Shown here: positions 1-64,000 of the stretch, piece by piece
Numbering within the stretch: the first letter of the stretch is position 1
Layout of the letters: the number at the start of each line of letters is the position of its first letter
Assembly (NCBI GenBank): GCA_024709145.1
Contig: JANJXG010000123.1
Coordinates: forward strand, 1 to 64,000
Direction of reading: 5' to 3'
Length of the DNA stretch: 64,000 nt
Source of the DNA: Bacteroidales bacterium
Lineage (GTDB): Bacteria > Bacteroidota > Bacteroidia > Bacteroidales > F082
Program-made: the position numbers and the translations under genes
Notes under the pieces: model-generated
Told to the model about the DNA's origin: nothing
The model's database searches: none
What the model saw: only the letters and a program-made list of their open reading frames with translations

Positions 1-523
1 TGCAAAGGATTGCGCTAAATTACAAACAAGCTTGCTGAATGATCAGTTGAAAAAGCATTTAATTGCAACGCTATTTAGGGAGAAAAGCTCCAGTTTAACA
101 GAATTTAGACCGTTCCATTTAAATAAAAAGTATTTACCATAAATTAATGTGCTGGTAGTATATTTTTTTAGCCTTAAAATTTATATTTCCTTGCTTAAGA
201 AGGTGTCAGGAAAGACAATCATTTTCCAAAAACACTCCATACAATTTGAAGCAAACTATAAGCAATTTTTTAGTTAATAGAATAAAAGTAAAATTATTCT
301 TTCGCCCAGCATACGGAGAACAATTGGTTGTGACTAAACTTTTGAGCTCATTTTCTTGACTTTACTCCATAATAGATTTATATTTGAATAGAACTTTTGG
401 GATAAATGAGGGTATTACAAATTTCAGGAATGATGATGTCTTAGCTAATTGGAATTACTTGATTTTCAAGACAATTAAATGATACTTTTTTATCTTTTAA
501 AATATTAAATAAATCCTTGGACG
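1..523. other. AT-rich stretch without a recognisable gene
   Basis: No open frame of useful length or known family is seen on either strand. The stretch is clearly richer in A+T than the coding DNA that follows. It must hold the promoter of the secreted-protein gene that starts at 524, but I find no good TAnnTTTG element close to that start; TATCTTTT near 490 is the nearest match. No RNA gene is recognised. Confidence 0.5.
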
Positions 524-2287
524 ATGAAAACGCTCTTAATATCAATGTTAATACAGGTAGTACTTCTTCCTTTTTTTTCAACCGCTCAGAACCCCTTCAT
601 CAAGCATTTCCTTTATGATACAGGTTTGACAAGCAAATTCACCGGCTTTGTTGCTTCTCCACAAGGAGGATACTTCGGAATTGCTTACGCGGGACCTGAC
701 TCTTACCGCGACATCATTGTGGTCAGATTTAATGAACAAGGTGATACATTATGGTCAAAAACCTATCATTCACCCAATCAAAACGGCACCGTAAATCGTT
801 TTCCCGTATCAGCTGACATCGCTCAGGATGGTGGGCTTTTTATACTAACTGCAACAATGATTCCAGAAATACAATACAACACTGTCTTTCGATTAAATGC
901 TTCCGGTGATTCACTGTGGCATACAACAGTGTCAGAAGTAGTTCAGTGGGCAGGTGCACTCTACTCTGTAATCAGATCGACCCCTGATGGGGGCTGTATG
1001 ATTGCCGGCAGGAGTCAGGGATTTCCATCAGCTGCCAAAGTAATGAAACTTAGCACAGATGGACAAATATTGTGGTCATCAACTGATTTCATCAGTGATT
1101 ACGGTTACAACAAATTTATCGCTTTAGCTGTAAATCAACAAGGAGAAGCATTTCTTGCGGGTATGACCCACAATAATGTAAATGGCGATGAACGCCTTTT
1201 GGTATCAAAGGTGAACTCTTCAGGAGAAAAACAATGGGAACATGTAATGTTTTCTGGCAATATCACAACTGGTGACAGCATTAGGGGATATGGAACAGCA
1301 ATTTGTGAAACATCTGAAGGAGGATGTGTCCTCGGTGGATTTGCTACCGATCCCGGAGAGCCTGGTGGAAGGGCTCTACTACAAAAATATGATGCTGATG
1401 GCAATATACAATGGACAAAAAAGTATTTCAGATGGGATTATTTATATCAGATAGCTAAAGTTTATGATATCATCCCACATACCAACAACAGCTATTTATG
1501 TCTAATCCATCAGAATGATGGTTATACTACTGCAACCCCAACCTTGATGAAATTTGATCAGCAGGGAGATTCTCTATGGACACAATTGGGGGCTGACCGC
1601 AGGTGGCGCTTGGCAAAAGGTGATCCTTCGAACATGGTTCTTTTATTTGGTGACTCCCCACATCCAGAATATGGTTGGTGGGAGCAGGCTATCGCAGTTA
1701 GGGCAACTTCGGGTGGTGTTTTCAATCCGCCCACCAACATTTTACCAGCTAATTTTGCTTCAGATGTTGTTCTAAACCCTGTTCTGGAATGGAATATTCC
1801 GGACCACCGAGGCGGTTCGAGAGTGCAGATAGCTACTGATAGCCTTTTTGCAAATATTGTTATTGATGTTCAAAATATTATGGAGAAAAGCTTTGTGTGT
1901 TCAGGCCTTTCCGGTAATACAACTTATTATTGGAGAGTATGTCTGTATGGGTTTGAAGGAGGATCTACTGCCTGGAGCAATTTCTTTAGGTTCACAACAC
2001 TAAATAACACTGGTACAATTGAGAATCCAGACGTCTTACAACTAATGATTTTCCTTAATCCGAACAAAAGTAGTGTTGACTGGTCATTTAATTTAACCAA
2101 ACCTGAGAAGATATACTTTGAAATTTTTGATGCGTTAGGCAGACTTATTGTTGCTAATGAAGTCCTCTACACTCAAGCAGGAGAACATTCATTTAATATG
2201 AAACTACCTGATTTGTCGCATGGTATCTTGCTTTTGAGAATGAACACTGAAACAAAGATGATAACGAAAAAACTTATAATCAAGTAA
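524..2287 (+). CDS. Secreted T9SS type A sorting-domain protein
   Basis: A 587-residue secreted protein of unknown function. Residues 1-21 form a signal peptide ending near STAQ. Residues ~30-400 carry repeated short segments of the type 'D.qGdtLWsk', as in delta-60 or PQQ-like beta-propeller proteins of Bacteroidota. Residues ~405-495 look like a fibronectin type III domain (PPTNILPANFA... TTYYWRV). The last ~80 residues form a T9SS type A sorting domain: IFDALGRLI, a GEHSFNMKLPDL strand, then GILLLRM and a basic KKLIIK tail. The protein is expected to cross the outer membrane through the SprA translocon encoded in this window and to have its C-terminal domain removed. It is a single gene, convergent with hydE. 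Substrate or binding partner cannot be told from sequence. Confidence 0.85.
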   Translation: MKTLLISMLIQVVLLPFFSTAQNPFIKHFLYDTGLTSKFTGFVASPQGGYFGIAYAGPDSYRDIIVVRFNEQGDTLWSKTYHSPNQNGTVNRFPVSADIAQDGGLFILTATMIPEIQYNTVFRLNASGDSLWHTTVSEVVQWAGALYSVIRSTPDGGCMIAGRSQGFPSAAKVMKLSTDGQILWSSTDFISDYGYNKFIALAVNQQGEAFLAGMTHNNVNGDERLLVSKVNSSGEKQWEHVMFSGNITTGDSIRGYGTAICETSEGGCVLGGFATDPGEPGGRALLQKYDADGNIQWTKKYFRWDYLYQIAKVYDIIPHTNNSYLCLIHQNDGYTTATPTLMKFDQQGDSLWTQLGADRRWRLAKGDPSNMVLLFGDSPHPEYGWWEQAIAVRATSGGVFNPPTNILPANFASDVVLNPVLEWNIPDHRGGSRVQIATDSLFANIVIDVQNIMEKSFVCSGLSGNTTYYWRVCLYGFEGGSTAWSNFFRFTTLNNTGTIENPDVLQLMIFLNPNKSSVDWSFNLTKPEKIYFEIFDALGRLIVANEVLYTQAGEHSFNMKLPDLSHGILLLRMNTETKMITKKLIIK

Positions 2288-2383
2288 ATCAACAAATAAA
2301 CCATCATTTCTAGTCGATCTTTCAAATACTGAAGTATTATTTCTACATTAAACACAAGGGTTTCAAACCTTCCATGAACTGAA

Positions 2384-2419
2384 CTTTTTTTAAATAATAA
2401 CTGGTGTTTAAAAAAAGTA
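2384..2419. terminator. AT-only inverted repeat between convergent genes
   Basis: The 12-nt arm ACTTTTTTTAAA (2384-2395) is perfectly complementary to TTTAAAAAAAGT (2408-2419) across a 12-nt loop. It lies between the end of the secreted-protein gene and the end of hydE, so it could terminate transcription from both sides. The stem has a single G-C pair per end, so it is weak. The role is inferred from position only. Confidence 0.35.
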
Positions 2420-2516
2420 ATATCACTTTCTCAATGAAACTTAGATTTGTTGTTTATAAATATTTGCCGACCAGTAAATCAAGCTTTAGCTTCAGTCATT
2501 CAATGCCATCGTTAAA

Positions 2517-3611
2517 TCACTTTCGTGTTCTGTTCAAAAAATGTAATGAATCACCGGCCTGATGCAGGTTGATGGTTTCGCCGATGGCGCTGATCACCTT
2601 GTTAAGCGTAACGGTGCTGAGCGAGGCGTCTTTGTCGAGGTTGGGTTTGTTGTCGTATAGTTGGTATTTTTTGCGGTCAACCACCGGAGTCAGGTTGGGC
2701 ATCACCACATTGGCTCCTGCGAGGATGCCTTTTTGCCTGCCAAGCGGGTCAAGCGTTTCGAGGGCTGTTGAAGCGGCAATATTGATCCAGGGCATCTGAA
2801 GGCGCAGCAGCGCAATCATCAGCAAGCCACGCTGAAACCTTTCAGCAGCGGGCCAAAGTTTCGTCCTGAGCGGATACATCGGTGTATCAACATGTTCAAT
2901 GTAGGGTCCCATACCCACCATGTCTATATCCTGCGATTTAAAAAACAGCAGGTCATCAGCTAAATCAGCAAGTGTTTGACCAGGCAAACCGATCATCACG
3001 CCAGTGCCCACCTGATAACCTTCTTGTCTCAGCAAATCAAGCGATTGCAGACGAATGTCAAAGTCATGATTGCGGTTGCGGGGATGTATCTGGTAAAAGA
3101 GCTCCCGGTTGGTGGTTTCTATGCGCAGCAAATAGCGGTGAGCGCCCGCTTCACGCCAACGGCGGTATGTTTCTGCAGATTGTTCGCCACAGGAAAGTGT
3201 GATGGTGAGTTCGTTGTTTGTGGCTTGATGGATGGCTTTCAGCATGCGTTCGATGTGAAGGCTGAACGCTTTACTTTTTCGCTCTCCTGTTTGAATCACC
3301 AGCGAACCAAAGCCTTCGTGCCAGGCAAATCCAGCCGCGTTCAACACTTCCCGGTCGCTTAGGGTATAACGTTCCACTTTGCGGTTACCACCCCTGATGC
3401 CACAGTAATAACAATTTTTGGCACAGCGGTTGGAAAGTTCGATTAAACCCCGTAAATAAACCTTTCTTCCGGGATGTGCCGCTTTCACTTCCAAACCTTT
3501 TTGAAGGATGATGTCAGTTTCGTTGCCCGGTTCAGCCGAGAGCAGCCGGATCAACTCTTCACGGCTGTGTGCTGTTTTCGACAGGAGTTGTATCAATGCA
3601 GCATTCATCAT
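2517..3611 (-). CDS. hydE: [FeFe]-hydrogenase maturase HydE (radical SAM)
   Basis: HydE is a cytoplasmic radical SAM enzyme needed to build the diiron subcluster of [FeFe]-hydrogenases, where it processes the HydG product. The radical SAM signature C-x3-C-x2-C is at residues 63-70 (CAKNCYYC) in the setting ELSNRCAKNCYYCGIRGGN, which is typical of HydE. It is followed by an 'RIETTNRELFYQIHP' segment and the SAM-binding 'VGTGVMIGLPGQT'. At 364 residues the length is normal for the family. The start overlaps the hydF stop by 4 nt (ATGA), so the two are translationally coupled. It is the last gene of the maturase run hydG-hydF-hydE. Biotin synthase or ThiH were considered, but the neighbours make HydE secure. 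Confidence 0.95.
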   Translation of the reverse strand: MMNAALIQLLSKTAHSREELIRLLSAEPGNETDIILQKGLEVKAAHPGRKVYLRGLIELSNRCAKNCYYCGIRGGNRKVERYTLSDREVLNAAGFAWHEGFGSLVIQTGERKSKAFSLHIERMLKAIHQATNNELTITLSCGEQSAETYRRWREAGAHRYLLRIETTNRELFYQIHPRNRNHDFDIRLQSLDLLRQEGYQVGTGVMIGLPGQTLADLADDLLFFKSQDIDMVGMGPYIEHVDTPMYPLRTKLWPAAERFQRGLLMIALLRLQMPWINIAASTALETLDPLGRQKGILAGANVVMPNLTPVVDRKKYQLYDNKPNLDKDASLSTVTLNKVISAIGETINLHQAGDSLHFLNRTRK

Positions 3612-4813
3612 TTTTGTTTCATAAAGGGTTCTATCACACGGTCAAAGATGCCATTGAGCCAGGCGATAGCCATACCATAGTTGCTCACAGCAATATCGGC
3701 TTCCACAGCAGGTTTAAGACGATTAAGGAGCTGCTTTCGGGTAACCATGCAACCGCCGCATTGAATCACCATCCGGTATTTGTGCATATCCTGAATGGCA
3801 TTGAGGCCCGGAACAACATCAAAATGAAGCTCTTTGCCCGAAAACTCCCTGATCCAACGTGGCAGTTTATGGCGGCCAATGTCGTCGCAGCTCACCTGAT
3901 GCGTGCATGATTCCAAAATGAGAATGGCATCGCCATCGTTCAGTTGACTTAGGGTAGGCGTACCTGCCATATAATGTTCAAAATCACCCCTGAGCCGGGC
4001 AAAAACGATGCTGAAACTTGTCAACGGCACATCGGGAGGCACAATGGAGTTTACAAAAGCAAAAGCCTGACTGTCGGTCACAACAAGCTGTGGCCGAGGC
4101 ATTTGTTCTTCGAAATATTGCTTGAGATGGGTTTCTTTCAACACCACACAAATATTGTCATTGTCGAGCACATCGCGGATGGCCATCACTTGCGGCAGAA
4201 TCATCCTGCCATCGGGAGCCTCCGAATCGATGGGTGTGACCAGAAGCACCACGCCATTTGGTTCAACGATGCCACCCAGCAGCGATGGTTTTTGCCAGGT
4301 GGTCTCGGGTATGGTTTTCTTCAAAAGTTCGATCAACTGATGAATGCCATCACGGTTTTTGGTGGTAAAATCAACGACTTCGGCTTTGGTGTAATCACTG
4401 ATTTTTTCCCTCGAAAAGGCTTCTATTGGCATGATATCGCTCTTGTTATGAACGATCAGGTAAGGAATTCCAAAATCCCTGAACTGCGTGATCAATTCCT
4501 TTTCATAGCTCCCGAATTCATTGCCGGCTATAACGAGTATGGCACAATCAATGGTTTTAAGGGCTTCATAAGTCTTCTTGATTCTTTTCTCACCCAATTC
4601 ACCGGTGTCGTCGATACCGGCTGTATCGATGATGATGGCCGGACCAATACCAAAAATCTCCATCGATTTTTTCACCGGGTCGGTGGTGGTGCCGGGCTCA
4701 GGTGAAACGATGGCAACATCCTGGTTGACAAGCAGGTTGATGATGGAGCTTTTGCCGTTGTTGCGCCGGCCAAAGATGCCAATATGGGGTTTAAGGTCTT
4801 TTCCTTTTGACAT
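3608..4813 (-). CDS. hydF: [FeFe]-hydrogenase maturase HydF (GTPase/scaffold)
   Basis: HydF is the GTPase scaffold on which the 2Fe precursor is assembled before transfer to HydA. The N-terminal GTPase domain has Walker A at residues 15-22 (G..NNGKS), the switch DTAG at 63-66 and NKSD at 123-126. The C-terminal third carries the family's Fe-S ligands: C303-x-H305, then C352-x2-C355 (QCGGC). The 401-residue length is normal. The stop overlaps hydE by 4 nt, and the start lies 20 nt after the hydG stop. That places it in a tight maturation operon immediately downstream of the structural and sensory hydrogenase genes. Confidence 0.96.
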   Translation of the reverse strand: MSKGKDLKPHIGIFGRRNNGKSSIINLLVNQDVAIVSPEPGTTTDPVKKSMEIFGIGPAIIIDTAGIDDTGELGEKRIKKTYEALKTIDCAILVIAGNEFGSYEKELITQFRDFGIPYLIVHNKSDIMPIEAFSREKISDYTKAEVVDFTTKNRDGIHQLIELLKKTIPETTWQKPSLLGGIVEPNGVVLLVTPIDSEAPDGRMILPQVMAIRDVLDNDNICVVLKETHLKQYFEEQMPRPQLVVTDSQAFAFVNSIVPPDVPLTSFSIVFARLRGDFEHYMAGTPTLSQLNDGDAILILESCTHQVSCDDIGRHKLPRWIREFSGKELHFDVVPGLNAIQDMHKYRMVIQCGGCMVTRKQLLNRLKPAVEADIAVSNYGMAIAWLNGIFDRVIEPFMKQK

Positions 4814-4833
4814 TTGCTTTGTTAACTTGAAGT

Positions 4834-6261
4834 TTAGAAGTACAGGTCTCGTTCGCCTTTCTTTATTCTTTCAACACGCTCACGCACTTTGTCCTTGTAG
4901 CCGTCATCCTCCATCTCGTCGATTGTTCGCCCGATCAGCGCCCAGCCTTTGGCAGCGGTTTCTTCAGAGGCGTAATCGAGTATGTATTCGGCCAGGGTGA
5001 GCAAGGCGTTGGGTGTGCAGAATTTTTTGATGAAACCGGGCACGCTGAATTCCATGAAATGCTGGCCTGTCCTACCTTTGCGATAGCATGCCGTACAAAA
5101 TGACGGAATATAATCGCTTTCAATCAACTCATCAATCACTGCATTGAGCGTACGGTCATCGTTGATCTTAAACTGTTCTTTGCTCAGGTTTTGATCTACA
5201 TCAGGGTTTTCGGCATAAGCACCGATTTCGAGCTTGGTGCCTGCATCGATTTGTGAACAACCAAAAGCCAGCACTTCTTTTCGGATGCGTTCGGGTTCAC
5301 GGGCGGTGAGGATCAAACCTGTGTAGGGCACAGCCAGTCTGAGAATGGCCACAAGACGGGTAAATTCTTCATCTTTAACCTGATAAGTATCGTCGAGGTC
5401 GTATTCCAACGCATCCTGAATTCTGGGAAACGAGATGGTATGTGGTCCCACGTTGTAGCAGGCCTCGAGGTGGTTAACATGTCTGAGAAGCGCAAGCACC
5501 TCAAAACGCCAGTCATACAGTCCAAACAGAGCGCCAATACCCACATCGTCGATACCGGCCTCCATGGCGCGGTCGAGAGCTGTCAGACGGTAATCGTAAT
5601 CAGCTTTTTTACCCGATGGATGACACACAGCATAGGTGGGATGATGATAGGTTTCCTGAAAAATCTGGTAGGTACCGATTCCGGCTTCTTTCACCGTTTT
5701 GAAACCATCAATGTCAAATGGTGCTGCATTGATGTTCACGCGTCTGATTTCGCCATGGTCTTTCTTCACCTGGTAAACATCTCTGACCGTGTCGGCAATG
5801 AAAGCAGCAGAATAAGTGCGGTGCTCACCAAAGACAAGAATGAGCCGTTTCTGTCCATGCTCTTCAAGGGCTTTCACATTTTCGATGAGTTCTTCACGCG
5901 TTAGTGTTTTTCTGACAGCGGTGGTGTTTGAAGCCTTGAAGCCACAATAGCGGCAGTTGTTTGAACAATAGTTGCCTACATAAAGTGGTGCAAAAAGTAC
6001 GATGCGTTTGCCGTAAACCTTTTCTTTCAGGCTGCGCGCTCCGGCTTTGATCCATTCAATCATTTCAGGATCAGTAGCATTCAGTAGAATTGCTGTCTCC
6101 TGAAGACTCAGCCTGTTTTTGTTCAGCGATTTGGCGATGATGGCCTTCACCGTTTCGGGCTCTGCTTTGGCTTGATTGATAAAATCCCAAATTTCTTCAT
6201 CATCGATGAATGGCTGCATCGAAACATCAGGAAGTTTGTATTGTTGTGGGTAAAATTTCAC
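4834..6261 (-). CDS. hydG: [FeFe]-hydrogenase maturase HydG (tyrosine lyase)
   Basis: HydG is the radical SAM tyrosine lyase that makes the CO and CN ligands of the H-cluster. The radical SAM motif is C99-x3-C103-x2-C106 (CSNNCRYC). The C-terminal auxiliary cluster motif C-x2-C-x22-C is complete at residues 389, 392 and 415, which separates HydG from ThiH. The 475-residue length is normal. It is followed 20 nt later by hydF. It is preceded by ~100 nt after the receiver-kinase gene, enough for a secondary promoter, although none is obvious. Confidence 0.97.
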   Translation of the reverse strand: MKFYPQQYKLPDVSMQPFIDDEEIWDFINQAKAEPETVKAIIAKSLNKNRLSLQETAILLNATDPEMIEWIKAGARSLKEKVYGKRIVLFAPLYVGNYCSNNCRYCGFKASNTTAVRKTLTREELIENVKALEEHGQKRLILVFGEHRTYSAAFIADTVRDVYQVKKDHGEIRRVNINAAPFDIDGFKTVKEAGIGTYQIFQETYHHPTYAVCHPSGKKADYDYRLTALDRAMEAGIDDVGIGALFGLYDWRFEVLALLRHVNHLEACYNVGPHTISFPRIQDALEYDLDDTYQVKDEEFTRLVAILRLAVPYTGLILTAREPERIRKEVLAFGCSQIDAGTKLEIGAYAENPDVDQNLSKEQFKINDDRTLNAVIDELIESDYIPSFCTACYRKGRTGQHFMEFSVPGFIKKFCTPNALLTLAEYILDYASEETAAKGWALIGRTIDEMEDDGYKDKVRERVERIKKGERDLYF

Positions 6262-6365
6262 TGAATTGATCGTTAAGTTTAATTAATGTTGGATTTAAGT
6301 CCCTCATTACTTGATTTATTGTTTACTATCAGTTTGGCCTCTATCACGAATGGAAACGACTTTGA

Positions 6366-7487
6366 TTAATTGCGTGGCAAAGATACGATGAAAGTTGTAC
6401 CGACATCGGGTGTACTATTCACCTGAATGCTCCCGTTGTATTGTTCAACCATTTTTTTGGTAATCGACAAGCCCAGGCCGCTGCCGGTGATTTCCTTGGT
6501 TTTGGAATTTTTAATTCTGACAAAATCCTGAAAAATCTTTTCAAGGTCTTCTTCACTCATCCCGATGCCGGTATCGGCAACCGAAACCACGATTTGCTGT
6601 TGTTGATCATCGATGCTGACGTCAACTTTTCCATTGTCGCGGTTGTATTTTACAGCATTGGAAATGAGATTGTTAAAAACAATTTCCATCTCATCGGCAT
6701 CAGCCAGCAAATAGGTATTGCCGTTGGTTTTGAGTGAGATTTTCACGTTCTTTTGGATTGAATAGGGCTCCATGGTATCCATGGCTGTGCGAGCGATGGC
6801 ACCAAGCTCTATTTCGCGGAGTTTTCTTTCTTTTTTACCTGATTCTATTTTGGTGAGATCGAGCAAGTCCATAATCAGGTTACGCATGCCTTTAAGTCGG
6901 GCAAGTGACCGGTCGATCATTTTGTCATAATCCTCAATTTTTTCACCCAGCTGTTTTTCCTGCATCATTTTCAGGTAACCTTCCACAGCATTGATGGGCG
7001 ATTTGAGTTCGTGCGACAACACTGACAGAAACTGGAACCTAATTTGTTTGCCTTCTGCCTGCATTTTTCTGGTCATTCGCTTCAGGTAGAGGTGTTTAGC
7101 AACATTTTCGATGCTGGCTCTAAGCTCTTGCGGTGTAAATGGTTTTGGCATGAAGTTGAAAGCTCCGTTGCGTGTGGCTTTGATGGCCAAGTCGAGAGAG
7201 GCATACGAGGTGATCATCATCACGGCCAGATCGTAGCTCTGCTTGTTAATGTATTCAAGCACTTCGATGCCATCCATTCCGGGCAGCTTGTTGTCAAGCA
7301 ACACAACATCAACTTTTTGCTGATTAAGGATGTCAATGGCTTCTTCACCCGTTCCGGCATCGATGAGGTTGAAGTCAAAATCCTCATCCATAAAGGCGTA
7401 GCCCACGGAATAGTTACCAAGAATCCGCCGGATGCCCGATCGGATTCCTGGTTCATCATCTACAATTAAAACATGTAAAGTTGCCAT
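6366..7487 (-). CDS. Receiver-histidine kinase hybrid in hydrogenase cluster
   Basis: A 373-residue soluble signalling protein. Residues 1-125 are a CheY-like receiver (VDDEPGIR, phospho-acceptor Asp in VVLLDNKLPGMDG, Lys in MPKPF). A HisKA dimerisation helix follows, with the phospho-His in 'VLSHELKSPINAV', then a HATPase_c domain with N box (NNLISNAVKYN) and G boxes (DTGIGMSEED, GSGLGLSI). It has no membrane segment and no DNA-binding output. With the receiver domain first, it may be a phosphorelay node that receives phosphate from, or is tuned by, the hydrogenase-like sensor kinase two genes upstream. It is 22 nt from the preceding receiver gene, so it is in the same transcript. Confidence 0.9.
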   Translation of the reverse strand: MATLHVLIVDDEPGIRSGIRRILGNYSVGYAFMDEDFDFNLIDAGTGEEAIDILNQQKVDVVLLDNKLPGMDGIEVLEYINKQSYDLAVMMITSYASLDLAIKATRNGAFNFMPKPFTPQELRASIENVAKHLYLKRMTRKMQAEGKQIRFQFLSVLSHELKSPINAVEGYLKMMQEKQLGEKIEDYDKMIDRSLARLKGMRNLIMDLLDLTKIESGKKERKLREIELGAIARTAMDTMEPYSIQKNVKISLKTNGNTYLLADADEMEIVFNNLISNAVKYNRDNGKVDVSIDDQQQQIVVSVADTGIGMSEEDLEKIFQDFVRIKNSKTKEITGSGLGLSITKKMVEQYNGSIQVNSTPDVGTTFIVSLPRN

Positions 7488-7509
7488 TTTGCAATTTTTT
7501 GAATGATAG

Positions 7510-7905
7510 CTACAGTTTCAGGAGTTTATTGATTTCCCTGTGAAGCTGGTCGCTTCGGATTCCTTTTTCAAGATAAAGGTCGGCTTTAATCCATCCTTTA
7601 TTGTTGTCATTATATAAATCAAAACTATAACCCGTTTCGGCTGTAGCAGCTGAAGCCATGATGATCGGCATTTCAGGATATTTACGTTTGGCTTTGTAGG
7701 ACAAGATAAAACCACTGTCTTCGTTTTCCATCATCAGGTCAAAAATGGCCAGATCGGGGCGTGTTGTTTCAAGCACTTTTTCGGCTTCAGCCTGGCTTTC
7801 GGCTGTTTTCACACGGAAGCCAAGATTTTTAACCATTGCCTCCATCTGAAACAGGTAGTCGGCGTCGTCGTCAACGATGAGGATCAGTTTTTTTTCGTTG
7901 CTCAT
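7510..7905 (-). CDS. Stand-alone response-regulator receiver
   Basis: A single CheY-like receiver of 131 residues with no output domain. It has the acidic pocket DDD near residues 12-14 and the acceptor Asp in LAIFDLMM. The usual K in the KP loop is not in its normal context (DLYLEKG). It sits between the hydrogenase-like sensor kinase (24 nt upstream) and the receiver-kinase hybrid (22 nt downstream), so it is probably a phosphotransfer partner of one or both. It resembles the 172-residue receiver protein at the head of the cluster in the 'PDLAIxDxMM' core. Confidence 0.88.
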   Translation of the reverse strand: MSNEKKLILIVDDDADYLFQMEAMVKNLGFRVKTAESQAEAEKVLETTRPDLAIFDLMMENEDSGFILSYKAKRKYPEMPIIMASAATAETGYSFDLYNDNNKGWIKADLYLEKGIRSDQLHREINKLLKL

Positions 7906-7929
7906 GATTTTGTATGTTTAAATGTTGAA

Positions 7930-9918
7930 TTATTCGTTTGGGTTTCTGGGTAAAGTGATGATAAAACTCGTGCCTGTCGGCCCTTTTTCAGGCTTACAGT
8001 TCGAGTTGATGGTGATTTTTCCCTTGTGCATTTTAACAATGCCGTAGCAGAGCGGCAAACCCAGCCCTGTTCCTTTACCAACTTCTTTGGTGGTAAAGAA
8101 GGGAGTGAATACTTTTTCCATATTTTCGTCAGAAATGCCTGTTCCGGTATCTTTGATGGTGATGATCACCTCATCCTTTTTGTCTTTCAGCAAAACGGTA
8201 AGTTGTCCTCCTTCAGGCATTGCTTCGATGGCGTTTTTTTCAAGATTTGTGATCACCTGCATCATTTGGTCGGCATCGATAAAGATGTAGGGGTCGTGCA
8301 AATCCACTTCCATTTTCACAGTAACAGATTGAGGCACAACGACCGATTGCAGGCTGCGGGTAGCAAACTTCTCAAGATGTGTTTCGGTGAGCCGCACCTG
8401 ATTTTTTCGGGCAAAGTTCAGCAGACCCCCAACGATTTTGCGGCAGCGGTCAGCTTGTTCGGCAATAAGCGTCAAATCATCGCGCAGCGACTGATCTTTG
8501 GCTTCATCGAGAATCAGGTTGCTGTACATGGTTATCACACCCAGCGGATTGTTTAATTCGTGTGCAATACCGGCAGAGAGTTGCCCCATGTGTGCCAGCT
8601 TTTCCGACTGTTTAAGGGCTTCACGGGCGCTGTTGAGTTCAATATTTGAAAAATTCAGCTTGTCGATCGACTGATGGAGCTTTTCGATGGCATAAGGCAG
8701 ACACATCTCATTCTCGGCCAAGCCCTGAACGATGGCAATGGCATGTTCAACACAACTGTCGTAGCCGCAGGCGCCGCAGTCGAGATAGTCGGCAGGATCA
8801 TTTTTCCCCATCTGAAACAACACCTCTGCAATGCTTTTGGAGGATGGCTTTTCCATCCGCCGGTCCATTGAACGAAACTCGTTGGAAAGATCGATCTCTG
8901 ATGCTGCTTTCATCTGTTCACACCAGTCATCGGCATCAAGCTTTTTCATCTTCCGGTCAACGAAATGCGAAACCAGTGCTCTGCGTTGGTACTTATTGCC
9001 ATTTCGTGACATCCCCGGCCCCATGATGCAGCCTTCGCAACACAACAGCTCGAGGTGACGCACTTTGAGGCTTCCCTTACCAAACTCATTGATGGCATCC
9101 ATGAAATTACGCCTGCCCTCGGCCACAATCACATCACCTTTGGTCAGGTCAGACTCCACATCCATGTTCTGAAGCAGGCCGTGAGAAATGGGGAAAACAG
9201 CGCCTTTGCCGGCATGTGGCGGATCGAATTCACTTGGCCTGATGCCCTCGGCTGAGATGCCGGCTTCAGCAAACAGTTCTCTCAGTTCACTAAAGGTCAA
9301 GGCATAATGAATGTCGTCCGATTCTGATTTCTTTGCAATACAGGGGCCAACGAAAACAATCTGCAGATCGTCGCCATGAACCTTTTTCAGGTAACGGGAA
9401 GCGGCCACCATGGGCGAAACCAAGGGTGCAAGCCGGGGAACGAGTTCAGGCTGAAAATGTTCGACATAATAAACAATGGCAGGACAATCAGAAGAAATTA
9501 CACCTTCACCGGCATTTTTTTCATAAATATCACGGTAGGCTACTGCCACCATATCGGCGCCGAAAGCGACTTCGGTAACAAGGTCAAAACCCAGTGCCCG
9601 AACCATTCCCACCAGTAGCTGATAATCCTCAATTTCAGTGAATTCAGCAGGGAAACTGGGAGCCAGACAAGCAGCTACCCTTTTGCCCGACTTCAGCAAG
9701 TCGCTGACTTCATTTGTTAACTTAAGAAAAACCTTGGCATCCTGACTGCAAACACGCACACAGTTGCCACATCCGATGCAGCGTTCGCTGATTACTTCAG
9801 CCTGACCGTTGACAATTTTAATTGCCTTAACCGGACATTCCCGCACGCAGGTGTAGCACACGCGACAACGGTCTTTGACTGTAAAAACCAATTGCTTATG
9901 TTTGCTGTTATGTGCCAT
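7930..9918 (-). CDS. Sensory [FeFe]-hydrogenase-like/histidine kinase fusion
   Basis: A soluble 662-residue fusion, probably sensing H2 or redox state. Residues 18-57 carry two [4Fe-4S] ferredoxin motifs. Residues ~80-320 form a shortened [FeFe]-hydrogenase domain. All four H-cluster cysteine positions are met: C145 in SSDCP, C193 in GPCIAKKSE, and C293 with C297 in LLCCEGC. The catalytic proton-relay cysteine of TSCCP is Asp144 here. A further Fe-S domain follows (CGACGYDSC at 381-389 with C406). A coiled linker then leads to HisKA (H453 in AGIAHELNNPLG) and HATPase_c. This matches the HydS/HsfB idea of a non-catalytic hydrogenase controlling a regulator, but here sensor and kinase are one chain. 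It lies directly between hydA and two receiver proteins. Confidence 0.9.
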   Translation of the reverse strand: MAHNSKHKQLVFTVKDRCRVCYTCVRECPVKAIKIVNGQAEVISERCIGCGNCVRVCSQDAKVFLKLTNEVSDLLKSGKRVAACLAPSFPAEFTEIEDYQLLVGMVRALGFDLVTEVAFGADMVAVAYRDIYEKNAGEGVISSDCPAIVYYVEHFQPELVPRLAPLVSPMVAASRYLKKVHGDDLQIVFVGPCIAKKSESDDIHYALTFSELRELFAEAGISAEGIRPSEFDPPHAGKGAVFPISHGLLQNMDVESDLTKGDVIVAEGRRNFMDAINEFGKGSLKVRHLELLCCEGCIMGPGMSRNGNKYQRRALVSHFVDRKMKKLDADDWCEQMKAASEIDLSNEFRSMDRRMEKPSSKSIAEVLFQMGKNDPADYLDCGACGYDSCVEHAIAIVQGLAENEMCLPYAIEKLHQSIDKLNFSNIELNSAREALKQSEKLAHMGQLSAGIAHELNNPLGVITMYSNLILDEAKDQSLRDDLTLIAEQADRCRKIVGGLLNFARKNQVRLTETHLEKFATRSLQSVVVPQSVTVKMEVDLHDPYIFIDADQMMQVITNLEKNAIEAMPEGGQLTVLLKDKKDEVIITIKDTGTGISDENMEKVFTPFFTTKEVGKGTGLGLPLCYGIVKMHKGKITINSNCKPEKGPTGTSFIITLPRNPNE

Positions 9919-9969
9919 TATAGTGTGATAAAAGGGCAGTAACCTACAGGCTGCTGCCCTTTGTTTTAT

Positions 9970-11691
9970 TTAAAAAATTTCTCTCTTCTGATAATGCGTA
10001 TGGAGCAGGTGATGACTCTTGTGGCCCAATGGTTTGCCCAGGAATTTGTCATACAGCTCAACGATATAGGGATTTTTGTGAGATACTTTGATGGCGTCTT
10101 TTTCGTCGATGTCATACAATGTCATCATTCGTGCCCTGATGGCATTTTCATCAGCACCGATTGGCTGGCCACCGCCGTTGATACAACCTCCCGGACAAGC
10201 CATTACCTCAATGAAGTGAATGTTGCTTCGACCTTCCCTGATTTCCTGAAGCAGTTCTTCAGCATTCTTAAGTCCACTCACTACTGCTACACCAACTTCG
10301 AGATCGCCCATAAGCACTGTTGCTTCTTTCCTGCCTTGTAATCCTCTGACGCCCTTTACCTGAAATTTGACCATTTCCTTTCCGGTTACAAAATAATGTG
10401 CAGTGCGGATAGCAGCTTCCATTACACCGCCCGACGACCCAAAAAGCTTACCGGCGGAAGAGCGTGTTCCGAGTGGTGAATCGGCAAGTTCGGGTTCGAG
10501 CTTGTTGATGTCGATGCCATACAGGCGAATCAGGCGGGCCAGCTCGCGGGTTGTGAGCACGGCGTCAACATCCGAAATGCCATTTTGTGTCATCTCTTCG
10601 CGTTGCTGTTCAAACTTTTTGGCTGTACATGGCATGACTGAAACAGAGTAGATATTTTCGGGTGCAATTCCTTCTGCTTCTGCAAAATAACTCTTAATAA
10701 TCGCGCCCATCATTTGCTGAGGCGATTTGCATGTGGACAGGTGAGGCAACATATCATGACTGAATTCTTCAGCATATTTAACCCAACCCGGACAGCAACT
10801 TGTTATCATGGGCAAAACACCACCGTTTGTGACGCGGTGAACGAGTTCCGAAGCCTCTTCCATGATTGTCAAGTCAGCTGAGAAGGAGGTGTCGAACACA
10901 AAGTTGAAACCAATTCTTCGCAGGGCGGCATTCATCAGGCCAATAATGTTGACACCGGGCTGAAAACCGAATTCTTCGGCCAATGACACAGAAATAGAAG
11001 GGGCATACTGAACGATAACAGTTTTTGTGGGGTCGCTGAGGTTATTTTTGATTTCCGAAATGTGTGGTTTCTCTTTGAGTGCACCTGTTGGACACACCAT
11101 GATACACTGTCCGCAGTTGACACAGGTTGAAAGATTTAGCCCATGATTGAAGGATGTGTCAATAAAGGTTTTGCTTCCACGACCCACAAACTCGATGGCC
11201 GAAACACCTTCAATCTCTTCACACACACGCACACAACGGCCGCAAAGGATGCATTTGGCAGGGTCGCGCACAAGGCTGGCACTGGAAACATCGAGCTTGT
11301 AATTGTTCTTGTTTCCGCTGATCCTGCGTTCGCGCACATTGAGATCCTCAGAAAGTTTTTGGAGCTCACAATTGCCGTTACGTTCGCAGTAAAGACAATC
11401 ATCAGGATGGTTTGAAAGCAGCAGCTCAACGATTGTTTTTCTCGATTCGATAACCCTTGAAGAGTGTGTTTTTATTTTCATGCCTTGTGTGACAGGCTCC
11501 GAACAAGCCGTAACAAGGTTGCGCCTGCCTTCTACCTCAACCACACACATGCGGCACGAGCCGGTTGGAAAAAGGCCTTTCATATGGCACAATGTCGGAA
11601 CACTCATCCCGTGGCGGTTCAACACATCGAGGATGGTTTCTCCCGGGTTAGCCTGTATCTTGTTGTTGTTAACTTCGATAGTGAGATTCAT
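9970..11691 (-). CDS. hydA: [FeFe]-hydrogenase catalytic subunit HydA/HndD
   Basis: The 573-residue catalytic subunit of a soluble NAD(P)-linked, probably electron-bifurcating hydrogenase. Domains in order: [2Fe-2S] (C35, C46, C49, C63); His-ligated [4Fe-4S] (H95, C99, C102, C108); two [4Fe-4S] motifs (C147-C157 and C190-C200); the H-cluster domain with TSCCPGW (C299, C300), MPCTAKKFE (C354) and MACPGGCINGGGQP (C499, C503); then the small-subunit tail. All catalytic residues, including the relay Cys299, are present. The length matches HndD-type enzymes and lacks the extra C-terminal [2Fe-2S] domain of Thermotoga HydA. Expected partners are HydB and HydC immediately upstream. The reaction is reversible H2 formation from NADH and reduced ferredoxin. 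Confidence 0.96.
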   Translation of the reverse strand: MNLTIEVNNNKIQANPGETILDVLNRHGMSVPTLCHMKGLFPTGSCRMCVVEVEGRRNLVTACSEPVTQGMKIKTHSSRVIESRKTIVELLLSNHPDDCLYCERNGNCELQKLSEDLNVRERRISGNKNNYKLDVSSASLVRDPAKCILCGRCVRVCEEIEGVSAIEFVGRGSKTFIDTSFNHGLNLSTCVNCGQCIMVCPTGALKEKPHISEIKNNLSDPTKTVIVQYAPSISVSLAEEFGFQPGVNIIGLMNAALRRIGFNFVFDTSFSADLTIMEEASELVHRVTNGGVLPMITSCCPGWVKYAEEFSHDMLPHLSTCKSPQQMMGAIIKSYFAEAEGIAPENIYSVSVMPCTAKKFEQQREEMTQNGISDVDAVLTTRELARLIRLYGIDINKLEPELADSPLGTRSSAGKLFGSSGGVMEAAIRTAHYFVTGKEMVKFQVKGVRGLQGRKEATVLMGDLEVGVAVVSGLKNAEELLQEIREGRSNIHFIEVMACPGGCINGGGQPIGADENAIRARMMTLYDIDEKDAIKVSHKNPYIVELYDKFLGKPLGHKSHHLLHTHYQKREIF

Positions 11692-11723
11692 AATGATCGT
11701 TATTTGAGGTTTTGGGTGTTTGA

Positions 11724-13664
11724 TTAGCTGACTTTAACAGCATCGAAATTACAGGCCTCGAGGCATGCACCACAACTGATGCATTTGTCGGGAATGATAA
11801 AGTGTGGTTGTTTGCGCCCACCGATGATGGCATTGGTGGGACATTTTTTTGCACAAACGGTGCAGCCGGTACATTTTTCAACATCAATAGAAAACTCGCG
11901 CAGGTTCTTGCAAACACCGGCACGACATTTTTTGTCAAACACATGTTCTTCATATTCTTCCTTGAACCAGCGGAGGGTGCTCAGCACAGGATTTGGAGCA
12001 GTTTGACCCAAACCACACAATGAGGTATCCTTGATAACATTGCCAAGGCTTTCGAGCTGCATCACGCCTTTGAAACGTGCCAAAGGCTCGTGGGTTTCAC
12101 GGTTTTTTGGTTTGGTAGTGATACTCTCGAGTATTTCGAGCATGCGACGGGTTCCTTCGCGGCAGGGGATGCATTTTCCGCAACTTTCACGCTGGATAAA
12201 ATCCATGAAAAACTTGGCAACATCTACCATACAGGTATCTTCATCCATCACTACCATCCCGCCCGAACCCATCATGGCTCCGACATTGACAAGGCTTTCG
12301 TAATCAACCTCGATGTCGAGGTTCACCTCAGTGACGCAACCACCTGAGGGGCCGCCCATTTGCACTGCTTTGAATTTTTTTCCGTTGGCAATACCGCCTG
12401 CTATCTTGAAGATGATATCGCGGATGGTAGTACCCATGGGAATCTCGATCAGACCTGTTGTGGCCACTTTACCGGAGAGGGCAAAAACCTTGGTGCCTTT
12501 GCTGGTGGCAGTGCCCATGGCGCTAAACCATTCAGCACCCTTATTGACAATGGTTGAGAGGTTTGAAAGTGTTTCGACGTTGTTGATAATGGTAGGTTTA
12601 CCAAACAAACCACTTACAGCAGGGAAAGGAGGCCGTGGCCGTGGCATTCCCCTTTTGCCTTCGATGCTGTGAATGAGCGCTGTTTCTTCACCACAAACGA
12701 AAGCTCCCGCACCTTTTTTGATCACGATGTCGAGATCAACACCAGATTCAAAAATATTTTTTCCGATCAGGCCATATTGTCTTGCCTGATCGATGGCAAT
12801 CACCAGTCGTTCGATAGCCAGAGGGTATTCAGCACGGATATAAACATAGGCTTTGGTTGCACCAATAGCATAAGCCGCGATGGCCATACCTTCGAGCAGA
12901 CGATGCGGATCACCTTCAATAACGGCGCGATCCATGAAAGCACCCGGATCGCCCTCGTCGGCATTGCAAATCAGGTATTTTTGATCTGCTTCGGTCGAAA
13001 GGGCAAACTTCCATTTTTTACCTGTCGGGAAACCTCCGCCACCACGACCTCTGAGACCGCTTTTTTCGATTTGATCACAGATTTCTTCGCGTGAGAAAAT
13101 TTTAAGTGTGTTCAGATAAGCCCTGTAACCACCTCTTGCGATGTATTCTTCGATGCTTTCCGGGTTGATAATGCCACAATTGGTAAGCACAATGCGTTGT
13201 TGCGGCTTAAAAAAGAAATGGTCGTCGAGACAGGCAGCACCGGCCCAATCCTGTTGATCTACCTGATCGCGAAACTGTCCGAGAACTGGCTGGCTGGGGA
13301 GTTGGTCTGAAAAAACCGCACTCAAAACCGACTCTACTTTATCGCCTGTAACCCGCTCAAAAGAAATGCGCTTTTTTCCGGGTAATTTAATGTCGAGCAA
13401 TGGTTCAGAGGAGCAAAGACCAATACAACCGACGGGAATCACCCTGGCTTCAATTTGATTTGCGTCGAGATAAGCTTTGGCTTTTTTAATGGTTTCGGCA
13501 GCACCGGCTCCGAGTCCACAAGTGCCTGCTCCCACAAAAATTACCGGCTGGCTGGTATGATCGTTTCTAACCAGCTGGAGGGTCTGAAGGGTTTCGGGTG
13601 AAAGTTGATCTTTCTCACTTGCTTTTAATACGCTGTTGATCAAAAAAGATTTTTCTGCAATCAT
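11724..13664 (-). CDS. hydB: Hydrogenase NuoF-like flavin subunit HydB/HndC
   Basis: The 646-residue diaphorase subunit that carries FMN and binds NAD(H), the presumed site of bifurcation. Residues ~38-118 form a thioredoxin-like domain with C49, C80 and C84 (GTCGLGAG, GCIGLCS), which corresponds to the separate HndB protein of Desulfovibrio. The NuoF core follows, with the glycine-rich GRGGGGFPTGKKW near 206-218 and the [4Fe-4S] motif SCGKCIPCREGTRR. The C-terminus adds two ferredoxin motifs (CTGCTVCAKKC and CISCGACLEAC). Its start overlaps the hydC stop by 4 nt. The fused layout is typical of HydB in Thermotoga and clostridia. Confidence 0.95.
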   Translation of the reverse strand: MIAEKSFLINSVLKASEKDQLSPETLQTLQLVRNDHTSQPVIFVGAGTCGLGAGAAETIKKAKAYLDANQIEARVIPVGCIGLCSSEPLLDIKLPGKKRISFERVTGDKVESVLSAVFSDQLPSQPVLGQFRDQVDQQDWAGAACLDDHFFFKPQQRIVLTNCGIINPESIEEYIARGGYRAYLNTLKIFSREEICDQIEKSGLRGRGGGGFPTGKKWKFALSTEADQKYLICNADEGDPGAFMDRAVIEGDPHRLLEGMAIAAYAIGATKAYVYIRAEYPLAIERLVIAIDQARQYGLIGKNIFESGVDLDIVIKKGAGAFVCGEETALIHSIEGKRGMPRPRPPFPAVSGLFGKPTIINNVETLSNLSTIVNKGAEWFSAMGTATSKGTKVFALSGKVATTGLIEIPMGTTIRDIIFKIAGGIANGKKFKAVQMGGPSGGCVTEVNLDIEVDYESLVNVGAMMGSGGMVVMDEDTCMVDVAKFFMDFIQRESCGKCIPCREGTRRMLEILESITTKPKNRETHEPLARFKGVMQLESLGNVIKDTSLCGLGQTAPNPVLSTLRWFKEEYEEHVFDKKCRAGVCKNLREFSIDVEKCTGCTVCAKKCPTNAIIGGRKQPHFIIPDKCISCGACLEACNFDAVKVS

Positions 13665-14131
13665 GATTGTACCTCCCGGTTTCTGTATTCGTCAAGAATG
13701 GATTTAATGGAATCGCTGGTGACCTTGGCATGAAACTCACCGTTGATACTGATAACAGGCGCTAATCCACAGGCACCGATGCAGGCTACCACTTCGAGGC
13801 TGAAGAGTTTATCCCGGGTTGTTTGACCCGACTTCACCTTGAGTTGTTTTTCCATTTCTTCGAGCACTGTGGCAGACCCCAACACATGGCAGGCTGTTCC
13901 ACGGCAAAGCTGAACATGGTATTTTCCGGGCTGGGTAAACCGAAACTGATTGTAAAAAGTTGCTACACCAAAGATTTTGCTGGCAGGCATTTTCAAATAT
14001 TTGCCCACTTCAACCACTGCTTCTTCCGAGAGGAACCCAAGCTTCTCCTGAACCTGTTGCAAAATCGGTATCAGGCTGTCGTGACCGGCGTTGGGGTAAT
14101 GCGTTAAAATTTCCTGAACTGTACTTTTCAT
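13661..14131 (-). CDS. hydC: Hydrogenase NuoE-like [2Fe-2S] subunit HydC/HndA
   Basis: A 156-residue thioredoxin-like ferredoxin subunit of the trimeric hydrogenase. The [2Fe-2S] ligands follow the NuoE pattern: C-x4-C in CRGTACHVLGS and C-x3-C in ACIGACGLAP. The N-terminal helical part (ILTHYPNAGHDSLIPILQQVQEKLG) is also NuoE-like. It is translationally coupled to hydB (4-nt overlap) and follows the 172-residue receiver gene by 98 nt. The order hydC-hydB-hydA is the common one for this enzyme class. Confidence 0.95.
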   Translation of the reverse strand: MKSTVQEILTHYPNAGHDSLIPILQQVQEKLGFLSEEAVVEVGKYLKMPASKIFGVATFYNQFRFTQPGKYHVQLCRGTACHVLGSATVLEEMEKQLKVKSGQTTRDKLFSLEVVACIGACGLAPVISINGEFHAKVTSDSIKSILDEYRNREVQS

Positions 14132-14229
14132 GTTTGATATTGTTGAAAAAAGACTTGTGTTACGATAGTAGGATAATTACCTAAAGCTATCAGTCTTTTT
14201 GTTTCTTCCGATTAATAAAGTTCGATGTT

Positions 14230-14748
14230 TTATGCCTGAACCTTTTCGGCTTTTTTTGCCAGAATGCGCTGCACTTCGGGCAACACCCTGGTCTTGTCGA
14301 CAGGTTTGCGGATAAACCCATCAACCGGAACCCATACACTGCGTCCGTCTTCGGCCCTGTAGTCGATACCGGAATTGCCAGTCACGATATCCCGGATAAG
14401 AATCACTTGTAACTCCTTGTAGTTGGGGTCATTTCTGAATTCACGGGCCATGGCCTGTACACTCGGTTTGGTTGTCATCAACACCTCGATGGATGTTTCG
14501 ATCAGGGTTGGTATGTTTTGTAAGACAGGGTTATCAACAAATTCCTTAGCCATTTCGAAACCCTCATAATGCGTTGTCATCATTACGTCGAGGATTGCCA
14601 GATCTGGTTTTTCGTTGATGGCCAATTCGATACCTTCTTTTTTATTAAATGCTGAAATCACTTCATAACCTTCGTTGTTCAACATTTGTTCCAAAACGGT
14701 GATTACGTCCATGTCGTCATCTACCACCAAAATTTTTGCCTTTTCCAT
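14230..14748 (-). CDS. Receiver-domain protein heading the hydrogenase operon
   Basis: A 172-residue single-receiver protein (VDDDMDVI, acceptor Asp in LAILDVMM). The region after beta-3 is longer than usual and contains 'REFRNDPNYKELQVILIRDI', before a C-terminal 'VDGFIRKPVDKTRVLPEVQRIL' that supplies the conserved KP. No output domain is seen. It is the first gene before hydC (98-nt gap), so it probably shares the operon transcript. It may be a phosphate sink or a partner of the hydrogenase-like kinase encoded downstream. Confidence 0.85.
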   Translation of the reverse strand: MEKAKILVVDDDMDVITVLEQMLNNEGYEVISAFNKKEGIELAINEKPDLAILDVMMTTHYEGFEMAKEFVDNPVLQNIPTLIETSIEVLMTTKPSVQAMAREFRNDPNYKELQVILIRDIVTGNSGIDYRAEDGRSVWVPVDGFIRKPVDKTRVLPEVQRILAKKAEKVQA

Positions 14749-14801
14749 TGTATTCGTTATTTGAGGGTTTTTACTTTGTTATTTATCTAACAATCACTCA
14801 G

Positions 14802-14809
14802 CAAAAATA
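14802..14809 (-). promoter_or_regulatory. Candidate -7 element upstream of hydrogenase operon
   Basis: On the minus strand the sequence TATTTTTG matches the Bacteroidota -7 consensus TAnnTTTG, 53 nt before the ATG of the receiver gene that heads the hydrogenase run. No convincing -33 TTTG lies 19-21 nt further up, so the call rests on one element. Confidence 0.35.
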
Positions 14810-15018
14810 CACACTTGTCTCACCGAAAAACAGGTTGATTGTTACTGATTTCACAATAGACAAACTAGTAATAAAAGGAAATTAAAACCAGTACTTTTAC
14901 GCAAATTAGAATGGTGAAGTAGGTTATCAAGGTAATGCACGGGCAAAATTCTGCGACCTGGTAGTCGTCTTCAAATTACCGGTCCCACAATTCATCTATC
15001 AAATGTCAGGCAAACCAA

Positions 15019-15666
15019 TTAAAGGTCAATCAAGCCATTGCGGATAGCATAAGCGAGCAGGCTCACAGTATTCTTGGTGTTGGTTTTAGCCATCAGGTTG
15101 GATTTGTGACCAACAATGGTTCGTTCGCTCACGAAAAGACGGTCGCCAATTTCCTTGTTGCTCAGGCCTTCGGCAAGCAAAACAAGCACCTCCAGTTCAC
15201 GCCTTGTCAGCATTAGTTCGGGATCAGGCTTTTCTTCTTTACTTACTGTTTTGGTGAAATAGTCCCAAAGCTCTTCACTGTAATAAGTCTTGCCATTGTA
15301 TACAGCCTGTATAGCCCTGTCGAGTACTTCCTTGCGAATGTTTTTGATCAAAAACCCTTTCACGCCGGCTTCAATCATGCTTTGAATGTATGCGTCCTCC
15401 TTAAACATCGTCAGGGCAATGATTTTGAGCGAGGGGTATCTGGCCATGGCCTGCCTGGTGGCTTCGATGCCGTTCATGACCGGCATTTCAATATCCATGA
15501 GCACAAGGTCGGTTTCTTCGCGGGTTAAAAGGTCGAGGAATTCAGCCCCGTCGCCGGCTTCAGCCACCACCTTGGCATAACCCAGCTTGTTGATTACCAT
15601 CTTCAGGCCGCTTCTGAAAATCTCATGGTCGTCAACAATGATAACACGTATCAACGGTTCTATCAT
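15019..15666 (-). CDS. NarL/FixJ-family response regulator
   Basis: A 215-residue two-domain transcription factor. The receiver spans residues 1-125 (IVDDHEIFRSGL, acceptor Asp in LVLMDIEMPVMNG, Lys in GFLIKN). The LuxR-type helix-turn-helix is at ~150-210 (LTRRELEVLVLLAEGLSNKEIGDRLFVSERTIVGHKSNLMAKT). It is the only protein of the hydrogenase neighbourhood with a DNA-binding domain, so it is the natural candidate to carry the kinase signals to promoters. It is separated by 270 nt from the next gene and has its own candidate promoter. No partner kinase gene is adjacent on the upstream side. Confidence 0.92.
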   Translation of the reverse strand: MIEPLIRVIIVDDHEIFRSGLKMVINKLGYAKVVAEAGDGAEFLDLLTREETDLVLMDIEMPVMNGIEATRQAMARYPSLKIIALTMFKEDAYIQSMIEAGVKGFLIKNIRKEVLDRAIQAVYNGKTYYSEELWDYFTKTVSKEEKPDPELMLTRRELEVLVLLAEGLSNKEIGDRLFVSERTIVGHKSNLMAKTNTKNTVSLLAYAIRNGLIDL

Positions 15667-15686
15667 TACTGTTTATTTTTTCACAG

Positions 15687-15694
15687 CAAAAGTA
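15687..15694 (-). promoter_or_regulatory. Candidate -7 element of the NarL-type regulator
   Basis: The minus strand reads TACTTTTG (TAnnTTTG) 20 nt before the ATG of the NarL-type gene. No clear -33 element is visible at the expected spacing. Confidence 0.35.
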
Positions 15695-15854
15695 CACAAA
15701 GTTTTGGCTGTGCAGCGTTGAATCGTTTTAAATAGCACCAACAACACGGAAACCGTCAAAACAACAAATATAAGTCGTTCAATTTATGCGACTTATACAA
15801 TACCATTACGATAGAATAGCAATTTTGGTACAACGAAAAAAGATGGGCGAGATT

Positions 15855-16439
15855 TCAAGAGTTTGCTGACGGGTGATGCTGACAAGCCTGATATCGCTGA
15901 CATGACACAATATGATCGTTGACCATGCCTGCAGCCTGCATAAAAGCATAGCAAATGGTACTTCCGACAAATTTGAAACCGGCTGCCTTAAGCGCTTTGC
16001 TCATGGCGTCGCTTTCTTCTGACCGGGCCGGAATCTCACGCATAGAAATCCAGTGATTTACCTTCGTTGTACCACCGGTGAACTGCCAGATAAAGCTGTC
16101 GAAACTGCCATAGGCCTTCTGAATATTCAAAAATGCTCTGGCATTGAGGATAGCAGCTTCAATTTTTAACCGATTACGGATAATCCCTGCGTCTGATAAC
16201 AAGGAATTGACTTTTTCGGGTTCGTAGGCTGAGACTGCAGCTGCATCAAAGTCATCAAATGCTTGTCGGAAGTTCTCGCGCTTATTGAGTATGGTTTGCC
16301 AGCTCAGCCCAGCCTGAAAAGCATCGAGTACAAGAAACTCAAACAAGCGTCTGTCGTCGTGCAGTGGCACACCCCATTCATTGTCATGATAGGCAATCAT
16401 CAGGGCATTTGTTCCGGGCCATTCACATCTTGATTCCAT
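15855..16439 (-). CDS. tag: DNA-3-methyladenine glycosylase I
   Basis: A 194-residue base-excision repair enzyme that removes 3-methyladenine from DNA. Family hallmarks: an N-terminal Cys (ESRCEWPG), YHDNEWGVPLHDDRRLFEFL, the substrate pocket LSWQTILNKRENFRQAFDDFD, and the C-terminal zinc ligands in 'DHIVSCQRY'. Length is normal. It is a lone gene on the minus strand, divergent from the S46 peptidase. Confidence 0.95.
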   Translation of the reverse strand: MESRCEWPGTNALMIAYHDNEWGVPLHDDRRLFEFLVLDAFQAGLSWQTILNKRENFRQAFDDFDAAAVSAYEPEKVNSLLSDAGIIRNRLKIEAAILNARAFLNIQKAYGSFDSFIWQFTGGTTKVNHWISMREIPARSEESDAMSKALKAAGFKFVGSTICYAFMQAAGMVNDHIVSCQRYQACQHHPSANS

Positions 16440-16593
16440 AAAAACGAATTTTTCTTTAAACTGAACTGAAAATCTGTTTCGCGGAGGCGAAAGTAAAGAA
16501 AGCCTGTTGATTACACAATCTGCCTTTTACTTTTTGTATCAAGCCACAAACTTGAAACAGAAGACACCTTTAACTGTAGTTTGGAAAAATGCT

Positions 16594-16601
16594 TAGTTTT
16601 G
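16594..16601 (+). promoter_or_regulatory. Candidate -7 element of the S46 peptidase gene
   Basis: TAGTTTTG matches TAnnTTTG 39 nt before the ATG of the peptidase gene. A TTTG at 16580-16583 is too close to be its -33 partner. Confidence 0.35.
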
Positions 16602-16640
16602 TTTTTCATTCATTAAAATTCCTTTGCTAACATCTTCAAT

Positions 16641-18884
16641 ATGAAAAAGATCATCCTTCTGAGCCTGATTCTGGGCTCCTTGTTCCGTCTCAATCTGAGA
16701 GCCGACGAGGGAATGTGGATTCCCATGCTCGTTGAAAAACTCAATTATGCCGAAATGAAAAAAATGGGCCTGAAGCTTTCGGCCGAAGAAATTTACAGCA
16801 TCAACAACAACAGTCTGAAAGATGCCATTGTCATTTTCGGCAGGGGCTGCACCGGTGAAATCATTTCTGATCAAGGGCTTTTACTCACCAATCACCATTG
16901 TGGTTATGGTTCTATTCAGTCGGTAAGCACTGTTGAAAACAATTACCTGCGCGACGGATTTTGGGCACCTGATTTTAAATCTGAAATTCCTGTTTCAGGT
17001 TTGACGGTTCAGTTTCTGGTAAGAATGGAAGAAGTGACACAAAAAGTTCTCGATGGCATCAAGCCTTCCACCCCCGAACAGGAAAGAGCCAAACTGGTGA
17101 GCGAACGGATGAAAGACATGGTGAAAACTGCCACCGAAGGCACCCACTACAACGCAATTGTGAAAGAGTATTTTGATGGAAATCAATACTATCTGCTTAT
17201 TTATGAAACATTTAAAGACATTAGACTGGTTGGAACACCACCCGAATCCATCGGAAAGTTTGGTGCAGACACCGACAACTGGATGTGGCCCCGTCACACC
17301 GGTGATTTCAGTATTTTCAGGGTTTATGCCGGCCTCGACAACAAGCCGGCTGACTACAGCCCAGATAACAAACCGTTCAAACCCAGACATTCACTTCCTA
17401 TTTCGATCGATGGCGTAAAAAAAGATGATTTTGCGATGATCATGGGTAATCCGGGTAGCACCGATCGCTATCTGACCTCTTATGGCGTAGAAATGGCTAT
17501 CAACGAAACCAATCCGACCAGGGTAAAAATCAGGGCCGAAAAACTCCGGATCATGGACGAAGGCATGGAAAAAAGTCAGGATGTGCGGTTGAAATATGCC
17601 AGTAAATATGCTGGTGTTGCAAACTACTGGAAGTATTTCATCGGGCAAACACGGGGCTTAAAACGCCTTGACGTGGTTGAAAAGAAAAAACAAATTGAAC
17701 ATGATTTCACAGCACGCATTGAAACTGATCCCTCGCTGATGAACAAATATGGTGAGGCTTTGCCACTGATACAAAAAGCCTATTCAAGCCTGTCGAAATA
17801 CAATCTCAACCGCTGGTATCTGAATGAAGCCATCATGCAGGGCGCCGAAATACTCGGGCTGGCCGGCAGGGTAAACAAGCTCAGCGAATTACTTTCAGCC
17901 GAAACGACAGATAAAGAAGCTGTTGCGAAGGAAATCGAAAGGCTGAAAAAAGGTGTGGACAATGCCTACAAAAATTACGATCGCGGCATCGATGAAAAGA
18001 TGCTTGCACGTATGCTCGAAATGTATTACAACGATGTGGCAGCAGATCAACAACCTGTTGCTTTCAGAAAAATGGCTGATTCCTACAAAGGCAATTTTAC
18101 TGCACTTGCAGCGGCTGTTTTTGCTGAGTCAGCCTTTGCCAGCAAAGAAAAAATGAAGGCTTTACTCGAGGCACCAAAAGCAAAAACCATTGCCAAAGAT
18201 CCTGCATTCCAATTGATTAAAGCATTTCAACAAATTTACGAAACAAATCAGCAGGCAACCAAAGAAGCCAGCGAAGACCTCAAAAAAGGCAATCGGCTTT
18301 TTGTAGCCGGATTGAAGGAAATGCAGCCAAACCGAACGTTCTATCCCAATGCCAATTCGAGCCTTCGTTTGACTTATGGCTCGGTACAGGATTATTATCC
18401 GGCTGACGCCATCCATTATGATTACACAACGACTACCAAAGGCATTCTGGAAAAAGAAGATCCATCGGTTTGGGAATTTGAAGTGCCTGAAAAACTGAAA
18501 AAGATCATCGAAAGTCAGGATTTTGGCCCTTACGGCAACGCCGATGGCAGCATGACAGTTAATTTCCTTACCAACCACGACATTACCGGAGGAAATTCCG
18601 GCAGCCCGGTGATTGATGGCGAAGGTCGTCTGATTGGATTGGCTTTCGATGGAAACTGGGAAGCCATGAGTGGTGACATCGCCTTCGAACCAAGCCTGCA
18701 ACGAACGATCAGTGTCGACATCAGGTATGTGCTTTTAGTTGTTGACAAATTTGCCGGCGCCACTAATCTGATCAAAGAAATGAACATTGTCGGAGGCAAT
18801 CAGGTTAAGACTATACAAGAAAAAGTTGTTCAACCCGCCACCCGTCTGGTAAAAGAACCCGCAGCTGAAAAAGCGGTAAGATAG
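16641..18884 (+). CDS. S46 dipeptidyl-peptidase, predicted DPP7-type
   Basis: A 747-residue periplasmic serine exopeptidase that releases dipeptides from the N-terminus of oligopeptides. It has a signal peptide (residues 1-21), the catalytic His region LLTNHHCGYG at 82-90, an Asp in the conserved TGDFSIFR, and the nucleophile Ser653 in TGGNSGSPV. In this family the residue 18 positions after the serine sets P1 preference: Gly in DPP7 (hydrophobic) and Arg in DPP11 (acidic). Here it is Gly671 (AFDGNW), so hydrophobic P1 preference is predicted. A helical domain spans ~300-560. It is a single gene with a very strong terminator just after it. Such enzymes feed dipeptides to amino-acid fermenting Bacteroidota. 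Confidence 0.93.
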   Translation: MKKIILLSLILGSLFRLNLRADEGMWIPMLVEKLNYAEMKKMGLKLSAEEIYSINNNSLKDAIVIFGRGCTGEIISDQGLLLTNHHCGYGSIQSVSTVENNYLRDGFWAPDFKSEIPVSGLTVQFLVRMEEVTQKVLDGIKPSTPEQERAKLVSERMKDMVKTATEGTHYNAIVKEYFDGNQYYLLIYETFKDIRLVGTPPESIGKFGADTDNWMWPRHTGDFSIFRVYAGLDNKPADYSPDNKPFKPRHSLPISIDGVKKDDFAMIMGNPGSTDRYLTSYGVEMAINETNPTRVKIRAEKLRIMDEGMEKSQDVRLKYASKYAGVANYWKYFIGQTRGLKRLDVVEKKKQIEHDFTARIETDPSLMNKYGEALPLIQKAYSSLSKYNLNRWYLNEAIMQGAEILGLAGRVNKLSELLSAETTDKEAVAKEIERLKKGVDNAYKNYDRGIDEKMLARMLEMYYNDVAADQQPVAFRKMADSYKGNFTALAAAVFAESAFASKEKMKALLEAPKAKTIAKDPAFQLIKAFQQIYETNQQATKEASEDLKKGNRLFVAGLKEMQPNRTFYPNANSSLRLTYGSVQDYYPADAIHYDYTTTTKGILEKEDPSVWEFEVPEKLKKIIESQDFGPYGNADGSMTVNFLTNHDITGGNSGSPVIDGEGRLIGLAFDGNWEAMSGDIAFEPSLQRTISVDIRYVLLVVDKFAGATNLIKEMNIVGGNQVKTIQEKVVQPATRLVKEPAAEKAVR

Positions 18885-18900
18885 TTTTTAGTAGTTCAAT

Positions 18901-18950
18901 GAAGAAAAGACCGGAGATTGTCTATGAAGACAATCTCCGGTCTTTTCTTC
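18901..18950. terminator. Perfect 23-bp hairpin between convergent genes
   Basis: Arm 18901-18923 (GAAGAAAAGACCGG...) is perfectly complementary to 18928-18950, with only the 4-nt loop ATGA between. The outer part of each arm is A/T-rich and the core holds CCGG, so both strands give a G-C stem followed by U-rich RNA. It lies between the S46 peptidase and the convergent TPR regulator and should end transcription from both sides. Confidence 0.85.
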
Positions 18951-19031
18951 GTCTTTATATTATAAACTGAAACACTTTCATGTAAATAAAACCAGGCAAG
19001 AACCTGCCAACAACCGGGATTAACAAGGCCT

Positions 19032-20846
19032 TTAAACCAAACCTGAGCCGACAATACGAGCCAGTGTTTCTTTATAGAAATCAGCAAAACTCTTTCCTGC
19101 TTCGATCTGAAGTTTCTGTCGGAGTCGGTAACGTTTTTTATGCACACTTTCAGCTGAGATGCTGAAATGAGATGCAATCTCTTTCGAGTCCATGTTCAGA
19201 ATCAGATAGGAAAGTAGTTTCAAGTCGTCTTTTGTGATGCCGGTATACTTTTGCTCGACATAAAACAAAAAATCCTGATTGGTTTCATTGGAAAGTGCAA
19301 CAAACTCTTTAATATTTGTCTGGTCATGAATGCTTTGAGCAAGTGATATTTTAAGTGCATTCACTTTTTCAATCAGTCCTTCCTCGCGAGGTTTTTCGAC
19401 AACCGATTTCATTTCATTCCCAAAAGACTGCAAAAAAGATTCGAGTTTGTTCATTTGATTGGCTATCATCATAATACGTTCGGATTGAAACCGTGTTTTT
19501 TCCTGATAAAGCTCCGCCCGCAGTTCCTGTTTTTTCTGGTTTGATTCAATCAGTTTTTTTTGCAGTTCGTTTAGTTTTTTCGACTTCTCAACCTCTTTGG
19601 TGATAAAGTCGATTTTGCGCTTTTTATTCACGAACATCAGGTAAGAAATAACAATGGCAAATACTGCCAAAGCGATAGAAAAGATGATAATCAGCCGGTT
19701 TGATCGTTTTTTATTGTGAAAAACTTCGATAATTGTGTTTTGTTCGAGAAGTGCATATTCCAGGTTTAAAGCGTGGATTTTATCCTGACTGATAGTTCTG
19801 CTGAGTTGAACATAGGCATCCATGTATTTTTTCTGGCTCTCAAAGGCCTTTTGATAATTTTCAAGGCTATCATACACCCTCACAATTAATTGGTAGATTT
19901 CGGCTACATAATCATTAAAACCAAATTTTTCGGCCAACGAAGCACCTTTTTCAAGTTGCTCAAGCGCATTGTCATATTCCAACCTGACCAGACTGATCAT
20001 TGCTGTTTGTTTCTGACAATATATCTGTCCCTTTAACTGCCCCGATTTTCCAAAAAAATCCGAAGCAAGCTGATAATACCTGATGGCACTATCAAAGTCA
20101 TTTTCAAAATGATGCCATTCAGCATAGTGCACATAAACTGAAGCCGTTATCTCGGGATGGCTGAGACTGTCGTTCAGAGTTTCGGCGATGACATAATGAC
20201 GAAATGCTGAATCGCGGATTGCTTCTTTTCTTACACCAATTTCGGTTTCCGGACCATTTCGTATTTCACCCTGAAGAGTCTGAAGGCTATCCCGCAAGAT
20301 ATAAGAGCTGAAAGCCTGCCCGAGATTTAAGTGGGCTTTTGCAAGGTTTACAGGATCGTTACCTTGACTGAAATATCCGATGGCCTGACGTAAAAGTACT
20401 ATTTTAACCTCATTGTCCGATTCAAGAATTGATCGGTTCATAATGGCAAGCCCGGTAATCAAAGGGAAATTGAAAGCAATGCTGTTCTTTTCGCTTTGGT
20501 AAAAGTTTTCATAGGCTTTTACATTGTTTCCACGGATAAGCCAGAAATTTCCAAGCGAGAGGTAAGTATAGGCAATGGCTTCGTGATCGTCTTTACTGAG
20601 GGCCGTTTCCAGATTCTGGCGCAACGTTTTGAGGGCATATTCAGGTTCGAGTGAATGATTCATATTGATCAGCTTATTCACACCGATGATGTCGTTGGCT
20701 TTGCTGAGCATATCTATTTTTTCTGACAATGTAATGCTACTATCCTGGTTTTGAGCTGTAACAACTGACTTTGTCAATATATTACTACTAAGGAACAGGA
20801 AAAACAAAAGCCCCAGCGAACTGGTATAAACGGACTGTTTAATCAT
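19032..20846 (-). CDS. Membrane-bound TPR/HTH transcriptional regulator
   Basis: A regulator of a type common in Bacteroidota. It has a signal or anchor sequence, then a run of tetratricopeptide-like helices (residues ~70-350, with EYALKTLRQNLE, AYTYLSLGNFW, AKAHLNLGQAF, NYQKAFESQKKYMDAY), a transmembrane helix (RLIIIFSIALAVFAIVISYL), a coiled coil (KSKKLNELQKKLIESNQKKQELRAEL) and a C-terminal LuxR-like helix-turn-helix (DSKEIASHFSISAESVHKKRYRLRQKL). I chose the second in-frame ATG (MIKQSVY) because it begins the hydrophobic leader directly; an upstream start at 20867 would add seven residues. The TPR part would face the periplasm. Ligand and targets are unknown; the T9SS gene upstream may or may not be one. 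Confidence 0.82.
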   Translation of the reverse strand: MIKQSVYTSSLGLLFFLFLSSNILTKSVVTAQNQDSSITLSEKIDMLSKANDIIGVNKLINMNHSLEPEYALKTLRQNLETALSKDDHEAIAYTYLSLGNFWLIRGNNVKAYENFYQSEKNSIAFNFPLITGLAIMNRSILESDNEVKIVLLRQAIGYFSQGNDPVNLAKAHLNLGQAFSSYILRDSLQTLQGEIRNGPETEIGVRKEAIRDSAFRHYVIAETLNDSLSHPEITASVYVHYAEWHHFENDFDSAIRYYQLASDFFGKSGQLKGQIYCQKQTAMISLVRLEYDNALEQLEKGASLAEKFGFNDYVAEIYQLIVRVYDSLENYQKAFESQKKYMDAYVQLSRTISQDKIHALNLEYALLEQNTIIEVFHNKKRSNRLIIIFSIALAVFAIVISYLMFVNKKRKIDFITKEVEKSKKLNELQKKLIESNQKKQELRAELYQEKTRFQSERIMMIANQMNKLESFLQSFGNEMKSVVEKPREEGLIEKVNALKISLAQSIHDQTNIKEFVALSNETNQDFLFYVEQKYTGITKDDLKLLSYLILNMDSKEIASHFSISAESVHKKRYRLRQKLQIEAGKSFADFYKETLARIVGSGLV

Positions 20847-20921
20847 AGCAACTGGTAAAATCCCCAAGCTGTCGATAAAGAATCAACAGGATGAGGATGT
20901 GCAATATACGGCTATTTATAA

Positions 20922-22616
20922 CTATTTTTTAATCACCCGAAAACTTTGTGTGAAGTTTGGGGCCGACAACCTGACAAGATAACTGCCAGTGGCCAGATGG
21001 CCAACCGGAAATGAAGCTGCTTCAAAAACTTCAAACGTTTCAACCACTTTGCCGTCAGCCCTGATGATTTCTGCTTTCACAGCTGTTCCGGCAGGATTAA
21101 CCCAGAGGTAGTCAGTCACCGGATTCGGATAAACATCAAAATCAGTCCGAGGATGTTCACGAGCTGAAGTGCCGGTCACATAGGGTAGTTGCCATTTATA
21201 GAAATATCCGGTATTGTGAAAACCAAAAGAAGGCTGTCCCTGAACAAAATAAACAGAATCATAAAAATATCCGGCACTGTAAACTTCAAGCTGTCCATCA
21301 TTCACTTTGGTAACAGCCGAGTTAAAAGACAAAATAGTTTCCTGCCAATGCCCATACATGCCTGCCGACTGAATGAAGTTGCCATCGCCGTCAGTTACAA
21401 CATAAAAGTTGCTTAAACTATTGGGCATCTGAGCATTGAGAACAACTTCATTGTTAAAATAAAAATCAGAATAGCAATCAAAACCACCTCCAACAAAAAT
21501 CTGATCGTTATCGCCAACCTGCACATTAAATGCGATATCGGTATATTCACCCCCCATGGCCTTTGCCCACAAAACCTGAAGTTCATGGTTCATTTTGAAT
21601 AAAAAACCGTCATTATATCCTTTACCCTGTAAGGTAAAGTCGCCGATTGTCAGCGGAAAATCGGCTGAAAAGAATCCAACAACAAGAATATTGCCCGCCT
21701 GATCAAGTTCGATTTCCTGAATAAGCTGTCCGCCAGGGGTGCCAAAAGCATAAATGTTTTCAATTACACCCGACTGCAAGGAGGCTTTTGCCACAGCAAG
21801 CCAGTAATAGTCACCGGAATAAGGCAGTGCATTACCATTCACAATGTAAGGTTTGTAATAATCCATCGAAAAATACAATCCGTCTTCATTGGCCTTGATT
21901 GATCTGATAGTTGCATACCCGCCATCTTCAATTGCCGGAATATACTGCCCCCACACTGCAGTGCCTTCAGGTGTTAACTTAAGTATAAACAAGTCATCAC
22001 CATAAAATTTTGTATAGGGTAATTGGATTCCGTCAACTTCAAAAGGACAACTGTAATATCCCGAAATGTAAATATTATCATCTTCATCCAGGGTAAGTTT
22101 AGTGCTGTTGATAGCCGCATATTCCAGCGCAGTAATGTACTTAAACCACATCAGACTCCCGTCAACACCCGATAATTTGGCAGTGATGCACCTATTGGTA
22201 TATTCACCTCCTGCTTCAAAAACAGCAACGCCATTCACATAAAGTGTATCGTAAGTAGAAGTCCAGCCGGTGAGAATAATATTTTTCTCGCTGTCGATTA
22301 CCAGGTCATAAAACATTTCAAGCCCTGAACCATCAATTGTTGTTACCCAAATAGGTTCACCGGCATCGTTCACTTTAATAACCACGCCATTGGGTGAGAG
22401 CCCTCCGGGAAATACATAATTTCCATAATTGGCTTGTCCGGTATAATACCCATTAAGGATATAATTCTGACCATCAAATACTACATTATTGAAACTGCTG
22501 TTCTCAGCAGCGTTCTCAATTGTTTTCACCCAATCAGCATAATGAGTCTGGCTTAACAGCCCAATTGGCAGAACCATCAGAAATGACAGAAAAATTGTGT
22601 AAAGATTTCTTTTCAT
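20922..22616 (-). CDS. Secreted T9SS type A sorting-domain protein
   Basis: A secreted protein of 564 residues from the start chosen (MKRNLYT, with a clean signal peptide ending GLLSQ); a start at 22673 would put 19 non-signal residues in front. The body (residues ~25-470) consists of repeated beta-strand units of the type 'D..iyvsGyy...v.G..lp', as in SBBP/beta-propeller repeat proteins. The last ~80 residues are a type A sorting domain: FDVYPNPVTDYLWV, a GKVVETFEVFEAASFP strand, GSYLVRLS and the FRVIKK tail. It should be exported by SprA. The TPR/HTH regulator follows 75 nt downstream on the same strand, so co-transcription is possible. Confidence 0.85.
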   Translation of the reverse strand: MKRNLYTIFLSFLMVLPIGLLSQTHYADWVKTIENAAENSSFNNVVFDGQNYILNGYYTGQANYGNYVFPGGLSPNGVVIKVNDAGEPIWVTTIDGSGLEMFYDLVIDSEKNIILTGWTSTYDTLYVNGVAVFEAGGEYTNRCITAKLSGVDGSLMWFKYITALEYAAINSTKLTLDEDDNIYISGYYSCPFEVDGIQLPYTKFYGDDLFILKLTPEGTAVWGQYIPAIEDGGYATIRSIKANEDGLYFSMDYYKPYIVNGNALPYSGDYYWLAVAKASLQSGVIENIYAFGTPGGQLIQEIELDQAGNILVVGFFSADFPLTIGDFTLQGKGYNDGFLFKMNHELQVLWAKAMGGEYTDIAFNVQVGDNDQIFVGGGFDCYSDFYFNNEVVLNAQMPNSLSNFYVVTDGDGNFIQSAGMYGHWQETILSFNSAVTKVNDGQLEVYSAGYFYDSVYFVQGQPSFGFHNTGYFYKWQLPYVTGTSAREHPRTDFDVYPNPVTDYLWVNPAGTAVKAEIIRADGKVVETFEVFEAASFPVGHLATGSYLVRLSAPNFTQSFRVIKK

Positions 22617-22987
22617 AAATTGAGTATATATGAGTTGATCCGGGATTGAATCAACAGCAAAATTAGGTGACAAATATACACCTGCCCGTTCCTGTGACTG
22701 GACGTGTCATGGACAAACAACGAAATCTGTATTCACATAGTTGTGTTTTCTATCGTTTTCTCACCCTTTTATCCATTCCATTGATGAAGTAGCTTTGTTT
22801 TTACAATCCATATCAATCAGCCGGTGGAAACGCTGTTGATTGAATATTTTAAAAAAGCAGCCGTAATTAACTACTGACCTGATGTCAAAATAAAATCTCC
22901 GGCCACAATTCAAAAAAGTCAGGGATAAAAAGTCATTATTTCTGCCATCATTTTCCCTATCTTTGGGGTCAATCAATAAACCACGTT
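22617..22987. other. Divergent intergenic region
   Basis: 371 nt between the divergent T9SS protein and malic enzyme genes. No credible gene is found; the minus-strand frame at 22761-22976 has no family signature. It holds a candidate promoter for malic enzyme and, presumably, one for the T9SS gene that I cannot locate. Confidence 0.5.
22958..22965 (+). promoter_or_regulatory. Candidate -7 element of maeB
   Basis: TATCTTTG matches TAnnTTTG exactly, 22 nt before the ATG of the malic enzyme gene. It would give a short leader of about 15 nt. The -33 region is not convincing. Confidence 0.45.
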
Positions 22988-25276
22988 ATGGATAAGCTAT
23001 TTTATAAAGACGCCTTGAACTATCACGCTTCCGGAAGACCCGGAAAGCTTGAAGTTATTCCTACCAAACCTTATAGCACACAACGAGATCTTTCCCTTGC
23101 CTATAGCCCAGGTGTGGCTGATCCTTGTCTGGCTATCAACAAAACACCGGAAGATGTGTACAAATACACCGGTAAAGGTAACCTGGTTGCCGTGATTTCA
23201 AACGGAACAGCCGTTCTTGGGTTGGGTGATATTGGCCCGGAAGCAGGCAAACCCGTTATGGAGGGCAAGGGCCTACTCTTCAAGGTGTTTGCTGATATCG
23301 ATGTTTTTGATATCGAGATCAACGAAAAAGACCCAAAGAGATTTATCGAAGTAGTAAAAGCCATTGCCCCAACTTTTGGAGGGATCAATCTGGAAGACAT
23401 TAAAGCACCTGAATGTTTTGAAATCGAAGAAGCCCTCAAAAAGGAACTTCCGATACCCATTATGCACGACGATCAGCACGGTACTGCGATAATCACCTCT
23501 GCCGGTTTGCTCAATGCACTTGAGATTAACGGGAAAAAGATCGAAACACTGAAAATTGTGGTGAATGGCGCCGGCGCAGCAGCCGTTTCCTGCACCAAAC
23601 TTTATATCAAACTTGGTGCAAAACCCGAAAACATTATCATGTTTGACAGCAAAGGTGTACTGAACAAAAAACGCAAAGATCTCAATGATACCAAATTACA
23701 GTTTGCACACGACATCCCTGATCTGAGTCTTGAAGAGGCACTCCGGGGAGCCGATATGTTTTTAGGCTTATCAGTAGCCGGAGTCATCAAAAAACATATG
23801 TTGCTGGCAATGGCCGAAAATCCCATTGTTTTCGCACTGGCTAACCCTGTACCGGAGATCGCCTACAACGATGCTATGGCCACCCGGGATGATATTATCA
23901 TGGCAACAGGCAGGTCAGATTTTCCCAATCAAATCAACAACGTTCTTGGATTTCCATATATTTTCAGAGGTGCGCTTGATGTGAGGGCCCGTGAAATAAA
24001 CGATGACATGAAGCTGGCGGCTTCACGCGCGCTGGCACAGCTTGCCAAGGAACCGGTACCAGAAGAGGTTAACATTGCTTTTAACGTCAACAACCTGCGT
24101 TTCGGCCGTGAATATATCATTCCCAAGCCAACGGATCCACGACTGATCGAGCGGGTTGCACCAGCTGTGGCAAAGGCAGCTATGGAATCAGGTGTAGCAC
24201 GCAATCCGGTTAAAAACTGGGATCTGTATTTCGAAGAACTTAGAAAAAGGCTCAAGACGAGCAACCCGCTGCTGAGACAGATAAAAACCAGGGCCAAACA
24301 CAATCCCAAACGCGTTGTGCTTGCCGATGCCGAAAACTATAAAATGCTGAAGGCAGCTGAAATTGTGCTCAACGAGGGCCTCGCAGAACCCGTTTTGATG
24401 GGCAATGCCACCAAAATCAAAGCCATTATTCAGGAAAACGAGCTTGAGCTGCATGGTGTCGAGATTATCGATCCCCGTTCCAACGAACAAAATGGCCGCC
24501 GCAAACAGTTTGCAGAGGCGCTATTTCAGCGCCGCCAGCGAAAAGGTATGACTTTCACTGCTGCCCGAAGCCTGCTCATGCATCGGAATTATTTTGCTGC
24601 CATGATGCTGGCAACCGGACATGCCGATGCCATGGTATCGGGTCTTACTCGCAATTACCCCGACTCCATACGTCCTGTACTTCAAGTGATTGACAAAGCA
24701 GACGGCAACAACATTGCCTCAGGGATGTATATCATCAACACCAAGAATGGACCTGTGTTTTTTGCCGATTGCACACTCAACATCGATCCAACATGGGAGC
24801 AATTGGTTGAAATCACCCTGCAAACCTGCCAATCGGTTCGGGAGTTCAAAATCGTCCCACGTGTGGCACTTGTTTCCTACAGCAGCTTTGGGTCGGCAGA
24901 GGGAAAAGTTCCGGAAAAACAGCGAAAAGCCGTTGAGTACCTCCATAAAAACTATCCCGATTTAGTAATTGATGGAGAAATCCAGGCCAATGCAGCTCTC
25001 AACCCTGAACTGTTGGCCGAATCGTTTTCGTTCTCAAAACTCATGGGTGGTCCGGCTAATGTGCTGGTATTCCCCAACCTCGAATCAGGTAACATTGCCT
25101 ATAAGCTGATGCAGGAACTGGGAAAATTTGAGGTAATCGGCCCGATTTTAAACGGCATGAAAGAGTCTGTCCAGATTTTGCAAATGGGGAGCTCCGTCAA
25201 CGAAATTGTCAACATGATTACCATAGCTGTGATTGATGCCCAAAACAAATCTGAGGCTCATCACATGAATAAATAA
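22988..25276 (+). CDS. maeB: NADP-dependent malic enzyme with phosphotransacetylase-like domain
   Basis: A 762-residue MaeB-type enzyme: oxidative decarboxylation of malate to pyruvate. The N-terminal malic enzyme half (~1-425) has [11 protein letters not shown], the dinucleotide-binding [12 protein letters not shown] and [14 protein letters not shown]. The C-terminal half (~430-762) is homologous to phosphate acetyltransferase ([34 protein letters not shown]... [20 protein letters not shown]). In known MaeB enzymes this half is regulatory and not catalytic. Length is standard. In related genomes it is often near ruvA-sprA; here it sits ~18 kb from them. Confidence 0.95.
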
Positions 25277-25295
25277 ATTATCCTGTCAACACCAG

Positions 25296-25325
25296 AAAGC
25301 TGCTTTACCAAAGGCAGCTTTTTTT
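25296..25325. terminator. Rho-independent terminator after maeB
   Basis: AAAGCTGC (25296-25303) pairs with GCAGCTTT (25314-25321), extended inward by TTT/AAA, and is followed on the plus strand by a T run to 25325. It ends maeB. The T run touches the last codon of the convergent thrC gene, so the two genes are separated only by this hairpin. Confidence 0.8.
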
Positions 25326-26619
25326 ATGCCAGGATGCATTCGCGGATCTTATTGAGTTTGTTTTCCATTACCAGAAATGACTCCTTTTTTTTCATAAAAG
25401 CTGCAAGTCTGTCAGGAATGTAAACGGCCCTTCCAGTGCAAGCCTCAACCACTTCCTGAAACTTTGACGGATGGGCTGTTTCGAGAAAAATACCCTTGCT
25501 GAGCGAGGGCAAGCATGCCAATAAGTCCTTCAGACCAAGGTAGGCCACTGCCCCATGCGGATCGCAGCTGTAGTTAAACTGAGTTGAAAGTTCCCTGATG
25601 GCTTCACGTGTTTCGTCATCTGAGAACCGGAAACCATGTAAACGGTTTTCCATCGGCTGAGCAGCGAATAGATGCATGATGCGTTCAAAATTGCTCGGGT
25701 TACCCACATCCATGGCGTTGCTGATGGTTTGAATTGAAGGTCTGGCAACAAAGGAACCGGTTTTAAGATACTGAGGCACCACATCGTTGATATTTGTGGA
25801 AGCTGCAAAGGCCGAAATACCTGCTCCTGCAGCACTGGCAAGTAATCCGGCCGTCAGGTTGCCAAAATTTCCACTCGGCACACTGACGCCAATCCCGGGC
25901 TTACAACCCAAGCGACTCCAGGCATAGAGGTAATAAACAGCCTGAGGCAGTAAACGGCCAATGTTTATACTGTTGGCAGAGGTAAGGTTAAAATGAGGAT
26001 AATCAGCCTTTTCTGATAATAATTGCTTCACAAGGTGCTGACAATCATCAAAAGAACCATCCACCTCAATTGCTGTGATGTTATCGCCCCAGCAAGTGAG
26101 TTGTTTCTGTTGCATCATACTAACCCTTCCCTTCGGAAAAAGAATAAAAACCCTGATGCCCTCAACGCCATGAAAGCCGGAAGCCACGGCCCCGCCCGTA
26201 TCACCTGAAGTTGCAACTACAACTCTGACCTCTTTCCGGCTCTCCTGCATCAGCAGACTCGTAAGCCTTGCCATAAACCTGGCTCCCACATCTTTAAAAG
26301 CCAGCGTTGGACCATGAAAAAGCTCCAGGCTATATAGTTGATCCGAAAGCTGAACAAGGGGGATTGGAAAATTGAACACATCCCTGCAAATGGCCTCCAA
26401 ATGCCTGATATCGGGTTCACCACCCATCAGGACATGCAAAAGCCGGGTGGCTATTTCGGGCAATTCCAGTTGTTGCAGACCCGAAATCTGTTCCTGACTT
26501 AGTTTAGGAAGAAATTCAGGCATATAAAGACCGCCGTCATCGGCCAATCCTTTCAGCACAGCCTCTTTCAAGCTCACGGGCTGATTCTTCTTTAGGTCTC
26601 TTGTTGAGAAGTATTTCAT
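25324..26619 (-). CDS. thrC: Threonine synthase
   Basis: A 431-residue PLP enzyme turning O-phosphohomoserine into threonine. The PLP lysine lies in LAFKDVGARF near residue 109, and the phosphate-binding region in ATSGDTGGAVASGF. The N-terminus (MKYFSTRDLKKNQPVSLKEAVLKGLADDGGLYMPEF) is typical of the bacterial/yeast-type subgroup. It is the last gene of the thrA-thrB-thrC operon, 24 nt after thrB, and is controlled by the attenuator upstream of thrA. Confidence 0.97.
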   Translation of the reverse strand: MKYFSTRDLKKNQPVSLKEAVLKGLADDGGLYMPEFLPKLSQEQISGLQQLELPEIATRLLHVLMGGEPDIRHLEAICRDVFNFPIPLVQLSDQLYSLELFHGPTLAFKDVGARFMARLTSLLMQESRKEVRVVVATSGDTGGAVASGFHGVEGIRVFILFPKGRVSMMQQKQLTCWGDNITAIEVDGSFDDCQHLVKQLLSEKADYPHFNLTSANSINIGRLLPQAVYYLYAWSRLGCKPGIGVSVPSGNFGNLTAGLLASAAGAGISAFAASTNINDVVPQYLKTGSFVARPSIQTISNAMDVGNPSNFERIMHLFAAQPMENRLHGFRFSDDETREAIRELSTQFNYSCDPHGAVAYLGLKDLLACLPSLSKGIFLETAHPSKFQEVVEACTGRAVYIPDRLAAFMKKKESFLVMENKLNKIRECILA

Positions 26620-26643
26620 TGCAATGTCTTGTTTGATAAGTTT

Positions 26644-27615
26644 TTAATGAGTCAGGTGTTCAGGCTGTAGGATTTCAAGAACTTCGGCACCCCTGGGATT
26701 TATCATTGAAACAAAAGTTTGATGACTGACATCCCCTTGACTTAACAACGCACTGATTCTTGTGGTCACAGCTGTTGCTATCGCATGGCTGGTGCAAAAA
26801 GCAAAAACCGTAGGTCCGGAGCCTGAGATGCCAAAGCCAAGTGCCTGCTCGTGAATTGCAGCTTGACGCATCTCGCCGAAAAACGGAATACGTGCCGAGC
26901 GATGCTGTTCAACAACCACGTCATGAAGGCTGCGACTGATAAGGCCAGGATCGTTGCGGTAAAAACCTGCAATCAGTCCAGCCACATTACCCCATTGTAC
27001 AACTGCATCGCGGAGGGGAATCATTTCCGGCAAAATCTTTCTAGCTTCGCGGGTCGGGATGCTGACATCGGGATGAATGATTGCAACCCAAAGACTGTCA
27101 GGAATCGGAATACTGACAATATCGGCAGTTTGGTTGTTTCTTATCAACACCAATCCGCCAAACAGTGCAGGTGCTACATTGTCAGCGTGTGCATTGCCAC
27201 AGGCCAGGCGTTCACCTTCCATGGCCAACGGCAACAACTCACTGAGCGAAAGCTGGTTACCCATAAGCGTGTTGATTCCCAGCAAGGCGGCCACACTGCT
27301 TGCCGCACTTGAGCCCAATCCACTGTTCAGCGGCATCTGTTTGTGAACACTTACAGCAACCCCTTGATTGATCCCGGTTTGTTCGAGATAAAGCTTCACC
27401 ACTGCCGAAGCCGTATTCTTCTCAACTGAAGTTGGCAAGAGCCCATTGTCGCCGGTAATTTCTTTTAAACTTACTTCTTTGCTGTCATTAAGTTGCAAAT
27501 CAACCACATCGCCTGGTTTTTCAAGGGCAAAACCAAGGATATCAAATCCACAATTAAGGTTTGAAACACTGGCAGGGGCAAAAGTACGAATGGATGTTCC
27601 GGATGGATATTTCAT
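26644..27615 (-). CDS. thrB: Homoserine kinase
   Basis: A 323-residue GHMP-family kinase that phosphorylates homoserine. The GHMP ATP motif PLNSGLGSSAASSVAAL is near residues 95-111. The N-terminal APASVSNLNCGFDILGFAL and the C-terminal GFGISGSGPTVFAF are both family marks. It lies 36 nt after thrA and 24 nt before thrC, in an operon. Confidence 0.96.
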   Translation of the reverse strand: MKYPSGTSIRTFAPASVSNLNCGFDILGFALEKPGDVVDLQLNDSKEVSLKEITGDNGLLPTSVEKNTASAVVKLYLEQTGINQGVAVSVHKQMPLNSGLGSSAASSVAALLGINTLMGNQLSLSELLPLAMEGERLACGNAHADNVAPALFGGLVLIRNNQTADIVSIPIPDSLWVAIIHPDVSIPTREARKILPEMIPLRDAVVQWGNVAGLIAGFYRNDPGLISRSLHDVVVEQHRSARIPFFGEMRQAAIHEQALGFGISGSGPTVFAFCTSHAIATAVTTRISALLSQGDVSHQTFVSMINPRGAEVLEILQPEHLTH

Positions 27616-27651
27616 TTTTAGTTACTTTTTTTATGTGTCATTTCGGTTAAA

Positions 27652-30099
27652 TTAAACCCGGGCAGCCCGAAGAATATCGGCAAAAACACCGGCAGACGTC
27701 ACTGCTGCACCTGCTCCCGGCCCTTTGATTACCAAGGGGTTGTTTCGGTAACGGTCGGTTGTAAAGGCAATGATGTTGTCGCTGCCACTCAGGTTGTAAA
27801 AGGGATGGCCTGTGTCGGCAAAACTCAGTTTAATTGTCATTCTGCCTTCGCTCACTTCACCAGTATAGCGGAGTACGCTGTTCCTGCTTAATGCTTGCTC
27901 TTTCAAGACATTGAAATGATTTTCGGCTGCCTCGAGTGCTTGATAGAATTCTTCCACCGATGGAGCCGACAGACAGGAATCTGGCAGAATGGGCTCAACC
28001 ACAACATCAGATAAATCAACCTCTAAACCCGTTTCACGTGCCAGGATGAGAAGTTTTCTGGCAAAATCACGTCCGTTGAGGTCGTCACGCGGATCCGGTT
28101 CGGTAAAACCTTTGGCTTGCGCCTCTCTGACCACCTCTGCAAAGTTTCTGTTTCCATTGTAGTTGTTGAAAATGAAGGATATTGTACCTGAAAGCACAGC
28201 CTCCATTTTGAGAATCCGATCGCCACTCAAAAGCAAATCCTGCATGGTTTTAATCACCGGAAGCCCGGCTCCCACATTAGTTTCATAGAGAAATGCCACG
28301 TCGTGACGACGGGCAGTAAGAAGTAGTTTACGATAGTTTTCCCAATCGGATGAGGGGCCGGTTTTGTTGCAGCAAACCACCGAAAGGTGATTCTCCATTA
28401 ATCTGGTGTAAAACATTGGCAACAAAGTACTTCCGGTGTTATCGACAAATACACTGTTGGGCAGGTTAAGTTGTTGAATATCCTTTACAAAACTTTCCAT
28501 ATCGGCCGGTTTACCTTGTTCAAACAAAATCTCCTCCCATTGGTCAGCCTGTATTGGTTGTCCATTACCAACAACCATTCTGCGGCTGTTGATGATGCCC
28601 ATCACGTTGATATTCAATTGATGCTGCTGTCGGAGATTGTCTGAAGAGGCAGCAATCTGCCTGAGCAACTCAGCCCCGATGGTTCCTGTTCCGGCCAGAA
28701 ACAAATGGATGGTTTTGACGGGCGAAAGAAACAAAGAGTCGTGAACAGCATTGAGCGCTTTTGAAAGGTCGCCCGCTTCAATCACAACCGAAATATTGAG
28801 CTCTGAAGAACCCTGGGCAATGGCAACCACATTCACACCACTGCGGCCCAGCGATTGGAAGAGTTTCCCCGAAAGACCGCTTGTCTTACGCATATTTTCA
28901 CCTACAACGGCCAGAATACTCAGGTTATGCATCACTTTGGGCGCTTCAATTCTGTTGGTGTAAAGCTCCATTTCAAACGCTGATCGAATGGCTTCTACGG
29001 CTGCATGGCTATCGTTGGGAGCTACTGCAAAGCTGATGCTGTGTTCGGAGCTGGCTTGGGTGATGAGGATTACATTGACACCGGCCAATGCCATTGCACT
29101 GAAGAGTCTGCCGCCAAAGCCTTTAAGTCCAACCATACCGGTGCCCTCGACATTAATCAGGCTGATGTTTTTAATAGAAGAAATCCCCCTGATAAGGCTG
29201 CCATTGCCACTTGGCTGAGGATGAATGGCCGTGCCGGGTTGATCTGGCCGGAAGGTGTTTTTAATCTGAATGGGGATTTTACCCGCAAAAGCCGGAATCA
29301 AGGTGGGTGGGTAAATCACCTTGGCTCCGAAATAAGACAATTCCATTGCCTCTTTGTAACTTAGCTCCTTTAAAGTAAAGGCGTTTTTAACCAACCTCGG
29401 ATCAGCAGTCATAAAGCCATCCACATCTGTCCAGATCTGTATTTCCTCTGCCTCAAGAGCCGACCCGAAAAGTGATGCAGTATAATCTGAACCACCTCTG
29501 CCCAAGGTGGTAGTGTCGCCTTTTGCATCAGCTGCAATGAATCCAGTTACAACAGCGGTTGCTCCCTGAAGCCTGGCATACCAGCTTCTGATTCTTTCAT
29601 TTGTCATGGCCTCATTCACAACGGCATGCCCAAAATTGCTGTTGGTAGCAATCAGCAGACGGGCATCTGTATAAACAACATTACCAAAACGCTGATCAAG
29701 GATGGCAGCCACCATGGAGCAGGAAAGCTGCTCACCAAGAGCCATCACCTTATCCTTGGTTCGCAGCGAACACTCCTGCAACGCACTGATACCCCCCAGC
29801 AAAAGCTGCAATTCAGCGAACAGAGGTTCCAGGACCCCGGTAACCAGCTGATTTTCACAGAAGAATTTTTCAATCACCAATAGATGTTTTTCCCGGAGCT
29901 CCCACATAAGATCGGCAGTATTTCTGCCTGCTGCCGCCTCACCGGTAAGGTGAATCAGCAAATTGGTGACGCCACTCATGGCCGAACAAACTACCAGGGG
30001 TTGTTCCGATGCCTCGCGACTTCGCTCTACAATTTCAGCCAGTATGGCAATGGATTCTGCACTGCCAACCGATGTACCTCCAAATTTCAGCACCTTCAT
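27652..30099 (-). CDS. thrA: Bifunctional aspartokinase/homoserine dehydrogenase
   Basis: An 815-residue fusion of the first and third enzymes of threonine and methionine synthesis. The aspartokinase domain (~1-290) opens with KFGGTSVGSAES and has GRGGSDYTASL. Two ACT-type regulatory segments follow (~310-455; VEGTGMVGLKGFGGRLF, SILAVVGENMRKTSGLSGKLF). The homoserine dehydrogenase domain occupies ~460-815 (LFLAGTGTIGAELLRQIA, GAGLPVIKTMQDLLLSGD, GFTEPDPRDDLNGRDFARKLLIL). It is the first structural gene after the thr leader and attenuator, so it is controlled by threonyl-tRNA supply as well as, probably, by threonine feedback through the ACT domains. Confidence 0.97.
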   Translation of the reverse strand: MKVLKFGGTSVGSAESIAILAEIVERSREASEQPLVVCSAMSGVTNLLIHLTGEAAAGRNTADLMWELREKHLLVIEKFFCENQLVTGVLEPLFAELQLLLGGISALQECSLRTKDKVMALGEQLSCSMVAAILDQRFGNVVYTDARLLIATNSNFGHAVVNEAMTNERIRSWYARLQGATAVVTGFIAADAKGDTTTLGRGGSDYTASLFGSALEAEEIQIWTDVDGFMTADPRLVKNAFTLKELSYKEAMELSYFGAKVIYPPTLIPAFAGKIPIQIKNTFRPDQPGTAIHPQPSGNGSLIRGISSIKNISLINVEGTGMVGLKGFGGRLFSAMALAGVNVILITQASSEHSISFAVAPNDSHAAVEAIRSAFEMELYTNRIEAPKVMHNLSILAVVGENMRKTSGLSGKLFQSLGRSGVNVVAIAQGSSELNISVVIEAGDLSKALNAVHDSLFLSPVKTIHLFLAGTGTIGAELLRQIAASSDNLRQQHQLNINVMGIINSRRMVVGNGQPIQADQWEEILFEQGKPADMESFVKDIQQLNLPNSVFVDNTGSTLLPMFYTRLMENHLSVVCCNKTGPSSDWENYRKLLLTARRHDVAFLYETNVGAGLPVIKTMQDLLLSGDRILKMEAVLSGTISFIFNNYNGNRNFAEVVREAQAKGFTEPDPRDDLNGRDFARKLLILARETGLEVDLSDVVVEPILPDSCLSAPSVEEFYQALEAAENHFNVLKEQALSRNSVLRYTGEVSEGRMTIKLSFADTGHPFYNLSGSDNIIAFTTDRYRNNPLVIKGPGAGAAVTSAGVFADILRAARV

Positions 30100-30119
30100 T
30101 TCTTTTTGTTTTTTGAATT

Positions 30120-30153
30120 AAAAAAAAGAGCTCCCCGTTTTCCGGAAAGCTCT
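30120..30153 (-). terminator. thr operon attenuator (intrinsic terminator)
   Basis: On the minus strand AGAGCTTTCCG (30153-30143) pairs with CGGGGAGCTCT (30137-30127) around the loop GAAAA: 11 continuous pairs, two of them G-U. A U tract of 8 (30127-30120) follows. It lies 21 nt before the thrA ATG and 31 nt after the thrL stop, the expected place for an attenuator that stops transcription when threonine is plentiful. Confidence 0.9.
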
Positions 30154-30204
30154 GTATCTCTGTTTTGGCTTAATAAATCTCAGCTAATCAGTACAAAACC
30201 TTCC
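30144..30204 (-). promoter_or_regulatory. Alternative antiterminator pairing of the thr leader
   Basis: The end of the leader-peptide gene, GGAAGGTTTTGTA on the minus strand (30204-30192), can pair over 13 uninterrupted positions, three of them G-U, with TACAGAGCTTTCC (30156-30144). That second segment includes most of the 5' arm of the terminator, so the two structures exclude each other. A ribosome stalled in the Thr codons leaves the first segment free and favours the antiterminator. A ribosome that reaches the stop codon covers it and lets the terminator form. Base-pairing was worked out by hand; no energies were computed. Confidence 0.8.
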
Positions 30205-30267
30205 ACTGCACCTGCCCGTGGTGGTGGTGGTAGTGGTGGTGGTTTCGGTACTTGTGTAAGATTTCAT
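30184..30267 (-). CDS. thrL: thr operon leader peptide
   Basis: A 27-residue leader peptide with nine consecutive threonine codons at positions 9-17 (seven ACC, one ACT, one ACG) and 12 Thr in all. The rest reads MKSYTSTE before the run and GRCSGRFCTD after it. There is no isoleucine codon, unlike E. coli thrL, so control should answer to threonine alone. An in-frame ATG three codons upstream (30276) is also possible; I prefer 30267 because the likely transcription start falls almost on 30276. It is too short to have a function as a protein. Its position between a good promoter and a terminator hairpin before thrA makes the role clear. Confidence 0.9.
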   Translation of the reverse strand: MKSYTSTETTTTTTTTTGRCSGRFCTD

Positions 30268-30284
30268 ATAGCTCATTAAAGGGT

Positions 30285-30315
30285 CAAAAATAGATTATTT
30301 TTAATCCCGCACAAA
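30285..30315 (-). promoter_or_regulatory. Promoter of the thr operon
   Basis: The minus strand carries TTTG (30315-30312), 19 nt, then TATTTTTG (30292-30285). This fits the Bacteroidota -33 / -7 consensus and its spacing. The transcript should start near 30278, giving about 10 nt before the thrL ATG and about 180 nt before thrA. Confidence 0.7.
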
Positions 30316-30342
30316 TTTTTTCTTCTTTCACCTCATGTTTCT

Positions 30343-30350
30343 TACTTTTG
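30343..30350 (+). promoter_or_regulatory. Candidate -7 element of mscS
   Basis: TACTTTTG matches TAnnTTTG, 86 nt before the mscS ATG and facing away from the thr promoter. No -33 TTTG is seen at proper spacing. Confidence 0.35.
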
Positions 30351-30435
30351 TCGACAAAGGACAGACGATGTTTTGTGGCAAAATAAATTGTTACATTAAA
30401 CACAGCCAAACAAAAAACTTATAATTCAAAGAATT

Positions 30436-31290
30436 ATGGAAGAACAAGCCGAAAGATTACCCATGACCCTTGTTGGCGTGACAGAATTTCTGTTTCAGAT
30501 CGTACTTTCATATGGAATCAGGCTTTTCGGTGCAGTGATTGCACTGATTGTGGGATTTTGGATTGTTGGAAGGATCAAAGCCGGCTTGGTGAAACTGATG
30601 GAACGCCGCGATGTTGAACCTTCGCTGCGGAGTTTCCTCCGGAGTTTTCTCAGTGTGGCCCTAAAAATCCTGGTTATCATCACCGTGTTGAGCATGGTGG
30701 GAGTTCAGATGACAAGTTTTATTGCCATGCTTGGTGCCGCAGGTTTAGCCATCGGTCTGGCCATGCAGGGAACACTTCAAAATGTTGCCGGCGGAGTTAT
30801 TATTCTACTTTTTAAACCCTTCAAGGTGGGCGATTTTATCGAAGCACAAGGCTATATGGGCACGGTTTCGGAAATACAGATTTTCAATACGCTCGTCAAT
30901 ACTGTTGATAACAAAGTAGTTATCATACCCAATGGAGGCCTGGCCACCGGGTCGTTAATCAATTATTCAAAAATGGATACCAGGCGTGTAGACTGGATCA
31001 TCAGCATTGCATACGGAGAAGCTTATCAAAAAGCTGAGGACATACTTAACAGTCTTATCACGGCCGACACCCGTATTCTGCAGGAGCCGGCTCCCTTTGT
31101 CGCTTTATCCAAACTCAACAGCAGCTCGGTTGATATCGTGGTTCGTTGCTGGGTTAATTCTGTTGATTACTGGCCTGTTTTTTTTGATATGAACCGCCTT
31201 GTTTATGAAACTTTCACCATCGAAGGCATTCAAATTCCTTTTCAACAACTTGATGTTCACCTGCACGAATTGGCCGGTAAAAAGCAATAA
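30436..31290 (+). CDS. Small-conductance mechanosensitive channel (MscS family)
   Basis: A 284-residue inner-membrane channel that opens under membrane tension during hypo-osmotic shock. Three N-terminal membrane helices precede the pore helix and beta domain signature: AAGLAIGLAMQGTLQNVAGGVIILLFKPFKVGDFIEAQG. The cytoplasmic cage follows (VVIIPNGGLATGSLINYSKMDTRRVDW). Length equals the E. coli MscS class, so this is a minimal channel without extra domains. It stands alone on the plus strand. Confidence 0.95.
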   Translation: MEEQAERLPMTLVGVTEFLFQIVLSYGIRLFGAVIALIVGFWIVGRIKAGLVKLMERRDVEPSLRSFLRSFLSVALKILVIITVLSMVGVQMTSFIAMLGAAGLAIGLAMQGTLQNVAGGVIILLFKPFKVGDFIEAQGYMGTVSEIQIFNTLVNTVDNKVVIIPNGGLATGSLINYSKMDTRRVDWIISIAYGEAYQKAEDILNSLITADTRILQEPAPFVALSKLNSSSVDIVVRCWVNSVDYWPVFFDMNRLVYETFTIEGIQIPFQQLDVHLHELAGKKQ

Positions 31291-31381
31291 TCCGGCAGGT
31301 TATTTCAATTGTCAGGACTATTTCTTGGTTTTGTTTGGAAAGATAGGTTTTGTATTCAAATTTCAAAAATTGAATCCTCTG

Positions 31382-31413
31382 TTGATCAACATCCGTTGAA
31401 GGTTGTATCTTTG
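31382..31413 (+). promoter_or_regulatory. Promoter of lipoprotein-TonB receptor pair
   Basis: TTG at 31382-31384, 21 nt, then TATCTTTG at 31406-31413: a good fit to the Bacteroidota promoter pattern. The start of transcription would be near 31420, 16 nt before the lipoprotein ATG at 31436. Confidence 0.5.
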
Positions 31414-31435
31414 TTTTGAAGCAAAATCAGATTCC

Positions 31436-31846
31436 ATGAAAAAACACCGGTTGCTATTCCTTTTAACAGCATTTATACTGGCCGTTTCCTGCCAAAAAAC
31501 GAATGAAAACGACCCGTTCGAGTTGCTCACTGCCCCCATCTGGGTTTCTGACAGTCTGCTTGTTGATGGTGTCGATGCCAGCGGACCCGGACAAGTGCTC
31601 GAAAAGTTTAGGGGAGAAGCCCGATGCAACAGGGATGCCACCGGGTATTTCGGTCAATATACCGGACAATGGCGCTTTGCAGACAACCGAACTCAAATCG
31701 TAATCACAACAGACTCCCTTCCCATACCCCTCACCACCCTTATCAGTGAGCTGACTTCATCTTCGCTCAAAATTAACACAGCTTACCCCAGTCTCACCAA
31801 TCCCGATGAGGAAATGCAGATTCGGATGACCTTTAAGGCCAAATGA
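31436..31846 (+). CDS. Small lipoprotein preceding a TonB receptor
   Basis: A 136-residue lipoprotein of no recognised family. From the chosen start MKKHRLLFLL the signal peptide ends in a lipobox LAVSC, with the acylated Cys near residue 19. An upstream in-frame ATG at 31403 would add residues that break the signal peptide and would overlap the promoter. The mature part is a small beta-rich domain (GQYTGQWRFADNRTQIVITTDSLP), similar in layout to lipocalin-like DUFs. Its stop overlaps the start of the TonB receptor by 4 nt, so the two are coupled. It may be a surface or periplasmic partner of that receptor. Function unknown. Confidence 0.82.
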   Translation: MKKHRLLFLLTAFILAVSCQKTNENDPFELLTAPIWVSDSLLVDGVDASGPGQVLEKFRGEARCNRDATGYFGQYTGQWRFADNRTQIVITTDSLPIPLTTLISELTSSSLKINTAYPSLTNPDEEMQIRMTFKAK

Positions 31847-34089
31847 AAGCACGATATTTTTTATGGTTCGCTGTTTTGTTTTTTTTTCAAACCAGGCTGG
31901 CAGCGCAGGGATGGATTAAAGGAAGTGTAACCGAGGCAGAATCAGGTCAGCCGATACCAGGTGTAATGGTTTTGCTCGAAGAGCATCGTGGTGTAACAAC
32001 AGATGTATCAGGCCATTTCTTCGTAAAGAGTGAAGCACCAGTCAGCAAACTTCAATTCAGGTTTTTGGGTTATAAAACTGTCACAAAAGAAGTTATTACC
32101 AATTTGGAAGACACGGCAAAAATTACCGTTGCCATGCAATTAGCTGTTTACGACATGGATCAGGTTGTGGTAACTGCGAGCAGACTGGCTCAGCGGATGG
32201 CCGATTTAAATGTTTCGATGAGTGTAATCAAAGCAAGTCAAATTGAAGGCAGGAATATCACCGACTCCAAAGACCTCATAAACCGAAGTCCCGGCATCGA
32301 AATTCTTGACGGTCAAGCTTCGGTGCGCGGTGGCAGCGGGTTCAGTTACGGCGCAGGAAGCAGGGTACTTGCCCTGATTGATGGTTTGCCTGTGGCATCT
32401 CCGGATGCCGGCAACATCCGTTGGCAGTTCTTACCGCTCGACAACATCAGCCAGATAGAAATCATCAAAGGAGCATCTTCCGTTGTTTATGGTTCCTCGG
32501 CCCTGAATGGCGTCATACATTTCCGCACCGCCGATGCAACCAGCATTCCCCAGACCAGGGCTTACCTGCAAACAGGCATTTACGATCAACCCAAACGCAA
32601 AGAATGGAAGTGGTGGGATAGTCCGCGTTTGCAGGCAGCTGCCGGTTTCAACCACTTGCGTAAAAAAGGATCCTCCGATTTTGGTCTTGGTTTTAATGTA
32701 CTAACTGATCGGGGATACAGAAAACTGAACGACGAAAAAACGCTGCGTTATCAGTTGAAATATAAGTATTATCATACCAAAATGAAGGGATTGAACTTTG
32801 GACTATCCTTTCATGGAGGGTTCACAAATAAAACCGACTTTGTGTTGTGGGACAATGCCCAAACCGGTGCATTGATGCAAGATACTTCCACTGCGATTGG
32901 CATGGAAGGAAGCTTTGTCGCGCTTGACCCTTTCGTGGTGTTGAAAAAGAGCGAAAACATCCGCCATGAACTGCGCAGCCGCTTGCAGCAAAGTGTAAAT
33001 CGTTTTCCCGAATCGGAACAAAACAACAGCACGACCCGTTCGGTTTATACCGAATATCAACTTAGCTGGCGCCTGAGGCACCGGATAAATTTTCAAACAG
33101 GACTTTCAGCACAAATGGCCCAGGTGATTTCAAACTTCCATGGTGATCATCAAAGCCGGCAAGCCGGAATATTCGCACAACTCGAATTTCAGACTTCCGA
33201 AAGACTTCAGATTACAGGAGGCTTCCGGCTTGAAAACCACGCCCTCGACGAACAAAACAAGGTTACAAAGCCCCTTTTACGAGCTGGCCTCAACTTCAGG
33301 TTGTTTGAACACAGCTACCTGAGAGCCTCCTTTGGACAAGGTTTTCGCTACCCTTCCATTGCCGAGAGACATGCTTCTACTACCCTAGGTGCCGTGAGAA
33401 TTTATCCCAACTTTTTTATTCAACCCGAAACAGGCTGGAGCGCTGAAGCAGGTCTGCGTCAGGGAGTCGGATGGAGAAAGTGGACAGGTCAGGTTGATCT
33501 TTCTGTCTATTACATGCAAAACAAAGAAATGATCGAGTATCTATTTGGAATATATGCCGATGTAAACGGTGATTTCGGATTTGGTTTCAGGGCAGCCAAT
33601 ATCGAAGCGGCAAGGGTGTACGGCTACGAAATTGAATGGATGCTTCACCGTCAGACGGCAAAATATTCCCATCAATTAAGCGGTGGATACACCTACTCCT
33701 ATCCGGCAGAATTCAACCTTTACAACGGGAAAAATACCGGCGATTATCTGAAATACAGACGAAAACACAGTCTGAAAATCAACTACGACCTCACTTATAG
33801 CAGACTGCTCGCAGGAGCTACTTTCACTTACCGGTCGAAAATGCTCCGCATCGATGATGTATTTCTGAATGAATTAACCCGTGAAGGTCTGTTGCCAGGT
33901 TTTTACCATTACTGGCAAACCCAAAATAAAGGACATGCAACCATCGACCTTCAGCTGGGATGGAAGCTTACACAAGCCCTGAAACTTTCGGGTGTTGTGC
34001 GCAACTTCACCAATTCGGAATATATGGGTCGTCCGGGCGATATTCAGCCACAGCGGCAATACCTGCTTCGGCTCTCAGGTGATTTTTAA
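31843..34089 (+). CDS. TonB-dependent outer-membrane receptor
   Basis: A 748-residue outer-membrane transporter. Signal peptide 1-21 (ending RLAAQ); a CarboxypepD_reg-like domain at ~24-105 (IKGSVTEAESGQPIPGVMVLLEE); the plug domain from ~108 (VVVTASRLAQRMADLNVSM... LINRSPGIEILDGQASVRGGSGFSYGAGSRVLALIDGLPV, ending EIIKGASSVVYGSSALNGVIHFRT); then a 22-strand-type barrel ending QRQYLLRLSGDF. The cargo cannot be assigned. No SusD gene is next to it, so it is not a classical glycan-utilisation receptor; a siderophore, cobalamin, metal or peptide ligand is more likely. It is coupled to the small lipoprotein upstream. Confidence 0.93.
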   Translation: MKARYFLWFAVLFFFQTRLAAQGWIKGSVTEAESGQPIPGVMVLLEEHRGVTTDVSGHFFVKSEAPVSKLQFRFLGYKTVTKEVITNLEDTAKITVAMQLAVYDMDQVVVTASRLAQRMADLNVSMSVIKASQIEGRNITDSKDLINRSPGIEILDGQASVRGGSGFSYGAGSRVLALIDGLPVASPDAGNIRWQFLPLDNISQIEIIKGASSVVYGSSALNGVIHFRTADATSIPQTRAYLQTGIYDQPKRKEWKWWDSPRLQAAAGFNHLRKKGSSDFGLGFNVLTDRGYRKLNDEKTLRYQLKYKYYHTKMKGLNFGLSFHGGFTNKTDFVLWDNAQTGALMQDTSTAIGMEGSFVALDPFVVLKKSENIRHELRSRLQQSVNRFPESEQNNSTTRSVYTEYQLSWRLRHRINFQTGLSAQMAQVISNFHGDHQSRQAGIFAQLEFQTSERLQITGGFRLENHALDEQNKVTKPLLRAGLNFRLFEHSYLRASFGQGFRYPSIAERHASTTLGAVRIYPNFFIQPETGWSAEAGLRQGVGWRKWTGQVDLSVYYMQNKEMIEYLFGIYADVNGDFGFGFRAANIEAARVYGYEIEWMLHRQTAKYSHQLSGGYTYSYPAEFNLYNGKNTGDYLKYRRKHSLKINYDLTYSRLLAGATFTYRSKMLRIDDVFLNELTREGLLPGFYHYWQTQNKGHATIDLQLGWKLTQALKLSGVVRNFTNSEYMGRPGDIQPQRQYLLRLSGDF

Positions 34090-34090
34090 T

Positions 34091-34120
34091 CAAAAAAAAA
34101 GCGCCTTTGAAAGGCGCTTT
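34091..34120. terminator. Terminator between TonB receptor and tonB
   Basis: AAAGCGCCTT (34098-34107) pairs with AAGGCGCTTT (34111-34120). A run of nine A at 34092-34100 gives a U tract for the minus strand, so it best terminates tonB. The G-C stem also serves the convergent receptor gene. Confidence 0.8.
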
Positions 34121-34145
34121 GAAAGGATTCAATCCAGAAAAGTCA

Positions 34146-34820
34146 TTATTGAAGTGTAAAGCGAACCGGGAGGTTAAATGACACCCTCACTGCTTTACCA
34201 CGCTGACGACCGGGAGTCCATTTTGGCATTGATTCAACAACACGGATTGCTTCTTCATCGCAACCTCCACCGATACCACGAAGGACCTTAACGTTTGAAA
34301 CAGAACCATTGGGCTCAACTACGAAGTTGACAAACACCCTGCCCTGAATGCCACTTTCGCGAGCCATCGGCGGATATTTGATGTTCTTGGCAATGAATGC
34401 CATCATTTGTTCGGCCCCTCCAGGGAATTCAGGCATAGATTCTACCACTGTGAAGATTTCTGTTTCAACAACTTCTTCCTCTTCACGCACAGGCGGAACA
34501 TACACTTCGATGGCAACTTTTTGGTCGACTTCAACATCAATCTTAACGTCTTCAACTTCCACGTCGTCTTCTACTACCTGGAGCACTGTTACTTGTGCTG
34601 GTGGTGGTGGTGGTGGTGGTTTAACGTTTTGTTCGGTGATAGGAATGATTTCTTCAGGAATGTCTTCAACAACGCGCTGAGCCAGGTTCAACGTACGTTT
34701 GTCGTAGCTCTTGTATTCAAAAGCAAAGAAGACAATCGCTAAAGCAAGGACGAGTCCTATTTGCCTGAAAATAATCCGTTTATTTTCAAGGTCTGCTTTG
34801 GATGATTTTTTAACTTCCAT
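34146..34820 (-). CDS. tonB: TonB energy-transducing protein
   Basis: A 224-residue inner-membrane protein that couples proton-motive force to outer-membrane receptors. From the start chosen (MEVKKSSKADLENKR) a single membrane helix spans ~20-37 (GLVLALAIVFFAFEY). A short proline stretch (KPPPPPPPAQ) and an acidic/valine linker follow, then the TonB C-terminal domain (MPEFPGGAEQMMAFIAKNIKYPPMARE... GSVSNVKVLRGIGGGCDEEAIRVVESMPKWTPG). A start at 34847 is possible but adds non-conserved residues. No exbB/exbD genes are next to it. The ruvA-sprA-gcvH-vanZ-tonB order is one I recall from other Bacteroidota. Confidence 0.93.
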   Translation of the reverse strand: MEVKKSSKADLENKRIIFRQIGLVLALAIVFFAFEYKSYDKRTLNLAQRVVEDIPEEIIPITEQNVKPPPPPPPAQVTVLQVVEDDVEVEDVKIDVEVDQKVAIEVYVPPVREEEEVVETEIFTVVESMPEFPGGAEQMMAFIAKNIKYPPMARESGIQGRVFVNFVVEPNGSVSNVKVLRGIGGGCDEEAIRVVESMPKWTPGRQRGKAVRVSFNLPVRFTLQ

Positions 34821-34874
34821 AGTTTTATCTGCTAATTGTGATAGCAACGCTTTTTAGCGCGGCTAAATTAATAA

Positions 34875-35288
34875 TTATTCAGTATGAGCCTTTTTGTTTT
34901 TTATGTTTTTTTGCATGAAGAGGCTGAAAAGTATCATTCCTGTCATTGTTCCGGCGGCATTTGCGAAAAAGTCGAAGATATTTCCATGACGACCTACAAA
35001 AACATAAGCCTGCAAAAGTTCGGTCACACCTCCGAAAACGACACCGGTAAGTAAAATTATAGCAATCAAAGAACGCTTTTTACCTTTCCGTTGATCATAG
35101 CGATAAGGCCACAACATCAAAAAAGACAAGATACCAAACATCAATAAGTGTACCAATTTATCAGGTGAGAGCCAATCCCAGAAACTGGTGATTTGGGGGA
35201 AATAATTACCCGGCAGCCCGGTGAGCAGCATAATGACAACAGCCCATAAGATGGCGGGCAGGTGCGGCCAAAAGGGCTTACTCATCAC
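34875..35288 (-). CDS. VanZ-like membrane protein
   Basis: A 137-residue inner-membrane protein with four hydrophobic segments and the VanZ family pattern: SPDKLVHLLMFGILSFLM in the first half and a 'GVTELLQAYVFVGRHGNIFDFFANAAGTMTGM' segment near the C-terminus. The biochemical role of these small VanZ homologues is not established; a teicoplanin-resistance role should not be assumed. It lies 9 nt after gcvH and 55 nt before the tonB start. Confidence 0.85.
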   Translation of the reverse strand: MMSKPFWPHLPAILWAVVIMLLTGLPGNYFPQITSFWDWLSPDKLVHLLMFGILSFLMLWPYRYDQRKGKKRSLIAIILLTGVVFGGVTELLQAYVFVGRHGNIFDFFANAAGTMTGMILFSLFMQKNIKNKKAHTE

Positions 35289-35297
35289 ACAAAGCGA

Positions 35298-35678
35298 TCA
35301 ACCACCAATGAGTGCCGCATAGGCTGTGGCATCCAGGAGATCGTCGAGCTGAGAGGCGTCGGTGATGTCAACTTTTACAATCCATCCTTGTCCGTAAGGA
35401 TCTTTGTTAATCAACTCAGGTGTATCGGTAAGAGCTTCGTTGAAGTCGGTAATTGTTCCTCCGATTGGCATAAACAGATCGGAAACTGTTTTTACTGCTT
35501 CGATGGTACCAAAAGTTTCGCCTTCAGCAAGGGTTTCATCAAGTGTTTCCACTTCAACAAAAACGATATCGCCCAATTCTTTTTGGGCAAACTCGGTGAT
35601 ACCAACGATACCTTTACCGTCTTCAACGCGAATCCATTCGTGATCTTTGGTGTACTTGAGTTCTGATGGAATATTCAT
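35298..35678 (-). CDS. gcvH: Glycine cleavage system H protein
   Basis: A canonical lipoyl carrier protein of the glycine cleavage system, 126 residues from [15 protein letters not shown] (a start two codons earlier at 35684 is equally open). The lipoylated lysine lies in [13 protein letters not shown], at residue 63, and the C-terminal part [13 protein letters not shown] is standard. It sits between sprA and the VanZ-like gene. It is a useful in-window reference for the two GcvH-like proteins at 54.6-58.9 kb, which lack this lysine. Confidence 0.96.
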
Positions 35679-35769
35679 AATCAATTTTATTAGGTTCAGG
35701 GTTCAAATTTATACTTTTTTGATGTCAGGGCAGCGTTGGCAGCTAAATTATAAACAATCCAAATAGTCG

Positions 35770-38700
35770 CTACTGAGCCAGGTTAAATCGCATGGTAACA
35801 CCTGCAAAAGTATTGGAGTTTCTGAATTGCGACGACACAAAGGGATCAGACATATCCCGTTTGAAAAACGCCTGCAGGTTGAAGCGGTTGCTGATCATAT
35901 AGTCGGCAGTGAGGTAAAGATTTGTTTTATACTGTCCCGCTGAAATCTGGCTGTTGCGTTCTTCGAGCCTGCGAAGGGTTGTAACATCGGTTCTGAAACC
36001 GAGGTCAAGTTTCAAGACAAGGTCATTGCTCGATCGGGTGCCTCTGCCTCCGGTGATTGACGATATGATGAGAGCCAGGTTTTTAAACCTGTAGCCGGTG
36101 CCAATGATAAATTCCTGGCCAACAACTTCAGTTAACTGGTTGTTGGTGAAACTCATGGTCAGGTTGCGTTGCTTTTTAAATTCCACGCGGGCTGTCATAC
36201 TGTTGTGAAGCCCAACATCAATGCCAAGAAGCGGAGAAAATTGTTCGGTAACGACAATCTGACCCATTTCGATTTTTCCGATATACAGATTGCTGTTGGG
36301 ATAGGTCTTAGTAGGGTTTTTTGGATCATAGTCTTCGTTGGTCCTCCAGGAGTTGATGCTATAAGTTGATCGGTAGGCATGTGTGATGTTCACGCTTTTG
36401 AAGATTTTCTGAACCGCTGGAATAGCAGTAAGCCCGTTGTAGGTAAAGTTCCAGTTGGGTATGGGAATCCTCGGGAATGGATTCAGGCTGATGTTTCCGG
36501 CGCTGCTGCCGCGGTATGCTGAGACGAAGCTATAGAGTACCACTTCCTGTGAGATAGCCCCGTAACCGTAAGGGAAATAATCATTTCCAACCGAGTCATA
36601 CACAAAACGCTCACCCTCGGCCACCCACTGAGGATTGTCGTATGCCAATCTTTCGGCTACTACCCTTCTGTTGGCCAGCATCTTATCGAAAAGTTCAGAC
36701 TCTTCATCTCTGCCGGCCTTGATGAAAGCAGTGTTCCATAAGCCGTAAGAAATACTGAAGCTACCAGCTTCAACGGGTGAGAATGAATTAAAGATACCAT
36801 TGGAATCGGCCCTGAAGTATTCGGTGAAATTGAGTGCCGAAGTGCGGTCGCCGTTGATGTCGATACGCATGCCCGGAACAGGCTCGAGGTTGATTCTATA
36901 CCCAAGGGTCTCGGTACGTTTCTTGGCATACGCCTGATTGATCAGTGAGTCGGTGGATAGCCAGCCGTTGCTGATAGCTGTGGGTCGGATGTCGGTTTCG
37001 CTGCCAAGCACAAAACCAAGACCCGGAGCGTTTTGACCAAAAGTAAGTCCAAAGAGGTCGGGTTCAGGCATAAAACCAGGCAGAAAAATGCCATTATTCT
37101 GGGTATAAGTGATGTTGCCACGTTTAACGCTCATCGCAAGTTTGAGAATCTGATCACCCACAAGTTTGAAATAATTGATGTCTTTTTTCTTTGTGGTGGT
37201 ATCCGAAGCTGCGCCGGCTGTTTCTTTTTCAGGTTCGGGTTTGGCACCTGGTCTTCCGCTGCCAGGTCGTGGCATTGCTCCGGCTCCTCTTCCCTGCGGC
37301 CTTTTTGGTGTATTTAGTTTTTGGAAATAGCCTACCTTATTGTACAGCCTCAGAAAGTCGATACTTCCGTTGAGCTGTTTGGTATTTTGGTTTTCGATGC
37401 TGTTTCCGACACGATCCTGAACCGAAAGCGGTGAAGAAGTCCAGGTATACATACCCTGATAACCAGCTGTTGCACTCAACCAATTGAAAACCGGTATTTT
37501 ATTGATAGGAATGGTATAATTGACCTTCACCATTTGATTGTAACGGGTTTTGCGTCCAAGATCGAGGATGCTGTTCCAAATGGTGTCGCGGTTCATGCTA
37601 AATTCCGAAGTTCCCTTGTCGGGGTTACCGGCAGGCTCATACACATAAGCGTTGGCATTGGCCGAATAATCGAGGGTGATGGATCGCGTGAGATCAAATT
37701 TGAAGTCGTAATTGCGCGACCAGGTCCACTGTTTGGCATAAATCGGATAGGTAACAATGTCGCCTTCGCTTTTGTTGCGGTATTTTTTTTCGTTGTTCTG
37801 CCTGTTCATCTCTGTTCGGAAGGCCAGGTTGCGCGGCACATAAAAGAAGTTGATGTCTTTGATGAGTTGCATGGCAGGTTTTGAAGCCCATTTACTCTTG
37901 GAGAAGGGTTGAACGTTTTTTGGAGTGGTATTGAAGTTAAACCCAAGTCCGCCCCGGTAAAGAAGTCGTTTATCATATTCCACATCGATGTTTCGCTGAT
38001 ACAGCTCACTATAGGAATAAGAAAAGTTCCAGTTTTCGATGTCATAAATCCTGGATTTAACTTTGTCGCCAACCTTTTCTTTGCGCACATTGATAAAATT
38101 GATGTTTTTGCGCATAGTAAAATCATTGGTAAGGCCTCTCACAGAATCTTGTTCGGATTTGTTGTCAAACGACTGGATGAAGTCGCTTTGTTTTACATCG
38201 GGATCAAGCGGATTGTACTCAGGTCTGATATGGGTTTCACCATAGTCGAAATGAAGTGGGAGTTTGATTCCGGCCTTTTCAGGCAGGAGTTTTCCCAGAT
38301 CGATGTCAGTGGCCACATCGAAGGAAGTTGCTGTTTCGAGGGGTGTTTCGTTCACTTTCATTTCGAGACCCCCAAACCCTGAAGTGGTGTGTGCTCCCGA
38401 AACGACTACCCTGCCAAGGTTTGCGAGAATGGTTTCCACACGCGCTGTGGCAGCCCAGCCACCTTCGTTTTTGAAATCGGTTACCCGCAATTCATTAATC
38501 CAGATAATGGCACTTTTGGCCTGACCGTCGTCTTCGCTGGCAAGGTTTTGTCTTTTTGGATTTCTGATTCCTATCATAATACCCTTCACATCGCTGATGT
38601 TTGGGCTACCAATCACTTTGATTTTATGATCGCCGTTCATCTCAACATAAGGGTAATTCAGCCTGATGTCAGAATTGGGGTTGCGCATGGCATTGTTGCG

Positions 38701-41700
38701 GTTTTCCTTCACCTTGACCAGTGCTTCGAGGTCGATGTCGAAGTTATTGGCATCGGGCCAGATGGCTTCGGCATTGGTATAGGCTGTATACCAGGGAGTG
38801 AAAGTCAGAGGTATCTCATACTCATAGTAGTTTTCGGTGAAGTCGGCACCGATTCTGATGAAAGCAGTGAGGTCGCCATATTCGAGCTCCTGTTCCTCAT
38901 AGAGTTTTTCGGCATGCACATACATCTTGAGTTTTTTGTAATGTCTGAAATCGAACTCAGTGGTTTTATAACCACCTTTGGCATCACCGTCGAGCAGGTT
39001 GACAACTGTAAACTGCATGGCCTGCTCATTGAGTCTGACAAGGCTTGTAGTACCGTAATTTGTCTCACGTTCAATTCCCGGAGGAATAACATACGGAATG
39101 GGGTCGCGGCGGCCATTTTCCTCGATGTTCACTGCCGAAATATCGAATTTGGTTTGATTTTGATCGTCGTTAACAACATATTCGCCCGGCGCAAGCAGGT
39201 TTTGGCGGTATTTACGCCATTCGCCCCTTACCAGTTCAAGGGTAGCAAAGCGTGCCACTACCGGTTTTTCGAAGCCTTTCATGAACATACGGATGAATCG
39301 TATCGAGCGAAAGTCCTGAATGTTACCAACTACTTTTTCAGGCTGGCTGATAGGGATTCTGAACTGATACCATTTCACTTCGCCCACGCCGCCGTTGGCA
39401 AGAGGAATGGCCGTTGCTTCGTGGATATCGGCGATATAACTTTCACCGATCTTCATGTTGTCAGGGTCGAGTTTTATTCTGTACTGGAAATACCTTTCCG
39501 CTTCACTAAGGGTGTTGTCGCGGTTGATGTCTTCCACATTGGGGGTTGAGCTGCCACTTGTGGGGTAATTTTCGGTATTTTGATCATCGGTGGGAGAATT
39601 ACCATCGGGGCCGTTGAAGTTTTTGTAACGCTCGAGTATGCTGCTGTAGCGTGAATCGCTGTCGAGATTTGAACCTCTGAAATATTGGAAATTATCACCG
39701 GATGGGTCGGCCTCTGCCAGTTGATAGGCAATAGAATTTTCACCATACTCCTGTCTGACGAAATCGAGGAATGCGGCATGAAAACTTCTTTCATCCTCGT
39801 CGCGCAAACCGTCATAGCCAATGTCCTGAAATGCGCGGGCTCCGGCTGTATTGCTGAACGACTCAACGAGCGCCTGCAAGGTAGGTACGCGTCCCCACAG
39901 GGTTGTATCGACATTTTGTACAAGTTCGGAAGTTGGGAGTCCGTTTTCATAAAAACGTCTGCCATCGCGCAAAATATCCTCAGAAATATCACCCAGGTTG
40001 ATGAACAACTCACCCCGGTTATCGCTTTCTTCGGAGAAGGGATCCATCATCCAAAACTCGATGTATTCGATGTTGGTGGCTTCAAAATCAGTTGATTCGA
40101 TGCGTCTCATGATTCCGCCCCAACGGGAGGACGGATCCTGAAGGGTGCCATCGGCAGCCATACCTGCAGAGAATGTACCGGGACTGACGTCATAATTATA
40201 AGGCCCGCGTTCCTGAGGATAAAATGCCATATTCAGCACTGCTATATTCGTTGGTGTACCTGACGGAACCTCCTTATTGGGGAAAACCTCGGTTTCAAGC
40301 ACCTGCCTGACACTGTTTTTACTCAGCTCATCTTTGTCCACATTGGAAGGCCTCAGGGTGCCGAATCGGTCGTAGAAAAGCGGGTCGATGATATACCAGG
40401 CAAATTTGGCTCGGTTCTTACCATATGCCAAACCCGTTTCGGGAGCCGACTCCGGGAAGAGGTCAGTTTGTCCCTGAGGCGTACTGGCCAGGTACCAGGT
40501 ACTGACTTGACGCAGGTCGATTTTTGATTTGGCGCCTTCAAAGTCATCGATGTAAGAAGTTCCTGATTTACCAACAGCTCTTGAATGGCCGGGAAGGAAA
40601 TGTGCAAACTCGCCATCCACGTTGATGCGGGAAACCTGGTTGCTGCTGAAGAAGGGCAGTTTATCAACCATCTTCGTCAGCCAAACCGACTCGCGTCTGT
40701 AGCTCATATCAAAGCCATAAATGGTGTTTGAAATGGGGTCGTCGCCATAGTTGACCTTTTGGGTAAGCGGCCTCTCGTGGAGGTTGAGTAAGGTTGCCCC
40801 AACCTTAAAATCGCGGTTAAATTCATGATCCACACGCAAACCCATCATGCGCTTCTGCTGAAGGCTGAACAAGGAATTGCTCTCGAGTGAAATGTTGATG
40901 GGCGTGCCCGAGCTGAGCACCCCTTCATTGATCACACGAACCCTGCCCAAGGTATAATCGACGGTGTAGTCAACATTTTCGACAAGCGGCACGCCGCCGG
41001 CAGTGACAGTGACCGAACCCTGAGGAACATTCAAGGCGTTGAGACTGATTTCGCTACCCGACTGCGATTTGTAGAATCCTTCCAGGATATATTTGTTTTT
41101 CTCAGGATATTGTTCAGCCCCTGATTTGGTCAATGTGTAAAGCGAATCGTAAGCATAGAGATTGGCTAACTCAGCATTGTTTGGAAAGACTTTTTCTCTG
41201 ATGTGCCTTCCAAAGGGCTCAAGCACTGTGAAATAGATCCTGCCATTGGCAGAGTTAATCGTTCCGCCGGCTCGGGCAGCATCATCGAGGAAATCGAAAA
41301 CCCCATCGCCTTTGCTCACCGGATTACCCTGCTGATCGAGGTTGTCCACATTGAGCAGGTGGATGAGCGGAACACCTTTCACACTTTCATCGCCTTCGGT
41401 GAAGTAACCTGTAGGCACTCCGTTCTGATTGCCCGAATAAAGCACGTTGAAAGTAAAATCTTCTTTATTAACCTGAAATGCTTTGATGGAATAAACGTTT
41501 TTCATCATCAGATCCCACATCGGCATGCGGGTATTGAGCGATGTTCCTTTGAGCAGCTTTACGATTAGGCTTTTGGGTGCATTGATCCCTCTGTCGGAAA
41601 ATTCACCTACCTGGAAAGTGCTGTCGTAACCAATAACCGTATATTGATAGGCAACGGCCAGCGTCTGGTCGGCATTGAGGTTTGTGTTGAGACTGATAAA

Positions 41701-43089
41701 TCCGAGCTTACTGTTAAAGGTATACTCGGTGCTACTGAGTTTGCGGGCATTTTCGATCTTATCAAAATCCTGACCGGCGACAAAGTAACCGCTTCTGCCC
41801 ACAGAAAAAGGGTCGGCAGTGAGGTAGGCACTTACCCGGTTCACATCACGTACGCTGGCTGTATCGAGCCGGCTGATCAGGTTATTGGAATTGCCCGATG
41901 GCAAAGGCGGACCAGCATTGGGCATCACCTCGCTGTTGTTGAGCCATTCGCGCCGGCCCTCTCCAAGGTCAGTAAAGGCAACAATGTTGCGGTTGTCCTG
42001 CAAAGCAGGTCCAATATTGGTAACCCACACCTCAACGCGTGTAATGTTAATATCAGAAGTAATGATTGGCAGTGATGAAAGGCCTCTTTCATAGTTTTCG
42101 CGGAAATAATGCGAAAGGAAAAAGTGCCGGTTTTCTTCGTAATCAAGACTGCTTAATTTAAATTTGTTTGTTTGTGCTCCCCCTTGAACAGTGATGTTTT
42201 TCGACTCACTTTCCTGTTGGGAGAAAACAGCTGTTACTGAGGTGCGTCCGAACTGAAGTTTGGTTTTAATGCCAAAAAGCGCCTGACTTCCGCGAATAAG
42301 CGTGGTATTAAGCGGCATATTCACATTACCTGCTTCGATGAGTTTTACAATCTCGTCTTCTTTACCTTCATATTTCAAAGCGAGTTTGTTTTCAAACTGG
42401 AAGGTAGCTTCGGTATTGTAATTGGTTTTGAATTCAATTTTATCGCCAATTTTGGCAATAACGTTCATCTGTATCTGCTGATCAAAATCGAAATTGGTCG
42501 TACGCCGCTGACGCACATCAAGCTGGGGATCTTCACGCAACATACTTCTCACCCCAAAAGTAACTTCAGCTGACCCTTGCGGACGGATATCGATGGTGTT
42601 GCTTCCAAAAATCTGGTCGAACACTTTGCCGCCCACATAGATGGCCGGTATGATGGATGAACCCGAGGTTGTTTTACTGCTTTGAGCACGCTCACTCCAA
42701 TACTGACTGATGCCTTTGCGGTTGTGAAACTCCATGTATTCCTTTTCGGTCATGGGAACGGGATCACGGTAAGTAAAATTTCCGATTTTGCTGACGAAAA
42801 TATATTGCTTGGAAACGGGATCGTAAACCACTTCCCGTTTGATATTTGGAGGGTCGTTGAGGTAGAGGGGTGAATGATCCCGGAGCTTTTCGGCCGGCTG
42901 ACCACCATCTGCCGGAACGGGGTACACGGGTTTGGGAATAGTATCAGGTTCCTGTGGCAGAAAAGGTGCCAGAAAAGGCATGCTTTCCACACGATCGGCA
43001 GGCATGGCCAAAAGGGAAGAGATAGCAATCAGCAACCCAATGACAATCAGGCCGGCTAAGCGTAAACTTAATGGTTTCAATTTCCTCAA
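35770..43089 (-). CDS. sprA: T9SS outer-membrane translocon SprA/Sov
   Basis: A 2,439-residue giant beta-barrel, the translocation channel of the type IX secretion system. The signal peptide is at the N-terminus (AGLIVIGLLIAISSLLAMPADR). Family features include SIIPAIYVGGKVFDQIFGSNTIDIRPQGSAEVTFGVRSMLREDP near residue 145, long stretches of amphipathic strands, and a C-terminal strand ending AGVTMRFNLAQ. The length is in the usual 2,300-2,500 range and I see no frameshift. It would carry the two T9SS cargo proteins of this window to the surface. It follows ruvA by 45 nt and precedes gcvH by 91 nt. Other T9SS core genes (porK-N, porV, sprE) are not in the window. Confidence 0.97.
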   Translation of the reverse strand: MRKLKPLSLRLAGLIVIGLLIAISSLLAMPADRVESMPFLAPFLPQEPDTIPKPVYPVPADGGQPAEKLRDHSPLYLNDPPNIKREVVYDPVSKQYIFVSKIGNFTYRDPVPMTEKEYMEFHNRKGISQYWSERAQSSKTTSGSSIIPAIYVGGKVFDQIFGSNTIDIRPQGSAEVTFGVRSMLREDPQLDVRQRRTTNFDFDQQIQMNVIAKIGDKIEFKTNYNTEATFQFENKLALKYEGKEDEIVKLIEAGNVNMPLNTTLIRGSQALFGIKTKLQFGRTSVTAVFSQQESESKNITVQGGAQTNKFKLSSLDYEENRHFFLSHYFRENYERGLSSLPIITSDINITRVEVWVTNIGPALQDNRNIVAFTDLGEGRREWLNNSEVMPNAGPPLPSGNSNNLISRLDTASVRDVNRVSAYLTADPFSVGRSGYFVAGQDFDKIENARKLSSTEYTFNSKLGFISLNTNLNADQTLAVAYQYTVIGYDSTFQVGEFSDRGINAPKSLIVKLLKGTSLNTRMPMWDLMMKNVYSIKAFQVNKEDFTFNVLYSGNQNGVPTGYFTEGDESVKGVPLIHLLNVDNLDQQGNPVSKGDGVFDFLDDAARAGGTINSANGRIYFTVLEPFGRHIREKVFPNNAELANLYAYDSLYTLTKSGAEQYPEKNKYILEGFYKSQSGSEISLNALNVPQGSVTVTAGGVPLVENVDYTVDYTLGRVRVINEGVLSSGTPINISLESNSLFSLQQKRMMGLRVDHEFNRDFKVGATLLNLHERPLTQKVNYGDDPISNTIYGFDMSYRRESVWLTKMVDKLPFFSSNQVSRINVDGEFAHFLPGHSRAVGKSGTSYIDDFEGAKSKIDLRQVSTWYLASTPQGQTDLFPESAPETGLAYGKNRAKFAWYIIDPLFYDRFGTLRPSNVDKDELSKNSVRQVLETEVFPNKEVPSGTPTNIAVLNMAFYPQERGPYNYDVSPGTFSAGMAADGTLQDPSSRWGGIMRRIESTDFEATNIEYIEFWMMDPFSEESDNRGELFINLGDISEDILRDGRRFYENGLPTSELVQNVDTTLWGRVPTLQALVESFSNTAGARAFQDIGYDGLRDEDERSFHAAFLDFVRQEYGENSIAYQLAEADPSGDNFQYFRGSNLDSDSRYSSILERYKNFNGPDGNSPTDDQNTENYPTSGSSTPNVEDINRDNTLSEAERYFQYRIKLDPDNMKIGESYIADIHEATAIPLANGGVGEVKWYQFRIPISQPEKVVGNIQDFRSIRFIRMFMKGFEKPVVARFATLELVRGEWRKYRQNLLAPGEYVVNDDQNQTKFDISAVNIEENGRRDPIPYVIPPGIERETNYGTTSLVRLNEQAMQFTVVNLLDGDAKGGYKTTEFDFRHYKKLKMYVHAEKLYEEQELEYGDLTAFIRIGADFTENYYEYEIPLTFTPWYTAYTNAEAIWPDANNFDIDLEALVKVKENRNNAMRNPNSDIRLNYPYVEMNGDHKIKVIGSPNISDVKGIMIGIRNPKRQNLASEDDGQAKSAIIWINELRVTDFKNEGGWAATARVETILANLGRVVVSGAHTTSGFGGLEMKVNETPLETATSFDVATDIDLGKLLPEKAGIKLPLHFDYGETHIRPEYNPLDPDVKQSDFIQSFDNKSEQDSVRGLTNDFTMRKNINFINVRKEKVGDKVKSRIYDIENWNFSYSYSELYQRNIDVEYDKRLLYRGGLGFNFNTTPKNVQPFSKSKWASKPAMQLIKDINFFYVPRNLAFRTEMNRQNNEKKYRNKSEGDIVTYPIYAKQWTWSRNYDFKFDLTRSITLDYSANANAYVYEPAGNPDKGTSEFSMNRDTIWNSILDLGRKTRYNQMVKVNYTIPINKIPVFNWLSATAGYQGMYTWTSSPLSVQDRVGNSIENQNTKQLNGSIDFLRLYNKVGYFQKLNTPKRPQGRGAGAMPRPGSGRPGAKPEPEKETAGAASDTTTKKKDINYFKLVGDQILKLAMSVKRGNITYTQNNGIFLPGFMPEPDLFGLTFGQNAPGLGFVLGSETDIRPTAISNGWLSTDSLINQAYAKKRTETLGYRINLEPVPGMRIDINGDRTSALNFTEYFRADSNGIFNSFSPVEAGSFSISYGLWNTAFIKAGRDEESELFDKMLANRRVVAERLAYDNPQWVAEGERFVYDSVGNDYFPYGYGAISQEVVLYSFVSAYRGSSAGNISLNPFPRIPIPNWNFTYNGLTAIPAVQKIFKSVNITHAYRSTYSINSWRTNEDYDPKNPTKTYPNSNLYIGKIEMGQIVVTEQFSPLLGIDVGLHNSMTARVEFKKQRNLTMSFTNNQLTEVVGQEFIIGTGYRFKNLALIISSITGGRGTRSSNDLVLKLDLGFRTDVTTLRRLEERNSQISAGQYKTNLYLTADYMISNRFNLQAFFKRDMSDPFVSSQFRNSNTFAGVTMRFNLAQ

Positions 43090-43134
43090 AGGATCACTTC
43101 TTTTTGTTCTTACCTAAGCAAATTTGTTTTTGGA

Positions 43135-43719
43135 TCACAGCACCCTGAGTGCTTCCCTGATCAACTTATCAACCGCAAGAGAAGGATTATCAGCCACAAT
43201 TTTGGCGAGTACCTTGTCGGCAGCAGCTTTGTTGAATCCAAGAACGAGCAGTGCTGATAACGCTTCCTCTTTGTTCGTATTGTATGAACTACCTGTTTTT
43301 TGACCGATTACCGGCAGTTTGCCGACCTTATCCCGCAAATCAACAACGATACGCTGAGCTGTTTTGGCACCAATACCCTTCACCCGTTGCAAAGCAGCCG
43401 CATTGCCCGAAGCAATGGCTTCGATGGCTTCATGGGTACTCAACGATGAAAGAATGACCCTGGCTGTGTTGGCACCAACGCCTGAAACAGAGATCAAATG
43501 CAAAAAAAGACTCCGCTCTTCATCATCAAAAAAACCATACAACTGCTGAGCATCCTCTCTGACTGAGAAATAGGTATACAGTTTGGCCGACTCAAGCGGC
43601 TGAATCGCAGTAAAGGTATTGAGCGAAATGTGAAGATGATATCCAATACCCTGAACATCAACTACCACGTAGGCAGGGGTCTTTTCAACAAGTTTTCCTG
43701 AAATGTAAGCGTACATCAT
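43135..43719 (-). CDS. ruvA: Holliday junction branch-migration protein RuvA
   Basis: RuvA binds four-way junctions and loads the RuvB motor. The start chosen gives 194 residues (MMYAYISGKLVEKTPAYVVVDVQGIGYHLHIS), the family's normal length; an open frame reaches 43899 but its first 60 residues have no homology pattern. The helix-hairpin-helix pair is in LISVSGVGANTARVILSSL and LQRVKGIGAKTAQRIVVDL. The C-terminal RuvB-binding domain (KEEALSALLVLGFNKAAADKVLAKI) is complete. It lies directly before sprA. Confidence 0.94.
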   Translation of the reverse strand: MMYAYISGKLVEKTPAYVVVDVQGIGYHLHISLNTFTAIQPLESAKLYTYFSVREDAQQLYGFFDDEERSLFLHLISVSGVGANTARVILSSLSTHEAIEAIASGNAAALQRVKGIGAKTAQRIVVDLRDKVGKLPVIGQKTGSSYNTNKEEALSALLVLGFNKAAADKVLAKIVADNPSLAVDKLIREALRVL

Positions 43720-44040
43720 GATCCCATTTTGGAGCTGTGACAGATAAAGTGCAAAAATAACAAAAGCGGTGAAACAATGCCCGTGTTCATTGACAGACCT
43801 TTCAAAGTCAATCGATTTCTGTGAATCCGACATTTCGTTCTCACCTGCAAAAATCCAGTTCGGATGAAAGTTCTGAATTCCCTGAAAACCTTCAGTCATT
43901 TTGCGAATAAAGACGCAGAAAATTTTAACATTTAAACCAATCGAAAAAAGAATTGTCCTTTTATAAATCTCAAAACTGTTTGATACTTTTGTGGTTTACA
44001 CTCACTTGAGTAAAGATATAACCTATTCAATATCAATATT
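43720..44040. other. Divergent intergenic region of ruvA
   Basis: 321 nt between the corrected ruvA start and the divergent small membrane-protein gene. On the plus strand TACTTTTG at 43984-43991 matches TAnnTTTG, 49 nt before the membrane-protein ATG. No gene or RNA is recognised. The open frame continuing from ruvA into this region looks non-coding. Confidence 0.45.
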
Positions 44041-44445
44041 ATGAAGAAATATTATGTAACACTGGCAGTGATTCAGCTTTTTATTGCACTCGGAGCCATT
44101 CCTGCCGGTCTTGGCTACCTGAACGATACCAGTGGTCAGGGAATGGGCAACTCGGTGGCAATGCTCAGCCGTTCGCCTTTGACAAGTTTTTTGATTCCCG
44201 GCATCATTTTATTATTTGTTCATGGTTTTGGCAATATTGCAGGGGCCTACCTTTCGCTCAGGCGTCACAAATCTGCAGGTGTGGCAGGCATGATTCTGGG
44301 GTTCATTCAAATGGGCTGGATCGTGATTCAGGTGGCCTGGATTGGTTACCTGAGTTTTATGCAGCCAATGTTTTTTATTATCGGACTTGCCGAGGCCGGA
44401 ATTGGCTATTTCTTGCTTTGGCAACATCAAAAATCGGTTGTCTGA
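44041..44445 (+). CDS. Small four-helix membrane protein, unknown function
   Basis: A 134-residue protein with four strongly hydrophobic helices (YVTLAVIQLFIALGAIPAGLGYL; LTSFLIPGIILLFVHGFGNIAGAYLSL; GVAGMILGFIQMGWIVIQVAWIGYL; MFFIIGLAEAGIGYFLLW). It resembles small conserved DUF-type inner-membrane proteins of Bacteroidota. I do not recognise a named family. A good start with a candidate promoter upstream and a terminator downstream supports a real monocistronic gene. Confidence 0.75.
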   Translation: MKKYYVTLAVIQLFIALGAIPAGLGYLNDTSGQGMGNSVAMLSRSPLTSFLIPGIILLFVHGFGNIAGAYLSLRRHKSAGVAGMILGFIQMGWIVIQVAWIGYLSFMQPMFFIIGLAEAGIGYFLLWQHQKSVV

Positions 44446-44511
44446 GCTGAAATCAAACCAAAAGTTTTCCGTTGATCTGAATAAATCAGAAAACCAAAGG
44501 AATGTATCAGG

Positions 44512-44542
44512 AAAAAAAAACAGGTTCTGATGAAACCTGTTT
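44512..44542. terminator. Terminator between membrane protein and kbl
   Basis: AAACAGGTT (44518-44526) pairs with AACCTGTTT (44534-44542), loop of 7. The A run 44512-44520 gives a U tract on the minus strand, so it mainly ends kbl. It also separates the convergent membrane-protein gene. Confidence 0.75.
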
Positions 44543-44565
44543 CATAACAATTTGGTAAAGGATGA

Positions 44566-45753
44566 TCAGATTACACCCAATTCTTTGCCCACTTTTGTAA
44601 AGGCTGCAATCGCCTTGTCGAGATGGGCTGTTTCATGTGCGGCTGAAATCTGCACCCTGATTCGTGCCAGACCTTTGGGAACAACAGGAAAATAAAATCC
44701 TATTACATAAATGCCTTCCTCCAGCAATTTGGAAGCAACTTGCTGCGAAAGTCTGGCATCGTATAACATTACAGCACAAATAGCTGACCTGGTGGGCTTT
44801 ATATCGAATCCGGCAGCTGTCATACCTTCCAGAAAATATGCAGTGTTTCGGTGCAGTTTATCTTGAAGTTCCGTTGTTTCGCTCATCATGTCAAACATTC
44901 TGATACCTGCGTTGACCACTGCGGGAGGTAGCGAATTTGAAAACAGGTAAGGACGCGAACGCTGACGCAACAATTCGATTATTTCTTTGCGGCCTGTGGT
45001 AAAGCCGCCGATGGCACCGCCAAAAGCCTTACCGAGTGTGCCCGTAATTACATCCACTTCGCCGCGGATATTGTAAAGCTCGGTCACGCCGCGGCCTGTT
45101 TCACCAACAACGCCAGCCGAGTGGCATTCATCGACCATGACAAGGGCATCATACTTTTTGGCCAGCGCATTGATCTGATCCATCGGTGCAACATTGCCAT
45201 CCATCGAAAAAACACCATCCGTAACAATGATTCGAAATCTTTGCTGCTGAGCTTCAATCAATTGCTTTTCGAGATCTTCCATGTCAGCATTGGCATAACG
45301 GTAGCGTTTGGCCTTGCTCAACCTCACCCCATCAATAATGGAAGCATGGTTGAGTGCATCGGAAATAATCGCATCCTCTTCGCCGAAAAGGGGTTCAAAA
45401 ATACCACCATTGGCATCAAAGGCTGCTGCATAAAGAATCGTATCCTCTGTGCCAAAAAAATCAGCGATCTTTTTTTCCAACGTCTTGTGAAGGTCTTGCG
45501 TGCCGCAGATAAACCTGACCGAACTCATGCCAAAGCCATGGCTGTCGAGGGCCTCTTTGGCCGCCGCGATCAGCGAGGGGTGATCGGAGAGACCAAGGTA
45601 ATTGTTGGCACAAAAATTCAGAACCTTTTGGCCGCTTTCGAGGGTAATCTCAGCGTTTTGCGGACTCACAATGATGCGTTCATTTTTGTAAAGGCCTGCT
45701 TCGCGAATCGAAGCAAGCTCTTGCTGAAGAAACTGTTGAATCTTGCCGTACAT
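44566..45753 (-). CDS. kbl: 2-amino-3-ketobutyrate CoA ligase (glycine C-acetyltransferase)
   Basis: A PLP-dependent alpha-oxoamine synthase that splits 2-amino-3-ketobutyrate with CoA into glycine and acetyl-CoA, the second step of threonine breakdown. Start chosen at MYGKIQQFLQQEL (395 residues, normal for Kbl); an open frame to 45828 adds 25 unsupported residues. The PLP lysine is in VDVITGTLGKAFGG. Other marks are NFCANNYLGLSDHP, MSSVRFICGTQDLHKTLE and VMVDECHSAGVVGETGRG. Threonine dehydrogenase (tdh) is not in the window. It is divergent from mnmA. Confidence 0.93.
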   Translation of the reverse strand: MYGKIQQFLQQELASIREAGLYKNERIIVSPQNAEITLESGQKVLNFCANNYLGLSDHPSLIAAAKEALDSHGFGMSSVRFICGTQDLHKTLEKKIADFFGTEDTILYAAAFDANGGIFEPLFGEEDAIISDALNHASIIDGVRLSKAKRYRYANADMEDLEKQLIEAQQQRFRIIVTDGVFSMDGNVAPMDQINALAKKYDALVMVDECHSAGVVGETGRGVTELYNIRGEVDVITGTLGKAFGGAIGGFTTGRKEIIELLRQRSRPYLFSNSLPPAVVNAGIRMFDMMSETTELQDKLHRNTAYFLEGMTAAGFDIKPTRSAICAVMLYDARLSQQVASKLLEEGIYVIGFYFPVVPKGLARIRVQISAAHETAHLDKAIAAFTKVGKELGVI

Positions 45754-45958
45754 AAAAATGATGTTAAGTTTTCTTGCCCGGCAGAATTGCTGCCAAAGGC
45801 TTGATAAGTGATTAATTTGAAGCCTCAAAGTTAAGACAGTTTGATGAAACGGGCATCAGTCTCTGACAAAAATGAACAATCAGGCTAAATGGCAACAGAA
45901 GCAACCGCAACCAGCGGCAACAAAAAAAATGCGACCTTTGCAGTTCAAACTTCAGAAC

Positions 45959-47032
45959 ATGGAAATAGCTTCATTGGTTTCAGGCGGTGTCGACAGTTCT
46001 GTTACAATTCCTTTACTCAAGGAACAGGGTTATGATCCGGTGATTTTTTACATCAAAATAGGCATGGAAGACGTACCGGGTTTTATCGATTGTCCATCGG
46101 AAGAAGACATCGAAATCACCTCCTATATTGCGCACAAATACGATTGCCACATGGTGATTGTTGATCTGCAAAAAGAATATTGGGAAAGTGTAGTGGCCTA
46201 TACCATCGATGCCGTTAAAAAAGGACTTACACCCAATCCTGATGTGATGTGTAACCGCCTGATCAAGTTTGGAGCCTTCGAAGAGCGTTTTGGCAATCAA
46301 TTTGATAAAATTACTACCGGACATTATGCCAGGACAATCGAGAATGAGCAGGGTCATTTTCTTTCCACGGCTGCCGACCCGGTGAAAGACCAAACCTACT
46401 TTTTAGCACGTATCACCTATGCGCAGCTCTCGAAGCTGATGTTTCCGGTGGGTGGTCTGCTCAAACCTGAGGTGAGATCGCTGGCCGAAAAGATGAAATT
46501 ACCCAGTGCACACCGACCCGATAGTCAGGGAATTTGTTTTCTGGGAAAAGTTAATTACAACGACTTTATTCGTCGGTATGCAGGCGAAAAAGAAGGGAAA
46601 ATTATCGAGTTTGAAACGGGCAAAATTTTAGGAAAGCACAAAGGCTTTTGGTTTCACACCATCGGTCAGCGCAAAGGGCTTGGTTTAAGCGGAGGACCAT
46701 GGTTTGTGGTAAGAAAAGACATCGGTGAAAACCTGATTTACGTTTCAAATGGCTACGATCCCGTGGCACAATACCGTGAAATGATTCCACTTACCGATCT
46801 CCAGCTGCTTCATCCTGATTTCAGACTCAAAGATGGTATGGAACTGCGTTTTAAAATCCGACATCAACCCGATTTTAACGTTGGTAGGATCAGAATAACA
46901 GATCAAAAAGTGCTGATTCAATCAACCATTCCAGTGTCGGGTGTTGCTCCCGGTCAGTTTGGAGTGCTCTATCACGCCAGCGAACCTATTTGCCTGGGCA
47001 GTGGCGTTATTGATCAGGCAGACGAAGGCTGA
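45959..47032 (+). CDS. mnmA: tRNA-uridine 2-sulfurtransferase MnmA
   Basis: A PP-loop ATPase that thiolates U34 of some tRNAs. The start chosen is MEIASLVSGGVDSSV (357 residues); an earlier in-frame ATG at 45872 would add 29 residues unlike any MnmA. The PP-loop SGGVDSS is at 8-14. The catalytic cysteines are in NPDVMCNRLIKFG and SQGICFLG, and the tRNA-binding part ends with the beta-barrel domain (APGQFGVLYH). The sequence around 'FYIKIGMEDVPGF' differs from the enterobacterial form, as is usual in the Bacteroidota branch. Confidence 0.92.
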   Translation: MEIASLVSGGVDSSVTIPLLKEQGYDPVIFYIKIGMEDVPGFIDCPSEEDIEITSYIAHKYDCHMVIVDLQKEYWESVVAYTIDAVKKGLTPNPDVMCNRLIKFGAFEERFGNQFDKITTGHYARTIENEQGHFLSTAADPVKDQTYFLARITYAQLSKLMFPVGGLLKPEVRSLAEKMKLPSAHRPDSQGICFLGKVNYNDFIRRYAGEKEGKIIEFETGKILGKHKGFWFHTIGQRKGLGLSGGPWFVVRKDIGENLIYVSNGYDPVAQYREMIPLTDLQLLHPDFRLKDGMELRFKIRHQPDFNVGRIRITDQKVLIQSTIPVSGVAPGQFGVLYHASEPICLGSGVIDQADEG

Positions 47033-47056
47033 ACCCGATTATTTTTATCCTCACTT

Positions 47057-47089
47057 TTGAGAGTTTTGTCCGAAAAGCTGCTAACTTCG
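47057..47089 (+). promoter_or_regulatory. Candidate promoter of the M14 peptidase gene
   Basis: TTG at 47057-47059, 22 nt, then TAACTTCG at 47082-47089 (one change from TAnnTTTG). It lies 75 nt before the peptidase ATG. Confidence 0.3.
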
Positions 47090-47163
47090 CTTCTTTATCG
47101 GACTTGAAAATTGGAAAAGTCTGAAGCAGCCCGATTCAGCATGGTCGAACAAATAATCAGTTT

Positions 47164-48651
47164 ATGAAATCTTTCTGTTTGTCTTTACTTACCCTCCTGG
47201 GTTTGTTGGTTCTTTCAATGAATGCTTTGGCGCAACAGCCGTCGCCTCCCCTTACGGTGACAACTTATGACAGCCTGACTGCAATTGTCAACCGACTCGA
47301 TCAACAGTCGGAATACATTACGAATGAAGTGATTGGACAATCAGTCAATGGGAGAAACATTGTTGCAATGAAGTTTTCAGCCGGCAACTTCGGTATGGAT
47401 AACAACAAGCTGAAAGTCTTGATTTTTGCCCAGCAACACGGCAATGAACAAAGCGGAAAAGAAGGTGCATTGATGCTTGCCCACTGGCTCCTGATGAAAG
47501 AAAACACCTGGCTGCTTAACCACCTCGACCTGGCACTAATTCCGCAAGTTAACCCTGATGGTGCTGAAGCAAACAAACGCCGGAACGGAAATAATATGGA
47601 CCTCAACCGCAATCACCTGATCCTCACAGAGCCTGAAACACAGGCGCTTCATCATTTTTTCGATCAGCACCTTTTTGAAGTCACACTCGATGTGCATGAA
47701 TATGCTCCCTACGGCGATGATTGGAAGCAGTTTGGCTACCGTAAAAATACCGAAGTTGCCCTTGGCGGATGTACCAACCTTGGTGTTGACAAGCAACTCA
47801 GGTCACTTGCAAACCAGGAAGCGCTGCCTTTTATGATGGACTATATCCGCAGAGCCGGTTTTAGTTCGTTTGTATATTGTCCGGGCGGACCTCCGGAAAT
47901 TGACTACATCAGACACAGCACTTTCGATATCAACGATGGAAGACAAAGTTTCGGAATTCAGCAAACATTTTCATTTATTCAGGAAGGAATGAATGGCGAA
48001 GATCTGTTTGCCGATAACATTAGCCGTCGGGCAGCGGGCCAGATGACAGGAATGACGGCGCTGCTGCAGTTTGCAGCAGAAAACCGCAGTCTGATTAAAC
48101 AACAGGTAAATGATTCACGCAGAGCTATTTACGTTGATTCGCTTCAAACCAGAGTCTCCATACAGTCAATCCATCTGTCTGACGGTAGTATACTCGAATT
48201 GCCTTTGTGGTCCTATTTCACCGGAAAAGATACAGTGGTCAGAGTTCAGGATTATCGTCCGACAGTGGGCACTCTCACCGATGTTGAATGGCCAGAAGGT
48301 TATCTTATCCCATTGCAAAATACTGATCTGCTTGCCTGGACAGCGAGGCATGGAATGAAATCTGTAAGCTTGCCTGAAAACGGTGTGAAATTTGAGCGCT
48401 ACTTTATACATGCAATCGACAGCATTGATTTTGAACGGGATATTATCGTTGATCCAGTAACTGAAAAGTCGGAAACAAGCCTGGCGGACGATACTGAATA
48501 CCTGTTTTTCCCTACAGCTCAATTAAAAGGGCGGTTGCTCGTCATTGCCATGGAACCTAAATCGATGCTTGGACTGGTTACCTACGACCGGTATAAAAAT
48601 CATTTAAAAGAAAAGACCTATTTCCCTGTTATCAGAGTAGTAAAAAAATAA
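47164..48651 (+). CDS. Secreted M14-family zinc carboxypeptidase
   Basis: A 495-residue secreted peptidase. Signal peptide 1-23 (ending ALAQ). The M14 zinc motif H92-x2-E95 is in FAQQHGNEQSGKEG and the third ligand H178 in TLDVHEY. Substrate-site residues are in QVNPDGAEANKRRNGNNMDLNRN. Family M14 removes C-terminal residues from peptides; the exact specificity is not readable. The ~200-residue C-terminal part (from ~300) is a beta-rich extension, longer than in the classical pancreatic enzyme. The racemase/OSBS gene follows after 24 nt on the same strand, so the two are likely co-transcribed. Confidence 0.88.
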   Translation: MKSFCLSLLTLLGLLVLSMNALAQQPSPPLTVTTYDSLTAIVNRLDQQSEYITNEVIGQSVNGRNIVAMKFSAGNFGMDNNKLKVLIFAQQHGNEQSGKEGALMLAHWLLMKENTWLLNHLDLALIPQVNPDGAEANKRRNGNNMDLNRNHLILTEPETQALHHFFDQHLFEVTLDVHEYAPYGDDWKQFGYRKNTEVALGGCTNLGVDKQLRSLANQEALPFMMDYIRRAGFSSFVYCPGGPPEIDYIRHSTFDINDGRQSFGIQQTFSFIQEGMNGEDLFADNISRRAAGQMTGMTALLQFAAENRSLIKQQVNDSRRAIYVDSLQTRVSIQSIHLSDGSILELPLWSYFTGKDTVVRVQDYRPTVGTLTDVEWPEGYLIPLQNTDLLAWTARHGMKSVSLPENGVKFERYFIHAIDSIDFERDIIVDPVTEKSETSLADDTEYLFFPTAQLKGRLLVIAMEPKSMLGLVTYDRYKNHLKEKTYFPVIRVVKK

Positions 48652-48675
48652 TTCACACCAATTAAAACAGCCTTT

Positions 48676-49785
48676 ATGAAGATTGAAAACATCGAACTTT
48701 TCCACATCAGGATGGAACTCGTGAGTCCGTTTACCACTTCGATGGGAACGGAATACGACGAAGAACACATTATCGTGAGAGTTGGTGCGGAAGGGCTTAC
48801 CGGCTGGGGTGAATCGGTGGCTGAAGGCACACCTTTTTATTCCTATGAAACAGTGCAGACAGCCTGGCATATTTTAAAAGACTTTCTGATTCCCGACATC
48901 CTTGGAAAAGAACTCAGCAGCATCGGTGATGCTATTGGTGCCTGGGAAAGAGTGCGTGGTCACCGAATGGCAAAAGCTGGGCTTGAAGCTGCATTGTGGG
49001 ATCTTTTTGCCAAAGCACAGAACATTTCACTTTCCCAGCTCCTTGGTGGCAACCGCCAAAAAATTGATGTGGGCGTCAGCATCGGTATCCAGGAAAATGA
49101 AAGCCAGCTGCTCAGGAAAGTAGAAGGCTACCTGAAAGAAGGATACAAGCGGATTAAAATCAAAATCGCACCCGGTCACGACCTCATTTACGTGAATGCC
49201 TTGCGTCGGGAGTATCCCGATCTGCTGCTTCAGGTTGATGCCAACTCAGCCTACACCCTTGGGCACAGTGATGTTTTCACTCAAATGGATGAGGCTAACC
49301 TGCTCTTGATCGAGCAGCCCCTCGGTTATGAAGACATTTATGAGCATTCCAAGCTTCAAAAACTGCTCAAAACACCCATCTGTCTCGACGAAAGCATCCA
49401 CAGCCTCGACAATACACGCGCCGCCATTGAACTCAACAGTTGCCGGATCATCAACATCAAGCCAGGAAGAGTGGGTGGTTTCAGCGAATCAAAATTGATA
49501 CACGACTACTGTGCTTCACAAAACGTTGCCGTATGGCATGGCGGCATGCTTGAATCGGGAATTGGCAGAGCCGGCAATGTTGCCCTGGCTTCTCTTCCAA
49601 ACTTCAGCCTTCCGGGTGATATTTCCGCGAGCAAGCGCTACTATAAGCAGGACATTGTTTTACCCGAATTCACTGTCAACAGCGACGGAACCATGGATGT
49701 TCCTTCCGGACCCGGAATCGGCGTGGAGATCGATCAACAAGCACTTAAAAAGGTTACTGTCAGAAAAGAAATTTTCAAAGCCTGA
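48676..49785 (+). CDS. Enolase-superfamily N-acylamino acid racemase/OSBS (MenC-type)
   Basis: A 369-residue member of the muconate-lactonising subgroup of the enolase superfamily. Catalytic positions are visible: the KxK pair K161/K163 (RIKIKIAP), metal ligands D188 (QVDANS), E213 (LIEQPL) and D238 (CLDES), and the second base K262 (INIKPGRVGG). The C-terminal WHGGMLESGIGRAGNVALASLPNFSLPGD is characteristic of the NSAR/OSBS family, in which o-succinylbenzoate synthase (menaquinone synthesis) and N-succinylamino-acid racemase activities occur in close relatives. No other men gene is nearby and the gene follows a peptidase, so an amino-acid or dipeptide racemase role is at least as likely as MenC. 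Confidence 0.85.
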   Translation: MKIENIELFHIRMELVSPFTTSMGTEYDEEHIIVRVGAEGLTGWGESVAEGTPFYSYETVQTAWHILKDFLIPDILGKELSSIGDAIGAWERVRGHRMAKAGLEAALWDLFAKAQNISLSQLLGGNRQKIDVGVSIGIQENESQLLRKVEGYLKEGYKRIKIKIAPGHDLIYVNALRREYPDLLLQVDANSAYTLGHSDVFTQMDEANLLLIEQPLGYEDIYEHSKLQKLLKTPICLDESIHSLDNTRAAIELNSCRIINIKPGRVGGFSESKLIHDYCASQNVAVWHGGMLESGIGRAGNVALASLPNFSLPGDISASKRYYKQDIVLPEFTVNSDGTMDVPSGPGIGVEIDQQALKKVTVRKEIFKA

Positions 49786-49996
49786 GTTTTGCGAAAGTTG
49801 ATTTTTTCAGGGATCAAGCTCATTTCATTTCGATTATTCATTTCCAGCATCATAGCTTTTTAGATTCAATAAAACACACCAAGAATCTGAAGTATGTCAG
49901 CTGCTGAATCACTCTTAAAATTCAAGAAAAGTCGATAAAAGCGGGCTGTTTTTGGTAAAATCTTCGTAAATTGCCTGTTTTTAAGCCCAATTAAAT

Positions 49997-50785
49997 ATGA
50001 AACGTTTATACACCTCGTTTTTTATAGCCATGCTGCTGCTTTCGGGCTGTTCCAAAGTGGCCGATGAAAGTTATGAGGAGCTGATCCTCGGCACCTGGCT
50101 GAATACCCATGTAAATGAAACAGCTGTAGAAACAGATGCAGCTTACGTGATGGAATTTCGCGAAGGTGGTATCGAATTCTATTCAACCGGCTACCAGATC
50201 GATGAAAACAACCGCAAATGGATTGATGGCACCCAGTTTAGCTACAGTTTCAACAACAACCAGCTGGTTATTAGCGGAACCAACAGTTTCGATGCCTTTT
50301 TTGAAATGGTTTTTGTGCTGGAATATATCAGCAAGACAAAATACATTTATAAGGTTGGAAGTTTCAAAATCAATGGCATCGACTATCCCGACGAGAAAGT
50401 TTATACCTGTACCCGTGTTTCGAATGATTTGAAGTCCAGCATAACAGGCACCTGGTATGGGAAATCGACTGAGACCGGAAGTGCAGACACAGCTTTTCAT
50501 TATTGGCAGTATTTTGACAATGGCTCTTACGATTATTTTTACCGCAACGAAGAAGGCAATTGGATTAACAAACCCGACAATGAAGGAAAATACTACCTCT
50601 ATGGAAATCATTTGGCTACCAATTTTACCAACGACCTCATTTCAGGTGGAACAGGACTGGCATACGAATGCTGGGAAGTTAGCATCAACGGCAACACCAT
50701 GAACTGGACAGGACGTCGGTCGGGTGGCCGGATTGCCTCCTACAGCATGCAAAGAGTAAGTTCACCACCCATTTCAGGCCAGTAA
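49997..50785 (+). CDS. Lipoprotein with two lipocalin-like domains
   Basis: A 262-residue lipoprotein with a clear lipobox (LLLLSGC, acylated Cys near residue 18). The mature part looks like two tandem copies of one beta-barrel unit. The first begins ILGTWLNTHVNETAVETDAAYVMEFREGGIEFYSTG (~30-135). The second begins ITGTWYGKSTETGSADTAFHYWQYFDNGSYDYFY (~148-258). Each copy has the 'GTW' opening and ends near a 'sm.rV'-type strand, as in lipocalin-like DUFs of Bacteroidota. Ligand unknown. It is a single gene, convergent with the archaemetzincin. Confidence 0.78.
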   Translation: MKRLYTSFFIAMLLLSGCSKVADESYEELILGTWLNTHVNETAVETDAAYVMEFREGGIEFYSTGYQIDENNRKWIDGTQFSYSFNNNQLVISGTNSFDAFFEMVFVLEYISKTKYIYKVGSFKINGIDYPDEKVYTCTRVSNDLKSSITGTWYGKSTETGSADTAFHYWQYFDNGSYDYFYRNEEGNWINKPDNEGKYYLYGNHLATNFTNDLISGGTGLAYECWEVSINGNTMNWTGRRSGGRIASYSMQRVSSPPISGQ

Positions 50786-50850
50786 TATCCCGGAAGATCA
50801 AGCCGGATGTAATTCATTTCATGATCGGGTCAGATATTTAAATCAGCCAT

Positions 50851-51393
50851 TTAACTATCTCTTGCATTGCGAACAAGTAATAAACAAGAATCGCAAAAGT
50901 GCATGTTTTTTTGATCAATGTCTTCTACATAAGTGCTGGATTGCATCACACAACCGGGAGTGTGACAGTGGATTAGTCCATAGCAATGACCTAGTTCGTG
51001 GTTTACTTCTTTGATCAACCGGCTCAAAAATACTTTTTCGTCTCTGGCAAGACCATATCGTTCGTTTGACAATCGGTGAGCTGAAGCTATCGCCGATTTA
51101 CCGTTCAGGTAGGCCTGACCGTAAATGTATGTCAGAATAGGAATAAAAATATCTACACTGAAAAGCCCGATCAGTTTTCCCTGCTCAAAACCCGCTCTCT
51201 GATCCACAAAGGCAAGCAATTTATTTCCGTTGTATTGTTTGCGTGACGAATCAAAAAACTCACTCAGGTCAACATATTCTTTTCTAAAAGTGAAGACAGC
51301 ATCGAATTCTTTGCCTGCAACAGCACCCACTTCGCTGAGCAGATCGTTGTCGAAGTGGCCGAAGTTGAACAATGTAATTTTTTTTTGTGTCAT
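50851..51393 (-). CDS. Archaemetzincin-type zinc peptidase
   Basis: A 180-residue predicted metallopeptidase. The extended archaemetzincin motif is complete: HELGHCYGLIH at 132-142, then C143, C148, the Met-turn M150 (CVMQSS), and C167-x2-C170 (FCDSC). The extra cysteines bind a second zinc in known archaemetzincins. No signal peptide is seen, so it is cytoplasmic. Substrates of bacterial members are unknown. It starts 46 nt after the sigma-54 activator gene on the same strand, so it may belong to that transcript. Confidence 0.9.
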   Translation of the reverse strand: MTQKKITLFNFGHFDNDLLSEVGAVAGKEFDAVFTFRKEYVDLSEFFDSSRKQYNGNKLLAFVDQRAGFEQGKLIGLFSVDIFIPILTYIYGQAYLNGKSAIASAHRLSNERYGLARDEKVFLSRLIKEVNHELGHCYGLIHCHTPGCVMQSSTYVEDIDQKNMHFCDSCLLLVRNARDS

Positions 51394-51439
51394 GCTGTCG
51401 GGGGGAGCTGGCAGATCAGCGAATCCGGATTGGCAGGGG

Positions 51440-52774
51440 TCAGCCTTGCTTCAGGTCGTATTTTTTTATTTTGTTGTAGAGTGTAACCCTGTCAACCTGC
51501 AAGGCTTTAGCGGCTCGTGAAATGTTCCAGTCATACTTATTCAGGATGGAGAGCACGTGTTTTTTTTCGAGATCTTCCAGGCTTTCAGAAGAAATTGTGG
51601 CAATTTCTTTTTGCAGCGGAAGGTCTTTCACCCTGATTTCCTTTCCATTACCAACCACAATGGCCCTTTCGATCATATTTTCGAGCTCACGCACATTACC
51701 CGGATAGTCATACTCCTGCAATTTGAGAAGGGCAGCAGCTTCGATGCCGACCAGATTCCTGCTCATAGCCAGACAATATTTTTTGATAAAATGCTGAACC
51801 AGCTCCGGAATATCTTCCATCCGGTTTCTTAAGGGCGGGATGCGAATGTTAACCACATTTAGCCGGTAATAAAGGTCTTCCCTGAATCTTCCTTCCTCAA
51901 CAAGTTGTTTTAAATCGCGGTTGGTGGCACAAATCACCCTGAAATCAGAGCTGATCAGCTTGTTGCCTCCTACCCTGATGAAATTTTTTGTTTCAAGCAC
52001 GCGCAGCAATTCAATTTGCATCTTCATGGAGATGGTGGCAATCTCGTCCAGAAAAATTGTTCCGTTATCGGCCATTTCAAAACGGCCCTTTCTGTTGTAG
52101 ACAGCCCCTGTAAAAGCACCTTTTTCGTGTCCAAACAATTCACTTTCAAGCAAACTTTCACTCAAAGCACCGCAATGCACGCTCACGAGGGGGAAATAAC
52201 GGCGGGGTGAATTGGCATGAATGGCTTTGGCAAATAACTCCTTTCCCGTGCCGCTTTCACCCGTGATGATGACAGAGGCATTGGAAGCGGCTACCTGCTG
52301 CACCTCGTGGAGTACCTCGCGAATGGTTTCACTGTTTCCGATGATGTCTTCCACATGCTCAAGGCTAAGGTGCTGCCTAAGCTGTTCATTTTCCTGGCTC
52401 AGCATGATTTGCCTCGAAGCATTCCGGATGAGATGGGAAAGATCATCCGGGTCAAAAGGTTTGGTAACATAATCAAAAGCTCCGTCTTTAAGTGCCTGCA
52501 CCGCTGTGTCGACAGTAGCAAAAGCTGTCATGATGATCACGATGGTTTCTTTACGGATTGTTTTGATACGTTTCAATAACTCAAGGCCATCCATTCCGGG
52601 CATCTTGATGTCGGTGAGGATTATATCGAAATGATTGTTTTCGAGCATACTAAGGGCGGCACCTGCACTTTCGGCACAACCGGCCGCAAAACCATCTTCG
52701 ATAAACCAGTTATACAAAGAATCTCTTACCGATTCTTCATCATCCACGATGAGGAGTGAGATTTTTTTATTCAT
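51440..52774 (-). CDS. Sigma-54-dependent response regulator (NtrC family)
   Basis: A 444-residue bacterial enhancer-binding protein. Receiver (1-120; acceptor D55 in TDIKMPGMDG, Lys in VTKPF); AAA+ domain with Walker A GESGTGKE (172-179), the sigma-54-contacting GAFTGA loop (219-224) and Walker B GTIFLDEIA; C-terminal Fis-type helix-turn-helix (ISRAAKALQVDRVTLYNKIKKY). With an intact GAFTGA it should drive promoters of the -24/-12 class. Such a promoter and two palindromic sites lie ahead of the operon at 58.98-59.17 kb. It follows the heme-motif sensor kinase by 1 nt, so that kinase is its partner. Confidence 0.96.
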   Translation of the reverse strand: MNKKISLLIVDDEESVRDSLYNWFIEDGFAAGCAESAGAALSMLENNHFDIILTDIKMPGMDGLELLKRIKTIRKETIVIIMTAFATVDTAVQALKDGAFDYVTKPFDPDDLSHLIRNASRQIMLSQENEQLRQHLSLEHVEDIIGNSETIREVLHEVQQVAASNASVIITGESGTGKELFAKAIHANSPRRYFPLVSVHCGALSESLLESELFGHEKGAFTGAVYNRKGRFEMADNGTIFLDEIATISMKMQIELLRVLETKNFIRVGGNKLISSDFRVICATNRDLKQLVEEGRFREDLYYRLNVVNIRIPPLRNRMEDIPELVQHFIKKYCLAMSRNLVGIEAAALLKLQEYDYPGNVRELENMIERAIVVGNGKEIRVKDLPLQKEIATISSESLEDLEKKHVLSILNKYDWNISRAAKALQVDRVTLYNKIKKYDLKQG

Positions 52775-52775
52775 T

Positions 52776-54455
52776 TCAATCGTTTTTTGATTTGACGAGT
52801 GGTAAAGTCACTGAAAAAGTTGTGCCCATACCAGGTTCTGAAGTCACTTGTATTTTACCCTGATGACTGCTGATGATGCCATGGACAATGGGAAGTCCCA
52901 GACCAATACCACTGGCTTCGTGTTTAGTGGAAAAGAAAGGTTCAAAAATATTTGGTATGATTTCTTTGTTCATGCCCTGTCCGTTGTCAGTAATTTCAAA
53001 TACAATGTGTTTTTCATCAGGATTACTGGTTCGGATCACAATTTCGCCATCCGATTCAGGTGGAATGGCCTCGGAGGCATTGACAAGCATGGCCAGGCAG
53101 GCTTGTTTGATTTGATTGGGGCTGCAGCTGATTTGGTCGGTTCCGGCTTCGAAGCGGGTGTAGAAAGCGATGTTGGCAATTTTGAGTGGATGACGCATCA
53201 ACTCGGCAGTTGACATTAATATGGTGTGCAGGTGACAAGACTCATGATCGGATTGGTCTTTGCGCGAAAAATCGAGTAGTCCTTTCACAATATCGCCACA
53301 ACGTTTTGTTTCGCTTTCGATAAAACGCAGGTTCTTCAACATAGTATCCTTGCGTGAAGGGTCGAATTCGGCTGTTTGCAATTGTTTTTGAATCAGTTTG
53401 GCATAAACAAGAATTCCCGAGAGGGGGTTATTCAATTCATGCGCTACCGAAGCTGAAAGCTTTCCAAGTGATGCAATACGCTCTATTTGAATGAGTTCAT
53501 TTTGCACACTACTCAACTCCTCCGACTTTCGCTGTACTTTGTATTCAAGTTGTTTCGACCAGTTTTCGAGTTCTGTGTTGGCAGCCTGAAGCTTATCAAG
53601 CATTTCGTTGAATGCCTGTGACACCTGCCGCATATCATCCATCTGACCCGGATCGGTTTTTAGACGTGTATGCCTGTCGCCCGAGGTCACCGCTAAACTA
53701 GCCTCTACGAGCGCCGAAAATGGTTTCTGGATGTGCTTGCGTGTAAACAAGACGAGCAGGGAAGCGAGTAAAAGTGTAGCCACCATGGCAAGTAGAAAAT
53801 ACCGACCGGTGGTATGGCTAACTGCCTGATCATATTCACCTAACGGAAGTTTAATGATCAGTGATCCGAGCACCTCGTCATCCTTTCCATGTGCATGGCA
53901 CCGGGCGGTATAACAGCTGTTTTCGTTGAAAATCTGATTCCGGATCAACAAATACCGTTCACTGTTGTCGGTTCTGTACATGCTGCAGGCATTTTCCAGG
54001 CCGATAATTTTATAGCTTTTCCCCTTTCCGGGAAAGAGGTCGTTGATGGCTTTGTGGCATTGAATGCAGTCGGGCTGGTTGTAGTGTGTGGCATCGCTGG
54101 AATAGGAAGAATACACCAGGCTATCGAACTCGTTGTAAAGATTCACTTCATCGATGCCGCTGAGGGTATTGATGATATCGAGGGTGTTATAAAGTGCAGT
54201 TTTGTCGTTTTCGAGCATGGAATGATACAAAGCACCTTCCACAATTGAGGCCACATTATTGCCGTTCTGATAAATGATTGTTTTCAGGTAGCGATCGTTG
54301 ACCGATCGAAAAATGACGAAATAGGCAGCCAGCAGAAACATCGAAAGCAGGGCGATGATTAACACCACCCTGCTGTAAACCGACGAATAAAACTGCCGGA
54401 AGCGCTGTCTCACGCTTCGGGGTTTCGATGCTGGATTATGCCTTCCTTTTGCCAT
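52776..54455 (-). CDS. Sensor histidine kinase with periplasmic c-type heme motifs
   Basis: A 559-residue membrane sensor kinase. Membrane helices lie at ~29-49 and ~218-237, and between them is a ~165-residue periplasmic domain with the heme c motif CIQCH (130-134) and a second, wider motif CYTARCH (181-187, CX4CH). HAMP follows (~238-290), then a coiled coil, HisKA with H339 in VAHELNNPLSG, and HATPase_c (DNGQGMNKE, GIGLGLPIVHG). This design suggests redox, oxygen or NO sensing by covalently bound heme. It is translationally adjacent to the sigma-54 activator and 115 nt downstream of the membrane GcvH-like gene. Confidence 0.92.
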   Translation of the reverse strand: MAKGRHNPASKPRSVRQRFRQFYSSVYSRVVLIIALLSMFLLAAYFVIFRSVNDRYLKTIIYQNGNNVASIVEGALYHSMLENDKTALYNTLDIINTLSGIDEVNLYNEFDSLVYSSYSSDATHYNQPDCIQCHKAINDLFPGKGKSYKIIGLENACSMYRTDNSERYLLIRNQIFNENSCYTARCHAHGKDDEVLGSLIIKLPLGEYDQAVSHTTGRYFLLAMVATLLLASLLVLFTRKHIQKPFSALVEASLAVTSGDRHTRLKTDPGQMDDMRQVSQAFNEMLDKLQAANTELENWSKQLEYKVQRKSEELSSVQNELIQIERIASLGKLSASVAHELNNPLSGILVYAKLIQKQLQTAEFDPSRKDTMLKNLRFIESETKRCGDIVKGLLDFSRKDQSDHESCHLHTILMSTAELMRHPLKIANIAFYTRFEAGTDQISCSPNQIKQACLAMLVNASEAIPPESDGEIVIRTSNPDEKHIVFEITDNGQGMNKEIIPNIFEPFFSTKHEASGIGLGLPIVHGIISSHQGKIQVTSEPGMGTTFSVTLPLVKSKND

Positions 54456-54570
54456 AGAAACGATGTCTGCTCAAATATTTTATTTCGGCCGAAGATTTAA
54501 AGAGTCCAAAAAAACAGCTTTGATCAATCCGGCAAGAAGTCATGCAATTTCGGTTTTTTTTTGCTCAAAG

Positions 54571-55296
54571 TCAACCCTCCTTTGAAACAGTGATTGATGG
54601 TAAAAACTTCGTTTCAAAATCATTCCAGATTGCCGGCGGAAGCTCTTCGAGAATGTGCTCGCGGAGTTCGCCACCATCCTGTAATGTAGCAGGTTGCAAC
54701 TGCGGCTCGTGTTCCGACAGACTGTTGACCAGAAAATCCTTGAAGCGTACGATCTCCTTCTCTGCCCAGCCTGCAGTGGCATCTGCAAGATAATAATCCC
54801 TGGTTTCGGCAATCCAGTCGGATGGTATCATTTCGAGCAACCAGCCATTTCCATAAGGATCCAGCAACAGATTTTCGGCATCTGCATGGCTGTAACGGAG
54901 AATTTCTCCCGTCAGCGGCGCAGCAATCTTCATCACTTTTTCGCCTTGTCTGATTTCGAACAATTGTTCTCCTTTTTTCACTAATTCGCCCTCAGCTTTG
55001 AGTGGGACAACCCGGATACGACCGGTGATTTTCAACAGCAGGTCGCTCAAGCCTACCCTGGCTTTGCCCGATTTGAGCAGGTGCATCCAACTGTGATTGG
55101 GGCTGTGATAAACACCACGCGGCATGGTCACAAACTTCAGGCTTAAGGTTCCCAGTGCGTGTCCGATTTGTTGGGTAATTTTTACCTTTTTATTGAGCAT
55201 AATCCAGAAAGGAATAAGAAACAAAAAGAATACGATGGTCAGAATGTATTCAAAACCCTTGGTTTCGAATAAGTTATAATAATGAAATCCGTCCAT
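54571..55296 (-). CDS. Membrane-anchored GcvH-like protein lacking the lipoyl lysine
   Basis: A 241-residue protein: one membrane helix near the N-terminus (~17-35, YILTIVFFLFLIPFWIML), then a GcvH-fold domain at ~63-165. The H-protein layout is clear: HSPNHSWMHLLKSGKARVGLSDLLLKITG, then AAPLTGEI and DPYGNGWLLEMIPSDW. Aligned to the genuine gcvH of this window, the lipoylated lysine falls on E119 (IRQGEKVMKI), with a lysine only one place off. The C-terminal ~70 residues are helical (EIVRFKDFLVNSLSEHE... LQDGGELREHILEELPPAIWNDFETKFL). This tail is shared with the end of the PstS-like fusion protein of the same operon. It follows the NrfD-like gene by 35 nt. Function unknown; glycine cleavage is very unlikely. 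Confidence 0.85.
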   Translation of the reverse strand: MDGFHYYNLFETKGFEYILTIVFFLFLIPFWIMLNKKVKITQQIGHALGTLSLKFVTMPRGVYHSPNHSWMHLLKSGKARVGLSDLLLKITGRIRVVPLKAEGELVKKGEQLFEIRQGEKVMKIAAPLTGEILRYSHADAENLLLDPYGNGWLLEMIPSDWIAETRDYYLADATAGWAEKEIVRFKDFLVNSLSEHEPQLQPATLQDGGELREHILEELPPAIWNDFETKFLPSITVSKEG

Positions 55297-55331
55297 ATAG
55301 TGATTATTTAATGGTTAATAAATCGTATTGG

Positions 55332-56558
55332 TTAATGGCCGCCACCCACCCATTGAGGCAAACGTTGCAAAACAGGCATCCTGCGAACGATCCAGCGTAA
55401 GACCCAAATTTCGATGAAAATGATGGTGAGTGTAACGGTAAACTCCTGCCAGCTTGGGATGTACCTTTCAGCAGCATCCCAGCGGTAACAGATGATGGAA
55501 ATATTCATCCTGTTGAGCATAATACCAAGTAAGGTGAGCACAGCTGCGATCCGGATAAGCAAAACGTTTTGCCTGCGGTAAGCCATAAAAAACATCAGCA
55601 TAGGCAAGACAACAAAACCCAGCACCTCGAGCAAAAACCAGTAACCCATCGGGCTATTGATATAGGCATAGTTTTGCTCATGAACAAAAACGAGCACCAG
55701 TAGGGTAAGGTAGGCAAACATACCCAAGGCGCATATTTTAGACAAACCGGTAAGGATGTTGTGATGTGCCTGTTGATCATTTTCATTCAGCTGACCGGAA
55801 AATACTTTGTGACTGATCGAACCTTCGAAAATGACCATTGAAATGCCGGCAAAAACACTTGAAACAACAAATAGCAGAGGAAGATAGCTGTTATACCAAA
55901 GCGGATGAATTTTGTCTTTTGCCATCAGGAAAAGGGCTCCGATGCCCGACTGATGCAGTACCGAGAGTGTGATACCAAAAATTACCGCCCCCATGGCAAT
56001 TCCTGTCAGGAAGCGATGTAGTTTGCGTGCATTCAGCCATTCGGCAATGGCGGGCGAAAACTCAATTAAAAGAGCAAGCATATACAAGAGAAAATGCCAG
56101 CCAACAAGAAAAAGAACCGAGCTTACACCAAAATTATTACCGATAACTACATTGATTACGTTGAGTGGACGGCCCAAATCGAGCAGTAAGGCAGCCGAGT
56201 AAAACAGATAGGCCAAAAAACCATTCAGAACAGTAATGCGCAAGATAGGTCGGTACTGTTTCAGGTTTAGTATGTTTACCATGAAAACCAACACATAGGC
56301 CCCGCCGGCAAAAGCCACACCTGTCACAACATCAAAACCGATCCAAAGTCCCCAGGGTACATCCTGAGTCAGGTTGGTAACTGAGCCGATACCATTCTTA
56401 AACCGAAGAAAAATGATCACTAAACCGACTACTATTACTGGAAAACTGATGATGTTGAAGGGGGTAAATATCTTTCCTTTGGGTTTCAATTCAGAGATTA
56501 GGAAGGAGAAAATGCTTTCTTTTTGTCTCATTCCAATTGTTTGTGTATTTGAATTCAT
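55332..56558 (-). CDS. NrfD/HybB-family quinone-linked membrane subunit
   Basis: A 408-residue inner-membrane protein with about ten helices, of the HybB/HmcC/NrfD type that passes electrons between a periplasmic ferredoxin subunit and the quinone pool. Family features: PWGLWIGFDVVTGVAFAGGAYVLVF near residue 70, LLLDLGRPLNVINVV and a LSVLHQSGIGALFLMAKDKIHPLWY segment, all close to HybB. Its start overlaps the stop of the ferredoxin gene by 4 nt. No molybdopterin enzyme, NiFe hydrogenase or multiheme cytochrome gene is in the operon, so the terminal electron partner is missing or encoded elsewhere. Confidence 0.92.
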   Translation of the reverse strand: MNSNTQTIGMRQKESIFSFLISELKPKGKIFTPFNIISFPVIVVGLVIIFLRFKNGIGSVTNLTQDVPWGLWIGFDVVTGVAFAGGAYVLVFMVNILNLKQYRPILRITVLNGFLAYLFYSAALLLDLGRPLNVINVVIGNNFGVSSVLFLVGWHFLLYMLALLIEFSPAIAEWLNARKLHRFLTGIAMGAVIFGITLSVLHQSGIGALFLMAKDKIHPLWYNSYLPLLFVVSSVFAGISMVIFEGSISHKVFSGQLNENDQQAHHNILTGLSKICALGMFAYLTLLVLVFVHEQNYAYINSPMGYWFLLEVLGFVVLPMLMFFMAYRRQNVLLIRIAAVLTLLGIMLNRMNISIICYRWDAAERYIPSWQEFTVTLTIIFIEIWVLRWIVRRMPVLQRLPQWVGGGH

Positions 56559-57412
56559 ATTTCTTCCTCCTTGTTTGAAGATTTTTTTGTGGCTTCATAA
56601 ATACCGAGCAGAACTGCCGGAAGCAGGATGTCGACAGGAGCAATGCTTGAGATAAAACCCTTGGTAAGTGAGGGGTACGACGTATGCTGTATATTCGTAT
56701 TGAGTCCAAGTTCGTTGAATGGCACCGGTGAAAGGTATAGCCACGAAGTGCCTCCTGCTTCATGTTCACCATAAATGTGATCAATATATTTGTCGGGTTC
56801 ATCGTGAATGCGTCTGCGGGCTTCCCTGATCAAATCGCTTCGCTTACCATACATAAGAGCCTCTTCGGGACAATTGTAGGCACAGGCAGGAATCTCTCCT
56901 TCACTAATCAGATTAATGCACATATCGCACTTAACAATCTGTGGATTGGTACTGTGATATTCAAATTTTGGAATGTCGAAAGGACATGATATCATACAGT
57001 AGCGACAACCCATACATTTATCCTCCCGCCAAATCACAGGTCCTTCGGGTGTTTTATGCATTGCCTGGGTGAGGCAGGCTGCATCGCAGGCCGGCTGGTT
57101 GCAATGCATACACTGGATTTTACGCGGTAAACTGCCTTTGCTTGTTTCGTAATGATTGACCACCGTACGATGCTTCTCATCTGTTTGCCTGAAAGGCGGA
57201 TTTTTTGGAATGTCGAAATCCGAAAATCCATGAGCATCCGCACAGTCCCACTCACATCCGTGACAGCCCCGGCAACGTGTTACATCATAGAGAATCCCGT
57301 TGAGTTCGGTCCCGCTTTCCGTTTCATTGCTTGCAACAACTGGTTTGCCCACCGTGAGAGCCATAGCGGTGGCACCCATCGCCTTGAAAAAAGTCCTTCT
57401 GTTGATTGACAT
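56555..57412 (-). CDS. Tat-exported 4x[4Fe-4S] ferredoxin (HybA-like)
   Basis: A 285-residue periplasmic electron carrier. The twin-arginine signal is NRRTFFKAMGATAMALTVG at the N-terminus. Four cluster motifs follow: CRGCHGCEWDC (~48-58), CMHCNQPACDAAC, CMGCRYCMISC and CDMCINLISEGEIPAC. A hydrophobic C-terminal segment (SIAPVDILLPAVLLGIYE) could anchor it, as in HybA. It is coupled by a 4-nt overlap to the NrfD-like subunit, its expected membrane partner, and follows the PstS-like/GcvH-like gene by 30 nt. Confidence 0.93.
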   Translation of the reverse strand: MSINRRTFFKAMGATAMALTVGKPVVASNETESGTELNGILYDVTRCRGCHGCEWDCADAHGFSDFDIPKNPPFRQTDEKHRTVVNHYETSKGSLPRKIQCMHCNQPACDAACLTQAMHKTPEGPVIWREDKCMGCRYCMISCPFDIPKFEYHSTNPQIVKCDMCINLISEGEIPACAYNCPEEALMYGKRSDLIREARRRIHDEPDKYIDHIYGEHEAGGTSWLYLSPVPFNELGLNTNIQHTSYPSLTKGFISSIAPVDILLPAVLLGIYEATKKSSNKEEEI

Positions 57413-57442
57413 ATTTATAATTTTTTAATCGAAACGAAGTGC

Positions 57443-58933
57443 CTAGCTACGCAAAAACATCTGTTGAAAATCTTCCCAAACACGTGGTTCAGCTGTTTCC
57501 ATTAACCCTTCAGTCAGTTCACCTCCATCAAGCATCACCGGCTGAGCATTAAACTGAGTTGATCCTTGAACAGTATTGACAAGATATTCCTTCAATCGGT
57601 TAAATTCGGTTCTTAGCCAATCGCGATAAGGCTCGGCCATGTATAGAAAATCAAGTTCGCGTTTCCAGTTTTCGGGCTCAATACGGTAGAGCCAATCGGA
57701 GGAAACGTGGTTTCCATCTCCCTTTAAGGCCGGATTAACGGCAATAATCTTACCTGTGACAGGCGACAAGATATTCACTTTTTTGCCCTGATGCGTGATG
57801 CTCGCCATCACTTCGCCTTTGGCAAAACTCTTACCCGGAACCATCATTGTCAGTTTCGGTTGACTTCCAAATAGGTGTTGCATGAAATCATCCAGACCAA
57901 TTTTAACCATGCCATCCTCTTCCAGGAAAGCCCAGCTATGGGTTTTGTCATACATGCGACCTCCCGGCGAACGAAATGAGTCAGCGCCAAAGGTCAAGCC
58001 GGACGAAAGTTCAGCTTCAACCGGCATTGAACGATCGCGGAAAAATACATACACTACAAAAGAACCGACCAACAAAATACCAGCCGTAAACAACAGAATC
58101 ATAATCCAAACTGCTACACCGGCGTTGGCAGTCGTTTCGCCTACAGGCTGCATTTCGGGTTCCAGTTGCCTGATGGCAGCCAATTGTTCATGTTTGTTAA
58201 GCGGCATCAAACCGGAGGCAACCAGTTGGTCGTCAGCTTCTGTATAGATCCAGCGAAAAAAGTTCATGTTTGACTCATCAGCATTGTTTGCACTGAGCAT
58301 TACGTTAACAGACAAGGCTCGGGGATATTTTCCCAACCATACAGCGCGGGCAAATTCAGCCGGACTGTTATAAAACAATTCATTGTCATCCAGTTGTCCG
58401 TTGCTGTTTCTGTCGATCGGAATAATTTGCTTGTCAGCATCAAAAATTGCACCTCCATGATTGATCTCTGAGAAAAACACAAACCTTACCCCTTCAACAG
58501 TTTGCGGTGTATGATCTGCTTCATTTTGCAGGTCTTCGTTCAAAAAACGCATCAGGCTCAGTCTGACGGCTTCACCCGAAACGGTAGATTCGTTCATCAT
58601 GGCTTGAATATCACGAATCCTAAGTCCGTGTTTCATCAAAAATCCGGCTTGCGGATGACCGGCATCAATCACGGCCACCACGGCATCGCGCGCTACGAGC
58701 AGCTGAATTCCATCCTCCGGCTTTGTGAATCCATAAGACAGGGTCAATTTGTCGCTGTTAGTATCTCCGGGCCTCACGGCACCGGGAGTGGCCGAAAGAT
58801 AAGCTTCTTTTAAGGCGTCGGATAAAGTTCGAAGGGATTCATTTCCCGCATTGGTTGCCTCGAGTTTTACCGGTTGAAAAGACAGGAATCCTGCAAGAAT
58901 AACCAGATAAAAAATAACATGTTGTGCTTTCAT
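57443..58933 (-). CDS. PstS-like domain fused to a GcvH-like domain, membrane-bound
   Basis: The first gene of the sigma-54 operon, 496 residues from MKAQHVIFY (a start at 58969 would precede the signal peptide by 12 residues and lie at the predicted transcription start). Signal peptide ~1-26; a short periplasmic domain like phosphate-binding PstS (~36-255: GIQLLVARDAVVAVIDAGHP, MLSANNADESNMNFFRWIYTEADDQLVASGLMPL) with an EF-hand-like loop DRNSNGQLDDNE (~174-185). A membrane helix follows (~272-298), then a cytoplasmic GcvH-fold domain (~328-420). The lipoyl-lysine position is G383 (ITHQGKKVN). A helical tail resembles that of the second GcvH-like protein. The ligand is unknown; calcium or phosphate-like binding is possible. 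No characterised homologue known to me. Confidence 0.83.
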   Translation of the reverse strand: MKAQHVIFYLVILAGFLSFQPVKLEATNAGNESLRTLSDALKEAYLSATPGAVRPGDTNSDKLTLSYGFTKPEDGIQLLVARDAVVAVIDAGHPQAGFLMKHGLRIRDIQAMMNESTVSGEAVRLSLMRFLNEDLQNEADHTPQTVEGVRFVFFSEINHGGAIFDADKQIIPIDRNSNGQLDDNELFYNSPAEFARAVWLGKYPRALSVNVMLSANNADESNMNFFRWIYTEADDQLVASGLMPLNKHEQLAAIRQLEPEMQPVGETTANAGVAVWIMILLFTAGILLVGSFVVYVFFRDRSMPVEAELSSGLTFGADSFRSPGGRMYDKTHSWAFLEEDGMVKIGLDDFMQHLFGSQPKLTMMVPGKSFAKGEVMASITHQGKKVNILSPVTGKIIAVNPALKGDGNHVSSDWLYRIEPENWKRELDFLYMAEPYRDWLRTEFNRLKEYLVNTVQGSTQFNAQPVMLDGGELTEGLMETAEPRVWEDFQQMFLRS

Positions 58934-58981
58934 GGCTTTGTATCGTTTAAAGGTGAATATTATGTTCATGCCTTATTGATA

Positions 58982-58998
58982 GGCCAAAACCATGCCAA
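58982..58998 (-). promoter_or_regulatory. Sigma-54 (-24/-12) promoter of the redox operon
   Basis: On the minus strand TTGGCATGGTTTTGGCC matches YTGGCACGRNNNTTGCW at 14 of 17 positions, including the essential GG and GC with 10 nt between. GG is at 58996-58995 and GC at 58984-58983. Transcription would begin near 58971, about 38 nt before the ATG at 58933. A sigma-54 activator is encoded in the same operon. Confidence 0.75.
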
Positions 58999-59062
58999 CA
59001 ATTGTTATGTTATTGTATATCTGTTGTTTATGAAATATCTGCTTGAAAACACAAGCCATCAA

Positions 59063-59081
59063 CTGTTGAATAAATCAACAG
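59063..59081. promoter_or_regulatory. Palindromic site 1 (likely activator-binding site)
   Basis: CTGTTGA-N5-TCAACAG is a perfect 7-5-7 palindrome. Its inner 17 nt, TGTTGAATAAATCAACA (59064-59080), recur in reverse orientation at 59152-59168. It is centred about 100 nt upstream of the predicted sigma-54 transcription start, a usual place for an enhancer site. Confidence 0.75.
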
Positions 59082-59132
59082 CTAAAAAATCCGAATAAAC
59101 TATCTGATTGATTTATTGGTTTTTATGGTTTG

Positions 59133-59149
59133 TGTTGATTTTTTATACA
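59133..59149. promoter_or_regulatory. Degenerate third copy of the palindromic site
   Basis: TGTTGATTTTTTATACA matches the site-2 sequence at 14 of 17 positions; the left half is intact and the right half is altered. It lies directly beside site 2 with its start 19 nt away. This may be a weak or cooperative binding site, or chance in AT-rich DNA. Confidence 0.35.
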
Positions 59150-59150
59150 G

Positions 59151-59169
59151 GTGTTGATTTATTCAACAC
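59151..59169. promoter_or_regulatory. Palindromic site 2 (likely activator-binding site)
   Basis: GTGTTGA-N5-TCAACAC is a perfect 7-5-7 palindrome. Its inner 17 nt (59152-59168) are the exact reverse complement of those of site 1. Centres are 88 nt apart, and this one is about 190 nt upstream of the predicted transcription start. Confidence 0.75.
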
Positions 59170-59467
59170 ATTATTACAATACACACGATAACAGCACTTT
59201 ACAGAGCATATAAAAATCAAAATATCGTGAAACATACCAAAGAAAAGCTTCGTTAGGCAAAACTTAACAAGCAACCTAGCCCAAAAGGCTTTATCAGCAG
59301 CAAGACGAATTAAATAGTGCTTGTCCTTAAAGTCCGATGGCTTCGTTATATTCGTCATTCATGTCAGTCATTTACATTAGTAAACTCCTGACATTCATTC
59401 CGCACATGCCTCGCCCTGGAACTTTAAAGCTCAAGCACCTGACATTATGGACAGACACTAAATAAGG

Positions 59468-59484
59468 AAAAACCCTTCGGGATT
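59468..59484 (-). terminator. Weak terminator after the envelope gene cluster
   Basis: On the minus strand a short CCC-GAA-GGG hairpin with flanking A/T pairs and one mismatch is followed by five T. It lies 31 nt after the stop of the membrane glycosyltransferase-like gene. The stem is short, so the call is tentative. Confidence 0.3.
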
Positions 59485-59514
59485 GACAAAATGTTAGAAC
59501 TATTTCCCGGTTTC

Positions 59515-61395
59515 TCAGTTTAATTTGCGGATGTGCAAATCATCAAAAAAAACGGAGTCCTGGCCTTTGTTCCAGACATAAACTTTGCACCAATTGTCAA
59601 AATCATCCGGAATCAGCACCTCCAGGCTTATCCTGCCCCACCCCAGCTGATGCAGGCTGTCGGTTTCATTTTTTGGCAGGTAAATCGTCTTGCTGTCGCC
59701 CGATGAAAACACGAGCGAAGCATTTGCATCGGCAGGTTTTTTCCAAACACTTACCTGATATTTTTGACCCGGTTTAACCTTAAAATCAATGCCTGAAGTA
59801 AAGGATTTGTCAGCGGTCAGCAGAGCAGCATGGTCTCCTGAAAAAGATTCCAATTTGGTTTGACTTTTGAAGCTTACAAATTTATAGTGCTGATCGGGCG
59901 AGATGAAATGATTGGAATCGGCACTCAGCTTCTCGAAATTGTTGATAGCCTCCGGTCCGATAGAGGAGCGAAGGGTTGGTCTCGTTTTGTAGATACCTTT
60001 CCGGAGCGAAGGGTAATCCATGGATTCAAGCAGGTCATAAAATTCCGTATCGGCCTTTAGTTTTCCAAAACTGTACCAATAAGCTTCTTTGGTCATAAAA
60101 GCATAATGAATCGTCGCGTACTTATACTGCAGCATCTGAAAGATATTGAAAGCCATCAGCACCACCATTACTGCTTGCAACAGGTTTCCCAACAAGCGTT
60201 TTCGATCGAAAACCTGATCGGTAAAAGCGGCAAGACCCAAAGCCATGAATCCATAGGAATCAATCATTGGCCGCGCACCAAAGCTGCCTCCATATGACCA
60301 GTCCCACCAACTGAAAATAACATAGATGTTTATGAGCATGAATATCAGTACCGGCACAAAAAAGGCAGCAGCTTTTTTTCGAAGGCTAAAAATACCGATC
60401 AGCGCAAAGATCATGACAGGTGTGTAAATCAACCATCCCTTTCTGTAACTGAACAAGCCCCTTATAATCTGCGGGTTATTAAAGAAAAATCCTTCTTCAC
60501 CATAGGTATAGAAAAACCAGCTGCCTGTGTTGACCTTCCAAAATATCAGTTGTGGAAGCACCACAACAAAAGCCATGGCAGCAATGACCAGGATGTTTCT
60601 CCAATTGCCAAACAACAGGAAAAACCGGGCTTTCAGATCACCGATTTGTTTGATGTCGAAAAGCAAAAAGAAAATTGCAATCAGGCCATTGGTAGGTCGG
60701 ATCAAGCCAATAAGACCATAGGTAAGTCCAAGCCAGATGCTGGTTTTTGTGTCGGCTCGTTCATACCATCGCATAGTGAGCCATGCAAAGAGTAGAAAGA
60801 GGAAAAAATTGTAAGCATGCGACATTGGAGCCTCGAGGGTAAGATAATAAAATAAATTGGTTCCGGCCGTCACAATCATCAGGATAAAAGCAGTGAGTCT
60901 GTCGGAAAAATACTGAAGAAGAATTTTTCTTAGAATCAGCAATCCGGCCATGCCGTAAAAGAAAGCACTGAAAACCAGCCAGTACATATAAGGTTCGGTG
61001 AAACCAGTGGGCGCAACACCGCTGAGATGTGCCTGCAAATGTCCGATCAGAAAGAATGGAAGGTAAAGAAAGGCAAGACCCATGGTCATTTTTTGATAGA
61101 TGCCACCGTCAGGAGTTCTCAGACGCAGTATATGACCACGATATTGTTCGTGCTGTTTGATCACGAAATCGAACTTCATGTCCTGATGAATGACGGCTGC
61201 AGGTAAATAGCTGTAGTAGCCCATAATATCATGAATGACAACACCGTGTTTTTCTTTCCAGAGGTGGTTGTTATAATTGGTCCAGATCACAGCCAAAGCC
61301 AGCATCAGGATTACCATACCGGAATAGCCGGATTTGCTTCGCCAAAAACACATCCGCTCCCTGATTGCTTTCAACTTCTCAAAATATGGGTTCAT
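59515..61395 (-). CDS. Polytopic membrane protein, GT-C glycosyltransferase-like
   Basis: A 626-residue protein with about eleven membrane helices (~25-420) and a C-terminal extracytoplasmic beta domain (~480-626) resembling a carbohydrate-binding module (FKVKPGQKYQVSVWKKPADANASLVFSS... CKVYVWNKGQDSVFFDDLHIRKLN). The first large loop has HDIMGYYSYLPA, where an acidic residue follows the first helix, as in GT-C lipid-linked sugar transferases (PMT/ArnT type). No specific family can be named. It is the last gene in the window's right-hand cluster, 21 nt after the epimerase gene. A role in transferring sugar onto an envelope glycan or protein is inferred. Confidence 0.75.
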   Translation of the reverse strand: MNPYFEKLKAIRERMCFWRSKSGYSGMVILMLALAVIWTNYNNHLWKEKHGVVIHDIMGYYSYLPAAVIHQDMKFDFVIKQHEQYRGHILRLRTPDGGIYQKMTMGLAFLYLPFFLIGHLQAHLSGVAPTGFTEPYMYWLVFSAFFYGMAGLLILRKILLQYFSDRLTAFILMIVTAGTNLFYYLTLEAPMSHAYNFFLFLLFAWLTMRWYERADTKTSIWLGLTYGLIGLIRPTNGLIAIFFLLFDIKQIGDLKARFFLLFGNWRNILVIAAMAFVVVLPQLIFWKVNTGSWFFYTYGEEGFFFNNPQIIRGLFSYRKGWLIYTPVMIFALIGIFSLRKKAAAFFVPVLIFMLINIYVIFSWWDWSYGGSFGARPMIDSYGFMALGLAAFTDQVFDRKRLLGNLLQAVMVVLMAFNIFQMLQYKYATIHYAFMTKEAYWYSFGKLKADTEFYDLLESMDYPSLRKGIYKTRPTLRSSIGPEAINNFEKLSADSNHFISPDQHYKFVSFKSQTKLESFSGDHAALLTADKSFTSGIDFKVKPGQKYQVSVWKKPADANASLVFSSGDSKTIYLPKNETDSLHQLGWGRISLEVLIPDDFDNWCKVYVWNKGQDSVFFDDLHIRKLN

Positions 61396-61416
61396 TCTTT
61401 CGTTTTAAGTCGTTAC

Positions 61417-62397
61417 TTACATTTTGATCACACGTTCGTCTCTGGATTTGAGCATGTTGTTCCAATCCTTGCCGATTACTTCCAACGATGCTTTCAGCGC
61501 TTGTTCAAAAGGTGTGGGCTGATAACCAGTATCTTCCTGCAAGGGCTTGATATCAAGGTGTGAGTCCTGCAGAATACCTTTCACATGCTCAGCAGTAAAA
61601 AGCGGAACTTTTTGCACTTTTTGAAAAAGCATGCCAAGCGCTTTGGCTAAAAAAACCGGGACAGGTACTAAAATACGCTGCTTATCATAATGACGCAGGA
61701 TCAGCCGGATAAAGTCCCTGAAAGCAATCACACGGTCGCCTGCAATTTGATAAACCTTTCTTTTCGTTTTCTCATTTGCCACAACACCAATTATTTCCCT
61801 TGCAAAATCTTTGACATATACCGGATGCTGAGTTTCACGTCCCTGCCCGATCAAGGGCACAAAAAACGGAAAACGGAATACATTTTTCAAAACCCTGTTC
61901 AGGCCCAGACTTTCGGGACCCATAATCAAAGCCGGAATAAACACTGTGTAGTCGAGCGCTGATGCAGTCAGCAATTCCTGTCCTTTGAGCTTGGTCACGC
62001 CATAGGGACCTTTGATCTGTTTTAGTACCACCACACTACTGATGAAAACAAAGCGGCTGATGTCATGTTGCGTGGCAAAGTCCATCATATTACCCACACC
62101 GGTAGTATTGACTTTTTCATTGGCAGCATAGTCGGAGCTTCCCAGCAAGGCTGCCACATGAATGATGGCAACTACCTGTCGGTTGCGAACCGCTTCTCTG
62201 AGGTTATCCTGTTGATCCGCGGGCAGGCTGATGTCGGTCTCCAGGTAAGTTACAGCCGGATGATCGATCCTTACGGGGGCGAAATGTTTGAAGCTGCAAG
62301 CCAATACATTATAGCCTTGAGCTACTGCCTCCATGACTGTATAATGGCCAAGGTAGCCATTCGCTCCGGTGATAATCAACGTCTTATTCATGTTCAT
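61417..62397 (-). CDS. NAD-dependent epimerase/dehydratase (extended SDR)
   Basis: A 326-residue extended short-chain dehydrogenase. The nucleotide-binding TGANGYLGHY motif is at ~10-19 and the catalytic YGVTK at ~132-136, with a serine in FVFISSVVVL before it. The substrate domain (VYVKDFAREIIGVVANEKTKRKVYQIAGD) is typical of sugar-nucleotide or sterol/isoprenoid-type family members, so the substrate is open. It overlaps the upstream flippase-like gene by 4 nt. Confidence 0.88.
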   Translation of the reverse strand: MNMNKTLIITGANGYLGHYTVMEAVAQGYNVLACSFKHFAPVRIDHPAVTYLETDISLPADQQDNLREAVRNRQVVAIIHVAALLGSSDYAANEKVNTTGVGNMMDFATQHDISRFVFISSVVVLKQIKGPYGVTKLKGQELLTASALDYTVFIPALIMGPESLGLNRVLKNVFRFPFFVPLIGQGRETQHPVYVKDFAREIIGVVANEKTKRKVYQIAGDRVIAFRDFIRLILRHYDKQRILVPVPVFLAKALGMLFQKVQKVPLFTAEHVKGILQDSHLDIKPLQEDTGYQPTPFEQALKASLEVIGKDWNNMLKSRDERVIKM

Positions 62398-63359
62398 TTA
62401 TTTGATTTGGAATACAGTAACATTTGTCCTGCCAGCAAAGCCACCAGTCCACCACCCATTTGGGCAATGAGCATGACCAAAAAGGAAAAGGAAAGTACAA
62501 GGGCTTGAGGAAAGCTTCGGAAAACATACAAAAAAGTGAGTTCACGGGTTCCAACCCCCATGATTGTCACAGGCAGCATATTCAACAGGCCTGAGACAGC
62601 AACAGCGCCTGAAGTCCAGATGAAACCCGCATCAAGTCCGGTTGAAAGGCCCAAAAAATAGCAACTTACAAAATAGCTGATATTTGAAATCAAACTTAGC
62701 AAAACAATGGCAGAAGAAGTGAGTGGGCTGAATCGCCGGGCTGTGATCTGCGTTTTTGACAGCTTGCCAGGAAGTTTTTTCATCATGCTGTTGAGTAGTC
62801 TGTTAAATGATGCTGAGGCCAGCAAAAGCATCGAAAATAACAAGGCAAACAGGCCGGAGGCAATAATAGAAAAGCCATAGAAAGATGACCAATCGAGGTA
62901 ATCGCCACCGAGAACCGACAAACCGGCCAGGATAACAAAGACTCCAATATCGAGCCCGCGTTCGGCCAGCACCCTGATCCCGGAAGCAACCACATTGCCG
63001 GTTCCTTTTTCGTGCCCGGCCTTAAGTAGTTCGCCCATGCGGGCAGGCGTAACAACCCCGATAGCATAACTTTCGTAAAACCGTCCAAGACTTAAACGCC
63101 AGGAAGTCCATTCGTTTTTACCTTCATTCATCAAATGCCAGCGTATTCCTTTGGCCGCCAATACAATCAGCTGAAATGCAATGCCAGTCAGCAGCAATTC
63201 AACCGACGACCTCGATAGTTGGTCCAACAGTTTCGGGAAATCGACCCGAAACATGATGACCACAAAAAGTACGATTCCCAGCAAGCGAAGCAAGCCAAAA
63301 AGCCGTTTGAGCACTCCTTTTGGAGCCAAGGTTTGCCGGTGTGAACTAACTTGACTCAC
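62394..63359 (-). CDS. UPF0104/AglD-type flippase-like membrane protein
   Basis: A 321-residue membrane protein of the lysylphosphatidylglycerol synthase TM-region (UPF0104) family, with about eight helices. Family signs: RWHLMNEGKNEWTSWRLSLGRFYESYAIGVVTPARMGELLKAGH and the C-terminal VSGLLNMLPVTIMGVGTRELTFLYVF. Members occur in glycan and lipid biosynthesis clusters, often as presumed lipid flippases, but their biochemistry is not settled. It overlaps its neighbours by 4 nt on both sides, so it is in one operon with the epimerase and the F420-dehydrogenase-like gene. Confidence 0.88.
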   Translation of the reverse strand: MSQVSSHRQTLAPKGVLKRLFGLLRLLGIVLFVVIMFRVDFPKLLDQLSRSSVELLLTGIAFQLIVLAAKGIRWHLMNEGKNEWTSWRLSLGRFYESYAIGVVTPARMGELLKAGHEKGTGNVVASGIRVLAERGLDIGVFVILAGLSVLGGDYLDWSSFYGFSIIASGLFALLFSMLLLASASFNRLLNSMMKKLPGKLSKTQITARRFSPLTSSAIVLLSLISNISYFVSCYFLGLSTGLDAGFIWTSGAVAVSGLLNMLPVTIMGVGTRELTFLYVFRSFPQALVLSFSFLVMLIAQMGGGLVALLAGQMLLYSKSNK

Positions 63360-64000
63360 AACTGTCTGCGTTTAATGTCTTTCGTGGATTTTTTCCATAT
63401 GTTGCGGCTTTTTTCGAACATACTACCCACAAAACTTAGCGGCAGTAATTCTACCAACCAACGTGCCATGCCAGTGCCAAGAAGTAAAAAAAGGCTGTCA
63501 ATCACCAGCTCCATCAGGAAGCGGCTTATTCCGAATCCACTGAGACGATAGCCATAATCAGGGGTCTCTTTACCCAGCATCCGCATCAGGCGCATACGAA
63601 TAAATGCTCCTCTCTTCTTCAAGTCGTAACCATGTGAATGCATGGCAATAGAGGTTTCGAGATCGAGGGGGTTCAGCGAAAGCCATTTTTCGGCCTCCAT
63701 CGCCCTAATAAGGGCTTCGCCTTTAGCCGAACGCCCAAAAACCATCGAAAAACCTTTTCCTCGTTCTTCGTACACCGGAGCCCAGGCATCTCCACCCGAC
63801 ACATCCGTGAACTCGTTAGTCAGGTCGGTACATAAGAGGCTGTTTTTCACAATATGAAACGGAATCAGGTAATTGGCGTGAAACTTCTTCAGCTGGAACA
63901 CCTTACCATTCAGCAGTTCGACGCGCATATTCCCGGGCCATTCCCCGTGACGGAAATAAAGCTTGCTGATCTGCCGGTAGTCTTTTTCCCCATTCGATTT
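63356..64000 (-). CDS. Coenzyme F420 hydrogenase/dehydrogenase beta-subunit-like protein, partial
   Basis: C-terminal part of a larger gene; the reading frame stays open to the window edge (KLYFRHGEWPG precedes the internal Met at 63928), so the true start is outside. The visible ~214 residues match the FrhB/FdhB C-terminal domain: YRQISKLYFRHGEWPGNMRVELLNG, then CTDLTNEFTDVSGGDAWAP, where the Cys and acidic residues are conserved. A hydrophobic segment lies near the end (LVIDSLFLLLGTGMARWLVELLPL). Such proteins in polysaccharide clusters are Fe-S flavoproteins of unknown redox role. It is coupled to the flippase-like gene by a 4-nt overlap. Confidence 0.85.
   Translation of the reverse strand, partial: KSNGEKDYRQISKLYFRHGEWPGNMRVELLNGKVFQLKKFHANYLIPFHIVKNSLLCTDLTNEFTDVSGGDAWAPVYEERGKGFSMVFGRSAKGEALIRAMEAEKWLSLNPLDLETSIAMHSHGYDLKKRGAFIRMRLMRMLGKETPDYGYRLSGFGISRFLMELVIDSLFLLLGTGMARWLVELLPLSFVGSMFEKSRNIWKKSTKDIKRRQL

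Follow-up and report, generated by a model that had tools for sequence, protein, structure and literature searches.

A probable threonine attenuator upstream of thrABC in a Bacteroidales genome, and a second form of thrA leader in Bacteroidota

How might a member of the Bacteroidota adjust transcription of its threonine operon to the supply of threonine? The question is raised by a stretch of 64,000 nucleotides from a Bacteroidales genome (the window), in which a first-pass annotation, made from the sequence alone, had seen a complete threonine attenuator in front of an operon on the minus strand. The three genes of this operon are thrA, thrB and thrC, each identified by a curated NCBIfam model whose cut-off its score exceeds. 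From the analysis described here we conclude that the element is very probably a ribosome-mediated transcription attenuator of thrABC, which senses charged threonyl-tRNA. The coordinates of the genes and of the leader parts are collected in the table.

Table. The thrABC operon of the window and the parts of its leader, from the promoter side downward.
Feature	Positions	Strand	Basis
-33 promoter element TTTG	30312..30315	-	sequence
-7 promoter element TATTTTTG (TAnnTTTG)	30285..30292	-	sequence; 19-nt spacer from the -33 element
Leader peptide gene, 30 residues, MSYMKSYTSTETTTTTTTTTGRCSGRFCTD	30184..30276	-	translation
5' arm of a helix (11 bp, 3' arm 30202-30192) that sequesters arm 2 in the ribosome-free leader	30258..30268	-	helix list, ribosome-free fold
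Nine consecutive Thr codons (control codons)	30217..30243	-	codon list
Hairpin 1:2, candidate pause/protector; Thr codons and the region before and into arm 2	30203..30236	-	-11.3 kcal/mol
Arm 2, 5' strand of the antiterminator, within the last peptide codons	30192..30205	-	14 uninterrupted pairs with 30156-30143
Arm 3 of the antiterminator, overlaps the 5' strand of the terminator	30143..30156	-	2:3 helix region -19.3 kcal/mol, z -4.4
Intrinsic terminator hairpin, 11 bp	30127..30153	-	-18.0 kcal/mol with tail, z -5.1
Terminator T run, 8 T, the first one paired in the stem	30120..30127	-	sequence
thrA, bifunctional aspartate kinase/homoserine dehydrogenase I	27652..30099	-	NF006959, 988 bits (cut-off 726)
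thrB, homoserine kinase	26644..27615	-	NF002288, 355 bits (cut-off 194); TIGR00191, 216 bits (cut-off 168)
thrC, threonine synthase	25324..26619	-	TIGR00260, 272.5 bits (cut-off 167)

The promoter is present as it had been described, with both elements and their spacer in place, and corresponds to the sigma-ABfr consensus TTTG / TAnnTTTG given in PMC7366714. The leader peptide had been counted at 27 residues, which is what the in-frame ATG at 30267 yields, but an earlier in-frame ATG at 30276 gives 30; the stop codon ends at 30184. The nine Thr codons in a row can be read directly in the codon list and comprise seven ACC, one ACT and one ACG. In the peptide as a whole, ACC accounts for 8 of the 12 Thr codons, and its translation contains no Ile codon anywhere. 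The -7 element lies 8 nt from the first ATG and 17 nt from the second, and no Shine-Dalgarno sequence was seen by inspection before the peptide, which bears out the very short 5' leader without such a site; the earlier in-frame start makes the predicted leader even shorter than had been claimed. From these parts we infer that the promoter is used and that the peptide is translated.

Downstream of the control codons, two mutually exclusive helices compete for arm 3. The terminator had been credited with a run of eight U, and eight T are indeed found, but the first of them closes the stem and only seven follow it. The antiterminator connects the end of the peptide to the 5' arm of the terminator without interruption, as proposed, but is 14 bp long rather than 13, and four of its 14 pairs are G-U. 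For either the terminator or the 2:3 region, none of 200 shuffles was as stable, and none of 3000 dinucleotide shuffles of the leader offered arm 3 a partner that matched the antiterminator in length or score. Hairpin 1:2, in comparison, is no more stable than its shuffles (z -0.45).

To place a ribosome on the leader, we folded it up to arm 4 with 12 nt masked, starting at the first base of the codon in the A site. Codons were numbered from 0 in the 30-residue peptide, codon 20 lying just after the Thr run. According to PMC4833913 the cover of the ribosome extends as far as 12 nt past the stop codon; since this footprint amounts to 15 nt in the count used here, a 15-nt mask was run beside the 12-nt one. 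With the 12-nt mask, the antiterminator folds at each tested A-site position from codon 11 to codon 20 (-24.8 to -19.5 kcal/mol). Its remainder has -6.0 kcal/mol at codon 22 and -0.5 kcal/mol at the stop codon, where weak pairing of arm 3 persists at 5 of its 14 bases. In the ribosome-free fold, arm 2 is sequestered by the beginning of the leader, and the complete structure, terminator included, reaches -50.9 kcal/mol. Folding the two alternatives, a check proposed with the first-pass annotation, thus gave an antiterminator with the ribosome on the Thr run and its loss soon afterwards, in the leader up to arm 4. In the full transcript, equilibrium folding favours the terminator over the antiterminator at every ribosome position compared; the switch must therefore be kinetic, as in other attenuators.

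The sequence and the computed folds hence contain three features by which an attenuator is recognized: a Thr-rich ORF before thrABC, an intrinsic terminator (30153-30120) and an antiterminator exclusive with it, whose 5' arm is covered with the ribosome at the stop codon and free with the ribosome in the control codons. In the mechanism that we propose, transcription would begin at the predicted start, a few bases before the peptide gene, and a ribosome would trail the polymerase. When threonyl-tRNA is short, this ribosome would stall within the nine Thr codons and leave arm 2 free to pair with arm 3, so that no terminator would form and thrABC would be transcribed. When threonine is plentiful, it would reach the stop codon and cover arm 2; arm 3 would then pair with arm 4, and transcription would end at the T run. 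Without a ribosome, the start of the leader would hide arm 2 and the terminator would form too. The response to threonine is what we infer from this arrangement.

The second check proposed had been to look for the same covarying leader in related genomes. We took thrA regions at the best matches from three sets, namely named genomes (80 loci), 395 genomes of the phylum (377 with a match) and 119 genomes of the order, so that the sample consists of best-matching loci and is not a random sample of the phylum. Five of the 260 loci turned out not to be thrA upstream regions and two had no start, which left 253 usable regions; removing five duplicates gave 248 distinct ones. An ATG ORF with at least six Thr in ten codons is present in 41 of the 253 regions, compared to none of the 253 reverse complements and none in any of five shuffle sets of 253 sequences.

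The canonical layout, a Thr or Thr/Ile peptide followed by terminator and antiterminator, is found in 19 thrA loci including the window. The other members are two loci whose ThrA is 68% identical to that of the window (L002, L004), two from Chryseobacterium and Epilithonimonas (L006, L007), three from Pontibacter (L003, L009, L013), L084, and ten genomes of one further family (L085-L094), in one of which (L094) the peptide was identified by eye. Two loci in which a terminator follows a Thr-rich ORF were excluded from the 19 for antiterminators of only 7 and 4 bp (L102, L253), as were two whose hairpin has no T run (L005, L083); terminators located before a leader (e.g. L207, L208, L213) were not credited to that leader.

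Across these loci, the Thr run is kept as codons and not as bases, the relatives mixing ACA, ACC, ACG and ACT, and arms 2 and 3 change together (window, TGGAAGGTTTTGTA/TACAGAGCTTTCCG; L004, GAAGGTTTTG/CAAAGCCTTC; L006, CAGAAAGGT/GCCTTTCTG; L086, CGGAGGAAG/CTTCCTCCG). For 12 of the 19 loci we compared each arm 2 with its own and with foreign arms 3. The mean score was 18.5 for own pairs versus 14.5 for swapped ones, and the own sum was reached by none of 20000 permutations, with some swapped arm 3 outscoring the own partner in 6 of the 12 loci. The switch point recurs as well. When the last Thr codon of the run occupies the A site, arm 3 retains 75% or more of its maximal upstream pairing in all 19 loci with the 12-nt mask and in 18 with the 15-nt mask; when the stop codon does, the figure is down to 25% or less in 17 of the 19 with either mask. 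Three loci (L002, L087, L093) lose the antiterminator late, 5-9 codons past what was counted as the final Thr codon of the run. The distance from the last Thr or Ile codon to arm 2 is 9-18 nt (median 14), codons nearer than 9 nt being excluded by construction. The covarying leader is thus present at 18 other thrA loci.

The first-pass annotation had also named what would speak against it, namely relatives with thrA that have neither leader nor terminator. Such relatives do occur: 153 of the 248 distinct regions show neither the canonical layout nor the second leader form described below, among them two from the same order as the host of the window (L112, L113; ThrA 54-55% identical), and an ORF with at least five Thr in ten codons is still present in 6 of the 153. 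These regions restrict the attenuator to some lineages without undermining the one in the window.

A counterpart for another amino acid is found in the host genome itself. Its hisG gene (L317, G000:C103) is preceded by a His-rich leader peptide, MLLNIHHLHHHHRYRSGDVHLRCIE. Behind it come a 13-bp hairpin (-24.3 kcal/mol) and a T run, and in the masking test pairing was full while the ribosome stood on the His codons and was lost once it had passed them. More widely, an ORF with at least four His in ten codons occurs at 12 of 20 hisG loci, 4 of the 20 having been read at the wrong position, and an Ile/Leu/Val-rich ORF at 8 of 19 ilvD loci (L275-L293), with a terminator-like hairpin accompanying 7 of the 8. 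We note that the ilvD loci of other Bacteroidota in question (L278, L280, L283, L284, L285, L287, L293) carry Ile/Val/Leu-rich leaders and then terminator-like hairpins, an example being MQISIIIISVVVVNVFSTSAAGMV in L280. Judged by their leaders, thr and his operons share the attenuator in several lineages, and ilv operons probably do so too.

The same parts could have been read differently. If the Thr run were merely a slipped (ACC)n repeat, the peptide might have no regulatory role and the hairpin could be an ordinary terminator; seven of the nine codons in the run are ACC, which is also the commonest Thr codon in seven ORFs of the window (140 of 315). Yet ACT and ACG interrupt the run, related leaders keep Thr with mixed codons, the excess of Thr-rich ORFs upstream of thrA over the controls (41 of 253 versus 0) has no place in this explanation, and both the arm 2/arm 3 helix and the switch point recur in other loci. 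Further, the terminator has no other gene to stop, because the next upstream gene, an MscS-like gene starting at 30436 on the plus strand, is divergent and there is no minus-strand ORF of at least 100 aa between 30100 and 34146. We therefore consider a chance repeat very improbable. A threonine riboswitch or a T-box, in which a ligand- or tRNA-binding RNA and not translation would sense threonine, seems more improbable still. The leader does have structure and stands in front of a biosynthetic operon, as it would in that case, but no Rfam 15 family reached its gathering score within the window, the best leader match over 30000-30440 was Phe_leader with 19.8 bits against a threshold of 55, and the relatives share Thr codons and helices, not a conserved RNA core. 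With no Rfam match at threshold, this candidate was rejected.

A leader peptide might also act through ribosome arrest, exclusion of Rho or translational coupling to thrA instead of antitermination, and the second thrA leader form of the phylum, which has no strong terminator, suggests that other read-outs may exist nearby in evolution. For the window we regard this as unlikely to a high degree, in view of its strong terminator and 14-bp antiterminator; coupling in particular is made unlikely by the 84 bases between the stop codon of the leader and thrA. Ribosome-mediated attenuation, as originally suggested, remains the best reading of the element, given its three alternative helices, the switch at the end of the Thr run, the co-changing arms in relatives and the His version in the same genome.

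Which amino acids would such a leader report? The thr leader of E. coli contains Thr and Ile codons, and from the absence of the latter the signal in the window had been taken to be threonine alone. For the host this is apt: its genome (99.35% complete) contains no match to ilvD (PF00920) or ilvC (PF01450), so that by the usual route it probably turns no threonine into isoleucine. The absence of these two matches also makes it probable that the host is unable to synthesize branched-chain amino acids in the usual way. The reading does not extend to relatives with the same device, which use Thr and Ile and show no general link to ilvD. Canonical-layout leaders of other families mix Thr and Ile codons, and a comparison of Ile codons, counted over the whole peptide, with ilvD in 80 genomes gave p 0.20 for the canonical layout, 1.0 for the second form and 0.63 for both together. 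When only codons before arm 2 were counted, by hand, the split was 2 of 3 Ile-free leaders versus 0 of 16 (p about 0.018), a criterion that was chosen after seeing the data. One genome with the canonical layout (L004) also has neither ilvD nor ilvC, and its leader is Ile-free before arm 2, with one Ile beyond. As a rule, the loss of Ile codons with the Ile pathway was rejected: L002 has an Ile-free leader though its genome contains ilvC and a partial ilvD match, and G159 has neither gene, yet Ile codons are present. The missing Ile codons fit this host, but there is no rule across genomes.

The window leader resembles the enterobacterial thr attenuator (thrL; RF00506 Thr_leader) in having a Thr-rich peptide before thrABC, alternative 2:3/3:4 helices and an intrinsic terminator. 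ACC is favoured in both, with the 8 of 12 Thr codons mentioned above in the window and eight ACC codons reported for E. coli (PMC1183508). It differs in the absence of Ile codons, the very short 5' leader and the Bacteroidota promoter. In searches with RF00506, the window scored 13.6 bits against a gathering score of 55, and there was no match in the host contig C137 at E 0.001; the leader works like Thr_leader but is no member of that family. Among 118 genomes of the phylum, a single one reached the RF00506 cut-off (G072:C7:55202-55323, L271; 55.3 bits), and one locus with the canonical layout (L087 in G002) matched at 36.5 bits.

Within the host, a second bifunctional aspartate kinase/homoserine dehydrogenase is encoded at G000:C64:3704-6094 and is 38% identical to ThrA. 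No Thr-rich leader ORF was found in the stretches read upstream of the other aspartate kinase genes of this genome (C64, C5, C48). A literature search that covered few subscription papers found nothing on a thr attenuator in Bacteroidota. Vitreschak et al. (2004, FEMS Microbiol Lett) reportedly predicted attenuators in Bacteroidetes/Chlorobi, and are also said to have found thrA leaders with Thr, Ile and Met codons in Pasteurellales. A close precedent in the phylum is Flavobacterium psychrophilum, for which 'strong clues' of leader-peptide attenuation before amino-acid biosynthesis operons were described (PMC9723704); the proposed mechanism is the same, but the operons are not named in that passage. 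For B. thetaiotaomicron, short ORFs within long 5' UTRs have been reported (PMC7366714). The Bacteroid-trp motif (RF01692), a cis-regulatory RNA candidate of Bacteroidetes named for trp (PMC2864571), belongs to a different operon from the thr operon of the window and had no match in the host genome at E 0.001, whereas a control genome, Bacteroides ihuae, was matched. In 2010, according to PMC2965389, leader-peptide systems were known only from Proteobacteria, Actinobacteria, that paper's own Firmicutes cases and ermC. The principle of attenuation is textbook knowledge, the element in the window is canonical, and such leaders have already been suspected in print for the phylum.

Less expected was a second form of leader, absent from the window but found in 76 of the 248 distinct thrA upstream regions, a count reached after 11 scan matches had been dropped by eye. 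In this form, Thr (Ile, Met) codons lead into a small GC hairpin, for example ACCCC-TTA-GGGGT, and there is no strong terminator (examples upstream of thrA are L187, L200, L166, L080 and L238). The stop codon of the leader lies inside the hairpin in 53 cases, overlaps its end in 12, follows it within 12 nt in 9 and is elsewhere in 2. The scan matched 88 of the 253 regions, compared to 5 reverse complements and 2-9 regions in shuffles; at a stricter score of 14, it matched 43 regions and none of the reverse complements or shuffles. As the scan accepts paired stems only, pairing in itself is no evidence, but differing pair types are, and the stems do differ: in one family, ACCCC/GGGGT is replaced by ACGGG/CCCGT at five loci, and CAACCC/GGGTTG and CCCGG/CCGGG occur as well. 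CATAT follows within 30 nt of the hairpin in 44 of the 76 leaders, compared to 256 of 3800 random windows, and at least five T in a row within 10 nt after it in only 9 of 76. There was no Rfam match at threshold in 20 loci scanned, 15 of them of the second form. RNAalifold gave no structure for a free alignment of 73 second-form leaders, so that the evidence for the hairpin rests on the direct scan. The commonest hairpin sequence occurs exactly once, before thrA, in 9 of 16 genomes and not at all in the other 7.

The thrA genes of Bacteroidota may be preceded by two attenuator designs, the second being an undescribed, minimal leader-peptide switch that operates with neither an antiterminator nor a canonical terminator, a proposal that we make tentatively, as one that could well be right but to which we give somewhat less than even weight. 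A stalled ribosome would sit on the hairpin and block its formation; the off signal would be the hairpin itself or, after it, the ACATAT stretch with a second weak hairpin. In several Bacteroidales thrA leaders (e.g. L070, L080, L062, L025), Thr and Met codons are mixed and the peptides end in TPWG, TPRG or TPQG. Such a mixture would suit the shared homoserine pathway, as if both branch products were sensed. Some his leaders end like the second-form thrA leaders, in LPQG, VPQG or LPNW. As a lead, the second form is more novel than the attenuator of the window and merits a study of its own.

In 42 of 84 thrA leaders, drawn from both forms, an exact TAnnTTTG is no more than 60 nt away from the first ATG; its distance to the ATG is 8-12 nt in 20 of these, mostly Flavobacterium-like second-form leaders, and 20 nt in L002, L004, L007 and L087. 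For comparison, most 5' UTRs of B. thetaiotaomicron measure about 23 nt and about 3.7% are shorter than 10 nt, according to PMC7366714. Judged by these predicted promoters, a short 5' leader is common to the window and other thr leaders.

The window therefore offers an almost complete leader-peptide attenuator, which is directly testable, in a phylum where the case for such control has been a suspicion drawn from transcriptomes and not a demonstration (PMC9723704, PMC7366714). The element escapes both Rfam and protein models and consequently stays unannotated. Together, two leader designs for one gene form a natural pair for studying how the position of a ribosome becomes a decision about transcription, and they bear on this question in bacteria with short leaders or leaders in which the Shine-Dalgarno sequence is short or absent.
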